NCBI GenBank assembly: GCA_008933615.1
Contig: WBUR01000032.1
Span: forward strand, 1-52,022
DNA from: a bacterium
GTDB taxonomy: Bacteria > CLD3 > SB21
Length of the DNA: 52,022 nt
Direction of reading: 5' to 3'
The notes under the pieces: model-generated
Seen by the model: the letters and a program-made list of their open reading frames with translations, nothing else
Databases searched by the model: none
What the model was told of the DNA's origin: nothing
Made by a program: the position numbers and the translations under genes
Shown here: piece by piece, positions 1-52,022 of the stretch
How the letters are laid out: each line of letters begins with the position of its first letter
How positions within the stretch are numbered: position 1 is the first letter of the stretch

Positions 1-1941
1 GGATATAACGCCGATTATGTCAAACGTGATTTTCAAGGGTATCGTGTGTACCGAAGTCTCACCGGGTTGGATGGGAGTTTTCAGCTGCGGGCGCAGTACG
101 ATGCGGTAGATACGCTTGGACTTCTGTCGTATCGATTTCTAAATAATAATTCAAATCTTGAAATTGCCGAGTTGAATTTCGGCACCAATTCCGGATTGCG
201 ATACAGCTTCATCGATTCCAATCTGACCAACGGACAGAATTATTTTTATTCCGTCACAGCCTACGACGCACAGCCCTATATCGCCGGGCCGGACAGTATG
301 CTTTTTGACGGAAAATTAATTCTGAAACCCTCAGGCATCCCCGTGTCCCTCGAATCATCCATCTTGTCAAATACCGTGTCCGCCGTGCCGCAGAAACTAA
401 GTTCGTCATTCCGCTACGATGCGATGGCCGATTCTTCTATGGCGCATCACGCCGCCGGTTTGTCCAGCGGTTACTTACAGCTTGAAGTGGTCGATCCCGA
501 TGTGGTCGTTGACGGATCCTATTCCGTAACGTTTCATTACTTACCGGATTCCGCAGATCATAAAAGGATTGTGTATAATGGAACCACACAGGCCGGTCAG
601 ATGGTGTTTGAAGTGCGCAGAGATGGAAATGTTTTAGCCCTTTCTTCAAAAGTAGACGATCCGCAAACCTGGATCGACGGGGGCAACGGAATTCTTGACA
701 TGGACGCCGATAGAAATCTGATCAACGGCGATTCGATCTTTGATGACCGATTCTTCAGCACATCCTATACCGTCACTTCGGCGAGCGCTCAATTTTTCAA
801 CACATCTATAATCGGTTCCCCCACAGAGATGGAACTGGTTGGAGTTTGTGAAGGAATATTTATAAAAGCGTATGGGCCTCCTTCGGAAGTATTAGCTTGG
901 AGTTATACGAGTAGCACGGGAACGGGTTCGCGATGGATGACCGGCGTTAATCTCGGATTCGAACAATTTTCCGGCGGGTTGACCGTCGCTCCAAGTCCAT
1001 CCGATACGATATTGAACGTCGATATTGTATTCAGTAATAACCCGAGCGGTTGGTCTACGGTGTACGGACATACGGGCGCTTTGGGTATTGTCAATGAGAC
1101 CTTCCTTGCACCCTTCAAAGCCTACGAAGTGGACCCCAGAGATGGCGACGCAACGCCGCGTGAAGTGAATGTGGTTGTACGTGATGCAAATGATCTGAAC
1201 GGCTGGTATCTCGATAATACGTTAGGCGGTGACGGCACCGGCCCTCAAACGCGCGTTTACACCACTATCACAAACAGGCCTTACGATAGCGGAACTCAGG
1301 ACGCCGTGATCTGGGGACACAACCTTATTGAAATTCCGGCCATGTTCTTGTTTGACATGGCACCGATGTTTTATGATGGGTACACCTGGAACGAATTAGC
1401 AAAGCATGCCACACTTCCCGGAAGCGACGGAGGATCAACCATCACATTAGCTGAGCAGGACACGATCTACCGTAATATACCCGATGACGGTACGTTCCAT
1501 ATTCTTGCCAATCATGTCATCACAACCAACGACGTCTTCACCTACTCCACCACAGCTCGCACTGCGGCATCAAAGTCCGATGTTAAACGTGCACTGAAAG
1601 ATATCAAAGTCGTACCCAATCCGTTTTACAAATATTCATCATTCGAAACGTCGTTCGATAAACTGATCAAGTTCACCAATCTCCCGTCATCGTGCACGAT
1701 CAAGATATTCACCGTTGCGGGTGATCTGGTTCGCACATTGAATCATAATTCAGCTTCGGACAATGACCGTGTGAATAACCGCCCGTATGATGAAAGTTAT
1801 TCACCCTCAAGCGATGCAACCTCGATCGAACGATGGGATTTGAAAACCGCTAACGGGCGTTACGTTGCCAGCGGCATGTATATCGCGCTCGTGGAATCTT
1901 CGGTAGGAAAGAAGTTGGTTAAGTTTGCGGTGATACAATGA
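1..1941 (+). CDS. Secreted Fn3/FlgD-like C-terminal domain protein, paralogue 1 (5' truncated by window edge)
   Basis: The reading frame is open from base 1, so the gene starts upstream of the window; the first in-frame GTG (46) lies inside a conserved domain and is not the start. Residues 1-115 form the end of a fibronectin-III-like domain (YRVYRSLTGL, then NGQNYFYSVTAYDAQPY). Residues 130-525 are a copy-specific segment absent from the two downstream paralogues. Residues 533-646 are the shared C-terminal domain (VVPNPFYKYSS, FTVAGDLVRTLNH, NGRYVASGMYIALVES), a FlgD-Ig-like fold used as a T9SS-type sorting tail. It is probably exported and surface-attached. Its substrate is unknown. Bases 1663-1817 are identical to 4004-4158 of the next gene, which implies recent duplication or gene conversion. 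The family assignment of the C-terminal domain is secure; the function is not known. Confidence 0.8.
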   Translation, partial: GYNADYVKRDFQGYRVYRSLTGLDGSFQLRAQYDAVDTLGLLSYRFLNNNSNLEIAELNFGTNSGLRYSFIDSNLTNGQNYFYSVTAYDAQPYIAGPDSMLFDGKLILKPSGIPVSLESSILSNTVSAVPQKLSSSFRYDAMADSSMAHHAAGLSSGYLQLEVVDPDVVVDGSYSVTFHYLPDSADHKRIVYNGTTQAGQMVFEVRRDGNVLALSSKVDDPQTWIDGGNGILDMDADRNLINGDSIFDDRFFSTSYTVTSASAQFFNTSIIGSPTEMELVGVCEGIFIKAYGPPSEVLAWSYTSSTGTGSRWMTGVNLGFEQFSGGLTVAPSPSDTILNVDIVFSNNPSGWSTVYGHTGALGIVNETFLAPFKAYEVDPRDGDATPREVNVVVRDANDLNGWYLDNTLGGDGTGPQTRVYTTITNRPYDSGTQDAVIWGHNLIEIPAMFLFDMAPMFYDGYTWNELAKHATLPGSDGGSTITLAEQDTIYRNIPDDGTFHILANHVITTNDVFTYSTTARTAASKSDVKRALKDIKVVPNPFYKYSSFETSFDKLIKFTNLPSSCTIKIFTVAGDLVRTLNHNSASDNDRVNNRPYDESYSPSSDATSIERWDLKTANGRYVASGMYIALVESSVGKKLVKFAVIQ

Positions 1942-1948
1942 AGACAAC

Positions 1949-2010
1949 TAACCGCAAAGAGCGCAGAGAACGCAAAGAAACCTTTGCGCGCTTTGCGTCC
2001 TTTGCGGTTA
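1949..2010. repeat. Intergenic inverted repeat, CGCAAAG type
   Basis: Two 29-nt arms (1949-1977 and 1982-2010) pair with five mismatches around a 4-nt loop. The arms begin TAACCGCAAAG and end CTTTGCGGTTA. It fills almost the whole gap between paralogues 1 and 2. A degenerate relative lies at 7564-7662, and a CACAGAG-type relative at 26450-26557. It looks like a dispersed palindromic repeat rather than a terminator, because no T-run follows either arm. Confidence 0.8.
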
Positions 2011-2029
2011 AAATATATGCAGATGAGAT

Positions 2030-4282
2030 ATGAAAAAAGTTATAATCACAATTTTAATCCTCTTAACATGGATCAGCCTTTTCTCGACTGGTTTCTCCCG
2101 CACAGACGGAAAGAATAAGATCTCTCTGCGAAAACCTGACATTATCGATCTCGTCTTCGTCAACTACAACAACTGGTCGTACGTCATGCGCAATAACGGC
2201 AGTTATATGAATGACGGACTTGACAACAACCGTGGCGGCGGAGAATTTCCAAGAGGCAGCGGGAAAACCATTGTCCGTGCAGGAGGATTCTACATTGGAA
2301 CCATCAAGAACGGCATTCCGGTTGTAAGCGAGGTCGAATACAACTCTGAATTTCAGCCCGGAAGAATTACCAATTCCCACGTTTCATTCGATCAGCTAAC
2401 TGCGGAAGACCCGTCATTGCCGTCCCAAAAGGTTTATCTGATCGATCGTGAACACCGTACAGACTGGCCAGAGGACGCATTACACGATGCATTCGGTCGT
2501 CCGGCTCTGATTGCCGATGCGCAGACCTGGGCGGTGTTCAATGATCTTGACACCTCTCTCAATCAAGAATCTCTGAAGGAAAGCCTCGATCCCGGATTGG
2601 GAATACAGGTCACTTTGGAATCGTATGCTTTCAATGGCCCCAAGATCGGCGATGTTGTATTCATGCGGTATATTCTCACCAACAAAACCAATTCAGACTA
2701 CACACAATCCTATTTTGGAGTATGGAGCGATCCGGATGTAGGGAATGACATCAAAAACGACCTTGTCGGAACGGACACAACTCGCGGTATGGAATATGTG
2801 TATAATAATACTAACGAAGGACCCGGTAATGATTTTTCTGTTGGATTTGATATTCTGCAGGGGCCTGTTGTCTATACCGCAGAGATACCTCCCCGAGACG
2901 CTTTAAGGTATCAAAACAACAAGAAAATTATCAGATATAACCCTAAAAAGAATACTTTTGTCAGTGAAGCTATTGCAGATGATCACATTGCCTTGGGGGC
3001 GGTATCTTCAGTGGCACATCTGTTTGGTTCAATTCCGACCAATGATGTCGGACGATATAATCTTATGCGTGGTGCTGATCAAACCATTGGAATCATGAAA
3101 TGGGGTCCATGCGGGTTTGAGGATTATTTCATGTTTCGCGGTAACCCTCTCACAGAACAAGGATCGTGTGATGTTGCTGGTGATAACAATCCAATCATTA
3201 TTGATTTTTATGGATGGAGAACTGATGCTCGAACCTTGCTGAATACCGGCCCTTTCACTATTAAAGCCGGTGAGTCGCAGGAAATATGGGTTGGCGTGAT
3301 CGGAGCTAAGGGAGTTGATCGTTTGGATGCCGTGGGTAATCTTTGGGAAACCGATGATCTCGCCCAGTCGTTCTTCGATGCGGGATTTCCCGCTCCTTCG
3401 CCTCCGGAAGTCCCGAACCTCACGGTCACCCCGCTCGACGGAAAGACCGTTCTCACCTGGCAGAATAATGCGGAAGTATCGGAAGACCTGGCGGGTGAAT
3501 TATTAGGTATTCGTGTCGACAGCGGATTTTCTGCTGATTATGTAAAATCGGATTTCCAGGGCTACCGTGTGTATCGAAGTTTGACCGGGTTACAAGACAG
3601 TTACGAACTCCTCGCTCAATACGACAAGATCGATTCTCTGGGAACCATCTCCTATCGGTTCCTGAATGCCAATAATAATATCGAGATCTCAGACATAAAC
3701 TTAGGTTCCAATACCGGCCTAAGCTACTCATACACCGATTCCAATCTGACGAACGGACAGAATTACTTTTACTCTGTTACTGCGTACGACGCCCAGCCCT
3801 ATATCGCCGGGCCCGACAGCATACTCTTCGACGGAAAATATATTCTGAAACCTGACGGGCTTCCAGTTTCATTGGAGTCCTCTGTTTTATCCAATGCGGT
3901 TTCCTTAGTACCTCTTAAATCCATCGCATCATCCGTGAAGAACATCAAAGTCGTCCCCAACCCCTTTTACAAGTATTCGTCGTTCGAAACGTCATTGGAT
4001 AAGCTGATCAAGTTCACCAATCTCCCGTCATCGTGCACGATCAAGATATTCACCGTTGCGGGTGATCTGGTTCGCACATTGAATCATAATTCAGCTTCGG
4101 ACAATGACCGTGTGAATAACCGCCCGTATGATGAAAGTTATTCACCCTCAAGCGATGCGACCTCCATCGAACGATGGGACTTGAAAACGGCCAACGGCCG
4201 CTACGTCGCCAGCGGCATGTATATCGCGCTCGTGGAATCGGCGGAAGGAAAACGGTTAATAAAATTTGCGATCATACAATAA
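2030..4282 (+). CDS. Secreted Fn3/FlgD-like C-terminal domain protein, paralogue 2
   Basis: This 750-residue protein has a classical signal peptide (Lys-Lys, then a hydrophobic core to about residue 22). A family N-terminal domain follows (residues 30-205, with VNYNNWSYVMRNNG). The central region at 207-450 differs from the paralogues. A fibronectin-III-like domain spans about 455-605, and a FlgD-Ig-like C-terminal domain about 636-750 (VVPNPFYKYSS to IKFAIIQ). The C-terminus is the kind used as a T9SS sorting signal, so cell-surface export is inferred. The ATG at 2030 is the only start that keeps the signal peptide; its ribosome site is weak. The gene is followed after 15 nt by a propeller lipoprotein, suggesting co-transcription. 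No enzymatic motif was recognised. Confidence 0.82.
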   Translation: MKKVIITILILLTWISLFSTGFSRTDGKNKISLRKPDIIDLVFVNYNNWSYVMRNNGSYMNDGLDNNRGGGEFPRGSGKTIVRAGGFYIGTIKNGIPVVSEVEYNSEFQPGRITNSHVSFDQLTAEDPSLPSQKVYLIDREHRTDWPEDALHDAFGRPALIADAQTWAVFNDLDTSLNQESLKESLDPGLGIQVTLESYAFNGPKIGDVVFMRYILTNKTNSDYTQSYFGVWSDPDVGNDIKNDLVGTDTTRGMEYVYNNTNEGPGNDFSVGFDILQGPVVYTAEIPPRDALRYQNNKKIIRYNPKKNTFVSEAIADDHIALGAVSSVAHLFGSIPTNDVGRYNLMRGADQTIGIMKWGPCGFEDYFMFRGNPLTEQGSCDVAGDNNPIIIDFYGWRTDARTLLNTGPFTIKAGESQEIWVGVIGAKGVDRLDAVGNLWETDDLAQSFFDAGFPAPSPPEVPNLTVTPLDGKTVLTWQNNAEVSEDLAGELLGIRVDSGFSADYVKSDFQGYRVYRSLTGLQDSYELLAQYDKIDSLGTISYRFLNANNNIEISDINLGSNTGLSYSYTDSNLTNGQNYFYSVTAYDAQPYIAGPDSILFDGKYILKPDGLPVSLESSVLSNAVSLVPLKSIASSVKNIKVVPNPFYKYSSFETSLDKLIKFTNLPSSCTIKIFTVAGDLVRTLNHNSASDNDRVNNRPYDESYSPSSDATSIERWDLKTANGRYVASGMYIALVESAEGKRLIKFAIIQ

Positions 4283-4297
4283 ACTAATCGGTGCGTC

Positions 4298-5233
4298 ATG
4301 AAAAACACTACCTACATTATTTTTTCTATAATGATTTTTGCTGCGTGCGACTCCAAAGAAAAAGAGCTACCCGTAAAATGGAATGCGTATACATTGAATA
4401 ATTCTGCACTGATCAATAATTACGTCCTATGCGTTACGGTTGATTCTGATGATCACGTTTGGACTGGAAATTTTTACGGTGATGTGACGGAATTTGACGG
4501 CAAACTGTGGACCCATCACACCACAACTAATCCTGCACCTTTTAACAGAACCGTCTATACCATTGCCGTTGACCACTTCAATACAATCTGGGCGGCAACC
4601 GATTCGGGATTGTTTCATTTTGAAAATGGATCTCTTCCTTCTATTTATTCCGGGTCACGCATACAAGATATTGCCGTTGCTTCGGATAACAGCATATGGA
4701 CATGTACTCCCTATGTTAATAAGCTTGATCCCGAATACAATTGGACACCTTTTAATCTTTACGGCGACCACATTGCCATTGCACGTAACTCCTACGTGTG
4801 GCTGTGCAGCTATGGTCAGATTGTAGAGTTACGCGGACAGAATTCTGTGATCTATCGAATAGCAGACTTTGGCGTCCCCAATCAATATCTGCTGGACATA
4901 GCCGTCGATGATAATAACGTCGTTTGGATTGGAACGAACAAGTCCGGCTTAGTTCGATTCAACGGCACCGGCTGGGCCGTTTATGATACCGCAAATTCAG
5001 GACTCCCAAGCAACCAGATCCAGACGATCGCTTTTGATAAGGAAGATCATATGTGGATCGGCACCGATCTGGGCGTTGCATACTATGACAACACTCAATG
5101 GGTTGTTTACAATACAGAGAATTCAGGGCTTTCATCCAATAATATTACCGGTATCGCATTTGATAAAAAGAATAACGTCTGGATCGCCACTTTCGGCGGC
5201 GGTTTAAACGTATTCAATCCAAACGGTCTCTGA
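4298..5233 (+). CDS. Reg_prop-type propeller lipoprotein
   Basis: This 311-aa protein begins with a lipoprotein signal whose lipobox is FAAC (Cys about 17), so it should be anchored to a membrane facing the periplasm or surface. The rest is a run of about seven blades of the two-component-regulator-propeller type, each carrying a variant of D-x-x-x-x-V/I-W-I/V-G/A-T-x-x-G-L followed by F/Y-x-G/N (for example WIGTNKSGLVRFNG and WIGTDLGVAYYDN). Such propellers are normally the sensor half of hybrid histidine kinases; here there is no kinase or transmembrane part. It sits 15 nt after paralogue 2 and 14 nt before paralogue 3, so the three probably form one transcript. Binding of a glycan or of the neighbouring proteins is a guess. 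Confidence 0.8.
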   Translation: MKNTTYIIFSIMIFAACDSKEKELPVKWNAYTLNNSALINNYVLCVTVDSDDHVWTGNFYGDVTEFDGKLWTHHTTTNPAPFNRTVYTIAVDHFNTIWAATDSGLFHFENGSLPSIYSGSRIQDIAVASDNSIWTCTPYVNKLDPEYNWTPFNLYGDHIAIARNSYVWLCSYGQIVELRGQNSVIYRIADFGVPNQYLLDIAVDDNNVVWIGTNKSGLVRFNGTGWAVYDTANSGLPSNQIQTIAFDKEDHMWIGTDLGVAYYDNTQWVVYNTENSGLSSNNITGIAFDKKNNVWIATFGGGLNVFNPNGL

Positions 5234-5247
5234 CAGGATGACTTAAG

Positions 5248-7557
5248 ATGCGGCTCAATACAATAAAGTTCGTATCTTTGCTTCTTATGCTGACTCTAGC
5301 CTGCGTCGCTGGATTTGGTATCGCACGAAGCGGAGAAAAAGGAAAGAATAAGATCTCTCTGCGAAAACCTGACATTATCGATCTCGTCTTCGTCAACTAC
5401 AACAACTGGTCGTACGTCATGCGCAATAACGGCAGTTATATGAATGACGGACTTGACAACAACCGTGGCGGCGGAGAATTTCCAAGAGGCAGCGGAGGAA
5501 CTCTCATCCATGCAGGTGGATTTTATATTGGAACCATCAAGAACGGCATTCCGGTTGTAAGCGAGGTCGAATACAACTCTGAATTTCAGCCGGGAAGAAT
5601 TACCAATTCCCATGTTTCATTCGATCAGCTAACTGCGGAAGACCCGTCATTGCCGTCCCAAAAGGTTTATCTGATCGATCGTGAACACCATACAGACTGG
5701 CCAGAGGACGCATTACACGATGCCTTCGGTCGTCCGGCTCTGATTGCCGATGCGCAGACCTGGGCGGTGTTCAATGATCTTGACACCTCTCTCAATCAAG
5801 AATCTCTGCAGGAAAGCCCCGATCCCGGATTGGGAATACAGGTCACTTTGGAATCGTATGCTTTCAATGGCCCCAAGATCGGCGATACGGTATATCTTCG
5901 ATTCATTTTTGAAAACAAGACCAATTCCGATTATCCGCAAACATATTTCGGTGCGTGGTCAGATGCTGATGTAGGTTACTCCGACAATGATATCATCGGA
6001 ACAGATACGACGCGCAACATGGAATATGTTTATAATTTGTACGGTGAGTATCTGTATAGATTTGAAGGTAAGCGTCTTATCGAAACACCCAACGATAAGG
6101 CTGTCGGATTTGATATTATGCAAGGTCCTATTGTTGAAGCAGCAGAGATTCCAACTCGTGATTTTCTTCGTAATCAGAACAACAAAACGATTCGCATTTA
6201 CGACCCCGAACAAAATCGGTTCGCCGCAGAATTGCTTACGGGCGATCGGATAGCCTTAGGCGCCGTGACAACAACGGCGTTCACAGAGCAGTATGGATAC
6301 TCGCCCACGTTTGACTATATGGACCCGACTGATGACAGAGAACGCTACGATTTAATTCGCGGCGTTCATACGCCGACCGGCACTCTGAAATCCGGTTGCG
6401 GTCTCGAGGATTATTTTGTGTTTCGTGGCAGACCATTCAACTTAGGAGATTGTGTCCAAATTCCAGATGGACCCCCAATTCCAGGCGAAGGTTCAGCGAA
6501 CTGGCGTATCCTGATCGGCACCGGCCCTTTTACGATCAAAGCAGGATGTTCACAGGAAATATGGGTTGGCATTATTGGCGCTGTGGGACCCAGCCGCCTC
6601 AATGCCGTGGCCAATCTCTTTGCCACCGATGATATTGCTCAGGCTTTTTTTGACGCAGGCTTCCCCGCTCCGGCGCCTCCGGAAATTCCGAATCTTTCGG
6701 TTACTGCTTTAGATGGACGCGTCACACTCACCTGGCAGAATAATGCGGAAGTATCGGATGACCTTGCAGGTGAGTTACTCGGTATCACCGTTGCCAATGG
6801 ATATAACGCGGATTATGTCAAACGTGATTTTCAAGGGTATCGTGTGTATCGAAGCCTCACCGGGTTGGAAGGAAGTTTTTCTTTACTTGCCCAATATGAT
6901 AAAGTCGATTCGCTCGGCATCATTACCAACCGCTTCATCAATACGAATAATCATTTGGATATCGAGGATGTTAACTTAGGTTCCAATTCAGGCCTTGTCT
7001 ATCATTATGTCGATTCCAATCTGACCAACGGACAGAATTATTTTTATTCCGTCACAGCCTACGACGCACAGCCCTATATCGCCGGGCCGGACAGTATGCT
7101 TTTTGATGGAATATATATTCCCAAGCCCGCAGGCTTACCTGTGTCATTGGAATCGTCCATTTTAGCCAATGCCGTCTCCGTCGTGCCTTTCAAGACGGTT
7201 GCTTCTACTGTGAAGAACATCAAAGTTGTGCCCAACCCCTTTTACAAGTATTCGTCGTACGAAACGTCGCTCGATAAACTGATCAAGTTCACCAATCTCC
7301 CATCATCCTGCACGATCAAGATATTTACCGTTGCGGGTGATCTGGTTCGCACATTGAATCATAATTCTTCGTCGAATAACGATCGTGTGAATAACCGTCC
7401 GTATGATGAGACTTACTCGCCCGCAGACGACGCGACTTCCATCGAACGGTGGGACTTAAAAACGTCAAACGGGCGGTACGTTGCCAGCGGCATGTACATC
7501 GCACTCGTGGAATCGGCGGAAGGAAAACGGTTAGTTAAATTTGCGATCATACAATGA
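5248..7557 (+). CDS. Secreted Fn3/FlgD-like C-terminal domain protein, paralogue 3
   Basis: This 769-residue protein has the same layout as paralogue 2: signal peptide (to about residue 25), family N-terminal domain, variable centre, fibronectin-III-like domain (from about 475) and FlgD-Ig-like sorting-type C-terminus (from about 654). Bases 5341-5886 align with 2108-2653 of paralogue 2 without any indel; 5341-5495 is identical to 2108-2262. Beyond 5886 the genes diverge sharply until the Fn3 region. Bases 7012-7106 are identical to 214-308 of paralogue 1. The signal peptide sequence itself differs from paralogue 2. Export through a T9SS is inferred from the tail. No catalytic motif is visible. 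Confidence 0.82.
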   Translation: MRLNTIKFVSLLLMLTLACVAGFGIARSGEKGKNKISLRKPDIIDLVFVNYNNWSYVMRNNGSYMNDGLDNNRGGGEFPRGSGGTLIHAGGFYIGTIKNGIPVVSEVEYNSEFQPGRITNSHVSFDQLTAEDPSLPSQKVYLIDREHHTDWPEDALHDAFGRPALIADAQTWAVFNDLDTSLNQESLQESPDPGLGIQVTLESYAFNGPKIGDTVYLRFIFENKTNSDYPQTYFGAWSDADVGYSDNDIIGTDTTRNMEYVYNLYGEYLYRFEGKRLIETPNDKAVGFDIMQGPIVEAAEIPTRDFLRNQNNKTIRIYDPEQNRFAAELLTGDRIALGAVTTTAFTEQYGYSPTFDYMDPTDDRERYDLIRGVHTPTGTLKSGCGLEDYFVFRGRPFNLGDCVQIPDGPPIPGEGSANWRILIGTGPFTIKAGCSQEIWVGIIGAVGPSRLNAVANLFATDDIAQAFFDAGFPAPAPPEIPNLSVTALDGRVTLTWQNNAEVSDDLAGELLGITVANGYNADYVKRDFQGYRVYRSLTGLEGSFSLLAQYDKVDSLGIITNRFINTNNHLDIEDVNLGSNSGLVYHYVDSNLTNGQNYFYSVTAYDAQPYIAGPDSMLFDGIYIPKPAGLPVSLESSILANAVSVVPFKTVASTVKNIKVVPNPFYKYSSYETSLDKLIKFTNLPSSCTIKIFTVAGDLVRTLNHNSSSNNDRVNNRPYDETYSPADDATSIERWDLKTSNGRYVASGMYIALVESAEGKRLVKFAIIQ

Positions 7558-7563
7558 AAACTA

Positions 7564-7662
7564 TTAACCGCCTGCCTGCGCGAAGCGCTTCGGCGAAGGC
7601 AGGCAAAGGACGCAGAGTATTCACTGAACTACTTGCCATGATCTTTGCGTCCTCTGCAGTAA
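7564..7662. repeat. CGCAAAG-type inverted repeat interrupted by a 33-bp palindrome
   Basis: The outer repeat (left arm TTAACCGC plus AAAGGACGCAGAG, right arm ATCTTTGCGTCCTCTGCAGT) belongs to the same class as 1949-2010. Its left arm is split by a near-perfect palindrome at 7571-7603 with 7-bp ends (CCTGCCT/AGGCAGG) and a 10-bp core, GAAGCGCTTC. Removing the palindrome restores a continuous arm, so one palindromic element appears to have inserted into another. Confidence 0.7.
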
Positions 7663-7811
7663 AAAAAATAAAAGATTTATTGTAAGTTTTTTGGCCTGCC
7701 TCGCACTTATATAAACAGGGAAATACAAGAAACAAAATTGGGGTTTCCAACCAAAAGCCTGTAAAAAGGCCTAAAATCGAACTTTTGTTCGAAGAGCAAT
7801 CAAAGCTCAAA

Positions 7812-7907
7812 AAATCGCCGCCGCTTCTCTTTTTACTTTTGGGAAGGGGTAACAAGAGATGAGGAGAATTCCTCCCGCGTCCGCGGGGGGAATTCGGCGG
7901 TGATTTT
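7812..7907. repeat. Nested inverted repeat around a GC-rich hairpin
   Basis: The outer arms are 7812-7823 and 7896-7907 (AAAATCGCCGCC against the complement of GGCGGTGATTTT, one mismatch). They enclose a strong inner hairpin at 7866-7895 (GAATTCCTCCCGCG paired with GCGGGGGGAATTC). There is no downstream T-run, so a dispersed repeat is more likely than an intrinsic terminator. Confidence 0.65.
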
Positions 7908-7951
7908 AGTCCACGTTGGACACTTCTGCTAAAAATTCTCATCTAAAATCC

Positions 7952-7980
7952 TTGACTTTACATGTGAACTGTGCTAAGTT
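7952..7980 (+). promoter_or_regulatory. Candidate promoter for the lipoprotein gene at 8075
   Basis: TTGACT (7952-7957) is followed after 17 nt by TAAGTT (7975-7980), which reads on into TTT. The second box is compatible both with a weak sigma70 -10 and with the Bacteroidota TAnnTTT-type box. It lies about 95 nt before the start codon. It rests on sequence match only. Confidence 0.4.
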
Positions 7981-8074
7981 TTTCCCACACGTCAGTGTCG
8001 CCATTACACCTCATTTCGGCAACTTTAATCTGAATGCAATTGACTTTTTTTGACAAAAAAAGGTTATCTATCCG

Positions 8075-8482
8075 ATGAAGCTTCAAATACCCTTTCTGAT
8101 CATAATTTTTCTTGTTTTTTCCTGCGCATCATCCAAAGAAGCACAGGAAAAATACAAGTCTCTGGCTATCGAAAAATATAAGGAAAACGTGGATTACGTT
8201 TATAACGAAAGCAAGTCTTTCGTCCTGTGCGTCAATGCATCTAAACCGACGGCGCTCAAACCGCTGCACAGGGTCCGTTTTTTTGTCTATGACATAAAAA
8301 ACGATGCGATTGTCATGGAGGAGACTGTGGTCGATGGAAGTGTTCGCTGGATCAATGACCATGCAATTGAAGTAAGCTATACGCTTGGTCTAGATTCCAA
8401 AGATCCTGCCGTGCCGCACTTCGGAACATATAAATTCGACGTAATTACAAAACAAAGAATATCAGATAAAGTAGAAAACTAA
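8075..8482 (+). CDS. Small lipoprotein of unknown function
   Basis: This 135-aa protein starts with a lipoprotein signal peptide (Lys, hydrophobic core, lipobox VFSC, Cys about 17). The mature part is soluble, mixed in charge, and contains beta-strand-like segments (RVRFFVYDIKNDAIV and GTYKFDVITK). No known family was recognised. The start is preceded by an A-rich stretch with AAAGG. It lies 22 nt upstream of the giant Asp-box protein, so the two may be co-expressed. Confidence 0.7.
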   Translation: MKLQIPFLIIIFLVFSCASSKEAQEKYKSLAIEKYKENVDYVYNESKSFVLCVNASKPTALKPLHRVRFFVYDIKNDAIVMEETVVDGSVRWINDHAIEVSYTLGLDSKDPAVPHFGTYKFDVITKQRISDKVEN

Positions 8483-8504
8483 TAATTTAGAAAGGGTAAG
8501 TCCC

Positions 8505-11500
8505 ATGAATCAAAAATCATTACTGATTAGGATCTTTCTTCTTGCCGGCCTCGCGGTCACGTTATACATCATTGCCACCACGGATGTGGTTCGTAAGAAA
8601 TATTCTACGGATACGGCGATCGATGCTAAAGGCGAAAAAGAGGGCTCGCGGAAAGAAGGGAAAAAATCGGATCGGCCGGACGCATACGCCGAATTTCAAA
8701 AACAGATTCGTACTCCGGTCGGATCGGACAAGTCGTCCTATGAATTAAATTACAAAATGATAGAACTCAAGAAAGCGGGCATTATTGATTATCCGCTTTT
8801 GTCGAAATCGTCGAAACGGCTGAGTAAAGCCGGCGCCCTAAACTGGGTAGAACGAGGCCCGGCCAATGTCGGCGGACGTACCCGCGGGCTCATCGTGGAC
8901 CCGGCCGACGTCACAAACAGTACATGGTGGGCGGGTTCTGTCGGCGGCGGTATATGGAAAACAACCAACAAAGGAACATCCTGGGTGAATAAAACCCCTG
9001 ATATCCCAAATCTGGCTACGACCGTGCTTACTATGGCAGCGTCTAATTCCGACATTATATATGCAGGGACCGGTGAGGGTTTCTTCAATGGCGACGCGAT
9101 CGACGGCGACGGCATTCTGAAATCGACCGATCACGGCGAAACATGGACGCAGCTGGTCTCCACCGCCGGCGTGGCCAATTTTCAAAACATCAATCGTATC
9201 ATCGTCAGTCCAAGCGATCCGAACATCGTTTTAGCCTCTACGAATAACGGTATTTACAAATCGACCAACGGCGGCACGTCGTGGACTACAGTCTACGGCC
9301 CCGCCGGCCGGGTTCAGCATATTATTGCCGACCCGGCGGATTTTGATAAACAATGGGCCACGATTAATGCAACCGGCGTCATTCGATCAACCAATGCCGG
9401 TGATTCTTGGACAAGTTCGAGCGGAATTACCGGCGCAGGCCGAATGGAAATCGCTATTGCGCCTACTGATCCGACGCGTTTGTATATCTCAGCCGAAGTT
9501 GGAGACAGTTCATTCTTATATGTCTCAGATGATGCGGGAGTGAACTGGGAAAAAGTACTGCCAAAGAATTATCAACATTGGCTTGGCAGTTCGGCCGGAA
9601 CCCAAGGATGGTATGACAACACCATTGCCGTACATCCATACGGAAAGGATACGGTTTTTGTTGGAGGGGTCAATATAAGCAAGTGTATCATGTTAACGGG
9701 CTCCTCGCAAAGCGTTGGACTATTAGGTATTGATACTATAGGAACGGGCGGTTTCTTGGCTTTTACCAATTTCGGGCTAAGTTATATGGGCGGCGGTGTT
9801 GAAATAGGGATTAACGAAGGATTTGGAACTGCCACTGCATCCAATTTAAATGTCAACGAATTTGTTTCTGTCCAGTTACGTTTTGGTCCGGGCAAGACTC
9901 AGAAAGCACACCAAGACACGACCGAATCACAAGGCGCAGGCCAGATTGCCTCACAATACCATTTCAAGAATTATGTAGACATTCCATTTGAAGTATGGGA
10001 TATTACAAATACTCAACAGTTAATGGTCTCATTTCGGGATGAAAACCGAAACGGCCAGTTTGATCTTTCGCCTTCCCCCGCGGACGGAACTTATAGAGAG
10101 TATCTGTTTATTCACGCTGTACCTTACAGCTCTACAACTCCTAATGCCTTCATTTCCGGTCTTTCCGGCTGCAAGTACAAAACAATATATGAGATCGGTC
10201 CAAGTTTGCCTGATGGAGCTACTTGGAATCCCGGCTCCTTGCCGACAGCGACTATGACCTTTAATTGGGGAAGTATCGTGTTGCGTAATGATTCACTGGT
10301 TTCAGTAAGTGATCCGTATGGCGCGTATGGCGGCGCAAATGACAACGTTCATCCGGATCATCACAATCTGGTGATTATTCCTATAGACCAGGGAACCAAT
10401 TCTTTTGCGATACTCAATGCCAACGACGGGGGCCTGGCTTACTCGTCCAATGGCGGCAAGACCTGGGGTATCGATCAGAATTCGATCTTCGGCTATAACA
10501 CGACTCAATTCTATGGCGTCGACAAGAAACCGGGCGGCGATCAGTACATGGGAGGCACTCAGGATAACGGATCGTGGTTATCTCCGATCAACCCAACGTT
10601 CACTTCCAACTGGAGTTTCAAGATCGGCGGAGATGGGTTTGACGCGGCTTGGCACTATACCAATTCTAATCTCGTACTTGGAAGTTTGTATGATAATCGC
10701 ATTTATAAATCATCGAATGGCGGCGCGAGTTTCGTCCAATCCACGACGGGTTTACTGGATGTGAACGGAACAAACAGCCCATTCATTACTCAGATCGGCC
10801 GCTCCAAGATGGAACCCGATATTGTCTTCACGACCGGGGGCAGCGGCGTGTGGCGCTCTACCAATTTCGGGTCCAGTTGGGCGCTGTCATCGGGTATCAG
10901 CACGGCAAAATGGGGATGGATTCCAAACGGCGCAACGTTTGTGGAAATCTCGGTCATAAATCCTCAAGTTGTCTGGGCGGGAAAGACGATGAGCAGTACT
11001 GCAAAAGTTTTTGTCTCTATAGACGGCGGAGTTACTTTTACAGAAACCGCCAGTTATCCGACCGCCTCGTGGCGACTGAGCGGGATGGCCACTCATGCAA
11101 CCGACGATAATACCGCGTATGCATTATTCTCTGTTTCGAAACAGCCGAAAATTCTGCGCACGACCAATCGCGGCCAAAGCTGGCAGGATATTACCGGATT
11201 CAATGGAAGCAGTACCACGAGTACGAATGGTTTCCCTGATGTCGCCACGTATTGCTTGCTTGTCATGCCGCACAATCCGAACGAAATATGGGCAGGCACG
11301 GAAATCGGGCTCTTTATCTCAACAGATAACGGCGCTACATGGAACTACGCCAATAACGGATTGCCCGCTCTCGCGATCTGGGAAATGTGGATTGTAGATC
11401 AACAGGTGGTTCTGGCTTCACACGGACGCGGTATCTGGAGCGTAGATATTCCTGCAATTCCATTCCCGTTGACGATAACTCCGGTGCTTAACGGCCTTCA

Positions 11501-12635
11501 GCAAAACGGCAACACCGTGCCGATCAGTCTGACCTACCGTTCTCTCTACGATTCCACTGTGGTGCGCGTCGACAGCGCGGCCTATCAAACATTGGCCGCC
11601 AACGGCGCCACGGGCAACGATGTGGTCAATTATACGGTCACGCAAACAAAGAAGATAACCATTGAAGTTTGGTCATACAAGAATGGCGTCATTTATAAAT
11701 CCAACATAAGGTCGCTCAACGTCGCGCTGGCCGACGTAACGCCGCCTGTATTGACTCTTGGCGCATTAGCTTCGCCTGTGGTCAATGTCGTTCGCTTTGC
11801 CGTATCAGGAAATGAAAACCTTAGTACTGCATCGCTTGCAGTCAACAGTTCTTCCGTGACCCTGACCAAACAGAGCAATATATTTTTCGGAACGTATGCT
11901 CTTTCATCGGCCGGCAGCTTAAATGTAGTGGCCAATGGATCCGATTTGAATTCAAACGCAGGCACTGCGATAAACAGAACATACAACGTGTCGCCTTTAT
12001 CGAAAGCGACAACCTTTGCAAATTACAAGGTCAGCGGCAGCGGAGACGGTTACCTCTTGATGAATCTGGCTCCCGCCGAAACTACACCGCCAAACTGGAT
12101 GATGATCGGCGAGTCGGTCGAGATGCTGGTCACCGGTTCCAATAACGGCGTCAATGTAGAAGCCAACTACACAGGTGCACTTGAGGCATTGAAGTCACGT
12201 TATGCCGATTTTGAGGATGCTAAAATCGGACTGTATGAATATGCCGACGGCTCGTGGAAGCATACCGGCGGCGAAGGCGTTAATGGAAAAGTAGCTGCGC
12301 TCTTCAAAGGCAGCCGAGTAGCTGTATTCTACAATCCGGACTACGTTTACGTTCCAAAAGAATTTACTTTAAGCCAGAATTATCCGAATCCGTTCAACCC
12401 CTCCACGACCATTCGTTACGAAGTTCCGAGCGAAGGCCGTGTCGTACTCAAAGTATACAATTTACTCGGACAGGAAGTCCGTACTTTGGCCAACACAACT
12501 CAGGGCCGCGGCGTGTATCATGTCCAGTGGGACGGCAAAGATCAGATGGGCCGATCAGTCGCTTCAGGAGTTTATCTCTACCGGCTGGAAGCGGGTAACA
12601 TCGTGAAATCGAAGAAGATGTTATTCATTAAATAA
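8505..12635 (+). CDS. Giant Asp-box (BNR/VPS10-like) propeller protein with T9SS type A sorting domain
   Basis: This 1376-residue protein has a hydrophobic N-terminal segment (about 6-25) followed by a charged, Lys/Glu-rich linker. Residues 110-960 carry repeated Asp-box motifs of the S-T-D/N-x-G-x-S/T-W type (STNGGTSW, STDHGETW, SSNGGKTW), the signature of sialidase/VPS10-like beta-propellers. An insertion at about 390-590 breaks the propeller. Ig-like strands follow. Residues 1286-1376 form a textbook T9SS type A tail (FTLSQNYPNPFNPSTTIRY, then VYNLLGQEVRTL, GVYLYRLEAG, KKMLFIK). It is therefore predicted to be exported by T9SS and kept at or released from the surface. Asp-boxes are structural, so glycosidase activity cannot be claimed. 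AAAGGG precedes the ATG. Confidence 0.88.
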   Translation: MNQKSLLIRIFLLAGLAVTLYIIATTDVVRKKYSTDTAIDAKGEKEGSRKEGKKSDRPDAYAEFQKQIRTPVGSDKSSYELNYKMIELKKAGIIDYPLLSKSSKRLSKAGALNWVERGPANVGGRTRGLIVDPADVTNSTWWAGSVGGGIWKTTNKGTSWVNKTPDIPNLATTVLTMAASNSDIIYAGTGEGFFNGDAIDGDGILKSTDHGETWTQLVSTAGVANFQNINRIIVSPSDPNIVLASTNNGIYKSTNGGTSWTTVYGPAGRVQHIIADPADFDKQWATINATGVIRSTNAGDSWTSSSGITGAGRMEIAIAPTDPTRLYISAEVGDSSFLYVSDDAGVNWEKVLPKNYQHWLGSSAGTQGWYDNTIAVHPYGKDTVFVGGVNISKCIMLTGSSQSVGLLGIDTIGTGGFLAFTNFGLSYMGGGVEIGINEGFGTATASNLNVNEFVSVQLRFGPGKTQKAHQDTTESQGAGQIASQYHFKNYVDIPFEVWDITNTQQLMVSFRDENRNGQFDLSPSPADGTYREYLFIHAVPYSSTTPNAFISGLSGCKYKTIYEIGPSLPDGATWNPGSLPTATMTFNWGSIVLRNDSLVSVSDPYGAYGGANDNVHPDHHNLVIIPIDQGTNSFAILNANDGGLAYSSNGGKTWGIDQNSIFGYNTTQFYGVDKKPGGDQYMGGTQDNGSWLSPINPTFTSNWSFKIGGDGFDAAWHYTNSNLVLGSLYDNRIYKSSNGGASFVQSTTGLLDVNGTNSPFITQIGRSKMEPDIVFTTGGSGVWRSTNFGSSWALSSGISTAKWGWIPNGATFVEISVINPQVVWAGKTMSSTAKVFVSIDGGVTFTETASYPTASWRLSGMATHATDDNTAYALFSVSKQPKILRTTNRGQSWQDITGFNGSSTTSTNGFPDVATYCLLVMPHNPNEIWAGTEIGLFISTDNGATWNYANNGLPALAIWEMWIVDQQVVLASHGRGIWSVDIPAIPFPLTITPVLNGLQQNGNTVPISLTYRSLYDSTVVRVDSAAYQTLAANGATGNDVVNYTVTQTKKITIEVWSYKNGVIYKSNIRSLNVALADVTPPVLTLGALASPVVNVVRFAVSGNENLSTASLAVNSSSVTLTKQSNIFFGTYALSSAGSLNVVANGSDLNSNAGTAINRTYNVSPLSKATTFANYKVSGSGDGYLLMNLAPAETTPPNWMMIGESVEMLVTGSNNGVNVEANYTGALEALKSRYADFEDAKIGLYEYADGSWKHTGGEGVNGKVAALFKGSRVAVFYNPDYVYVPKEFTLSQNYPNPFNPSTTIRYEVPSEGRVVLKVYNLLGQEVRTLANTTQGRGVYHVQWDGKDQMGRSVASGVYLYRLEAGNIVKSKKMLFIK

Positions 12636-12692
12636 TCGAATGTGCAAAACCGAATAAATATGAATTAAACTGATAATAGGGAGTTATGAACT

Positions 12693-13271
12693 ATGAATAA
12701 AATAACTTGGATCACGGCGTTCCTCTTCGCGTTGGTTATCGGCTGCGGAGGCGGAGGAGGAGGAAAAGAAAAGCTCACGCTAACGGAAGCTAATGATCTC
12801 TTCACCGCCGGGACATACAGTGACGCTTTGGAAGCCTATGCGGATCTTATATCGAGCGAAGGCGCTCCGGCTATTGCCGGCGCGGCCTGGTGCGCGATAC
12901 GCCTGGACAACTACGCGCAAGCTGACAGTTTCTTCACCGCCGCCGGCACGGTCACGCTTAATGCTGACGGTTATGCAGGTTGGAGCTTTGCCAACTGGGC
13001 GCTAAACAATGCAACGGATGCGATAACGCATGCCAATTCAGCTCTGGCCGCAAGCCCGACTTTCACTCTGAGCCTTGACACGCGCGTAACGGCCGCTCAT
13101 CTCGTCTGGATACAGGCGAGCAGTTACCTCCAGCTCGGAAATAATACGGAGTGCTTTAATAAGATAAAAATATTAGACACAGGATACGTGATGCCGACAG
13201 GAACTTCATTTGAAATTGCCAATGCGCTCTTGCTGAAATTGCAGTCATTAGGCGTGGCCGTAGCTTCGTAG
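12693..13271 (+). CDS. TPR-like lipoprotein
   Basis: This 192-aa protein has a lipoprotein signal (lipobox VIGC, Cys about 18) followed by a run of six glycines, a typical flexible spacer. The remainder is helical with tetratricopeptide-like pairs (NDLFTAGTYSDALEAYADLI; LDNYAQADSFFTAAGT; WIQASSYLQLGNNTECFNKI). TPR lipoproteins act as scaffolds in outer-membrane or secretion complexes; a partner role for the adjacent T9SS substrates is inference. GGGAG lies 9 nt before the ATG. A strong terminator follows the stop. Confidence 0.75.
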   Translation: MNKITWITAFLFALVIGCGGGGGGKEKLTLTEANDLFTAGTYSDALEAYADLISSEGAPAIAGAAWCAIRLDNYAQADSFFTAAGTVTLNADGYAGWSFANWALNNATDAITHANSALAASPTFTLSLDTRVTAAHLVWIQASSYLQLGNNTECFNKIKILDTGYVMPTGTSFEIANALLLKLQSLGVAVAS

Positions 13272-13293
13272 ATTTAAATTCTCATGTAACAAG

Positions 13294-13328
13294 AACCCCC
13301 AATCCTGAAAGATCGGGGGTTTTTTTTT
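13294..13328 (+). terminator. Rho-independent terminator after the TPR lipoprotein
   Basis: An 11-bp stem with one mismatch (AACCCCCAATC / GATCGGGGGTT), a 6-nt loop, then a run of T residues. It closes the transcript that begins upstream at 8075 or 8505. Confidence 0.88.
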
Positions 13329-13363
13329 AAAGATTATTCTACAACAGCGCTTGTTAATTTATT

Positions 13364-13394
13364 TTGATTTTACATCGCAAAGAGCCGTATTTTG
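13364..13394 (+). promoter_or_regulatory. Candidate promoter for the gene at 13420
   Basis: TTGATT (13364-13369), 19-nt spacer, TATTTT followed by G (13389-13394). The wide spacing and the TTTG ending resemble Bacteroidota-type promoters (TTG ... TAnnTTTG), although one base is missing from the -7 box. It sits directly after a terminator and 25 nt before the start codon, which fits an independent transcription unit. Confidence 0.35.
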
Positions 13395-13419
13395 GTACAT
13401 ACAACCCTAAAGTATTGCA

Positions 13420-16400
13420 ATGATAAGAACATTTTTTTCTCTGCTATGGTGTTATGCTATTTGGTCACCATCTGTTATTGCCCAATCGGAAATTAAGGTA
13501 TACGATAAGCAAGAAGTGATTCAGGCGCGGGCAAGCTGGTTCTTATCACGCCGCACGGTCAATGCAGAATTCCCGGCCTCGCATTATATGCAGATCCGAA
13601 AGACCGTTGCGGATTTTGAAAAGAACCGTTTATCCAAAAATACTAACACTACCAATTCCGCATGGTCTTCTTTAGGGCCGTCCGCTATTGTCAATACAGG
13701 CTACCATAACTATACCGGCCGCATCATATCAGTCAACGTCAGTCCGTTTGATACGAATATCGTTCTTATCGGAACTGCCGGAGGAGGAATCTGGAAAAGT
13801 ACCGATGGAGGATTTAATTGGTCTCCGCGATCCGATGATCTTGGCTCGCTTGCAGTCAGTTGTTTCGCGCGTCATCCCACAGATCCTGATGTGATTTACG
13901 CCGGTACGGGTGAACCTAGTTTTGTCGGCAGCGCCATTGACGGAATCGGCGTGATCAAATCTACCGACGGAGGCGATTCTTGGACCGTCACCGGGACGCT
14001 CGGCATTATTCTAACGCATATCGCCGGCATTGCAGTCAATCAAAATAATCCGAACATCATTGTAGTTGCCAACTACTACAACAGCGCCGACCCCGTCACC
14101 AACGGAATCTACCGCTCCACCAATGCCGGCGCGACATGGCAGGCAACGAATGCTTCAGGCACCGAATTCCGGCCTTCAAGCCTCGTTGGCCATCCGTCGA
14201 ATAACGATACTCTTTACGCGCTTATGGGGCGAACCGTTGTTCACAACCAGAACGGATTTTGGAAATCAACCAACGCCGGCGCGTCATGGTTTTTGCTCGC
14301 CAACAGTGCGGCGCAGGGTTTGCCCGATCTGAAAAATCAAGGCGGCAAATCGGTCATGAGTATTTGCAGAAACCAACCGAATTTCATGTATGCCATTTTT
14401 AGTAACAGCATTAACGGAGACGATGAACTGACCGGCTCTGACAGCGGCTTATTTAAAAGCACCAACGGCGGTCTGACCTGGACAAACGCCAATTTACCCG
14501 ATCAGTCATCCGGCGGTCTTTCTTTTTTCAACGGACAAGGTATGTACGACATTTATGTAGCAGTACATCCGTCCAATCCAAATATGGTTTATGCCGGCGG
14601 GATCGATATGTATCGCACAACGAACGGCGGCGGCAATTGGTCAAATATGACCGATGGGTATGTCATAACAAGAAAATTTCATCCCGATCAGCAAGCCTTT
14701 GCCTTCAATCCTCTTAACCCCAACACCATCTATCTCGCAGGGGATGGCGGTATAATGAAATCATACAACGGCGGACAAAACCTGATCGATTTAAATAATG
14801 GCCTGCAGATCACACAATTCATCGGACTGGCCGTGGCTGCGCAAGACACCAATCACGTATTGGCAGGCTCGCAGGACAACGGGACGGAATTATTTACAGG
14901 TAACATGCAATGGGATTTTGTTGCCGACGGCGACGGCGGATTTACAGAAATCGATCCTGTAAATTCGAATATACAATACTCTCAGCGGTTCCATGTTGCG
15001 CCTGAAAGCTTCTCGCAAATAAAGACGACCAATGGCTGGCAGTCTTTATCCGGTATTAACACCGGATTAACTGCAAGTGACCGTTCGGAGTTTTATGTTC
15101 CATATACCTTGGATGAAAATGTGCCGACGAGACTTTACCTCGGAACATTTCGGGTATATCGAACGGTAAACAGCGGGATTACATGGACGGCGGTAAGCGG
15201 CGATTTGACCGACGGCAATCATACGATCACGGCCATACGTGTTGCGCAAAATAATTCAAATTATGTTTGCGCCGGAACGTTTGATGGACGTATCTCTTTG
15301 TCAACAAACGCGGGAACCACATGGACAACATTAAGTTCTAATGCTCCGCCCCAGCGGCCGGTAAGCGATATTGTTTTTCGGATGACGGATGAAAACACTT
15401 TTTATGCGGCCTTTCAGGGATTCGCACAATTAGGGCAGGTTGATAATAAAGGCCATGTATGGAAAACAAATAACGCCGGAATATCGTGGACCAATATCAG
15501 CGGCAATCTGCCCGACATTCCGGTGAATGCGCTTGCGCTCAATCCCGGCGACACATTGGATATCGTGGCAGGAACGGACGTCGGGATATTCAGAACAACC
15601 GATGGAGGCGCGTTGTGGACGCCGTTCAATAACGGATTTCCTTCCGGCGCATTCGTGATGCGGCTGGTGGTAAATCATAAGACCGGTTTATTGTTTGCAT
15701 CCACCCACGGGCGCGGCGTATTCAAGACAAGATTATTCCAACCTGCATTGATAGCGACCATTAATCCGTCCAAACCTAATGAGTCTCAAGCGATAACATT
15801 GTTTGCATTTATTCCGGAATTGAGTTCTTCTGCCACGCTTTATTACGGAACGAACGATCTTTTGGCAAACGACTCAACGTCGATGAGTTTCGACGGCATC
15901 AAATTTACCGGACAAATACCTGCGGCCTACGTTACTGAAAAAGGATTGTGGTATCGGGTCAAAATAGAAAACACGGCAACGTCTTATTACCCCTCTGAGG
16001 CAGGACGCGCGCATATCGCGGTTAATGTAACTCCCTCAACCATCGCAGCCGTAAGAAACAACAGTGTTTTCGCTCAAGGCTTAATTCCGGATACCTGGAA
16101 TACTTTTTCACTTCCTTTCGAAACAAAAGTATCGCTGACCAAAATATTCGGGGCGCAAAGAAGCAACAAGGACGGCGTTCCGACCAACTGGGCCGCATAC
16201 AGTTATAATACAACCGGTATTTCGGAACTAGTGCTTAGTTCAAACAAAGGCTATGTTATTCATCATACCTCGTCGTCTCACGTTAAGATCACTCCGGATT
16301 CCGGAGCGACAAATGATATCAATTTTTTCAATTCATTATTCCTCAAACCCGGATGGAATTTTCTTCCGTGGCCATTTGCATTCAGCGCTCCTATAAACGT

Positions 16401-17313
16401 CCTGGACCCAACTAAAATCGGAACGCTATGGACGTTATACGAAAACAACTGGTCGCACAGTTCTGAATTTCAGCCCTTCGCCGGTTATGCCGTCTATAAT
16501 AAGGCCGGCGTTGATATCCGCGCCAACAGTGTACTTAATTGGAATTCCATAGCGGCGAAAACAACTGCCTCTGCCTTTCCCAGAATTCAATTTAAGTGTA
16601 AAACAGAGAATACCGAAGACAACTACAATTTCATTGGGATGGATGGCCAAAGCGCTGACGGTATTGACATGCAGGATGAATTCGAACCGCCTCAATTCGG
16701 CAAGAGTGTCTCATTGTACTTCCAAAATGAAATGGATGGGATGGTTAGGTTATCGTCGGATATTCGGCCGGCGAGCACAACCGGCCATGTATGGAACATG
16801 CGCGTTGAGAATATGACGAACGATGCATGGATCAATTTGTCCTGGGAAAGACAAAATATGCCCTTGTCGTATAAATCCGTATTAGTGGATATTACGCACA
16901 ATGTATTTGTAGACCTGACTGAAGCGAGCGACGGTTATTCATTCAAAAATGAGAATGAAAACGTTTTTAAGATCATCATGGGCAGCGCCGGTTATGTAGA
17001 AACAAAAACACGTGAAATTCAGGCAAAACTTCCCTGGAAATTTGTATTGTCACAGAATTATCCGAATCCGTTTAACCCTAACACGATGATCCCGTTTGAT
17101 CTGGCTAGGGGAGGTATCATTAAACTCAGGATCTATAATATCCTGGGGCAGGAAGTAAGGTTACTCAAGAACGAATTTCTGCAAACGGGTTCTTATGCTG
17201 TGCCCTGGGACGGTACGGATCAGCGCGGAATCTCTGTTTCGAGTGGAGTTTATATATACAGGCTCGAAACATCCGGCTTTATTCAAAGTAGAAAAATGTT
17301 GTTCATCAAATAA
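13420..17313 (+). CDS. Giant Asp-box propeller protein with T9SS type A sorting domain
   Basis: This 1297-residue protein begins with a cleavable signal peptide ending near VIAQ (residue 22). Residues 80-770 contain many Asp-box repeats (STDGGFNW, STDGGDSW, STNAGATW, TTNGGGNW, TTDGGALW), so one or two beta-propellers are predicted. A non-propeller region (780-1195) with Ig-like strands follows. The last 90 residues are a T9SS type A domain (FVLSQNYPNPFNPNT, IYNILGQEVRLLK, GVYIYRLETS, RKMLFIK). It is a homologue of the protein at 8505, although the two share little outside the repeat pattern. It is probably a secreted or surface protein that binds polymers or protein partners; no catalytic residues can be assigned. 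It is followed after 13 nt by a small lipoprotein gene. Confidence 0.88.
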   Translation: MIRTFFSLLWCYAIWSPSVIAQSEIKVYDKQEVIQARASWFLSRRTVNAEFPASHYMQIRKTVADFEKNRLSKNTNTTNSAWSSLGPSAIVNTGYHNYTGRIISVNVSPFDTNIVLIGTAGGGIWKSTDGGFNWSPRSDDLGSLAVSCFARHPTDPDVIYAGTGEPSFVGSAIDGIGVIKSTDGGDSWTVTGTLGIILTHIAGIAVNQNNPNIIVVANYYNSADPVTNGIYRSTNAGATWQATNASGTEFRPSSLVGHPSNNDTLYALMGRTVVHNQNGFWKSTNAGASWFLLANSAAQGLPDLKNQGGKSVMSICRNQPNFMYAIFSNSINGDDELTGSDSGLFKSTNGGLTWTNANLPDQSSGGLSFFNGQGMYDIYVAVHPSNPNMVYAGGIDMYRTTNGGGNWSNMTDGYVITRKFHPDQQAFAFNPLNPNTIYLAGDGGIMKSYNGGQNLIDLNNGLQITQFIGLAVAAQDTNHVLAGSQDNGTELFTGNMQWDFVADGDGGFTEIDPVNSNIQYSQRFHVAPESFSQIKTTNGWQSLSGINTGLTASDRSEFYVPYTLDENVPTRLYLGTFRVYRTVNSGITWTAVSGDLTDGNHTITAIRVAQNNSNYVCAGTFDGRISLSTNAGTTWTTLSSNAPPQRPVSDIVFRMTDENTFYAAFQGFAQLGQVDNKGHVWKTNNAGISWTNISGNLPDIPVNALALNPGDTLDIVAGTDVGIFRTTDGGALWTPFNNGFPSGAFVMRLVVNHKTGLLFASTHGRGVFKTRLFQPALIATINPSKPNESQAITLFAFIPELSSSATLYYGTNDLLANDSTSMSFDGIKFTGQIPAAYVTEKGLWYRVKIENTATSYYPSEAGRAHIAVNVTPSTIAAVRNNSVFAQGLIPDTWNTFSLPFETKVSLTKIFGAQRSNKDGVPTNWAAYSYNTTGISELVLSSNKGYVIHHTSSSHVKITPDSGATNDINFFNSLFLKPGWNFLPWPFAFSAPINVLDPTKIGTLWTLYENNWSHSSEFQPFAGYAVYNKAGVDIRANSVLNWNSIAAKTTASAFPRIQFKCKTENTEDNYNFIGMDGQSADGIDMQDEFEPPQFGKSVSLYFQNEMDGMVRLSSDIRPASTTGHVWNMRVENMTNDAWINLSWERQNMPLSYKSVLVDITHNVFVDLTEASDGYSFKNENENVFKIIMGSAGYVETKTREIQAKLPWKFVLSQNYPNPFNPNTMIPFDLARGGIIKLRIYNILGQEVRLLKNEFLQTGSYAVPWDGTDQRGISVSSGVYIYRLETSGFIQSRKMLFIK

Positions 17314-17326
17314 GAAGCAGGTGGTC

Positions 17327-17458
17327 ATGAAATATAGGATCGGTATATACATATTACTCCTCATGCTTATCGTATTGGGATTAAACTGCGAAAAACATCC
17401 GACCGGAAGTAACGACGAGCCGTTGGAATTTCCTGATTTTCCCGAAACGCCGGAATGA
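17327..17458 (+). CDS. Very small lipoprotein (43 aa)
   Basis: The ATG at 17327 is preceded by AGGTGG at a good distance and opens a 43-codon frame: Lys/Arg, hydrophobic core (about 7-20), lipobox LGLNC (Cys 21), then an acidic Pro-rich tail (PLEFPDFPETPE). A longer in-frame extension to 17195 would overlap the previous gene and destroy the signal peptide, so the short start is preferred. It is too short to fold alone and may be a lipid-anchored accessory of the upstream T9SS cargo. Function unknown. Confidence 0.65.
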   Translation: MKYRIGIYILLLMLIVLGLNCEKHPTGSNDEPLEFPDFPETPE

Positions 17459-17497
17459 GTTAGAATTATTATTACAATCCGGTAACTAGAGTAAAAA

Positions 17498-17525
17498 AAA
17501 CCCGTACGTTCACACGTACGGGTTT
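17498..17525 (-). terminator. Terminator for the minus-strand gene at 17550 (possibly bidirectional)
   Basis: A perfect 12-bp stem (AAACCCGTACGT / ACGTACGGGTTT) with a 4-nt loop. Read on the minus strand it runs into eight T residues, so it mainly serves the gene at 17550-17951. Lying between convergent genes, it may also stop plus-strand transcription, although only TTT follows there. Confidence 0.85.
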
Positions 17526-17549
17526 CACAAATGACAAAAAATGTATTGA

Positions 17550-17951
17550 CTACTTCACTCTCTTGATCACTCCGTCTTTAATCTCAAAATTTCCAGGCCC
17601 TAATTTGAAGACATTGCGTTTCCTTGTTGTCGTAGCCCCGGCCGCATTTTGTCCCCCGGATGCCATAAAATCAAACAGAGCATTCACTTCAGCGTTCAGG
17701 TTGATCGTTTGATTCATCTTTAATACGGTATACCCTTTTTCAGCCCAGGCCGTATTTTCACCGGTATTCACGTCTTTGAATTGTTGTTGTCGCGCAACAG
17801 ATTTATCCTGCATCGACTTCCATTCTTCGGGCGTGATTTTCTTCAGACCTTTTAAGGCATCGGTATTATAGGATTTATCCTGCGCAAATAATACTTGCGT
17901 GCCCAAAATGAAAAACAGAAATACCGTTACGTACTTTAAAATATTATTCAT
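17550..17951 (-). CDS. Small secreted protein of unknown function
   Basis: This 133-aa protein has a signal peptide (hydrophobic core to about residue 22, cleavage near VLFAQ). The mature part is basic, with an internal segment KGLKKITPEEWKSMQDK and a beta-rich C-terminus (VFKLGPGNFEIKDGVIKRVK). No family was recognised. It is monocistronic, with a terminator directly downstream. A periplasmic location is inferred. Confidence 0.65.
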   Translation of the reverse strand: MNNILKYVTVFLFFILGTQVLFAQDKSYNTDALKGLKKITPEEWKSMQDKSVARQQQFKDVNTGENTAWAEKGYTVLKMNQTINLNAEVNALFDFMASGGQNAAGATTTRKRNVFKLGPGNFEIKDGVIKRVK

Positions 17952-18061
17952 AGTTTTCTCCGATGTGACCGTTGTTTCTTAAATCTACTCACGGTTTCAT
18001 TTAAAGTCAAATGCAAAAATCTGCTCTCGAATCATACATACCGCCGCTCCCAAAATCAGTC

Positions 18062-18090
18062 TTGATTTATCGTGCTATTTTTTTTATCAT
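18062..18090 (+). promoter_or_regulatory. Candidate promoter for the PP2C phosphatase gene
   Basis: TTGATT (18062-18067), 17-nt spacer, TATCAT (18085-18090), about 40 nt before the ATG at 18130. It matches sigma70 spacing; no other support. Confidence 0.4.
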
Positions 18091-18129
18091 AATACACTTA
18101 AACTTTTTCAGAACACGTAAGGAAATATC

Positions 18130-18882
18130 ATGCAGCTTCGCGTGGCCAGCATTACAGACCGAGGCCTGAATCCCAACCGAACGCACAACGAAGACAGCCT
18201 TCTCGTGGCTGAGCCTCTTTTCATAGTTGCTGACGGCTTGGGCGGAGAACTCGCAGGTGAAGTTGCCAGCCATATGACGATCGAAAAATTCAAAGATTTT
18301 TTCGAAGACGCTACGCGCGAGAATGGCCTGACGCCTGAGGGAGAACTCAAAGTGCTCGAGCGCGTGGTTAAACGGGTGAATTCAGTCGTACATGAAGAAG
18401 CCCAAAAACCGGAGTTCAGGAACATGGGCTCCACGTTGTCGATTCTGTATTTTTACATGGGCGAATTGCTGATAGGCCATGTGGGCGATAGTAAGATCAT
18501 CCGGGCGCGTAAAGGCCTTGTCGAACAGCTGACAAAGGATCAAAGCATCGTTCAGCAGATGATCGAGAAAGGCGTCATCACGCCGGAACAGGCGAGGCGC
18601 CACCCGATGCGAAATGTTCTTCTGAGTTGTATTGCACACAAACCTGACGTCGATGTGTTTACGCGTGAATCCAATGTTATGAATGGTGATTTTTATTTGA
18701 TTTGTTCTGACGGAGTTTCGGAATATCTGACGCAAGACAAAATAAAGGAACTCAGCGAAAGCGGCCAATCGCCGGAAGAGGTCTGTCTCGCCATAAAAAA
18801 CGTCGTTTTTGACGGCGGCGCCATGGATAATATGACGGCCATCGTTATTTTTGTCGACGCGCTAAATGGCGCAAAAAATTAA
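18130..18882 (+). CDS. PP2C-family serine/threonine protein phosphatase
   Basis: This 250-aa protein is a single PP2C domain, the length of bacterial Stp/PrpC enzymes. The metal-binding motifs are all present: RTHNEDS (about residue 20), ADGLGGELAGEVAS (about 36-49), GSTL, GHVGDSKI (about 118), CSDGVSEYL (about 194) and DNMTAIV near the end. It dephosphorylates Ser/Thr residues with two Mn/Mg ions in the cytoplasm. A partner Ser/Thr kinase is not in the window. Its stop codon overlaps by four bases the stop of the convergent miniprotein gene at 18879-19031, so the two transcripts must overlap. Assignment is secure; the target is unknown. Confidence 0.92.
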   Translation: MQLRVASITDRGLNPNRTHNEDSLLVAEPLFIVADGLGGELAGEVASHMTIEKFKDFFEDATRENGLTPEGELKVLERVVKRVNSVVHEEAQKPEFRNMGSTLSILYFYMGELLIGHVGDSKIIRARKGLVEQLTKDQSIVQQMIEKGVITPEQARRHPMRNVLLSCIAHKPDVDVFTRESNVMNGDFYLICSDGVSEYLTQDKIKELSESGQSPEEVCLAIKNVVFDGGAMDNMTAIVIFVDALNGAKN

Positions 18883-19031
18883 CCCTCCTTTTTTCTCTCC
18901 TCCACAATTTTTTTCAGCTGTTCAATATCGTTCAAAAGCTGCTTCTGCTTTTGTGACATTCGATACACATAATAAAAAATTAAAATCCATACGACTGCAA
19001 ATGCTGAGAACAAATAGGGCATGTTTTCCAT
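18879..19031 (-). CDS. CcmD-like miniprotein (one TM helix plus coiled coil)
   Basis: A 50-codon frame starts at an ATG with GGAG placed about 10 nt upstream. The protein has one transmembrane helix (about 5-22, LFSAFAVVWILIFYYVY) followed by a Gln/Lys-rich helical tail (MSQKQKQLLNDIEQLKK). This is the layout of CcmD-family proteins, small partners of the haem exporter CcmABC. No ccm gene lies in the window, so a haem role is only a family inference; another small membrane anchor is possible. It follows the 469-aa gene by 41 nt on the same strand and its end overlaps the PP2C gene by 4 nt. Confidence 0.7.
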   Translation of the reverse strand: MENMPYLFSAFAVVWILIFYYVYRMSQKQKQLLNDIEQLKKIVEERKKEG

Positions 19032-19072
19032 TCTTTACTCCGTATTAATAAGATCATTTGAAATTAAAAATG

Positions 19073-20482
19073 TCAGAACGTCACGATCGTCGTTTCCGGA
19101 GGATAGTACCTCGTGTATACGATATCGCTCAACCGGATCGCCTCTTTGCAGTACGGATCCACTTTTGCAGCCGCCAGCGTTTCATCTAATACCGCGATGG
19201 CTTCCTTCCATGTTTTGGTTCGATTGACAGAACTGATAAATTCGTTATAATCTTTTTTGTCATTATCAAAAACCGCATTCATGAATATTTTTTCATCTTT
19301 GGGCATAATGAGCGACTGCAGCAATACTAAATTGTCAGACTCTTTTAATGCCGTAAGTTTGATGGCGCTGGTATCGTCTGAAAAACTCTCAACCAATTCT
19401 TCCCGGATAAATTCACCTGTAACATCGGACGCCTTTTCGATCTTGGGCGTTGTTATTTTTCTTCGCGTCAATACCATGTCGGGATTGGTCTTGGGATTTT
19501 CGCTCATAACAGGCGCTCTGAGCTGATCCGTCGGTTCCTTTTTTGTTTTTTGCGATATGATCTGATGAATATCGATAAGTTCGCCGCTTTCGTCGTTCTT
19601 CAAGACCTTTTCAATGATCACGTCCGTGGTATCTTTTAACTTTTCTAGCAACGGTTTATCAACAGCGGTCGGCTCTGCAGCAAATGAAGGTACGGCATTC
19701 TTTTCTTTCAGTATATTAAACCGGTTTAACACCTGGCGTAAACCGTAAATATTGATCTGATCGCTGCCAAGTTCTTTTTCAATATTCAGCGCAACCTCAT
19801 AATCCCTCAGGGTGCGGTCGTTGAAAGCTTTCATAAGCAGAGCAGTCTCCATACTTTTGGAATCTTTGCCCTGCAGGTCGTTAATCTCCTTCATGATCAG
19901 CGCAGAAAGTTTCAGCACGTTATCCGGATTACCCTGGCCAAACAAACTCTGATTGATCTCGGCTATCAGTAGGCGCAACTGGCCTTTGGTCAGATGGGTT
20001 ATGTTCTTTGCATGCGCATATTTTTCAAGCGCATCGGGATAATACCTGAATTTTTCAAATTCGCGGAATTGAATGACGACATCCGTCACGCTTCTGGCAG
20101 ACACGTCCTGATAAAGCAGCTTTTCAATGGTAGCCAGCGGCATGATAATATACTCTAATCTGACCAACAGCGTATCTTTGATAATTTTTTCAATGTCGCT
20201 CTTTGGTATGAAAAAATTCTTTTTGTGTTCGTCTATCAATGCATCGACGCATTTGATCACCGGGTCCGATGTGTATTGGATCCTGCTGCTCTCCGCCGTC
20301 GACAGGATACGTTTGCGTTCGTCGTCGAAAACTTCCTCGTAACGCATCGTGAAAATCTTTCGAATCACTTCGTCGGCGTTCTTGCGGGTTAATTCATAGT
20401 ACGACCATCGCGACTGCGACGGGTTGATCTTCATGTGCAGCTGCGCCATGACGGATTCTATGATCGTATCGAACATACTCAT
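19073..20482 (-). CDS. Unrecognised cytoplasmic protein (469 aa) coupled to rex
   Basis: No signal peptide, transmembrane helix or known motif could be seen. The protein is strongly helical: the first about 270 residues contain repeated amphipathic helices rich in Lys, Glu, Asp and Ile. A charged, probably disordered linker follows (about 275-365), then a helical C-terminus ending in YYPPETTIVTF. Its ATG overlaps the rex stop codon by one base (TAATG on the minus strand), so translation is likely coupled and expression follows rex/gyrA. I do not recognise the family. A scaffold or regulatory partner is one possibility that the sequence cannot decide. Confidence 0.75.
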   Translation of the reverse strand: MSMFDTIIESVMAQLHMKINPSQSRWSYYELTRKNADEVIRKIFTMRYEEVFDDERKRILSTAESSRIQYTSDPVIKCVDALIDEHKKNFFIPKSDIEKIIKDTLLVRLEYIIMPLATIEKLLYQDVSARSVTDVVIQFREFEKFRYYPDALEKYAHAKNITHLTKGQLRLLIAEINQSLFGQGNPDNVLKLSALIMKEINDLQGKDSKSMETALLMKAFNDRTLRDYEVALNIEKELGSDQINIYGLRQVLNRFNILKEKNAVPSFAAEPTAVDKPLLEKLKDTTDVIIEKVLKNDESGELIDIHQIISQKTKKEPTDQLRAPVMSENPKTNPDMVLTRRKITTPKIEKASDVTGEFIREELVESFSDDTSAIKLTALKESDNLVLLQSLIMPKDEKIFMNAVFDNDKKDYNEFISSVNRTKTWKEAIAVLDETLAAAKVDPYCKEAIRLSDIVYTRYYPPETTIVTF

Positions 20483-21162
20483 TATTTCAGATGGTCTTTT
20501 TGATTCATGATAAAATAAGATAACGTTTCCAGTTCCATCGCCGTATTTTCCTGGCGAATAACAACGTGATTAGGCAGTTGGAGACGCTTGGGTGCAAAGT
20601 TGAGAATACCTTTGACACCGGCTTTGTTGATCCGTTCCGCAACAACTTGCGCCGCTTGAGCCGGTATGGCCATAATTGCAATTTCGATATTCTCCCGCTG
20701 GCATTCCGACTCGATCGTATCAATATTCTTAACGATCAGCGATTTCAGCATCTTTCCGATCTTAGCGGGATCGTTGTCAAAAACCAGTTTGATATGAAAA
20801 CCGTGCGCTTTGAATTCAGCATAATCTATCAGAGCCGATCCGATATTGCCGGCGCCAATGATAGCGACATTCCAGTGGCGGTTAAGCCCGAGAATACCGG
20901 CAATGTGCGTTTTGAGTTCCTGTGTATTATAGCCGAGACCCCGCCGGCCGAAATTTCCGAAAAATGAAAAATCCTTTCGAATCTGGGCTGACGTCACCCC
21001 CTCCAGTTTTGCAAGTTCTTCTGATGAAATATTATCAATGTCCTCTTTGATGAGTTCATTCAATGTGCGATAATATTTCGACAGTCTTTTGACTGTGGAT
21101 CCCGAAACCCGCATTTGTTTTTTCTTTGGAGGGCTTTTTTTTGCTTTTTTCTTGGTTTTCAT
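20482..21162 (-). CDS. rex: Redox-sensing transcriptional repressor Rex
   Basis: This is Rex, a homodimeric repressor that binds DNA when NADH/NAD+ is low and lets go when NADH rises. From the ATG at 21162 it has 226 residues, normal for the family apart from a Lys-rich N-terminal tail (about 18 residues). The winged-helix reads SAQIRKDFSFFGNFGRRGLGY. The Rossmann domain begins with IIGAGNIGSAL, and the C-terminal swap helix is METLSYF-like (MELETLSYFI). An upstream in-frame start at 21231 would overlap gyrA by 65 nt and add no family sequence, so the shorter start is preferred. It follows gyrA by 4 nt. Confidence 0.93.
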   Translation of the reverse strand: MKTKKKAKKSPPKKKQMRVSGSTVKRLSKYYRTLNELIKEDIDNISSEELAKLEGVTSAQIRKDFSFFGNFGRRGLGYNTQELKTHIAGILGLNRHWNVAIIGAGNIGSALIDYAEFKAHGFHIKLVFDNDPAKIGKMLKSLIVKNIDTIESECQRENIEIAIMAIPAQAAQVVAERINKAGVKGILNFAPKRLQLPNHVVIRQENTAMELETLSYFIMNQKDHLK

Positions 21163-21166
21163 AAGT

Positions 21167-23617
21167 TTACTCGCCTTCGTTATCTGTGGCTTCATCTTCT
21201 TGAATACTTGTAATATCGGAAATCCGATCATCTTCTTTCAGTTTGACCAGGCGAACACCTTGCGTATTTCGCCCCATCGTACGAATGTCGGCCATTTTCA
21301 GACGAATGACCATACCGTTTTCGGTAATGATCATCAGGTCTTCATTGTCCACTACTTCCCGAATGGCGATCATTACCCCTGTCTTGTCTGCAGCTTTCAT
21401 CGTGATAATGCCCTTCCCGCCGCGGTGTGTGATGCGGTATTCAGCCACTTCACTGCGTTTGCCATAGCCCTTATCGGACACAACAAGAACCGTTCCGTTC
21501 TCACGTTTGAGCGTCACCATGCCAATGACAAAATCTTTCTTGCCTAGATTTATTCCCGTAACACCACGCGCAGAACGTCCCATTTCGCGAACGTCGTCAT
21601 TCTTGAACCGGATGGCAATGCCGTCTTTAGTTCCTAATATGATATCCTGCTTTCCGTCGGTCAATTTCGCCTCGACCAAATCGTCTTTAGCTTCGATGGT
21701 GATGGCAATAATACCGCCTTTGCGCGGATTGCTGAATTCGGACAAATTTGTTTTTTTGATCGTGCCTTCTTTTGTTACCATCACAACGGAGAACTTCTCA
21801 TCGAATTCTTTCACGTTGATGATAGCGCGAACCAGTTCGTCCGGCTGCTGCTCGATCACATTGGTAATATGTTTACCGCGCGCCGTTTTACCGACCTGCG
21901 GAATTTCATATACCTTCAGCCAATAACAGCGGCCTTTGTTGGTAAAGAACAGAATATAATCGTGGGTCGACGCAACAAAAAGATGCTCAATATAATCATC
22001 CTCTTTTGTTGTTCCACCCGCAACGCCTTGTCCTCCGCGTCCCTGCCGGCGATACCCGCTGACAGGAAACCGTTTGATATAACCTTGATGGGAAATGGTC
22101 ACCACCATTTCTTCTTCAGCGATCGTATCTTCAAAGTCAATATCTTCTACTTCCTTTTTGAGAATTTCCGTACGACGTTCGTCGCCGAATACTTTTTTGA
22201 TCTCAGCCAACTCGTCTTTGATGATCTGCATACGTTTCGGCCGGCTTTTCAGAATACTCTGCAGTTTCTCTATCAACTTGATGACTTCTTTGTATTCGTT
22301 TTCAATTTTCTCCACTTCCAGATTAGTCAGGCGCTGTAACTGCATTTTCAGAATTTCGATCGCCTGAATCTCGGAAAGTTTGAATTTTTTCATCAAACCT
22401 TCTCTGGCAGTCAACGGATCTTTCGCTTTCTTGATCAATGCAATTACCGCATCGATATTTTCAAGTGCAATTTTTAACCCTTCGAGAATGTGCGCACGTT
22501 TTTCTGCCGCTTCGAGTTCAAATTTGGTTCTACGCAAGACAACCTCATGGCGGTGTTCGACAAAATACTCCAGCATCTGCTTCAGGTTAAGCACCATTGG
22601 GCGGCCGTCTACCAGCGATAACATGATGATCCCAAACGTTGTTTGCATCTGAGTATGCTTAAAGAGGTTATTCATGATCACCTGCCCATTGGCGTCACGC
22701 TTTAGCTCGATCACGATGCGCATGCCGTCGCGATCCGATTCATCTCTCAATGCGCTGACGTCTTCAACTTTTTTCTCGCGAACTAAGTCGGAAATTTTCT
22801 CAATCAGGTTAGCTTTATTAACCTGATAAGGCAGTTCCGTAACAATTATGCTGGCGCGTCCGTTTTTTGCAGTCTCGATCAGCGCGCGTGCACGAACCGT
22901 GATCTTTCCTTTACCTGTTTCATAAGCGGACTTAATGCCGCCGGTTCCGTTGATAATACCTGCCGTCGGAAAATCGGGCCCTTTGATATGCTTCATCAAT
23001 TCTTTGATCGTAATGTCCGGATTATCGATCAGCGCCGCGCATCCGTCTACTACTTCGGTCAGGCAATGCGGAGGAATATTGGTCGCCATTCCTACGGCGA
23101 TTCCTGCAGAACCGTTGATCAGCAAATTCGGTATGACCGACGGCAAAACGGACGGCATGGTTAGCGTGTCGTCGAAATTGGGTACAAAGGTGACAGTGTT
23201 TTTCTCAAGATCGCGCAACATTTCCTCGGCGATTCGCGAGATACGAACTTCGGTATATCGCATGGCCGCCGGAGAATCGCCGTCCACCGATCCGAAATTA
23301 CCCTGCCCGTCGATAAGCGGATAACGAAGCGAGAAAGGCTGCACCATACGAACCATGGTATCATAAACGGCACTATCGCCGTGGGGATGGTATTTCCCAA
23401 GCACCTCTCCGACGATACGGGCTGATTTTTTATAAGGTTTATTGTACGCAAGGCCGAGTTCATTCATTCCGTACAATACGCGGCGATGCACAGGTTTCAG
23501 TCCGTCGCGCACGTCCGGAATGGCGCGCGATACGATCACCGACATAGAATAGTCGATGTAACAATCGCGCATTTCCTCTTCGATATTTACCGGCAGAATT
23601 TTTTCAATCGTTGACAT
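21167..23617 (-). CDS. gyrA: DNA gyrase subunit A
   Basis: This 816-aa protein is the breakage-reunion subunit of gyrase, which with GyrB introduces negative supercoils using ATP. The catalytic tyrosine lies in AMRYTE (about residue 121). The quinolone-determining region is wild type ([11 protein letters not shown] keeps the Ser and Asp). The C-terminal pinwheel includes a GyrA-box variant (QGRGGQG, about residue 530), which marks it as gyrase rather than topoisomerase IV, and ends in an acidic tail ([10 protein letters not shown]). It is transcribed after gyrB but separated from it by two small genes. Identification is certain. Confidence 0.97.
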
Positions 23618-23634
23618 TAATCCGTTTGCTCCTT

Positions 23635-24192
23635 TTATATTTTATTTTTCTCAATTATTGATCTCCATAACTGTATGAAATCGTTCTGGCCAAGTTCTTC
23701 ATCCAATTTCTTTAATAACTGTTCTATCTTTCCATAGTTTAATTTTTTTCTCTGGATATTGACTATGGACTCCGCGTCAGAAATATCTTTTAACCGTCCT
23801 GCAAATATCTTTTGCGCAATAAGAAATTCCGGGGCGATAAAATTTGTTTCATATCCATTTTTTACAATTTTTCTTCCCTGTGCAATGGCTTCCGACTCAA
23901 ACCCCGTATCCCCAAAAATCAAATCGGCCGTGATTTCACTTTCTTTATGCCGTAGGGGCATGACCCAAGCTTTCATAACAAATTCTTCAATATTATTCTT
24001 GTCAACCGCAAAGTCTGCGGGCAAGACATCCAGAATTTTTCTGTAACTTTCCGGTCTCATCGCGACGGTAATATCAATATCTTTTGTAAATCGGGCTTCT
24101 CCGTACATGAGTACAGCCTGACCGCCGGCTATCATATATGGAATTTTTTCTTTGTCAAAAAACTGTGCCAAAATCCTAATTATTTCATCCAT
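23635..24192 (-). CDS. Nucleotidyltransferase-fold protein (AbiEii-like / DUF6036-like)
   Basis: This 185-aa protein carries the polymerase-beta-type nucleotidyltransferase signature: [20 protein letters not shown] (about residues 21-40, with the G-G and D-x-D pair). Further acidic positions follow (ADLIFGD). Such small domains occur as the toxin half of AbiE-like toxin-antitoxin systems and in related modification pairs. Its start overlaps the end of the 86-aa gene by 8 nt, so the two are a translationally coupled pair. It lies 17 nt upstream of gyrA. Target and activity are not shown by sequence. Confidence 0.78.
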
Positions 24193-24445
24193 ACGCCACA
24201 GAATATTTACGCAACCTGGCTTTTAATTGCGCCATTTGACACTTGTGCTGAAAATCAAATTCACTATCTCTGTTTTTTTTTAAAAATTCAGGATTACTCT
24301 GTAACATCCATTCAAACAACATTTGACCAATCTCTGACCTCTTGTCATAAGACATTTCAGAATATTCCCGATACTGCCTTTCTCTCTCCCATTCGTGAAA
24401 AAAATTCCACGCTGCCTGTCGTTTTAGATATTGTTCTTTGTTCAT
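24185..24445 (-). CDS. Small helical partner of the nucleotidyltransferase
   Basis: This 86-aa protein, read from the ATG at 24445, is rich in Arg, Glu, Lys and aromatic residues (FFHEWERERQYREY; QMLFEWMLQSNPEFLKK) and is predicted all-helical. There is no known motif. An upstream TTG (24451) adds two residues. It starts 17 nt after gyrB and overlaps the nucleotidyltransferase by 8 nt. By position it is the likely antitoxin or regulatory subunit of the pair, but that is inference. Confidence 0.65.
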   Translation of the reverse strand: MNKEQYLKRQAAWNFFHEWERERQYREYSEMSYDKRSEIGQMLFEWMLQSNPEFLKKNRDSEFDFQHKCQMAQLKARLRKYSVAYG

Positions 24446-24462
24446 CCGCAATCATACCTAGT

Positions 24463-26412
<1,950 letters not shown>

Positions 26413-26449
26413 TTATTAATAAATTGACTTAAATTTTCAAAAATAATTT

Positions 26450-26557
26450 TTTGCCACAGAGTTCACAGAGAAATTCTTTTTATACCGTCTACAAGCCGCT
26501 TTTCTCCGAAATAATTTGCTGTGTTAATTTATCTTTCTCTGTGCCCTCTGTGGCAAA
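26450..26557. repeat. Inverted repeat, CACAGAG type, upstream of gyrB
   Basis: The 24-nt arms at 26450-26473 and 26534-26557 match 22/24 as inverted copies (TTTGCCACAGAG ... CTCTGTGGCAAA), with a 60-nt loop. They lie in the 183-bp dciA-gyrB gap, leaving about 50 nt before the gyrB start for its leader. The pattern resembles the CGCAAAG-type repeats at 1949 and 7564, suggesting one extended repeat class. Confidence 0.78.
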
Positions 26558-26580
26558 GGGTATTTTGTTTAACGTGGTCA

Positions 26581-26871
26581 TCATCTGAAAATAATCTCTT
26601 TCACCAACGTTTCACCCAACGCATCATTCAGCCTCTGTTTTATCATCTGCTTCTGATAAAATAACTCCTGCCTCCACACACTGCTCGCCACTTCAATAAA
26701 TAATACACCGCGTTCGATTTTAACCGCGCTGGCGCGCTTGCAAAAAGTTTCGCCCATAATACGTTCAAATTCTGCGAGTACAATCTGTTCATGTACACGG
26801 TTGTCGATGCCCAAGCTGCTGAGCAGTTCCTCAAGAGCGCCCCCAACCGTTTTAACCGAGGTTTTACTCAT
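26581..26871 (-). CDS. dciA: DUF721 / DciA-family protein
   Basis: This 96-aa protein matches the DUF721 pattern: a short helical N-terminus (GGALEELLSSLG), then a KH-like core (VEIERGVLFIEVASSVWRQEL-type segment, beginning at VKIERGVLF) and a final helix. DciA loads or recruits the DnaB replicative helicase in bacteria that lack DnaC/DnaI. The ATGA overlap with recF (26868-26871) indicates translational coupling, and the recF-dciA-gyrB order is a common one for this family. Confidence 0.85.
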   Translation of the reverse strand: MSKTSVKTVGGALEELLSSLGIDNRVHEQIVLAEFERIMGETFCKRASAVKIERGVLFIEVASSVWRQELFYQKQMIKQRLNDALGETLVKEIIFR

Positions 26872-27995
26872 TCCTGCCTCATAACATGCCCATTTTCGAC
26901 CGAAAAGTAGCGGATTTTTTTTTGTGTGTCAAACTTCATACCTTCGTCGGCGCTGGTTAAAAAAACCTGTCCGGCATTTTCGAGGTAGTTCATCAAGTGC
27001 TTTCGTCGATCCCAATCCAATTCAGAAAAAACATCATCGAGAAGTAATAAAGGCTTCTGATCCAGGCGATCGGCCATGTATAAGAACTCTGCAAACTTTA
27101 AAGCGATCGCCATAGTCTTGAGCTGGCCCTGCGAACCATAATCCCGGATACTTTTCTTGTTTAATAGCAGTACTATGTCGTCTTTGTGCGGACCGAACAA
27201 GGATAATTTCCGCTGTATCTCCCGTTCCCGCCCGGAACGCAATTGCTCAAGAAATGCTTTCTGAATTTTTTCCGTTGACCCGGCCTCAGTCCAGCCGTCT
27301 AATTCTTCCGAACCGGCGATGGAAGTTTTGTATTCCATGTCGACGGTTTCTTTATCTGCCGCGATCTGCCGGTAAACCTGTTCAGCCAATCCTGAAAATG
27401 ACTTGAGAAAATCCATTCTGCGCAGGATGATCGTCGAGCCCGTTTGCGCCAGTTCTTTATCCCAAACATCCAGATTATCCGGACGAATAACCGGCGAATT
27501 CAATAAGGCGTTTCTTTGACGCAACGCCTGTCTGTATTCCTGAAGATCCTTCAAATACACGCCGTGCATTTGCGATAAAGCGATATCGATCCATCGCCGC
27601 CGGTTTCCGGGTGAACCGGATACGATCTGAACATCCTCAGGCGACGAAACGACGGATGGAAATTTTCCGACGAGTTCCGACAAGCGGTCGAGCCGTTTCT
27701 TGTCGATCAGAACCGATTTGCCTTCCGTACGATGACAGATCGCGCGCGCATTCATTTCCAAAGAACTTCTATGAAACCTGCCCTCGATATCAAAATAAGG
27801 CATTTCAAAACGTATGGCCGTGGTGTCGTCCTGCGTCTTAAAACTCCGGGACAAACAAAGAAAATAAATCGCTTCTAAGACCGAGGTTTTCCCTTGCCCA
27901 TTGTGGCCCTGAATGAAATTGATACCTTCACAAAATGATAATTCAGCCGATGTATAATTTCTAAAGTCATTAAGCCGTAACTGTGTAATTTGCAT
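26868..27995 (-). CDS. recF: DNA replication and repair protein RecF
   Basis: This 375-aa SMC-like ATPase loads RecA at gapped DNA with RecO and RecR. Walker A is GHNGQGKT (about 30-37). The signature loop is GSQGQLKTMAIALK (about 293), and Walker B is LLLLDDVFSELD (about 320). The length is normal. It starts 18 nt after dnaN and overlaps dciA by four bases, forming dnaN-recF-dciA. Confidence 0.95.
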   Translation of the reverse strand: MQITQLRLNDFRNYTSAELSFCEGINFIQGHNGQGKTSVLEAIYFLCLSRSFKTQDDTTAIRFEMPYFDIEGRFHRSSLEMNARAICHRTEGKSVLIDKKRLDRLSELVGKFPSVVSSPEDVQIVSGSPGNRRRWIDIALSQMHGVYLKDLQEYRQALRQRNALLNSPVIRPDNLDVWDKELAQTGSTIILRRMDFLKSFSGLAEQVYRQIAADKETVDMEYKTSIAGSEELDGWTEAGSTEKIQKAFLEQLRSGREREIQRKLSLFGPHKDDIVLLLNKKSIRDYGSQGQLKTMAIALKFAEFLYMADRLDQKPLLLLDDVFSELDWDRRKHLMNYLENAGQVFLTSADEGMKFDTQKKIRYFSVENGHVMRQE

Positions 27996-28013
27996 CAGAC
28001 CTAAATGGAGTCG

Positions 28014-29126
28014 TTAATCGTTCAAACGTACCGGCATGACCAGCATCATCTGATTTTCGTTTTCCATCTGGTGCGAAGGCATGATAATGCCCGCGCTTGT
28101 GGAATTCTTAAATTGGATCACCACTTCCTGCGTGTCCACATTATTGAGCGCCGCAAGAACAAGCTGCGAATTATATCCGATCTGCAGATCCTCGCCTTCG
28201 TATTCCGCCTGCAATTTTTCCATACCGGTATTCCCGCCGTCAATATCCTCTGCGGAGATCGCTATATTTTTTTTGCTCATCGCCAGACGGATCTGGTGGG
28301 TGATCGGATTGGCAAAAATGGAAACGCGTTTGAACGCGTCCGCTACCATGTGTGTATCGGCCGTGAGTTTCTTATCGTTATTCGCAGGAATGACGCGTTC
28401 GTAATCGGGATACGTTTCATCCAAAATGCGGCTGTACAACTGCGTGTCGCCCATGTCAAAACGGATATGATTTTGTCCGATATTGATATTCACCACGTCC
28501 TTGATGTCCTTTGCAACTTCGGTCAACGCTTTAGTCGGAACGATCACGTTGGTTTTTTCTTTGATCGTAGATTCAAATTTGCTGTACACCATTTTGGCCA
28601 AGCGATGCCCGTCGGTGGCAACGAGACGGAATTCCTTGTCAAATATCTGGAACAAAACGCCGGTCAGCGCAGGCCGCAATTGATCTGAAGAGACGGCAAA
28701 CGTGGTTTTCCCGATCATACGCGATAACACTTTGGCGTCCATTTTGAGCGACCCTTTTTCATCGATCATAGGCAAAGCAGGATAATCGTCGTCCGATTCA
28801 CCTGACATTTTATAATCGCCTTTATCGCACTTGACTGAGAGTTTAAACTGCGGATCGGAAGAAATTTCCAGCGGAATATTGGGCAGGTTTTTGATCAATT
28901 CGCTGAACTGTTTCGACGGCACCGTAAGGCTTCCCGGCTGTTTAATGTCAACCTGTATCTTGGTTGTGATCGACACGTCCAGATCGGTTGCCGTCAGGTG
29001 CAGAAAACCGTCCTGCGCCTTGAACATGATGTTACCCAGCACCGGCAAAGTCGTTTTGGCAGGAACGACACTGATGACGCGTGAGAGTCCTTTACTCAGA
29101 TCAGCCTGTGAAACAGAAAACTTCAT
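28014..29126 (-). CDS. dnaN: DNA polymerase III sliding clamp (beta subunit)
   Basis: This 370-aa protein is the ring clamp that tethers DNA polymerase III. Typical segments are LSKGLSRVISVVPAKTTLPVLGN near the N-terminus, the central RPALTGVLFQ, VATDGHRLA and the C-terminal MLVMPVRL. GGAG lies 7 nt before the ATG. It is the first gene of the dnaN-recF-dciA-gyrB series. dnaA, often its upstream neighbour, is absent here. Confidence 0.96.
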   Translation of the reverse strand: MKFSVSQADLSKGLSRVISVVPAKTTLPVLGNIMFKAQDGFLHLTATDLDVSITTKIQVDIKQPGSLTVPSKQFSELIKNLPNIPLEISSDPQFKLSVKCDKGDYKMSGESDDDYPALPMIDEKGSLKMDAKVLSRMIGKTTFAVSSDQLRPALTGVLFQIFDKEFRLVATDGHRLAKMVYSKFESTIKEKTNVIVPTKALTEVAKDIKDVVNINIGQNHIRFDMGDTQLYSRILDETYPDYERVIPANNDKKLTADTHMVADAFKRVSIFANPITHQIRLAMSKKNIAISAEDIDGGNTGMEKLQAEYEGEDLQIGYNSQLVLAALNNVDTQEVVIQFKNSTSAGIIMPSHQMENENQMMLVMPVRLND

Positions 29127-29457
29127 GTTACTACTCCTACGTATTGATATGATGATGTGCTTTGGATGCGTTCTTTAAAAAACGACCTGCCTTAAAACGA
29201 TATGATGTCTATAAAACCTTGTAAAATCGTCATTTTTCAACGGCTGGCAATGTGTTTGTAAACTGAAGAGAATATGTTTTTTTTGGCAGAAATTCAAGTG
29301 AAAAAAAGGCGAGAATTGGTGGTCTTGTTTACCAATGGGTTTTCAAACCTTGTTGGTTTATTTATTTCATTGTTACCATTTCCTCCCCGGCTGCGACTTC
29401 GTACCCCTGCAACCAAATATTCATCTTTCGACCAGGGTTCAACAGCTTTAGCACAAT
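29127..29457. other. 331-bp region upstream of dnaN, no gene
   Basis: It must contain the dnaN leader and probably its promoter. I found no cluster of DnaA boxes (TTATCCACA-like) and no open frame with a ribosome site. One imperfect hairpin (29331-29357: ACCAA..GGTTT/AAACC..TTGGT) lies between the FISUMP gene end and dnaN; it lacks an adjacent T-run. Confidence 0.6.
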
Positions 29458-30126
29458 TTAGTCCCTAACACAGCGAACAGAAAACCCGCCTGTCTTAACG
29501 TAGTTGTGCTTATACACAAGGGTGAGGTCGTAGTACATGCTACGGTACCGTGCGTATGCTGCATCGTACTCCGTAGCCGACCACCAGATACCTCGGTCTC
29601 CAATGTGATAGAATGTACCAGAGTTGAGACGGGCGCCGGCGGGTAGTGCTGTGAAACCAGTCGCGTTGGTTGCTCCTGTGTTGGGACTTGCCCAATGTTC
29701 AAGTCCAACTTCTTTGAGTTTGCCAGCCGCGATACTGTCGCCGCCCAAACATGTTGTCAAGATATCCCATTCGGAATCACTCGCCACGTGCCAACCAGCA
29801 GGAGCAATATTGTTACCGCTATTCACGGCATACCAATTGTAAAGATGCCCGTATGTAGAAGCGTTTGTATCATTATTATCATAATTGCAATAACCGCCGG
29901 TTGCCATAGTAGCCCATTCCATATCATCGGTCACTTTAGAAATTGAGTCTCCATTACGATATCTAGTTACATTCAGATTTTCAACCATCCATACTTGTGT
30001 GCCTATAGTTATCGTACGGTAAACATTTCCGTCAATGTCAATAACTGTGCCATCCCTTGAATCATCGCTACTGCATGCGAAGAAGATAATAGCTGAGGAT
30101 AGGATAATTAGTAATGTCCTTTTCAT
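29458..30126 (-). CDS. FISUMP-domain lipoprotein
   Basis: This 222-aa lipoprotein (lipobox FFAC, Cys about 18) carries the Fibrobacter succinogenes major paralogous domain: DIDGNVYRTITIGTQVWM, NLNVTRYRNG, YGHLYNWYAV, APAGWHVASDSEWD, GFTALPAGAR, WWSATEY and SVRCVRD in the expected order. The fold is C-type-lectin-like, and the proteins are surface-exposed, possibly for adhesion. AAGGA precedes the ATG. It sits directly upstream of dnaN on the same strand, in the place where dnaA is usually found. Confidence 0.92.
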   Translation of the reverse strand: MKRTLLIILSSAIIFFACSSDDSRDGTVIDIDGNVYRTITIGTQVWMVENLNVTRYRNGDSISKVTDDMEWATMATGGYCNYDNNDTNASTYGHLYNWYAVNSGNNIAPAGWHVASDSEWDILTTCLGGDSIAAGKLKEVGLEHWASPNTGATNATGFTALPAGARLNSGTFYHIGDRGIWWSATEYDAAYARYRSMYYDLTLVYKHNYVKTGGFSVRCVRD

Positions 30127-30228
30127 GAAAGTTTCCTTTAAAGATTGGTGTTTATTTTGATATTGATTTAGATGAAATAGCGCCTGTTGCCGAAACTCCT
30201 CGCCACAAACCGGTTTTTATCAATTTTC

Positions 30229-30306
30229 CTAAGACACGATCTTGAGAATGAAGGGTTGAAAAAATTGAATATGGAAAAACCATATCAATAAAAGTGCTTT
30301 TAACAT
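30229..30306 (-). CDS. Possible 25-aa hydrophobic micropeptide
   Basis: A strong ribosome site (GGGAGG, 8 nt upstream) precedes an ATG that opens a 25-codon frame of hydrophobic and aromatic residues with Lys near each end (MLKALLLIWFFHIQFF...). It lies in the gap between the Asp-box lipoprotein and the FISUMP gene. The ribosome site is the main support; the frame may be a remnant. Confidence 0.3.
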   Translation of the reverse strand: MLKALLLIWFFHIQFFQPFILKIVS

Positions 30307-30355
30307 GATGTGTTCCTCCCTCAATAGATATGTTTAGTAACAACATCTCTATCAC

Positions 30356-31489
30356 TTATTTTATTCTAAACACGAACAGGCCGTTATTAATGCCATATAG
30401 TTTTGCGCCAGAATTATCAATGGCTTTTAAAACCTTAAATTCTTGATTGTTCGCAAGAATTGTCCACACATAACCACCGTTGTTTGATTTGTAGTCTTCA
30501 TATAACGCTGTACCATACAGGGTCATTGAATTAGTGGGATCTATCTGCAGAGAAGGTATATACAAAGGATCTGATAAATTCGAAGATATATGTTGCCAGG
30601 TAAAGCCGGCGTCAGTACTCCTAAAAAGACCGGAATTCCAAACGCCCACCAAAAAGCATGAAGGTTGGAGCACAATTATTCTTCCGACTCCATCACTAGT
30701 TGGAATGGAGTCTAATTTGATCCATGTCAATCCATCATTTGTACTCTTATAAACTTTGCCAGAACCTGCACCAATGTATATGTTATGTATGTCAAATGGA
30801 TCAAAAGTGAGAGCACCAAATGCGCGAAAATCATTGTTGTATGTGGCATTGCTCCATGTAAAGGCTCCATCTGTGCTTTTATAAAGCGCCGCATTAGTAT
30901 AACCAGTCGCATAGCCATATAATACATTTGTGTTATGAGGGTTAAGTGAAATATCTGCCACCCAGGTTTCACCGTCAAGGAAAATGCCGTTGCTCATCTC
31001 TTGCCATGTATTTCCGCCATTAGTGCTTTTCAAAATGCATGTGTTTGCACCATATCCACCGGAAGCAGTATAAATAATGTTAGGGTCTACAGGATCAATG
31101 ACTATGTCCCGAAAGTTCCATCCAAACTGCCCTACGATGAGAGTATCCCATGAATGTCCGTAATTTGTACTCTTAAAAAGTTTTCCGTAATGCCCCGAAC
31201 TAAAATCAAACTGGCTTCCCGCGAAGATTATCCACGGGCGCTTGGGGTCAATGGATACAGATAAAATATTTTCTCCAACCAATCCCAGGGACTTCCATTC
31301 TCCAAAGACGGCTGCGGTATCCCCGAGGCAGGAATCGGTCTTACATGTATCGACTAAACAAGAATCAATGGGCATTCCTTCACAGGGATCCTGATTATCT
31401 TTTTCCTGGCATCCCCAGAAATGAAATAGGTTCAGGCAAAATACCAAGGCAATGCCTAATGCGAAAATATTTAGATTTGACTTAAACAT
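30356..31489 (-). CDS. Asp-box propeller lipoprotein
   Basis: From the ATG at 31489 the protein has 377 residues, with a lipoprotein signal (hydrophobic core, lipobox FWGC) and a Cys/Asp-rich spacer (CLVDTCKTDSCLGD). Then come about seven Asp-box repeats (STNYGHSW, STNGGNTW, STDGAFTW, STNDGLTW, STDAGFTW), i.e. a BNR/VPS10-like beta-propeller. An upstream TTG start (31510) would only lengthen the signal peptide. It is a small cousin of the giant T9SS proteins at 8505 and 13420, but is lipid-anchored and has no sorting tail. Function unknown; polymer or protein binding is likely. Confidence 0.85.
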   Translation of the reverse strand: MFKSNLNIFALGIALVFCLNLFHFWGCQEKDNQDPCEGMPIDSCLVDTCKTDSCLGDTAAVFGEWKSLGLVGENILSVSIDPKRPWIIFAGSQFDFSSGHYGKLFKSTNYGHSWDTLIVGQFGWNFRDIVIDPVDPNIIYTASGGYGANTCILKSTNGGNTWQEMSNGIFLDGETWVADISLNPHNTNVLYGYATGYTNAALYKSTDGAFTWSNATYNNDFRAFGALTFDPFDIHNIYIGAGSGKVYKSTNDGLTWIKLDSIPTSDGVGRIIVLQPSCFLVGVWNSGLFRSTDAGFTWQHISSNLSDPLYIPSLQIDPTNSMTLYGTALYEDYKSNNGGYVWTILANNQEFKVLKAIDNSGAKLYGINNGLFVFRIK

Positions 31490-31564
31490 GATAGAGTTGT
31501 GGTCTAACAACTAATTAACGTAGTGAAAAAAAGAGCAAAAAACGGGTGAATTCTTCGCTACAAC

Positions 31565-32323
31565 TCATTTCCCACAAACCACGACAAAATCCTTAGACGT
31601 ATCGTCTAATTTATGTTCCTGGAAGTCGCCAAAAAGATCCATAATTTTGAACCCGGCGATATGCAATAAATGTTCTATTTCATAACGATAAAAATAATGC
31701 AGTGGAAAAGTCCATGTTTCATCGTGCTTCCCGTCATCATCATCCCAGATAAACCGCATGGTTGCATGATTGATTTGCCGAGAAGGCTCCGGTTTGACAG
31801 AAATGACCCTCTGAAGCCTTTTTCCTTCTTTCCAGAACCCATCAAATTCCATAGTCGGCTCCAAACCTTTACTGCATAATACCGGATCGGGAACAAAGAC
31901 ATCCCAAATGAAAGTTCCGTGAGCCTCTAAATGAGTTTTAATTCTACGTAATGCGGCCAACCGATCTTCACCATTGAGTAAGTGCGACATAACCCTGAAG
32001 GGCGCGACAATGAGATCGAATTTCATGTTCAATGAAAAATCACGCACATCCGCCAGATTAATTCTATGATTTTCCGAAGCAGGAATGCGCAGGTGAAGTT
32101 GATCCAGCATGGTCTGATTGACATCTATGCCGTAAATATCCACACCTTGATTTAGTGCGTCTGCAAAGAGTCTTCCGGTTCCGACGCCGACCTCCAAAAC
32201 ATGCCCACGCGAATTTTTCATTTTTGTCAAATAATAATCGTGATCCACTGAGGTTCGAATGGTATCGTAAATCACGTCATAGAAACGGGCAACAAATTCA
32301 GGGTAATGGTTTTCTTTACTCAT
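31565..32323 (-). CDS. Class I SAM-dependent methyltransferase
   Basis: This 252-aa Rossmann-fold methyltransferase has motif I VLEVGVGTGRLF (about 41-52), motif II YGIDVNQTMLDQL and the acidic post-II DLIVAPF. The substrate cannot be read from the sequence; the closest general type is methyltransferase domain 25/11. It is monocistronic, facing the divergent DUF5686-like gene across a 218-bp gap in which no clear promoter was seen. Confidence 0.85.
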   Translation of the reverse strand: MSKENHYPEFVARFYDVIYDTIRTSVDHDYYLTKMKNSRGHVLEVGVGTGRLFADALNQGVDIYGIDVNQTMLDQLHLRIPASENHRINLADVRDFSLNMKFDLIVAPFRVMSHLLNGEDRLAALRRIKTHLEAHGTFIWDVFVPDPVLCSKGLEPTMEFDGFWKEGKRLQRVISVKPEPSRQINHATMRFIWDDDDGKHDETWTFPLHYFYRYEIEHLLHIAGFKIMDLFGDFQEHKLDDTSKDFVVVCGK

Positions 32324-32541
32324 AAAACTAAACGTTATGGTACTTTTCAGAATACCAAATCACAAAAATAAATTCCAAGCATCCAAACCGCATGATTGAC
32401 GCTTGATTTTTTGGTCATCGTATTATTTGTTATTTGGAATTTTGAAATACGACCCATTTGAATTTAATATTGACTGATGGAATATATTAACCTAAATTTC
32501 ATGCCGCAAGACCTCTTTCATTAAGACCCATTCTACTAACT

Positions 32542-34650
32542 ATGTCGAAATTCGGCTCCCTTTTTCTACTCATGATCTGTTTCGTTTCCCCGTCAGCGTT
32601 CGCCGCCGGCGACTCACTGAACGCAGACCGCATCATTGAAAAAGCAAAAGATGCGTCCATGCAAGCCCGGTTGAAATCGTATAAACTGAAATCGTATACG
32701 AAATCTTTTCTTACGGTATTCAACACGGAAAAAAATAGAAACGAAACAGAGGCGGTGACGCTGGTTCACTCCGACTTATATTGGAAAAAATCAGAACGGC
32801 GAAGGGAAATTGAGACGGCTTACCGGCATATTCACAAACCCAAATTTGTCGAATACGACGATTTTGATTTTGGAATGATCGATGACTTCAGCCAAAGTAA
32901 GATAACGGTTAATAATACGTCCGTCGTGGGCCCGTTGTCTAAAGGATCAGAAAAGTACTACCAATTCCAATTTCTGGACACCGTTATCGAAAATGGACTT
33001 CCGGCGTACCGGATACAAATTACTCCCAGAACAAAGCATCAGCCTCTCATGGATGGCGTACTGATCATCAGCTCCGAATCCTACCGTCTTATGGCTGCCG
33101 ACGTGTCGTTTAATAGCGGCGTCAAGCTGTTTCCCCAACCCCGCTCCTTTACGCTTCATCAAACCTTCTCCTTACACAACGGAATCTATTGGATTCCGGA
33201 AAACACGGTGTGGCGTTTGCAGTTTGATATTTCATTTCTTGGGCACCACGTAAAAGCGGAATGGTATAGTATTTCAAAAGTTTACGACTGCGAGCTTAAT
33301 GCTGTCATCGAGGATCATGTGTTTTCAAATCGCCTGATCGAGCGCGCGTCGGATGCGCGTTATAAGGACTCAACATTCTGGAATAAAAATCAGATCATTC
33401 CTATGACCACGGAAGAAGAAAATGGGTTCTGGCAATTGGCCTTTTTGCAGAAAAACAAAAAGATTATCTACCCGGATCTTGAGAGTTTTGAACTTAAACA
33501 GAGGCAGGAAAATATACGTTGGGGCTTCAAATTCTTGCCCGATTTCAGGTATAACCGGGTTGAAGGTAGTTTCGTCGGTGGGGAAATTCAGCTTAATAAT
33601 ATTTCATTGAAGCGTTATGTCCGCGGGCTATCCCTCAAAGGTAAGTTCGGATACGGATTCATGGACGATCGTTATAAATACACCGGCGAGATCCGGCAGT
33701 CTTTCGCATCGCGCGTAGTGACCGTCGGCGCGCGTTATTACGACGACATCGCCTACAGGGAGATAACCGGAAATGTATTGACCAACAGCCTGACTGCGCT
33801 TGCATACCGTTACGACGCGTTCAACTATTATTATGTCAAAGGATACGAAACATTTGTAGAGGTGAAACCGCGGCATAATTTTAAATTGGAATTTAATTAC
33901 ACCGACCGAACGGACAGTTCTGCCCAACGAAATGCCAAATACGCGATGGTGGATTTCTTATACAAAAAATTTGATCCGGTCTATCCGATCAATACCGGAC
34001 GTTTGAGAAGGCTTTCGGCAACCGCCACGTACATGATCGGGCACGGGACGGGCATCGTATCCCGCGGGATATATTGGATCATCGAAGGAACGGTGGAATA
34101 TTCCGATCGGAGTTTACTGAAAAGTGATTTTGATTTTACAAAGTATTATGCAACGGCACGGTTTCACTACCCGACAACACGGCGAGGTTCGCTCGACGGA
34201 AAGCTATTTGCCGGTTACGGAACGCATGAATTACCCCAGCAATATTTATTCGATCTGTACGGAGGCACATCTCCTTATGCGCTGAGAACCGTTGATCTGC
34301 GTGAGTCGGAGGGTAATCACTTTCAGGGTAATTATATGGCTGCTTTGGCGGTGGAACATAATTTCGGCGGCGAATTGCTGGAATATACCGGATTGCCGTA
34401 TTTAAAAGACGGGCATATCGATCTGATACCCACATTTGGGATCGGTTATGTTGAATTATCCAAAGGCACTTTTACACATTTGGTGTATCAAAACCTTCAG
34501 GATTTACGCCGACCTATCTTTGAAGCTGGATTTGCGTTGGGTGATATTCACCGATTTGCCCGCGTGGACTTTTCCTGGCGCCTGAATCAACGTAAAGCGG
34601 GAACGCGTAATTTTGGAGTACTGTTATCCGTGCTGTTACAGAATTATTAG
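32542..34650 (+). CDS. DUF5686-like outer-membrane protein
   Basis: This 702-aa protein has a signal peptide ending near AFAAG (residue 23). Residues 30-290 form a soluble domain with alternating strands. From about 310 to the C-terminal aromatic (LLQNY) the protein shows many amphipathic beta-strands (SLKGKFGYGFMD, VVTVGARYYDD, KLEFNYTDRTD), predicting an outer-membrane barrel. Layout and conserved phrases such as YPINTGRLRRLS-like resemble the DUF5686 family of Bacteroidota, but without the usual carboxypeptidase-regulatory N-terminal domain. Role unknown. Confidence 0.7.
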   Translation: MSKFGSLFLLMICFVSPSAFAAGDSLNADRIIEKAKDASMQARLKSYKLKSYTKSFLTVFNTEKNRNETEAVTLVHSDLYWKKSERRREIETAYRHIHKPKFVEYDDFDFGMIDDFSQSKITVNNTSVVGPLSKGSEKYYQFQFLDTVIENGLPAYRIQITPRTKHQPLMDGVLIISSESYRLMAADVSFNSGVKLFPQPRSFTLHQTFSLHNGIYWIPENTVWRLQFDISFLGHHVKAEWYSISKVYDCELNAVIEDHVFSNRLIERASDARYKDSTFWNKNQIIPMTTEEENGFWQLAFLQKNKKIIYPDLESFELKQRQENIRWGFKFLPDFRYNRVEGSFVGGEIQLNNISLKRYVRGLSLKGKFGYGFMDDRYKYTGEIRQSFASRVVTVGARYYDDIAYREITGNVLTNSLTALAYRYDAFNYYYVKGYETFVEVKPRHNFKLEFNYTDRTDSSAQRNAKYAMVDFLYKKFDPVYPINTGRLRRLSATATYMIGHGTGIVSRGIYWIIEGTVEYSDRSLLKSDFDFTKYYATARFHYPTTRRGSLDGKLFAGYGTHELPQQYLFDLYGGTSPYALRTVDLRESEGNHFQGNYMAALAVEHNFGGELLEYTGLPYLKDGHIDLIPTFGIGYVELSKGTFTHLVYQNLQDLRRPIFEAGFALGDIHRFARVDFSWRLNQRKAGTRNFGVLLSVLLQNY

Positions 34651-34795
34651 TTTTTTCAATCTTTACTTTGAAACGCTGTTTTTTTAAACTACTTTGTTTG
34701 AATTCAAAAACCAGTCTTTTGCCTCTCATATCAACAGTGTTAACGTCTTTTGTTTAAAATTTGTCGCTAATACATGTACAAATTTAACTTAACCG

Positions 34796-34801
34796 AAGGA
34801 G
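34796..34801 (+). promoter_or_regulatory. Ribosome binding site deciding the SDR start
   Basis: AAGGAG lies 5 nt before the ATG at 34807. An earlier in-frame ATG at 34774 has no such site, so the shorter protein (MEKRLSGQ...) is preferred. Confidence 0.75.
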
Positions 34802-34806
34802 ATTCT

Positions 34807-35610
34807 ATGGAAAAAAGACTGAGCGGGCAGAAAGCGCTTGTAACGGGCGCCAATTCCGGTATCGGCGCCGCTGTAGCCCAAAGACTTGCTGCGGAAGGCG
34901 CGGACGTGGTGATCAATTGGCTGTTCAATGAAGACGCCACCAAGGAAGTTACAGAAAAGATCAAGAAGGCAGGAGGCGGCAAGGCCATCGGCATCAAGGC
35001 GGATGTTTCCAATGAGGAGCAGGTCGACGCAATGTTTAAACAGATGTTCAAAGAGTTTGGTACGATCGATATTTTAGTAAACAACGCCGGAATTGAAATT
35101 CATAACCTTCTCGAAAATGTAACCAAAGCCGAGTGGGATAAAGTGATCGGCGTTAATTTGACCGGTAATTTTTTATGTTCCCGCGCGGCGGTCCGCCAAT
35201 TTCTAAAAAATGAGAATCGGCCTCGTTCCCGTTCGCGTGGTAAGATCGTGAATATTTCATCCGTTCACCAGGTGATCATGTGGGCGGGTTTTTCTTCGTA
35301 TTGCGCAACTAAGGCCGGAATTAATTTATTTGCCCAATCGGTTGCACAGGAATACGCCGAGAAGAAGATCCGTATCAACAGCGTCGCACCGGGCGCTATC
35401 AAAACGCCGATCAATCAGAATGTGTGGAGCGATCCCAAAGGCATGGCCGATCTGATGACCAAGATGCCCTACGGCAGAATGGGAGAGGTCGAGGACGTCG
35501 CGGCGGCAGTTGCCTTTTTGAGTTCGGATGAGGCGGACTATATCACCGGAACGACCCTGTATGTCGACGGAGGAATGTGCCTGTATCCGGAATTTCGATT
35601 CGGCGGATAA
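34807..35610 (+). CDS. Short-chain dehydrogenase/reductase (glucose 1-dehydrogenase-like)
   Basis: This 267-aa classical SDR has the cofactor motif TGANSGIG (about 12-19), NNAG (about 92), the catalytic Ser in NISSVHQ, and Tyr-x-x-x-Lys in YCATK. The C-terminal pattern GAIKTPIN and GTTLYVDGGM is typical of glucose 1-dehydrogenase-like members. It should be a soluble NAD(P)-dependent oxidoreductase acting on a sugar or polyol, but the substrate is not certain. It may be co-transcribed with the membrane-protein gene 25 nt downstream. Confidence 0.9.
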   Translation: MEKRLSGQKALVTGANSGIGAAVAQRLAAEGADVVINWLFNEDATKEVTEKIKKAGGGKAIGIKADVSNEEQVDAMFKQMFKEFGTIDILVNNAGIEIHNLLENVTKAEWDKVIGVNLTGNFLCSRAAVRQFLKNENRPRSRSRGKIVNISSVHQVIMWAGFSSYCATKAGINLFAQSVAQEYAEKKIRINSVAPGAIKTPINQNVWSDPKGMADLMTKMPYGRMGEVEDVAAAVAFLSSDEADYITGTTLYVDGGMCLYPEFRFGG

Positions 35611-35635
35611 AATTATAAGCTAATAGATATCTCTC

Positions 35636-36250
35636 ATGGCTGATGAAGAAAAAGATATGAATCCGGTTTTGCCGGACAATGAGTTGGAAATTCCTAACGG
35701 TTCCACCAAGTATGAAGAGGAGGAACTCGGCGCGTATCTTCATCTTAAGATCGAAGAGAAACAACAGCCGGATAGAAAGCTGGAAAAAGCGATCATCCCT
35801 GATGCCGTTAGGAAAAAGAAATTCTGGAAGCGTTTTCACACGCAGAGGAAAGTGTTTGCGTCGCGCACAGCGGAGTTCCTCAAAGACAGCCGGAAAATGT
35901 TTTTGGTCTGGTTAATTATTATCGGGATGATCCTGATCACATTTTATTTTGAATGGGACAGAGGCATAGCGGGCGGTTCGATCGTGATCTTTGGTATCTT
36001 ATCCAGCGCGTTTTCCTGGCTTGCGGCCGGATTATTAAGCCTCATCGGCCTGATCCCGTTCGTCGGGCCATTACTGGTAACGATTTTAAGTTCCTCGCTT
36101 CTCTGGATCATCAATGGCTTGGGTTATTTTGTTTCCGTCGTGGCGATCAAAGCCGGCCATGGAAAAACGGTGTTAAACTACCGCTTGTTGGTAATTATTT
36201 TCTTAACGGGCTTGGTCACCGGATACGTCGTGGCCAGAATAATTCAATAG
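35636..36250 (+). CDS. Membrane protein of unknown function
   Basis: This 204-aa protein has an acidic, soluble N-terminal third (EEKDMNP ... KYEEEELG), a basic stretch (KKKFWKRFHTQRK), then three to four transmembrane helices (about 88-105, 113-137, 138-160 and 180-200). The helices contain Gly/Ser/Leu/Ile-rich segments (GLLSLIGLIPFVGPLLVTIL). No family was recognised. It lies between the SDR and the dipeptidase and is probably in one transcript with both. Confidence 0.7.
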   Translation: MADEEKDMNPVLPDNELEIPNGSTKYEEEELGAYLHLKIEEKQQPDRKLEKAIIPDAVRKKKFWKRFHTQRKVFASRTAEFLKDSRKMFLVWLIIIGMILITFYFEWDRGIAGGSIVIFGILSSAFSWLAAGLLSLIGLIPFVGPLLVTILSSSLLWIINGLGYFVSVVAIKAGHGKTVLNYRLLVIIFLTGLVTGYVVARIIQ

Positions 36251-36268
36251 CTTAACCTCAAAGGCTGT

Positions 36269-37483
36269 ATGATCCGTTCATTCTTTTTTGTTGCTGTGTC
36301 ATGTCTATTCACCTTGTCTTGCGCACCAAAAAAACTGGTTACCGAAGAATCTCTGCGAACCAAGGCCATGAAATACGCGCAGGAACTCATCCTCATCGAT
36401 ACTCACGTGGATACGCCTTACCGACTGCGGGAAATAATGGAGGATATTTCGCTGCGGACAGCGGGCGGCAATTTTGATTATGTACGCGCCAAAGAGGGTG
36501 GACTGAATGCGCCCTTTATGTCCATTTATGTTCCAGCGGAGTATGAGAGAAAAGGCGGAGCAAAATTATTGGCCGACACGCTGATCGATATGGTGGAAAA
36601 GTTTTCTACCGATTGGCCGGATAAATTTGTAATGGCCCATTCAACGTCGGACGTCAAAAAACAATTCACTTCAAAAAAGATATCGTTATGTTTGGGAATG
36701 GAAAACGGTTCGCCTATTGAACATGATCTTAAAAACCTTCGTCATTTTTACGATCGCGGCATTCGTTATATTACACTGGCTCATTCGAAAGACAATCATA
36801 TCTCGGATTCATCTTACGATACGTCGAGAACATCTCACGGACTCAGCGCATTCGGAAAAGAGGTTGTACTTGAAATGAACCGGCTCGGCATCATGGTAGA
36901 CGTGTCACATATTACCGATGAGGCGTTTTATGATGTGATGGATATTTCCAAAGCCCCTGTGATTGCCTCTCATTCATCCTGTCGTTATTTTACACCCGAC
37001 TGGGAGCGAAATATGTCGGATGACATGATCCGTATGCTTGCAAAAAACGGCGGCGTCATTATGATCAATTTTGGTTCTTCATTTATCAACGGCGAATACT
37101 TCAAGCGTGATTCTACTGTCAGAACGGACGCACGAAACGCGTTGATAGCTATGGGAATATCTTCAAGCGACCCTGCCGCTCATACTTTTGTAGATCATTA
37201 TGAAAAAGAACACCCGATCGGCTTTTATTCCGACGTCAAAGAAGTTGCCGACCACATTGATCACGTGGTAAAATTGGTTGGGGTAAATCATGTGGGGTTT
37301 GGTTCGGATTTTGACGGCGTGGGCGATTCTCTGCCGACAGGACTTAAAGACGTTTCTCAATATCCTAATCTTATATACGAACTTTTGAAGAGAAATTACT
37401 CTAAAGTAGATATCGGAAAAATATGCGGATTGAACTTATTGCGCGTTTGGTCTAAAGTGGAGCAGGTTGCCTCGCAAAAATGA
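36269..37483 (+). CDS. Membrane dipeptidase (peptidase M19) lipoprotein
   Basis: This 404-aa protein has a lipoprotein signal (lipobox TLSC, Cys about 18). The rest is a renal-dipeptidase-type M19 metallopeptidase: zinc ligands in DTHVDTPY (about 38-45), GMENG, VDVSHITDEAF and ASHSSCR, and the late GSDFDGVGD. It hydrolyses dipeptides, including some with D-amino acids, at the periplasmic side. A role in wall-peptide turnover would fit the nearby muropeptide genes but is inference. It starts 19 nt after the previous gene. Confidence 0.92.
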   Translation: MIRSFFFVAVSCLFTLSCAPKKLVTEESLRTKAMKYAQELILIDTHVDTPYRLREIMEDISLRTAGGNFDYVRAKEGGLNAPFMSIYVPAEYERKGGAKLLADTLIDMVEKFSTDWPDKFVMAHSTSDVKKQFTSKKISLCLGMENGSPIEHDLKNLRHFYDRGIRYITLAHSKDNHISDSSYDTSRTSHGLSAFGKEVVLEMNRLGIMVDVSHITDEAFYDVMDISKAPVIASHSSCRYFTPDWERNMSDDMIRMLAKNGGVIMINFGSSFINGEYFKRDSTVRTDARNALIAMGISSSDPAAHTFVDHYEKEHPIGFYSDVKEVADHIDHVVKLVGVNHVGFGSDFDGVGDSLPTGLKDVSQYPNLIYELLKRNYSKVDIGKICGLNLLRVWSKVEQVASQK

Positions 37484-37506
37484 GATCGGGTGTCACGCAC
37501 AAATCT

Positions 37507-38499
37507 TCAAACTTTCTGGTTCTGTCTGAAGACTCTTTCAAATTCCCAGCAATTGACAAAATGACCGGATTCTATCTCCAAGGAATCCGGCTTTTCATTT
37601 CTGCACCGTTCGACGGCGTATTCACAACGCGGCGCAAAATGGCAACCCTGCGGATAACGTGAAGAATCGGGAACTTGTCCCGGTATCACTTTTAAATATG
37701 CTGCTTTTGAATCTATCTTCGGAATTGCGTCCAGCAGGCCTATTGTATAAGGATGCTTTGGATTACGGAATATGGTCTGAACATCCCCGGACTCAACAAT
37801 TTTAGATGCATACATTACGGCAACCCGATCTGCCATCTCCGCCACCACCCCGAAATCATGCGTGATCAGCAGCAGTCCCATGCCGGATTCCTGCTGATAT
37901 GCCCGGAGCAATTCCAGTATTTGGGCCTGAACCGTCACATCGAGCGCTGTCGTAGGCTCGTCGGCGATCAAAAGCGAAGGATCACAGGACAGCGCCATAG
38001 CGATCATGACCCGTTGGCGCATGCCCCCGGATAACTGGTGCGGATAATCATCGTATTTGTTTTCTGCATCCGGTAGTCCGACTTTTTTCATAAGCTTAAT
38101 CGTTAATGCCTTGGCTTCTTTCTGCGAAATTTTTTTGTGCAGAATCAGAGCTTCGTGAATCTGATTGCCAACCGTGAATACCGGATTCAATGACGTCATC
38201 GGTTCCTGGAATATCATCGCAATGTCGTTACCGCGAATAGCCCGCATGGTCTCCGCCGACAGACTTAACATATTCTTTTCTTTAAACCAAAGTTCCTCTG
38301 CAGAAACTTCCCATGGCGGCTCTGCCAGCAGCCTCAAAATCGAAAGCGCCGTAACGCTTTTCCCGCAGCCCGATTCACCGACTAAACACAGCGTCTCACC
38401 GGAGTGGATATCAAAACTGATGTCGTCCACCGCTTTGAAACACATATCACCGGAGTTTAAGTAAGTTCTTAAGTGATTGATTCGGATCAGGTCAGACAT
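37507..38499 (-). CDS. Peptide ABC transporter ATP-binding protein (OppD/DppD type)
   Basis: This 330-aa ATPase energises oligopeptide or dipeptide importers. Walker A is GESGCGKS, the Q-loop [12 protein letters not shown], the signature LSGGMRQR, Walker B LLIADEPT, and the H-loop THD. The C-terminal oligopeptide-type tail has Cys residues ([15 protein letters not shown]). The ATG at 38499 gives the family start ([10 protein letters not shown]); longer starts add only hydrophobic non-family sequence. No permease, binding protein or OppF lies beside it, so it is an orphan in this window. It converges on the dipeptidase gene. Confidence 0.92.
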
Positions 38500-38671
38500 T
38501 TTTTTCGTATTCATTTTGAAAAATATAATTGAAAAAACAGGTAAACACAATAATACAAACGTTTTTATACTTGAATAACCTGTAATTTGGCAGTACATTC
38601 ATCGGCAAAATTGTTGATATTACTTGTGATTCAAAAATATAATCTCACCAAACCCTGTGGAGAAACTCGCC

Positions 38672-40315
38672 ATGGCTCTCAAGAAAAAACCAATAAAAAA
38701 GAAGGTCCGGAAATCAAAAACTTCAAAAAAACCTTCTTTAAATAAAACAAAGAAAACCGTTGGAAAGAAAAAAGCTGTAAAAAAACCGGCGTCCAAGAAA
38801 CCGATAAAGAAAACTAAGCCGAAAAAAAATATAAAGAAGAAAATAATAAAGAATGTTCCCCCTAAACCTGTCAAACAAGTGTGGCGAAAGGCGAAGACGG
38901 CGCCCGCTCCGGTTGCTCTTCATAAAACGGTATACGTTAATCCGAATATATTCCGTGAATACGATATCCGCGGTGTTGTCGCTGACGATTTGTCTACGGA
39001 TGTAGTGGAACTTCTCGGTAAATCCTATGCGTCTTATATGATCGGCAAAGGCGCGCAGACGGTAACCGTAGGACGCGATGTAAGAACGACGTCGCTTTCA
39101 CTAAAGAATGCTTTGGTTAAGGGCATGCGCTCGACGGGTTTGAACGTCATTGACGTCGGCGAAGTGCCTACGCCCGTATTGTACTATTCGATCCTGTTTT
39201 TCGAAACCGATGGCGGCATCATGGTCACAGGAAGCCACAATCCGCGTGAATATAACGGCTTCAAAATGTGCCTTGGGCTCGCTCCGATTTACGGCGAAGA
39301 AATTCAAAATCTGAAGCGGATTATTGAAGCAAAGGATTTCATAACCGGTACCGGAAATTATCTCGAAAAAACGGTGGTTTCTCAATATATTGAAATGATC
39401 AAATCGAAAATTCATTTCGATAAACACTTTAAGATCGTGATCGATGCGGGTAACGGTACTGCCGGACGGATCGCGCCAAAAATCTTCAGAAAACTGGGCT
39501 GCGAAGTCATCGAACTGTATTGTGAACCGGACGGTACTTTTCCGAACCACCTTCCCGATCCGACGAAATTGGAGTATATTGTCGACCTTCAGAAGCTCGT
39601 GCATGAACATAAGGCGGATATCGGTCTGGGGTTTGACGGCGATTCGGACCGTGTCGGCGCAATTGACGAAAAAGGAAGAGTCATATGGGCGGATAAATTA
39701 ATGGCATTATTCGCGCGCGAGATTAATAAAAAATCACCGGGGTCACAGATCTTATTTGACGTAAAATGTTCCCAGGCCCTGATCGAAGACATCGCAACGC
39801 ACGGCGGCATTCCCGTCATGTGGAAGACCGGACATTCGCTTCTCAAAGCAAAAATGAAAGAACTCCAAAACCCGCTGGCCGGTGAAATGAGCGGCCATAT
39901 TTTCTTTGCCGACGATTTTTACGGATATGATGATGCGATCTATGTTGCGTGCCGCTTGGTTCAATTGTTATCACGTTCTCCGCATACTTTGTCCGAACTC
40001 GCCGACAGCATCCCGCATTTTTATTCTACTCCGGAAATTCGGGTTGACACAACCGAAGAAGAAAAATTTAAGATCGTTGATGAAGTGAAAGAATATTTTC
40101 GTTCCAAATATGACGTGATCGACGTGGATGGCGTTCGCGTATTATACGGCGATGGCTGGGGACTGGTACGTGCGTCGAATACACAGCCGGTATTGGTTGT
40201 ACGTTTTGAAGCCAAATCCGAATCACGCTTACATGAAATTATGAATGAGATCATTGCAAAATTGCGCCAGTATCCTTCCGTGACCATAAACGATAATGAT
40301 CTGCAAATGTATTAG
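38672..40315 (+). CDS. Phosphomannomutase/phosphoglucomutase with Lys-rich N-terminal tail
   Basis: This is a 547-residue alpha-D-phosphohexomutase that interconverts hexose 6- and 1-phosphates. The core starts at NIFREYDIRG (about 92). The phosphoserine loop is TGSHNPREYNGFK, the metal loop GFDGDSDRVG, the sugar loop GEMSGHIFF, and the phosphate loop RASNTQP. The core is complete. Before it lies a tail of about 85 residues composed mainly of Lys, Pro, Ala and Thr (runs such as KKKPIKKKVRK and KKPASKKPIKK), like histone H1 or AlgP. The ATG at 38672 has GGAG 9 nt upstream and was chosen over a GTG at 38657. Confidence 0.92.
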   Translation: MALKKKPIKKKVRKSKTSKKPSLNKTKKTVGKKKAVKKPASKKPIKKTKPKKNIKKKIIKNVPPKPVKQVWRKAKTAPAPVALHKTVYVNPNIFREYDIRGVVADDLSTDVVELLGKSYASYMIGKGAQTVTVGRDVRTTSLSLKNALVKGMRSTGLNVIDVGEVPTPVLYYSILFFETDGGIMVTGSHNPREYNGFKMCLGLAPIYGEEIQNLKRIIEAKDFITGTGNYLEKTVVSQYIEMIKSKIHFDKHFKIVIDAGNGTAGRIAPKIFRKLGCEVIELYCEPDGTFPNHLPDPTKLEYIVDLQKLVHEHKADIGLGFDGDSDRVGAIDEKGRVIWADKLMALFAREINKKSPGSQILFDVKCSQALIEDIATHGGIPVMWKTGHSLLKAKMKELQNPLAGEMSGHIFFADDFYGYDDAIYVACRLVQLLSRSPHTLSELADSIPHFYSTPEIRVDTTEEEKFKIVDEVKEYFRSKYDVIDVDGVRVLYGDGWGLVRASNTQPVLVVRFEAKSESRLHEIMNEIIAKLRQYPSVTINDNDLQMY

Positions 40316-40353
40316 GCCCTATTTGTTGTTTTTAATTTCAAAGGATGAGTACC

Positions 40354-40668
40354 ATGAAAACACTGCAAGGAGTTTACCGCAACGGCAAAATCGAAGCGCT
40401 CGAGGAGTTTCATGCGGACAATAACACGAAGCTCTTGATCGTCATTACGGACGAATCCGTTTCCGACGATGTCGCGCCCGATCTTCAAGGCGTTTCCGTC
40501 ATCGAGAAGATACGGCGACGAACCAAGGCTGAAGTTTCGAGCGAACAGCAGGTCAACTCGCGAGAAAAATTGAAACAGATATCTGCGCTGATTGATGGCA
40601 AACTGCCGTTTAGTACCGTGGATGAAGCGACAAAAAGCCTGAGGAGATACGGCAATGATAATGATTGA
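40354..40668 (+). CDS. Putative antitoxin (DUF104/AF2212-like)
   Basis: This 104-aa protein has the N-terminal pattern of AF2212-like antitoxins (LQGVYRNGKIEALEEF), a small beta-barrel, followed by a charged helical part that would bind the toxin. AAGGATG precedes the chosen ATG; an in-frame ATG three codons earlier is less well placed. It overlaps the PIN gene by 14 nt, the usual arrangement for a type II toxin-antitoxin operon. Confidence 0.8.
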   Translation: MKTLQGVYRNGKIEALEEFHADNNTKLLIVITDESVSDDVAPDLQGVSVIEKIRRRTKAEVSSEQQVNSREKLKQISALIDGKLPFSTVDEATKSLRRYGNDND

Positions 40669-41131
40669 CACCGATATCTTTGTTATGGACAATTTTTATG
40701 CAAACGATCCCCGGTATGAACAAAACAGCCTTTTCCTCCATCGCGTTCAAAACACAAAAAATCTAACCACTATATTTAATCTCCTGGAAGTATGCAGTCT
40801 GATCGCGCCGCATTGTTCCGAAAAAGAACTTCTCGGTTTTTTTGAGAATTTTGACAGAACCTATAACCTTGAGATCATTTACCCAAGTTCATACGACTTG
40901 TCAACCGAATATTTTATGGATCACTTTTTCGGTGAGATCCTTCACACGACCCAATTTACAGGTAATATGGTAGACAGCCTGATCTTCACGTTGGTCAAAC
41001 AGCGGCCCGTTCGAGTCGTGGTTTCCTGGAATGCAAAACATTATAAAAATAGTTTATCTAAACTCGGAAAAATGGAATACCTTCAGCCGGATGAATTTAT
41101 GAAGTTTTATAAAGCCGGTGAAAAGAAGTAA
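40655..41131 (+). CDS. PIN-domain toxin (VapC-like ribonuclease)
   Basis: This 158-aa PIN protein is predicted to cut RNA with a Mg-dependent acidic site. First Asp in MIDTDIF (residues 5 and 7), Glu in NLLEVCSL, Asp in NMVDSLIF, and a late WNAKHY close the site. AGGAG lies 8 nt before the ATG. The overlapping upstream antitoxin should keep it inactive and repress the operon. Confidence 0.85.
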   Translation: MIMIDTDIFVMDNFYANDPRYEQNSLFLHRVQNTKNLTTIFNLLEVCSLIAPHCSEKELLGFFENFDRTYNLEIIYPSSYDLSTEYFMDHFFGEILHTTQFTGNMVDSLIFTLVKQRPVRVVVSWNAKHYKNSLSKLGKMEYLQPDEFMKFYKAGEKK

Positions 41132-41172
41132 TTCCTCAACATACAATTAACTCAATCATATTGGAATTCAGA

Positions 41173-42213
41173 ATGAAACAGATTGTCGAATGCGTGCCAA
41201 ATTTCAGCGAGGGCAGGGATCCTCTTGTCATAAAGTCCATTTCAGATGCTATTGAAAATGTGGATGGTGTAAAATTGTTAAACGTCGAGCCCGATAAAGA
41301 CTATAATCGGGTTGTCGTTACCTTTGCCGGCGAACCGAAAGCGGCTGTAGAAGCGGCATTCCTCGCAACTAAGACGGCTTCTGAAATGATCGATATGCGC
41401 AAACATAAGGGCGAACATCCGCGAATGGGCGCTACCGACGTCGTGCCGTTTGTTCCCATCAGCAGTATCACGATGGAAGAATGCGTTCAACTGGCAAATC
41501 AATACGGGCAGCGTGTTGCGAAGGAATTGGGCATTCCGATTTACCTGTACGCCCAGGCTGCGCGGAAATCCGACCGGAAAAAATTACCCGATATCCGCAA
41601 GGGGGAATACGAAGCGCTGGAATCCAAGTTAAGCGACCTACAATGGGCGCCGGATTACGGTGAAATGAATTTTACTGAAAAAGTTGCGAGATCAGGAGTG
41701 ACGGCAACCGGTGCGCGCTTTTTTCTTATTGCGTTTAATGTCAATTTATCATCACCTGACGTCAAGCTTGCCGATGAAATCGCATTTCGTGTACGGGAAA
41801 GCGGCCGTCCTAAGCGGGATGAGAACGGAATAATTATGAAAGATGAGAACGGGAAGTCATTACGTATTCCGGGATCGCTGCGAGAAACCCAGGCAAAAGG
41901 CATTTATATGGAAGCGCACGGGATCACTCAAATTTCTATGAATTTATTAAATTATCTGATTACGGCAATTCATACGACGTATGAAGAATGTAAAAAAGAA
42001 GCGGCAAGCGTTGGCACAAAAGTTACAGGAAGTGAGATCGTCGGGTTGATACCCAAAGATTCCATCGTGATGGCGGGAAAATTTTACGCTGATCGATTAA
42101 AATTGAATTTGAATAACGATACCGATCTAATTCAATGCGCCATTGAACAGCTTGGCCTGAACCAACTTGCGCCGTTTGACCCACAGAAAAAAATAATCGA
42201 TTTTATGATCTAA
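41173..42213 (+). CDS. ftcD: Glutamate formimidoyltransferase
   Basis: This 346-aa protein transfers the formimino group of N-formimidoyl-L-glutamate to tetrahydrofolate in histidine breakdown. Typical phrases are VECVPNFSEGRD at the start, GEHPRMGATDVVPFVP (about 82) and RSGVTATGARFFLIAFNVNL (about 177). The cyclodeaminase domain found in mammalian FTCD is absent, as in many bacteria. The ATG at 41173 begins the family sequence (MKQIVECVPN). No other histidine-utilisation gene is in the window. Confidence 0.92.
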   Translation: MKQIVECVPNFSEGRDPLVIKSISDAIENVDGVKLLNVEPDKDYNRVVVTFAGEPKAAVEAAFLATKTASEMIDMRKHKGEHPRMGATDVVPFVPISSITMEECVQLANQYGQRVAKELGIPIYLYAQAARKSDRKKLPDIRKGEYEALESKLSDLQWAPDYGEMNFTEKVARSGVTATGARFFLIAFNVNLSSPDVKLADEIAFRVRESGRPKRDENGIIMKDENGKSLRIPGSLRETQAKGIYMEAHGITQISMNLLNYLITAIHTTYEECKKEAASVGTKVTGSEIVGLIPKDSIVMAGKFYADRLKLNLNNDTDLIQCAIEQLGLNQLAPFDPQKKIIDFMI

Positions 42214-42236
42214 GGTGCTTTTTTTGAAAGCTCTGT

Positions 42237-42267
42237 CCGTAATGATCAGCAGATAAGCTGATTACGG
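42237..42267. terminator. Hairpin between convergent genes
   Basis: CCGTAAT and ATTACGG pair around an inner CAGC/GCTG stem. No T-run follows on either strand. The position between two convergent genes suggests a weak bidirectional terminator. Confidence 0.4.
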
Positions 42268-42290
42268 GAATACAAGCCTGTACGCATATG

Positions 42291-42776
42291 TCACTTATGC
42301 GACGTCCCTTCTTCATAATCATCGTCGCTATCCGGAATTTCATCCGCCTTTTCTTCAGCCCAAGTACCCAGCATTTTCAATTCCATTGAGCTTAATTTGG
42401 CGTCCGGGTGCGTTAATCGATAAGAGGTTAACGGCATAGAGCTGTCCCCGGCCACTTCGGCGATTTGATATAATTTTTTTCCCATCCTTTTTTGAGAATA
42501 AGTGCCCCATTCGGAAAAGTTAAGGTGTCTTCTTCCCAACTTTACGTCATCGGCTATAACCCATGAGAAGGGCGCAATTTCACTGTACCACGGCCACCGT
42601 GTTGTATTACTGTGACAATCATAACAAGATCGAATCAGGATTTTTGTAATTTCATCAGGCACTTTCACATAGGATTGTATGTTTTTCGCCGGATCTTCCG
42701 GAATATTGGATCTCTCCGGTCGCAGGAACTGTATTGCAGTAATTAGGATAAGCAAAACAATGAAAACGCGTCTCAT
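42291..42776 (-). CDS. Haem-binding domain protein (Haem_bd family)
   Basis: This 161-aa protein has an N-terminal signal or anchor helix (3-18) and one c-type haem site, CYDCH (about 51-55), followed by the family pattern SNTTRWPWYSEIAPFSW and NFSEWGTY. A later Met (SSMPLTSY) could be the distal ligand. It belongs to the Haem_bd family of periplasmic single-haem proteins. It lies 18 nt after the Rieske gene on the same strand, which suggests a shared electron-transfer step. Partner oxidoreductase unknown. Confidence 0.88.
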   Translation of the reverse strand: MRRVFIVLLILITAIQFLRPERSNIPEDPAKNIQSYVKVPDEITKILIRSCYDCHSNTTRWPWYSEIAPFSWVIADDVKLGRRHLNFSEWGTYSQKRMGKKLYQIAEVAGDSSMPLTSYRLTHPDAKLSSMELKMLGTWAEEKADEIPDSDDDYEEGTSHK

Positions 42777-42794
42777 ACATTTACCTTGAATGCA

Positions 42795-43259
42795 TTAATT
42801 TGAAATCTCTAGTGTATCGTTTATTAGTTTTGTTTTGTATTTTGGAATATCGCCTTGCGAGGGCCCCTTAATAACTTTCCCGTTTATATCATAAGTGCTT
42901 CCGTGACATGGGCATACAAACAGATCCCTTTCTTTTTTGTATTTGACATTACACTTCTTGTGCCGGCATATTGATGAATAAACGAGAAAATCTGTATCCG
43001 ATTTCCTGACGATAATGATCGAATCCGTCATATCTCCGATGGCTACTTCTTTCAGTACTTTATAACCGCCTGCCTCTTTTAATTCCGGATAATCTTCAAT
43101 ATTTATGCTTAATGAATTTCCGCCTGTATGCGTCTCATCCAGTATACCCGTAGCGTTGAGAGAGCTTGACGACGCAAGATTACCCAAAACCAAACCCGAT
43201 GTGGCAGTTAGAGCGGAAGCCAAAAAATTACGACGCGAAACCTTCGATGATTTTTCCAT
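42795..43259 (-). CDS. Rieske [2Fe-2S] protein with Tat signal
   Basis: This 154-aa protein has a twin-arginine signal (SRRNFLASALT, residues 8-18), so it is exported folded with its cofactor. The Rieske ligands are CRH (about 98-100) and CPCH (about 116-119), giving two Cys and two His. It is followed by the haem protein gene. No cytochrome b is encoded nearby, so this is not an obvious bc1/b6f unit; a small redox pair is more likely. Confidence 0.9.
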   Translation of the reverse strand: MEKSSKVSRRNFLASALTATSGLVLGNLASSSSLNATGILDETHTGGNSLSINIEDYPELKEAGGYKVLKEVAIGDMTDSIIIVRKSDTDFLVYSSICRHKKCNVKYKKERDLFVCPCHGSTYDINGKVIKGPSQGDIPKYKTKLINDTLEISN

Positions 43260-43308
43260 GTTTTATTACGTATGGTGAAAGACGAATATAAATAATATAA
43301 TGGTTTTA

Positions 43309-44112
43309 CTATGACAATACAACGGAAAGAAGTTCTTTGATCGGAATTTGTTTCTGTAATTCCGAGCGTATCTCCAAGAGTATCGTTTCTTTTTCTTTTC
43401 GCATAAACGCAATTAAGTTGTCATACAACGCAGGATCTGCTATTTTTATTCTGTGACGCTTGATAAAATAATTTATGTGTTGCAGGCCCGTTTCGATATC
43501 GTGCCATGCACCTAACAAGTCTTGAACTTGGGCTAGATACTTCCTGAATGTCTCAGTGGATCCGAATCCGGGATAACAAGCCTGTTGAACCTCCAGTGTG
43601 TATTTCAATTTCTTCGAAATTATTCTCAGTTTATGCAAGGAACCGGTTTGTTGCAATGCAAGCCTGAAGTCGTCATCTAGGCCCTGCAATCCTTTTTCGA
43701 TGGCGCGGCGATACGCGATACGACTTACCCTATTGGGAATCGCTTTTTTTAGGTTAATCGTTAGAAAGGCCGTTCTGAAATATTTCTGAAGCGTTTTCCC
43801 TCGTCGCTCCAGATGCTGCTTATACAGGTCAAATCGAAGTTGAAGTTTATCCTCCCATGAGTTTAGCAAATGAAGCTGAACTTGTATATCCCTGAGCGCC
43901 CCCGCTCTCCTGAATTTCTTCTTCAATATGCGCAGTTCTTTTTTTGAATAAGGCGCTTTTCCAGATTCTTTTAGAACGGAACATAACATAAGCATTCGCC
44001 TTATTGACACTCTGACGTCGTGAATCGCATCCGGGTCGCAGTCTTCCAAAGCACGGGAAATGTCTTGCTCAAGTTTCTTAATGCGAAGCGTATATAAAAA
44101 ATAAGGGGTCAT
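43309..44112 (-). CDS. CHAD-domain protein
   Basis: This 267-aa all-helical CHAD protein has the conserved basic-histidine patches: IHDVRVSIRRM (about 30), GALRDIQVQL, LHKLRIISKKLKY and GAWHDIETGL. CHAD domains bind polyphosphate and occur near polyphosphate metabolism. The ATG at 44112 is used; an in-frame TTG at 44163 would add 17 residues outside the domain. It is divergent from the amgK-like gene, 105 nt apart. No CYTH or polyphosphate kinase gene is in the window. Confidence 0.88.
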   Translation of the reverse strand: MTPYFLYTLRIKKLEQDISRALEDCDPDAIHDVRVSIRRMLMLCSVLKESGKAPYSKKELRILKKKFRRAGALRDIQVQLHLLNSWEDKLQLRFDLYKQHLERRGKTLQKYFRTAFLTINLKKAIPNRVSRIAYRRAIEKGLQGLDDDFRLALQQTGSLHKLRIISKKLKYTLEVQQACYPGFGSTETFRKYLAQVQDLLGAWHDIETGLQHINYFIKRHRIKIADPALYDNLIAFMRKEKETILLEIRSELQKQIPIKELLSVVLS

Positions 44113-44217
44113 ATAGTCGTTTGTGCCGAACTGAAGGTAACTACTTTCTCCTATACGATTCAACTACCGATTGATATATTTTATTTTTATTTTCTCTAAA
44201 TACTTTGACTCTAATTT

Positions 44218-45228
44218 ATGGACAATCTTAAACAACTTATTGCCGGCGATCTTCAGGCTGATCCTCTTATAGTTAAGCTGGGGCCATCTGAAACCGGAGC
44301 CTCATCAAAAAAATACTACAGCGTATCCGGCATTTCAGATGATGATCCGGATGAAATGTTCATACTCATGCAGGCTCCTGCCGATACGCTTTCAGACTAC
44401 TTGGAGATTACGCGTTATTTTAAAAGGAACCATATCCGGTCGCCCCGAATATTCTATGCTAATTTAGCCCATGGTTATATCATTCTGGAAAATTGCGGAA
44501 AGCAGACATTGGAATTACTGGTGCGAAACGCGCCGCAAAGCATGATTGAAAGTATGTATGAAGGCGCTATAGACTTACTGCTTGCGCTTCAAACATTACC
44601 TCCCGACCCTGCAAACATTGTATCGAAAAGACTGTTCGATAAAGAAAAATTCAGTTTTGAATTTGACTTTCACGTATACAAAAAATTGATAACAAATTAT
44701 TTTGGACATGTCTTGTCGAACGCTGAAAAATATATTCTGCAGGGGTTTTTTGAGACCATCGTCCATGAGCTGACGAAACAGCCTGTTGTGTTCACACACA
44801 GGGATTTTCAAGCGTCCAACCTTATTCTCAAAGAGAATGAGTTGGTAATAATTGATTTTCAGGACGCTAGAATGGGCCTAGCCTTATATGATCTGGTTTC
44901 GCTGATCGAGGATGTATATGTAACCCTTAAAACCGATATGAAAAATAAATTTATCAATCACTATAAGTCCGCCGCGAGAGCAAAACATATTCCGATCCCT
45001 TTGGATGTCAATTTTTCATGGATATATGACCTGACCACCCTGCAGCGAAAACTTCATGATGCGGGTGCCTTTGCTTTTTGCTTTGAAAATTTTGGAAATA
45101 TCAAGTATTTGCCTTATATTAATAGTGTATTTCAGCATGCGTTGGATGTCATGTCACGTTATACGATTTTCAGCGAGCCGTATGATTTATTAACTATGAT
45201 AAGCCATGCCAACCCTCCCAAAAAATAA
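44218..45228 (+). CDS. amgK: AmgK-like sugar kinase (APH fold)
   Basis: This 336-aa protein has an aminoglycoside-phosphotransferase/choline-kinase fold. The catalytic loop is THRDFQASNLIL (about 199-210) and the metal loop IIDFQDARMGLALYDLVSL (about 218-236), very close to AmgK, which phosphorylates N-acetylmuramate or N-acetylglucosamine at C1. The product would be the substrate of the MurU-like gene downstream. It overlaps the HAD gene by 23 nt. The naming rests on these motifs plus context; sugar specificity is not certain. Confidence 0.8.
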   Translation: MDNLKQLIAGDLQADPLIVKLGPSETGASSKKYYSVSGISDDDPDEMFILMQAPADTLSDYLEITRYFKRNHIRSPRIFYANLAHGYIILENCGKQTLELLVRNAPQSMIESMYEGAIDLLLALQTLPPDPANIVSKRLFDKEKFSFEFDFHVYKKLITNYFGHVLSNAEKYILQGFFETIVHELTKQPVVFTHRDFQASNLILKENELVIIDFQDARMGLALYDLVSLIEDVYVTLKTDMKNKFINHYKSAARAKHIPIPLDVNFSWIYDLTTLQRKLHDAGAFAFCFENFGNIKYLPYINSVFQHALDVMSRYTIFSEPYDLLTMISHANPPKK

Positions 45229-45979
45229 AAACGTAGATTGGATATTTTTTGACATCGGCGATACTCTTGTTAACGAAGACAAACTACGCTTTAATCTCTA
45301 CCGTATTCTTGAAAAAAACCTGCATGATAACAACATTGATCTTTCCTTTCAGGACATAATTGCAACCCGCGAAGATCTTATTTTGGGACATGCGGATGAA
45401 TCGCCGCATTATACTATTGCCAAAATGTATCTGCCGGAAGGTTTGTACCATCAATGGCACCACGACATAAAAAACCATATCCACCGTAATCTGAAACGCG
45501 ATTTAATTCTAATTCCAGGCATGGAGCGTATTTTGAAAAAATTATCACGATCATATTCTTTAGGACTCATTGCGGATCAACCGCATGAAATTCTTGATTT
45601 TCTAAAAGCCAAAGGTGTATTGAATTATTTTAAAATTTATGCTATCAGCGCTTTACTTGGAATCAATAAGCCTAAAAAGACCCTCTACGAATGGGCTATC
45701 AACCACGCAGGATGCAGCTTTGAAAATGCGTTGATGATCGGTGACCGTATCGACCGCGATATCATACCTGCTAAAGAATTTGACATGTTTACCATACAGG
45801 TAAAATGGAATACCTATCGCAAAGGATTTGAGCCTTCAACCAAAAAACAGTTAATGTATTTGGAATCACTGCATCGTTTGAAAAACTGGCAGACAGAGCC
45901 GGCATCGAAGAAAGAGGAACCCGATGCGACCGTTGAACGTGTCAGTTTGTTGCCTGCGGCCATCGAGGCATTAAGCTGA
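45206..45979 (+). CDS. HAD-superfamily hydrolase
   Basis: This 257-aa HAD protein has motif I FFDIGDTLV (about 14-22), a Lys motif III in GINKPKKTLYEW, and motif IV MIGDRIDRDI. The general acid/base Asp normally at nucleophile +2 is Gly here (Asp at +3), and motif II shows Ala (GLIADQ) where Ser/Thr is usual. In Pseudomonas-type MurNAc recycling a HAD phosphatase (MupP) acts before AmgK; this protein may fill that step, but its subfamily looks different. It overlaps amgK by 23 nt and ends 1 nt before the MurU-like gene. Confidence 0.8.
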   Translation: MPTLPKNKNVDWIFFDIGDTLVNEDKLRFNLYRILEKNLHDNNIDLSFQDIIATREDLILGHADESPHYTIAKMYLPEGLYHQWHHDIKNHIHRNLKRDLILIPGMERILKKLSRSYSLGLIADQPHEILDFLKAKGVLNYFKIYAISALLGINKPKKTLYEWAINHAGCSFENALMIGDRIDRDIIPAKEFDMFTIQVKWNTYRKGFEPSTKKQLMYLESLHRLKNWQTEPASKKEEPDATVERVSLLPAAIEALS

Positions 45980-45980
45980 T

Positions 45981-46703
45981 ATGCGAGCAATGATCCTTGC
46001 GGCCGGTTTCGGATCGCGTCTTCATGAACTCACCCGTGACCTGCCTAAACCCCTTATTCAGATTCAACATCATTACCTTATCGAATACGCACTTTTTCTG
46101 ATTAAGAAGGCCGGAATCGTCGATGTAATGATTAACACCCATTACCATGCGGGCACAATCCGCGATGCACTGCAGGATGGACGTAAGTATGGATTACACA
46201 TATCCTATTCACATGAAGAAATGATTTTGGGAACCGGCGGCGGAGTAAAACACGCTGAAAAATTTTTTGGTCATGAACCATTTGTTCTTATTAATTCGGA
46301 TATTATTTGTAACATCGATTTAAAAAAAGTCATTGCCTACCACTTCGAACAAAATGCCGCGGCAACAATGGTTGTCAGAGATGATACTGCCATGCCCAAT
46401 TTTGACGAAATCAAGCTTACTCAAGAATACAGAATATGTGCGGTTAGTTCTAAACCTAAAACAGAAGAGTCTGTTACTTTTTTAAACCGGATGTTTACAG
46501 GCATTCATATTCTCGATCCCATTGTTTTCTCATATTTAAAACCCGAGTTTTCATCTATCATATCTGATTTTTACCAGATTGCAATTAAAGATAATTTGAA
46601 TATTATGGGTTACGATTATGACGGTTTCTGGATGGATGCGGGCTCTAAAGAAAATCTGGATTTTGTGAGAAACAGCGGGCTTCTTCCGAAAATTCAATTT
46701 TAA
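45981..46703 (+). CDS. murU: MurU-like sugar-1-phosphate nucleotidyltransferase
   Basis: This 240-aa protein has the NTP-transferase signature MILAAGFGSRLHELTRDLPK (about 4-23), the metal Asp in LINSDI, and FTGIHIL and WMDAGSKENLDFV late in the sequence. Short length and these motifs match MurU, which makes UDP-MurNAc from UTP and MurNAc-1-phosphate. One base separates it from the HAD gene, so the three are an operon. Mannose- or glucose-1-phosphate specificity cannot be ruled out. Confidence 0.82.
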   Translation: MRAMILAAGFGSRLHELTRDLPKPLIQIQHHYLIEYALFLIKKAGIVDVMINTHYHAGTIRDALQDGRKYGLHISYSHEEMILGTGGGVKHAEKFFGHEPFVLINSDIICNIDLKKVIAYHFEQNAAATMVVRDDTAMPNFDEIKLTQEYRICAVSSKPKTEESVTFLNRMFTGIHILDPIVFSYLKPEFSSIISDFYQIAIKDNLNIMGYDYDGFWMDAGSKENLDFVRNSGLLPKIQF

Positions 46704-46715
46704 CAAATCACCTAT

Positions 46716-47678
46716 ATGAATCTTGAATCCTTCGTCAAAACTAAAAAAACCAATTGGTATCGATTGGAATCACTGGTAACGAAACACCAAGGAACTGAAA
46801 GATTATCCGATAACGAATTATCCGAAATGGTTAAATTATACCGATCGGCCTGCGCCGATTATGCTTACGCGTGTTCGGCTTTTCCGTACGACCGCATTAT
46901 CCAGGAACTTAATTCTATTATAGGCAGATCTCATAACAGTATTTATGGAAAACGTAATATCGGCTTTAAAGCCGTCCTACGTTTCTACTCCGAGATTTTT
47001 CCCGTCATTTTTCGCGCAAATGTAAAATATGTTCTGTTGTCATTCTTCGTTTTCTTTCTTGGAACGGCGCTTTCGTTCTCTGGAGGTTTTGTGAACCCGA
47101 ATCTGCCCAGGATTTTTATGGGCGAGCAGTATGTGGAAATGACCGAACAAAATATTAACCAAAACGATCCGTTCGCCGTTTATTCACAGTCCGACAGCCC
47201 GGTTATGTCCGGATTTATAATGACAAATAATATTAAAGTAACTTTTTTCGCTTTCGGAATGGGTATATTTGCCGGAATTGGAACGTTATACGTTCTTTTT
47301 TATAACGGACTGCTTCTTGGCGTTTTTTTCTTCATTTTTTATCAACGCGAACTTCTGCTCGATTCTTTAATAACGGTAATGATGCACGGGACGCTTGAAC
47401 TGGCATCCATCTTCATTGCCGGAGGAGCCGGCCTGATTATTGGAAAAGCGATGTTGTTTCCAGGGTCGTATTCGAGGAAAGAGGCTTTGATGCTTAGCGG
47501 GTATGAAGCGGTCAAATTGATACTCGGTATTCTTCCTTTTCTTGTGATAGCCGCGATAATTGAAGGGTTTGTTACCCGTTTGGACTTACCTGTTTACATA
47601 AGGGCGCTTTTTATTTTGTCCAATGTTCTTCTGTTGATATGGTATTTTTTAAGAAAACCGGATAGGTATTCCCCTTGA
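46716..47678 (+). CDS. SpoIIM-family (stage II sporulation protein M-like) membrane protein
   Basis: This 320-aa protein has a soluble helical N-terminus (1-85), then five or more transmembrane helices. The family core is TFFAFGMGIFAGIGTLYVLFY followed by HGTLELASIFIAGGAG (about 227-242), with the conserved His-Gly-x-x-Glu. In Bacillus SpoIIM is part of the DMP machine that remodels peptidoglycan; homologues in non-sporulators are of unknown role. It follows the MurU-like gene by 12 nt. Confidence 0.88.
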   Translation: MNLESFVKTKKTNWYRLESLVTKHQGTERLSDNELSEMVKLYRSACADYAYACSAFPYDRIIQELNSIIGRSHNSIYGKRNIGFKAVLRFYSEIFPVIFRANVKYVLLSFFVFFLGTALSFSGGFVNPNLPRIFMGEQYVEMTEQNINQNDPFAVYSQSDSPVMSGFIMTNNIKVTFFAFGMGIFAGIGTLYVLFYNGLLLGVFFFIFYQRELLLDSLITVMMHGTLELASIFIAGGAGLIIGKAMLFPGSYSRKEALMLSGYEAVKLILGILPFLVIAAIIEGFVTRLDLPVYIRALFILSNVLLLIWYFLRKPDRYSP

Positions 47679-47787
47679 AGCTCAAAGAACCGGTTTTCGA
47701 GAGCCGTCACTCCGCACCAGGTTGCTGATTCCAGAATTGAACGTAATTAATTTTAGACTAGCACCTGAAATAATTCCAACTTTTTCG

Positions 47788-48414
47788 TTAAACCAATCTT
47801 TCCTTAAGCGCTTTCGCCACAGCCTCAGATTTGCTGCTCACATGAAGTTTTTTGTAAATAGACTTCAGATGACGGCGAACGGTTTCTTCGCTTATGAATA
47901 AAACATCTGCGATCATTTTATAACTCTTACCTGTACATAGTTCATTTAGAACTTCCATTTCTCTGGGACTAAGTGTCGTTGTGTTTTTCCTTTGAAAAGA
48001 TTTAACGACCATTCTGGCAATTTGGGTGCTCATGGGCGCTCCGCCGTTTAGTACCTCCTGGATTGCGCCTAATATTCGTTCCGTTGAGGCCTCTTTTATG
48101 ATGTATCCTGAGGCGCCTGCGCATAATGCATTAAAAACGTAGTCGTCATTTTCGTGTGCCGTCAGAACTATAATATTGAGATCGGGAAGTTTCGCGCGGA
48201 TTTCTGAAATGCCTTCAATGCCGGACCGGTCAGGTAAGCCAATATCCATCAGAACGATATTCGGCGGATCTTTGATGATTCCTTCAACTCCAGATTGGCA
48301 ATCGTGGTATTGGTGAATACAAGTAAACACATTTGTATTGTTAATCAGTTTCGCCAGACTGGAGCAAATGTCACGATCATCTTCGACAAGAGATACGGTA
48401 ATGAGATTTTTCAT
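47788..48414 (-). CDS. NarL/FixJ-type response regulator
   Basis: This 208-aa protein has a receiver domain with the acidic pair EDD (about 11-13), phospho-acceptor Asp in VLMDIGLPD (about 57), Thr in VLTAHE and Lys in YIIKEAS. A LuxR-type helix-turn-helix follows (LSPREMEVLNELCTGKSYKMIA ... VRRHLKSIYKKL). It is translated 1 nt after the sensor kinase gene, so it is the cognate regulator. Confidence 0.94.
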   Translation of the reverse strand: MKNLITVSLVEDDRDICSSLAKLINNTNVFTCIHQYHDCQSGVEGIIKDPPNIVLMDIGLPDRSGIEGISEIRAKLPDLNIIVLTAHENDDYVFNALCAGASGYIIKEASTERILGAIQEVLNGGAPMSTQIARMVVKSFQRKNTTTLSPREMEVLNELCTGKSYKMIADVLFISEETVRRHLKSIYKKLHVSSKSEAVAKALKERLV

Positions 48415-48415
48415 A

Positions 48416-51400
48416 TTAAAATTGGTTTAGTGTGGATGAAATGGGCAAATTAAATCGAACCGTTGTTCCTTCCTCTGGTTTTGAGCTTATGTTCAACGTA
48501 GCCGTAATTTCATTTGCACGGCGGCGCATACTGCGGATTCCAAGGCCTGGAATTTTTTCATTGTGATTGAAACCTTTTCCTTCATCAGCCAATAGAATTA
48601 CAAAGTTGTTGTTTTCAATCTTATAAGTTAATGTTGTTTTTCTGCTCTCAGCATGCTTTAATACATTATGCATAGCTTCTTTGAATATAAGTATGATATG
48701 CCTTCGCACGTGCATAGATAGCCGATAGGCCTCGTAGCTTTCAGGAATACTGTCCACCAAAAAGTCCGTGCCCGTTTGATCGAAAAGTTCATCCCCAAAG
48801 TCTTTGATACGGATCGCTACTTCTCTGAAAGTATCTTTGTCTGGGTTCAAAACCCATAGAAAATCACGCATGCCTGTAGATAACATTTTAGAAGTTTCAA
48901 TGATTTTCTGCAATGTCGTCATATTTTCCTCAGTGATGTCGCTAAGTTCACGCTTCAGGACTTCAGCCAGCATTGCGATTTTTGTCAGTGTATGTCCAAA
49001 TTCATCATGAAAATCATCCGACGCTTTTTTTCTCACACGTTCATTTTCGAACCGCCGGATTCTTTCAATCTCTAGAGTAGTTTTAATTTTTTGTTTTACC
49101 CGGTATTTGTGCGCCATCCACACAGTTGAAGAAATTAAAATCACTCCTAAACAGAAGAACCACCACGTTTTCCAGTACGGCGGATGAATAAATATGTTCA
49201 GCGAAACGGCTTCACTCCACACGAGATCGTTATTTGATGCTTTCACAAGAAAACGGTAGGCCCCTGCCCCTAGATTAGAGTAGGTTGCATATCTGCGTGA
49301 ATTTGAATAGACCCAGTCATTGTCGACACCGGCAAGCTTGTAGGCATATTGATTTTTTGCTGGGTCGGTAAAATCTAAAGCAATGAACTCAAAGGTCAGC
49401 ATGTTTTCGTCGTGTAATAATTCAATACCGGTTTCCCTCGACCAATCAGCTTTTATTTCCTTTTCGTATTTTTTTACCGAGGTAATGGAAACGGGCGGTG
49501 CAATATTGTTTTGTTCTATGTGATTCGGATTAAATCGACTAAACCCATTAAGTCCCCCAAAATACATCTCTTTCGATCGGGTCAGGAGAAACGCGCCTGA
49601 GTTAAATTCATTGCCCTGTAAGCCGTCGCGCTTATCATAATTTTTTACTGAGAGGCGTAGTAACTTGGTGTTTTCAGCATTTATTATTTTTTCAAGATTA
49701 TCCCGGTCAATTCTGGACAAGCCTCTGTTTGAGCTGATCCACAAATTGCTTCCTTCGTCCATCAGTACACCGTAAATCATATTATCAGGTAATCCATTAT
49801 CCTCATCAATGTGCCGGAGTGAACTGTCGATTGGATTCAAGACACTTATCCCTGCATCGGTTCCTATCCAGAGTCGTCCTGTTCCATCTTCACAAATTGA
49901 CAAACACGAGTAAGCCGTTGTTGACTTCAGTTTAGAGGCTTTTTCTTTAAAAAAATGAACTCTCTCGTGACCGGAGTAACGGGTCAGTCCGTTCATAGTA
50001 CCCGCCCATATAAATCCTTTGCTATCTTTCTTGAACGATAGGACAGGATAGTTAGGTGCGCGTGCTGAGGTATCAATCATGGTATAAAGCCGCTTTATTG
50101 TTTTTGATTTGGCGTCCATCCAGTTAAGGCCCGTTGACGTACCAATCCACAAGTCCCCATTATCAGCTTTTTCAAGTGAAAGAACAAAATTTGAACTCAA
50201 AGAAGTGGAATCATTTCTATTGGTCAGATGCTGTACATATTGTTCGTTATTCAAGCTAATTTCTAACAACCCTACCGGAGTGCCCGCCCAGAGAGTACCT
50301 CCGTCCACAATTAACGCATTAACACTGATTGCAGATGAACTTAAAGATTGAAAAATAGAATTGAACTTCCGAGTAATCCGTTCTTTTTTTGGCTCAAAAA
50401 AGAATATGCCATCATCTGTTCCTACCCAGATATTTCCATCTGGATGTTCAGCAAAGGACCAAATGTTGTTATTTGAAAATCCGGGATTTGATACTGGATC
50501 ATACCGGTACGTTTTGAATTTTTTAGGAATGATTCTCATAATGCCACTGCGCGTAGTTCCGACCCAGACCACACCTGAACGGTCTCTGAAAAGAGATGAT
50601 ATTTCTTGAGTCCCGGCTCCTTGAGAATTGCTTAAGTATTCTTTCTCGTACTCTTGCGTTTCGCTGTCATACCAAATGAGACCGTCGGTTGTTCCCAACC
50701 AAAGCATTCCTTTTTTATCCGGCAGAATAGAATAGACCATCGAATCAAACTTATTCGCCGTATTTTTGTACGATCGGAATGTGTTTGTTTGTGGGTCCAA
50801 TTTGCTGAGTCCGTTCTGAGTTGCTATCCAAATCTTACCAAGAGAATCAGAATATAGTCTAACAATATAGTCACTCGCGATGGAATTGATATCTTGAGGA
50901 TTGTGCCGAAATGCAAAGAAGGATTGATCTTCGGGGTTGAACCTGTTCAGTCCGCCGCCCCACGTTCCAATCCATAGGTTTCCACTGATATCAATGCAAA
51001 GGGATGTGAGTGCGTTGTTGCTCAGGCTCTTTAGGTTTTTCGGATCGTTTCTATAGTTTCGGAACCGGCCAAGTCGCGCATCATACATATCGAGGCCTCT
51101 TCCACGCGTAGCAATCCAATAGTGCTCTTCTTTATCCTGACAAACGTCACGTATAAAATTACCACTCAAGGTGTTGGAATCGTTTTCAGAAAAAATAAAT
51201 TGTCTAAAAACACCTGAATCCGGATCGAACATATTCAGTCCGCTGTTGGTCGCAATCCAGAGTTTCTTACCGTTATCCTCATATATAGAATTTATCCCGT
51301 TATTTGAGATACAGTTTTCATTATTGAAGTTGCGTTTATAAACTTTTATTGAATACCCATCATACCGATTGAGTCCATTCTGTGTTCCAATCCACAGATA

Positions 51401-51547
51401 ACCTCTCGAATCTTGAAATATGCACGTCACTGTACTTTGGGACAGACCCATCTCGGCAGATAGTGTTTCAATATGAAAGGGTTGCGACTGGCAATAAATA
51501 ATGCACCCATTCAATAATAGATAAACAATAACAATTAGTCGTTTCAT
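48416..51547 (-). CDS. Two-component sensor histidine kinase with Reg_prop propeller
   Basis: This 1043-aa protein has a signal peptide (1-22), then two periplasmic Reg_prop propellers (about 30-690; repeats such as LWIGTQNGLNRYDG and LWIGTWGGGLNRFNP). A Y_Y_Y domain follows (about 700-780: YAYKLAGVDNDWVY), then one transmembrane helix (about 785-806), a HisKA_3 helix with phospho-His in DDFHDEFGHTL (about 845), and a HATPase (HNVLKHAESR; DEGKGFN; GLGIRSMRRR). This is the Bacteroidota hybrid-sensor layout but without fused receiver or AraC domain: the regulator is the separate gene downstream. Ligands of such sensors are often oligosaccharides; here unknown. Confidence 0.95.
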   Translation of the reverse strand: MKRLIVIVYLLLNGCIIYCQSQPFHIETLSAEMGLSQSTVTCIFQDSRGYLWIGTQNGLNRYDGYSIKVYKRNFNNENCISNNGINSIYEDNGKKLWIATNSGLNMFDPDSGVFRQFIFSENDSNTLSGNFIRDVCQDKEEHYWIATRGRGLDMYDARLGRFRNYRNDPKNLKSLSNNALTSLCIDISGNLWIGTWGGGLNRFNPEDQSFFAFRHNPQDINSIASDYIVRLYSDSLGKIWIATQNGLSKLDPQTNTFRSYKNTANKFDSMVYSILPDKKGMLWLGTTDGLIWYDSETQEYEKEYLSNSQGAGTQEISSLFRDRSGVVWVGTTRSGIMRIIPKKFKTYRYDPVSNPGFSNNNIWSFAEHPDGNIWVGTDDGIFFFEPKKERITRKFNSIFQSLSSSAISVNALIVDGGTLWAGTPVGLLEISLNNEQYVQHLTNRNDSTSLSSNFVLSLEKADNGDLWIGTSTGLNWMDAKSKTIKRLYTMIDTSARAPNYPVLSFKKDSKGFIWAGTMNGLTRYSGHERVHFFKEKASKLKSTTAYSCLSICEDGTGRLWIGTDAGISVLNPIDSSLRHIDEDNGLPDNMIYGVLMDEGSNLWISSNRGLSRIDRDNLEKIINAENTKLLRLSVKNYDKRDGLQGNEFNSGAFLLTRSKEMYFGGLNGFSRFNPNHIEQNNIAPPVSITSVKKYEKEIKADWSRETGIELLHDENMLTFEFIALDFTDPAKNQYAYKLAGVDNDWVYSNSRRYATYSNLGAGAYRFLVKASNNDLVWSEAVSLNIFIHPPYWKTWWFFCLGVILISSTVWMAHKYRVKQKIKTTLEIERIRRFENERVRKKASDDFHDEFGHTLTKIAMLAEVLKRELSDITEENMTTLQKIIETSKMLSTGMRDFLWVLNPDKDTFREVAIRIKDFGDELFDQTGTDFLVDSIPESYEAYRLSMHVRRHIILIFKEAMHNVLKHAESRKTTLTYKIENNNFVILLADEGKGFNHNEKIPGLGIRSMRRRANEITATLNISSKPEEGTTVRFNLPISSTLNQF

Positions 51548-51697
51548 TGAAAAATAGAGTTGTCTGTTTGTATAGGGAAACAGTCAAACGAGATAAAATT
51601 AACCCTTTTAGGTTATTGATGCTAATTAAAAAAGCATTAGCAAGCAATACCCTATATGGGTTAATTATTTTACTGGCTTCATTATTTCGGTTACAAA

Positions 51698-51729
51698 AAA
51701 GGGCATCAACTATTTTGTTGATGCCCTTT
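51698..51729 (-). terminator. Terminator for the PorV-like gene
   Basis: A perfect 13-bp stem (AAAGGGCATCAAC / GTTGATGCCCTTT) with a 6-nt loop; on the minus strand it runs into six T residues. It lies about 70 nt beyond the stop at 51802 and separates that gene from the sensor kinase. The 254-bp gap holds no gene. Confidence 0.88.
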
Positions 51730-51801
51730 AGGAGAGAAGAGAAGGATATTTATGAACTCATTTTATCTGACAAATGTTACTTTGGATAGCTGCTCTTAGC
51801 C

Positions 51802-52022
51802 TTAGAATTTTAGGCCGACAGTAAAGCGATGGGTTTTACCGAGATCGCCCATGTCCATAAATCCATAATCAACGGCTGCGCCGAATTTATCCGTAAACTT
51901 GTAGTCCACACCGGCACCAAGCGTGAGACCGCTCATACCGCTTCCGGTATAATCACGATCCGATTTCAATGCCGAGGTATAACCGCCTCGTGCGAAGAAC
52001 ATGTTTTTGAATCCATATTCAA
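51802..52022 (-). CDS. PorV/PorQ-like outer-membrane barrel, C-terminal end (truncated by window edge)
   Basis: The frame is open to the right edge, so only the last 73 codons are visible; the in-frame ATG at 52002 is internal. The sequence EYGFKNMFFARGGY, then LTLGAGVDYKF, AAVDYGFMDMGDLG and the ending THRFTVGLKF has alternating amphipathic strands and a C-terminal Phe, as in outer-membrane barrels. It closely resembles the end of PorV/PorQ family proteins, which belong to T9SS. This fits the T9SS cargo proteins in the left third. Confidence 0.72.
   Translation of the reverse strand, partial: EYGFKNMFFARGGYTSALKSDRDYTGSGMSGLTLGAGVDYKFTDKFGAAVDYGFMDMGDLGKTHRFTVGLKF

What the first reader, a model, noticed from the sequence alone, without database searches (positions are those of the whole stretch)
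1..7557. Tandem surface-protein array with mosaic identity
Three paralogues show patches identical at DNA level separated by diverged patches: 2108-2262 equals 5341-5495, 1663-1817 equals 4004-4158, and 214-308 equals 7012-7106. Bases 2108-2653 and 5341-5886 align without indels, after which the centres are unrelated at DNA level. Different pairs share different patches, which duplication alone does not explain. Gene conversion that keeps the flanks alike while central cassettes vary would give a diversity-generating array for T9SS-type surface proteins.
Basis: partly seen in the sequence, partly recalled or inferred. Interest (0 to 1): 0.7.

Follow-up and report, generated by a model that had tools for sequence, protein, structure and literature searches.

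The report
Surface-gene array homogenised by gene conversion
Four neighbouring genes for large secreted proteins keep copying the same shared parts onto one another while their distinctive parts stay in place, which is a clear but familiar kind of evolution (gene conversion) rather than a machine for shuffling surface antigens.

Summary
The window is a whole contig (C32). Its left edge cuts a gene whose other half most likely ends contig C5, so the array is four genes, A–B–C–D, with A on C5, B split, and C and D in the window. All the quoted exact repeats are present.

Gene conversion is strongly supported. In a same-genus genome, the central modules of A and B group as orthologues, but the shared middle block groups by genome: 62 sites against 0, with the orthologue tree rejected at AU p about 1e-40. 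The tracts are silent-site tracts. A–B dS is 0.12 and C–D dS is 0.09, below the species baseline of 0.2–0.5, while adjacent blocks are near saturation. Similar tracts occur in relatives.

The "diversity-generating cassette array" is not supported. All genes are intact, no silent donor copies were seen, and the modules keep their identity and apparently their position across species. Conversion homogenises the scaffold; it does not swap cassettes. Conversion and replacement do raise divergence between species at this locus.

Export by T9SS is likely but the tail match is sub-threshold. This is a new member of a known kind: concerted evolution of tandem surface-protein genes, as with gingipain/HagA adhesin domains or PE/PPE genes.

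The parts
1..1941 (+). Gene B, 3' part (646 aa): shared middle block, long central module, C-terminal tail. The 5' half is most likely L007:10218-11613 (end of contig C5), about 113 bp missing between them
   Evidence: open at 5' end; colinear with gene A across the contig break
2030..4282 (+). Gene C (750 aa), short form without the central module
4298..5233 (+). Unrelated beta-propeller (Reg_prop) gene lying between C and D
   Evidence: Pfam PF07494, E 6e-24
5248..7557 (+). Gene D (769 aa), short form
1..405 (+). Shared middle block of B, nearly identical to A; also patches identical to D (13-50, 212-308). It has its own point differences from A, so it is a distinct copy
   Evidence: A-B dS 0.12; exact runs
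2108..2653 (+). N-terminal conversion tract of C shared with D
   Evidence: 96% identity, dS 0.09
5341..5886 (+). N-terminal conversion tract of D shared with C
1663..1817 (+). C-terminal tail tract of B identical to C
   Evidence: 155-bp exact run; permutation p 0.0001
4004..4158 (+). C-terminal tail tract of C identical to B
7010..7106 (+). Middle-block tract of D identical to B 212-308
   Evidence: 97-bp exact run; permutation p 0.0001 to 0.0002
410..1570 (+). Central module of B: diverged from A's module, orthologous to B2 of the sister genome (approximate bounds)
   Evidence: alignment columns about 675-1090

Best explanation
A tandem array of four genes (A-B-C-D) for large exported surface or extracellular proteins. 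Homologous recombination between the direct copies repeatedly copies short tracts (about 0.1-0.5 kb) without reciprocal exchange. The tracts fall in the shared scaffold: an N-terminal block, a middle block and the C-terminal, probably T9SS-sorting, tail. The central segments keep their separate identities and apparently their positions, so the outcome is concerted evolution of the scaffold with fixed, specialised cassettes. Shown: the repeats, the mosaic, the silent-site evidence, the discordant trees between two species, and similar tracts in three other genomes. Inferred: RecA-type recombination, T9SS export and cell-surface location, selection for a common export or assembly scaffold, and the joining of contigs C5 and C32 inside gene B.
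For: Quartet of A,B (this genome) with A2,B2 (same genus): 62 within-genome versus 0 orthologue sites in codons 538-655, but 12 versus 188 in codons 675-1070; longest within-genome run 64 against a shuffle maximum of 14. AU test rejects the orthologue tree for the middle block (dL 157, p about 1e-40) and rejects the paralogue tree for the modules (p 0.0017, 5e-5, 9e-35). dS in the middle block: A-B 0.12 and A2-B2 0.32, but A-A2 0.96 and B-B2 1.91; dS in module 1: A-B 2.54, A-A2 0.55. The A-B and C-D tracts have dS (0.12, 0.09) below the species baseline of 0.18-0.48 in downstream genes. The A-B middle tract and C-D N tract have diverged sequence on both sides, which one crossover cannot give. 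Beyond the genus, module-A groups with G006 gene a and module-B with G003, while middle-block and tail trees group G006 copies by genome. Low-dS patches in paralogue pairs of G006, G004 and G001. All copies are open.
Against: All genomes compared are fragmented (mostly metagenome-assembled), one per species, so no conversion event was watched within a population. Quartet signals in the N block and tail are weaker (AU 0.34 and 0.06 for the orthologue tree). The C5-C32 joint is inferred. A permutation of sites assumes sites are exchangeable.
Confidence: 0.85

Rival explanations
1. A diversity-generating (antigenic-variation-like) array in which central cassettes are swapped between copies while conversion keeps the flanks alike.
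For: Mosaic tracts; the locus is much more divergent than its surroundings: G001 has 92-96% identical flanks but a wholly different array; dS between orthologous blocks (about 1-1.9) exceeds the species baseline (0.2-0.5).
Against: Modules are stable orthologues across species and even genera; no silent or truncated donor cassettes were seen; four open genes rather than one expression site; tracts lie in the most conserved parts.
Confidence: 0.1
2. Unequal crossing-over and successive partial duplications, without conversion, made hybrid genes.
For: Copies are direct repeats; copy number and the presence of the module differ between genomes.
Against: Interior tracts flanked on both sides by saturated divergence (A-B middle block; C-D N block) need two exchanges, and the paralogue grouping arose separately in two species. 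It may contribute to copy-number change.
Confidence: 0.1
3. Strong purifying selection or codon constraint on conserved blocks only looks like copying.
For: The blocks are conserved in protein sequence.
Against: The same block has dS 0.96-1.9 between orthologues but 0.12-0.32 between paralogues within a genome, so synonymous sites are not constrained.
Confidence: 0.02
4. Assembly artefact: mixed or collapsed repeat copies in a short-read metagenome assembly.
For: Contigs of several genomes end in these genes; the A/B tract sits at a contig break; G001's copy contains N gaps.
Against: C-D and B-C tracts lie inside one contig with unique sequence between; the A and B copies differ at scattered bases; the sister genome, assembled separately, shows its own tract.
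Confidence: 0.05

Closest known systems
Porphyromonas gingivalis rgpA/kgp/hagA adhesin domains (PMC5266723)
   Same: T9SS-exported surface proteins with identical DNA repeats within and between genes, contig breaks in the repeats, and modular or allelic mosaics
   Different: There, domain order and variants rearrange between strains, and the genes encode proteinases/adhesins. Here the modules stay in place and only scaffold blocks are shared; no gingipain-type domain was found by Pfam
Gene conversion among PE/PPE/ESX paralogues of Mycobacterium tuberculosis (PMC13061034)
   Same: Recurrent gene conversion between paralogues at diversity hotspots
   Different: There it was seen in 151 long-read genomes within a species; here only between species, in an unrelated protein family
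Antigenic-variation cassette systems with silent donors (pilE/pilS, vlsE; from general knowledge)
   Same: Conversion tracts in surface genes
   Different: No expression site plus silent cassettes here; no sign of programmed switching

Membership tests
Concerted evolution by gene conversion in a tandem family | Paralogues within a genome more alike than orthologues, in tracts, at silent sites | tested here: met
Concerted evolution by gene conversion in a tandem family | Interior tracts bounded by diverged sequence on both sides | tested here: met
   sliding dS
Concerted evolution by gene conversion in a tandem family | Independent recurrence in other lineages | tested here: met
   A2-B2; weaker patches in G006, G004 and G001
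Antigenic-variation cassette system | Silent or incomplete donor copies | tested here: not met
   A, C and D are complete open genes; B is open on both sides of the break. The assembly has gaps, so an unassembled donor is not fully excluded
Antigenic-variation cassette system | Variable cassettes move between positions | tested here: not met
   module orthology kept, between species only
Antigenic-variation cassette system | Switching within a population | not testable with these tools
   one genome per species
T9SS cargo | Recognised C-terminal sorting domain | tested here: inconclusive
   TIGR04183 only 17 of 23 bits for D; PorZ/PorU tail matches E 6e-7 to 6e-4 but below cut-off; PorZ structure 5m11 E 0.14
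T9SS cargo | T9SS machinery in the genome | tested here: met
   SprA_N above cut-off; a PorU-like protein with 245 bits, below the 420-bit cut-off
Known protein family for A-D | Match in Pfam or NCBIfam over the body of the protein | tested here: not met
   no Pfam hit at E 1 for A and D, nor at E 0.001 for B 3' part, C and D; NCBIfam matches over the tail only, apart from one chance-level hit

The most novel reading that the evidence does not exclude
A family of export-linked surface proteins in which recombination is confined to the export/assembly scaffold across several genera, keeping a fixed, ordered set of specialised modules on a common interchangeable frame, so that the array behaves as one co-evolving multi-subunit surface structure.
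Probability: 0.15. Interest if true: 0.5.

Novelty: new member of a known kind. Interest (0 to 1): 0.38.

Why it matters
It gives a clean natural example of what gene conversion does in a tandem surface-protein array: it homogenises the common frame and leaves the specialised parts as true orthologues. It warns against reading mosaic identity as antigenic variation, and it helps explain why assemblies of this bacterial family break in these genes. The protein family has no Pfam model.

Tried and rejected
AlphaFold models of D and of the B 3' part were unusable (mean pLDDT 28 and 31), so no fold search was run and the domain nature of the middle block stays open; 'Fn3-like' was only a working label in the scripts. 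Purifying selection as the cause was rejected on silent sites. The VPS10 gene on L042 was first used as a divergence baseline (dS 0.79) and then rejected, because a closer copy on L063 (dS 0.28) shows L042 holds a paralogue or a second allele. Literature searches found no paper on this array.

Full report
Check of the observation. The window is a complete contig of 52,022 bases. It begins inside a gene. The end of contig C5 (L007) carries a complete paralogue, A (1156 aa), and the 5' half of another gene, and stops where it is identical to A for 127 bp. The window starts about 113 bp further on, measured along A, again nearly identical to A. The simplest reading is one gene B split by the assembler, and an array A-B-C-D with a beta-propeller gene between C and D. 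The joint itself is inferred. In the sister genome A2 is likewise followed by a gene start resembling B, which supports it.

Architecture. A and B carry a central module of about 400 aa before the tail; C and D lack it. All four have a signal-like N-terminus (seen directly in the translations), a conserved N block, a diverged centre, a conserved middle block and a conserved tail. No Pfam family matches. The tail has sub-threshold similarity to the C-termini of PorZ and PorU (the PorZ structure at E 0.14). The genome has SprA and a PorU-like gene, and two downstream genes have proper T9SS tails.

Conversion test. In G002, of the same genus, the syntenic locus has A2 and B2. If the tracts were old or only conserved, A would group with A2 everywhere. 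Instead the middle block gives 62 sites grouping A with B and A2 with B2, and none the other way, while the modules give 12 against 188. AU tests reject opposite trees in the two regions. The blocks differ in synonymous divergence: middle block A-B 0.12, A2-B2 0.32, A-A2 0.96, B-B2 1.91; module 1 A-B 2.54, A-A2 0.55; N block C-D 0.09 with a near-saturated centre. The baseline between the two genomes, from downstream genes with a near copy, is dS 0.18-0.48, so the A-B and C-D tracts are probably younger than the species split. Both species homogenised the same block separately. The N block and tail show the same tendency but more weakly (AU 0.34 and 0.06 for the orthologue tree).

Wider family. 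Module trees put G006 gene a with A, and G003 with B, across genera (support 0.995 and 0.907), while middle-block and tail trees group the G006 copies by genome (support 0.88 and 0.84). Low-dS patches also occur in paralogue pairs of G006, G004 and G001. In G006, gene a also lies beside a CHAT gene, as A does here. Module identity therefore seems tied to position, the opposite of cassette shuffling.

Divergence of the locus. Flanks on both sides are about 92-96% identical to G001, but from about C5:107,500 to about window 13,000 that genome has different array genes, and different versions of genes 8075, 8505 and 12693. Against G002 the array and CHAT gene are mostly 70-85% identical, with flanks mostly around 83-94%. 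The locus therefore diverges fast between species, through import from paralogues or outside alleles (inferred). In that limited sense it generates diversity. Within-population switching was not testable.

Mechanism. Most likely, homologous recombination between direct repeats converts short tracts. Tracts survive where a shared sequence is tolerated or favoured (export tail, N block, middle block) and not in specialised modules. The recombination enzyme, the selection and the surface location are inferred.

Caveats. The genomes compared are fragmented, and G002 at least is a metagenome-assembled genome. G002's 8505 gene occurs in two versions (L042 and L063), so copy number downstream of B2 is uncertain and orthologues of C and D there may be missing. 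G001's contig through its array gene has two N gaps.

Noticed in passing
window 51805-52022 (-): The window's right end cuts a PorV/PorQ-family gene (last 72 aa, 78% identical to G001). The rest is not in the assembly, although the genome is rated 99% complete.
   Followed up: partly
L044 (G001:C199:9001-22866): In G001 the left flank of the array leads through one array gene and PorV to the genes at the window's right end (51547 back to 45981): a possible inversion of about 45 kb between array copies, or a false scaffold join, since the array gene there holds two N gaps.
   Followed up: partly
L053, L054, L055, L049: In other genera the long form sits between a gene that is (or resembles) a TonB-dependent receptor and a PorV/PorQ-family gene, a conserved trio.
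   Followed up: no
L042:4011-6887 and L063: The sister genome has two versions of the VPS10-like gene 8505 (79% and 95% aa identity to the window), as if that gene too were duplicated or strain-mixed.
   Followed up: no
window 1949-2010: An imperfect palindrome between B and C whose half occurs on other contigs (C45, C18): a dispersed hairpin element.
   Followed up: no
L007:3359-6472 (-): A TPR-CHAT protein gene is head-to-head with A; a homologue lies beside an array gene in G002, G003 and G006 too.
   Followed up: partly
window 7531-7617 and L007:10057-10143: 87 identical bases spanning the stop codons of D and A and about 60 bases beyond, so one shared tract runs into non-coding DNA.
   Followed up: no
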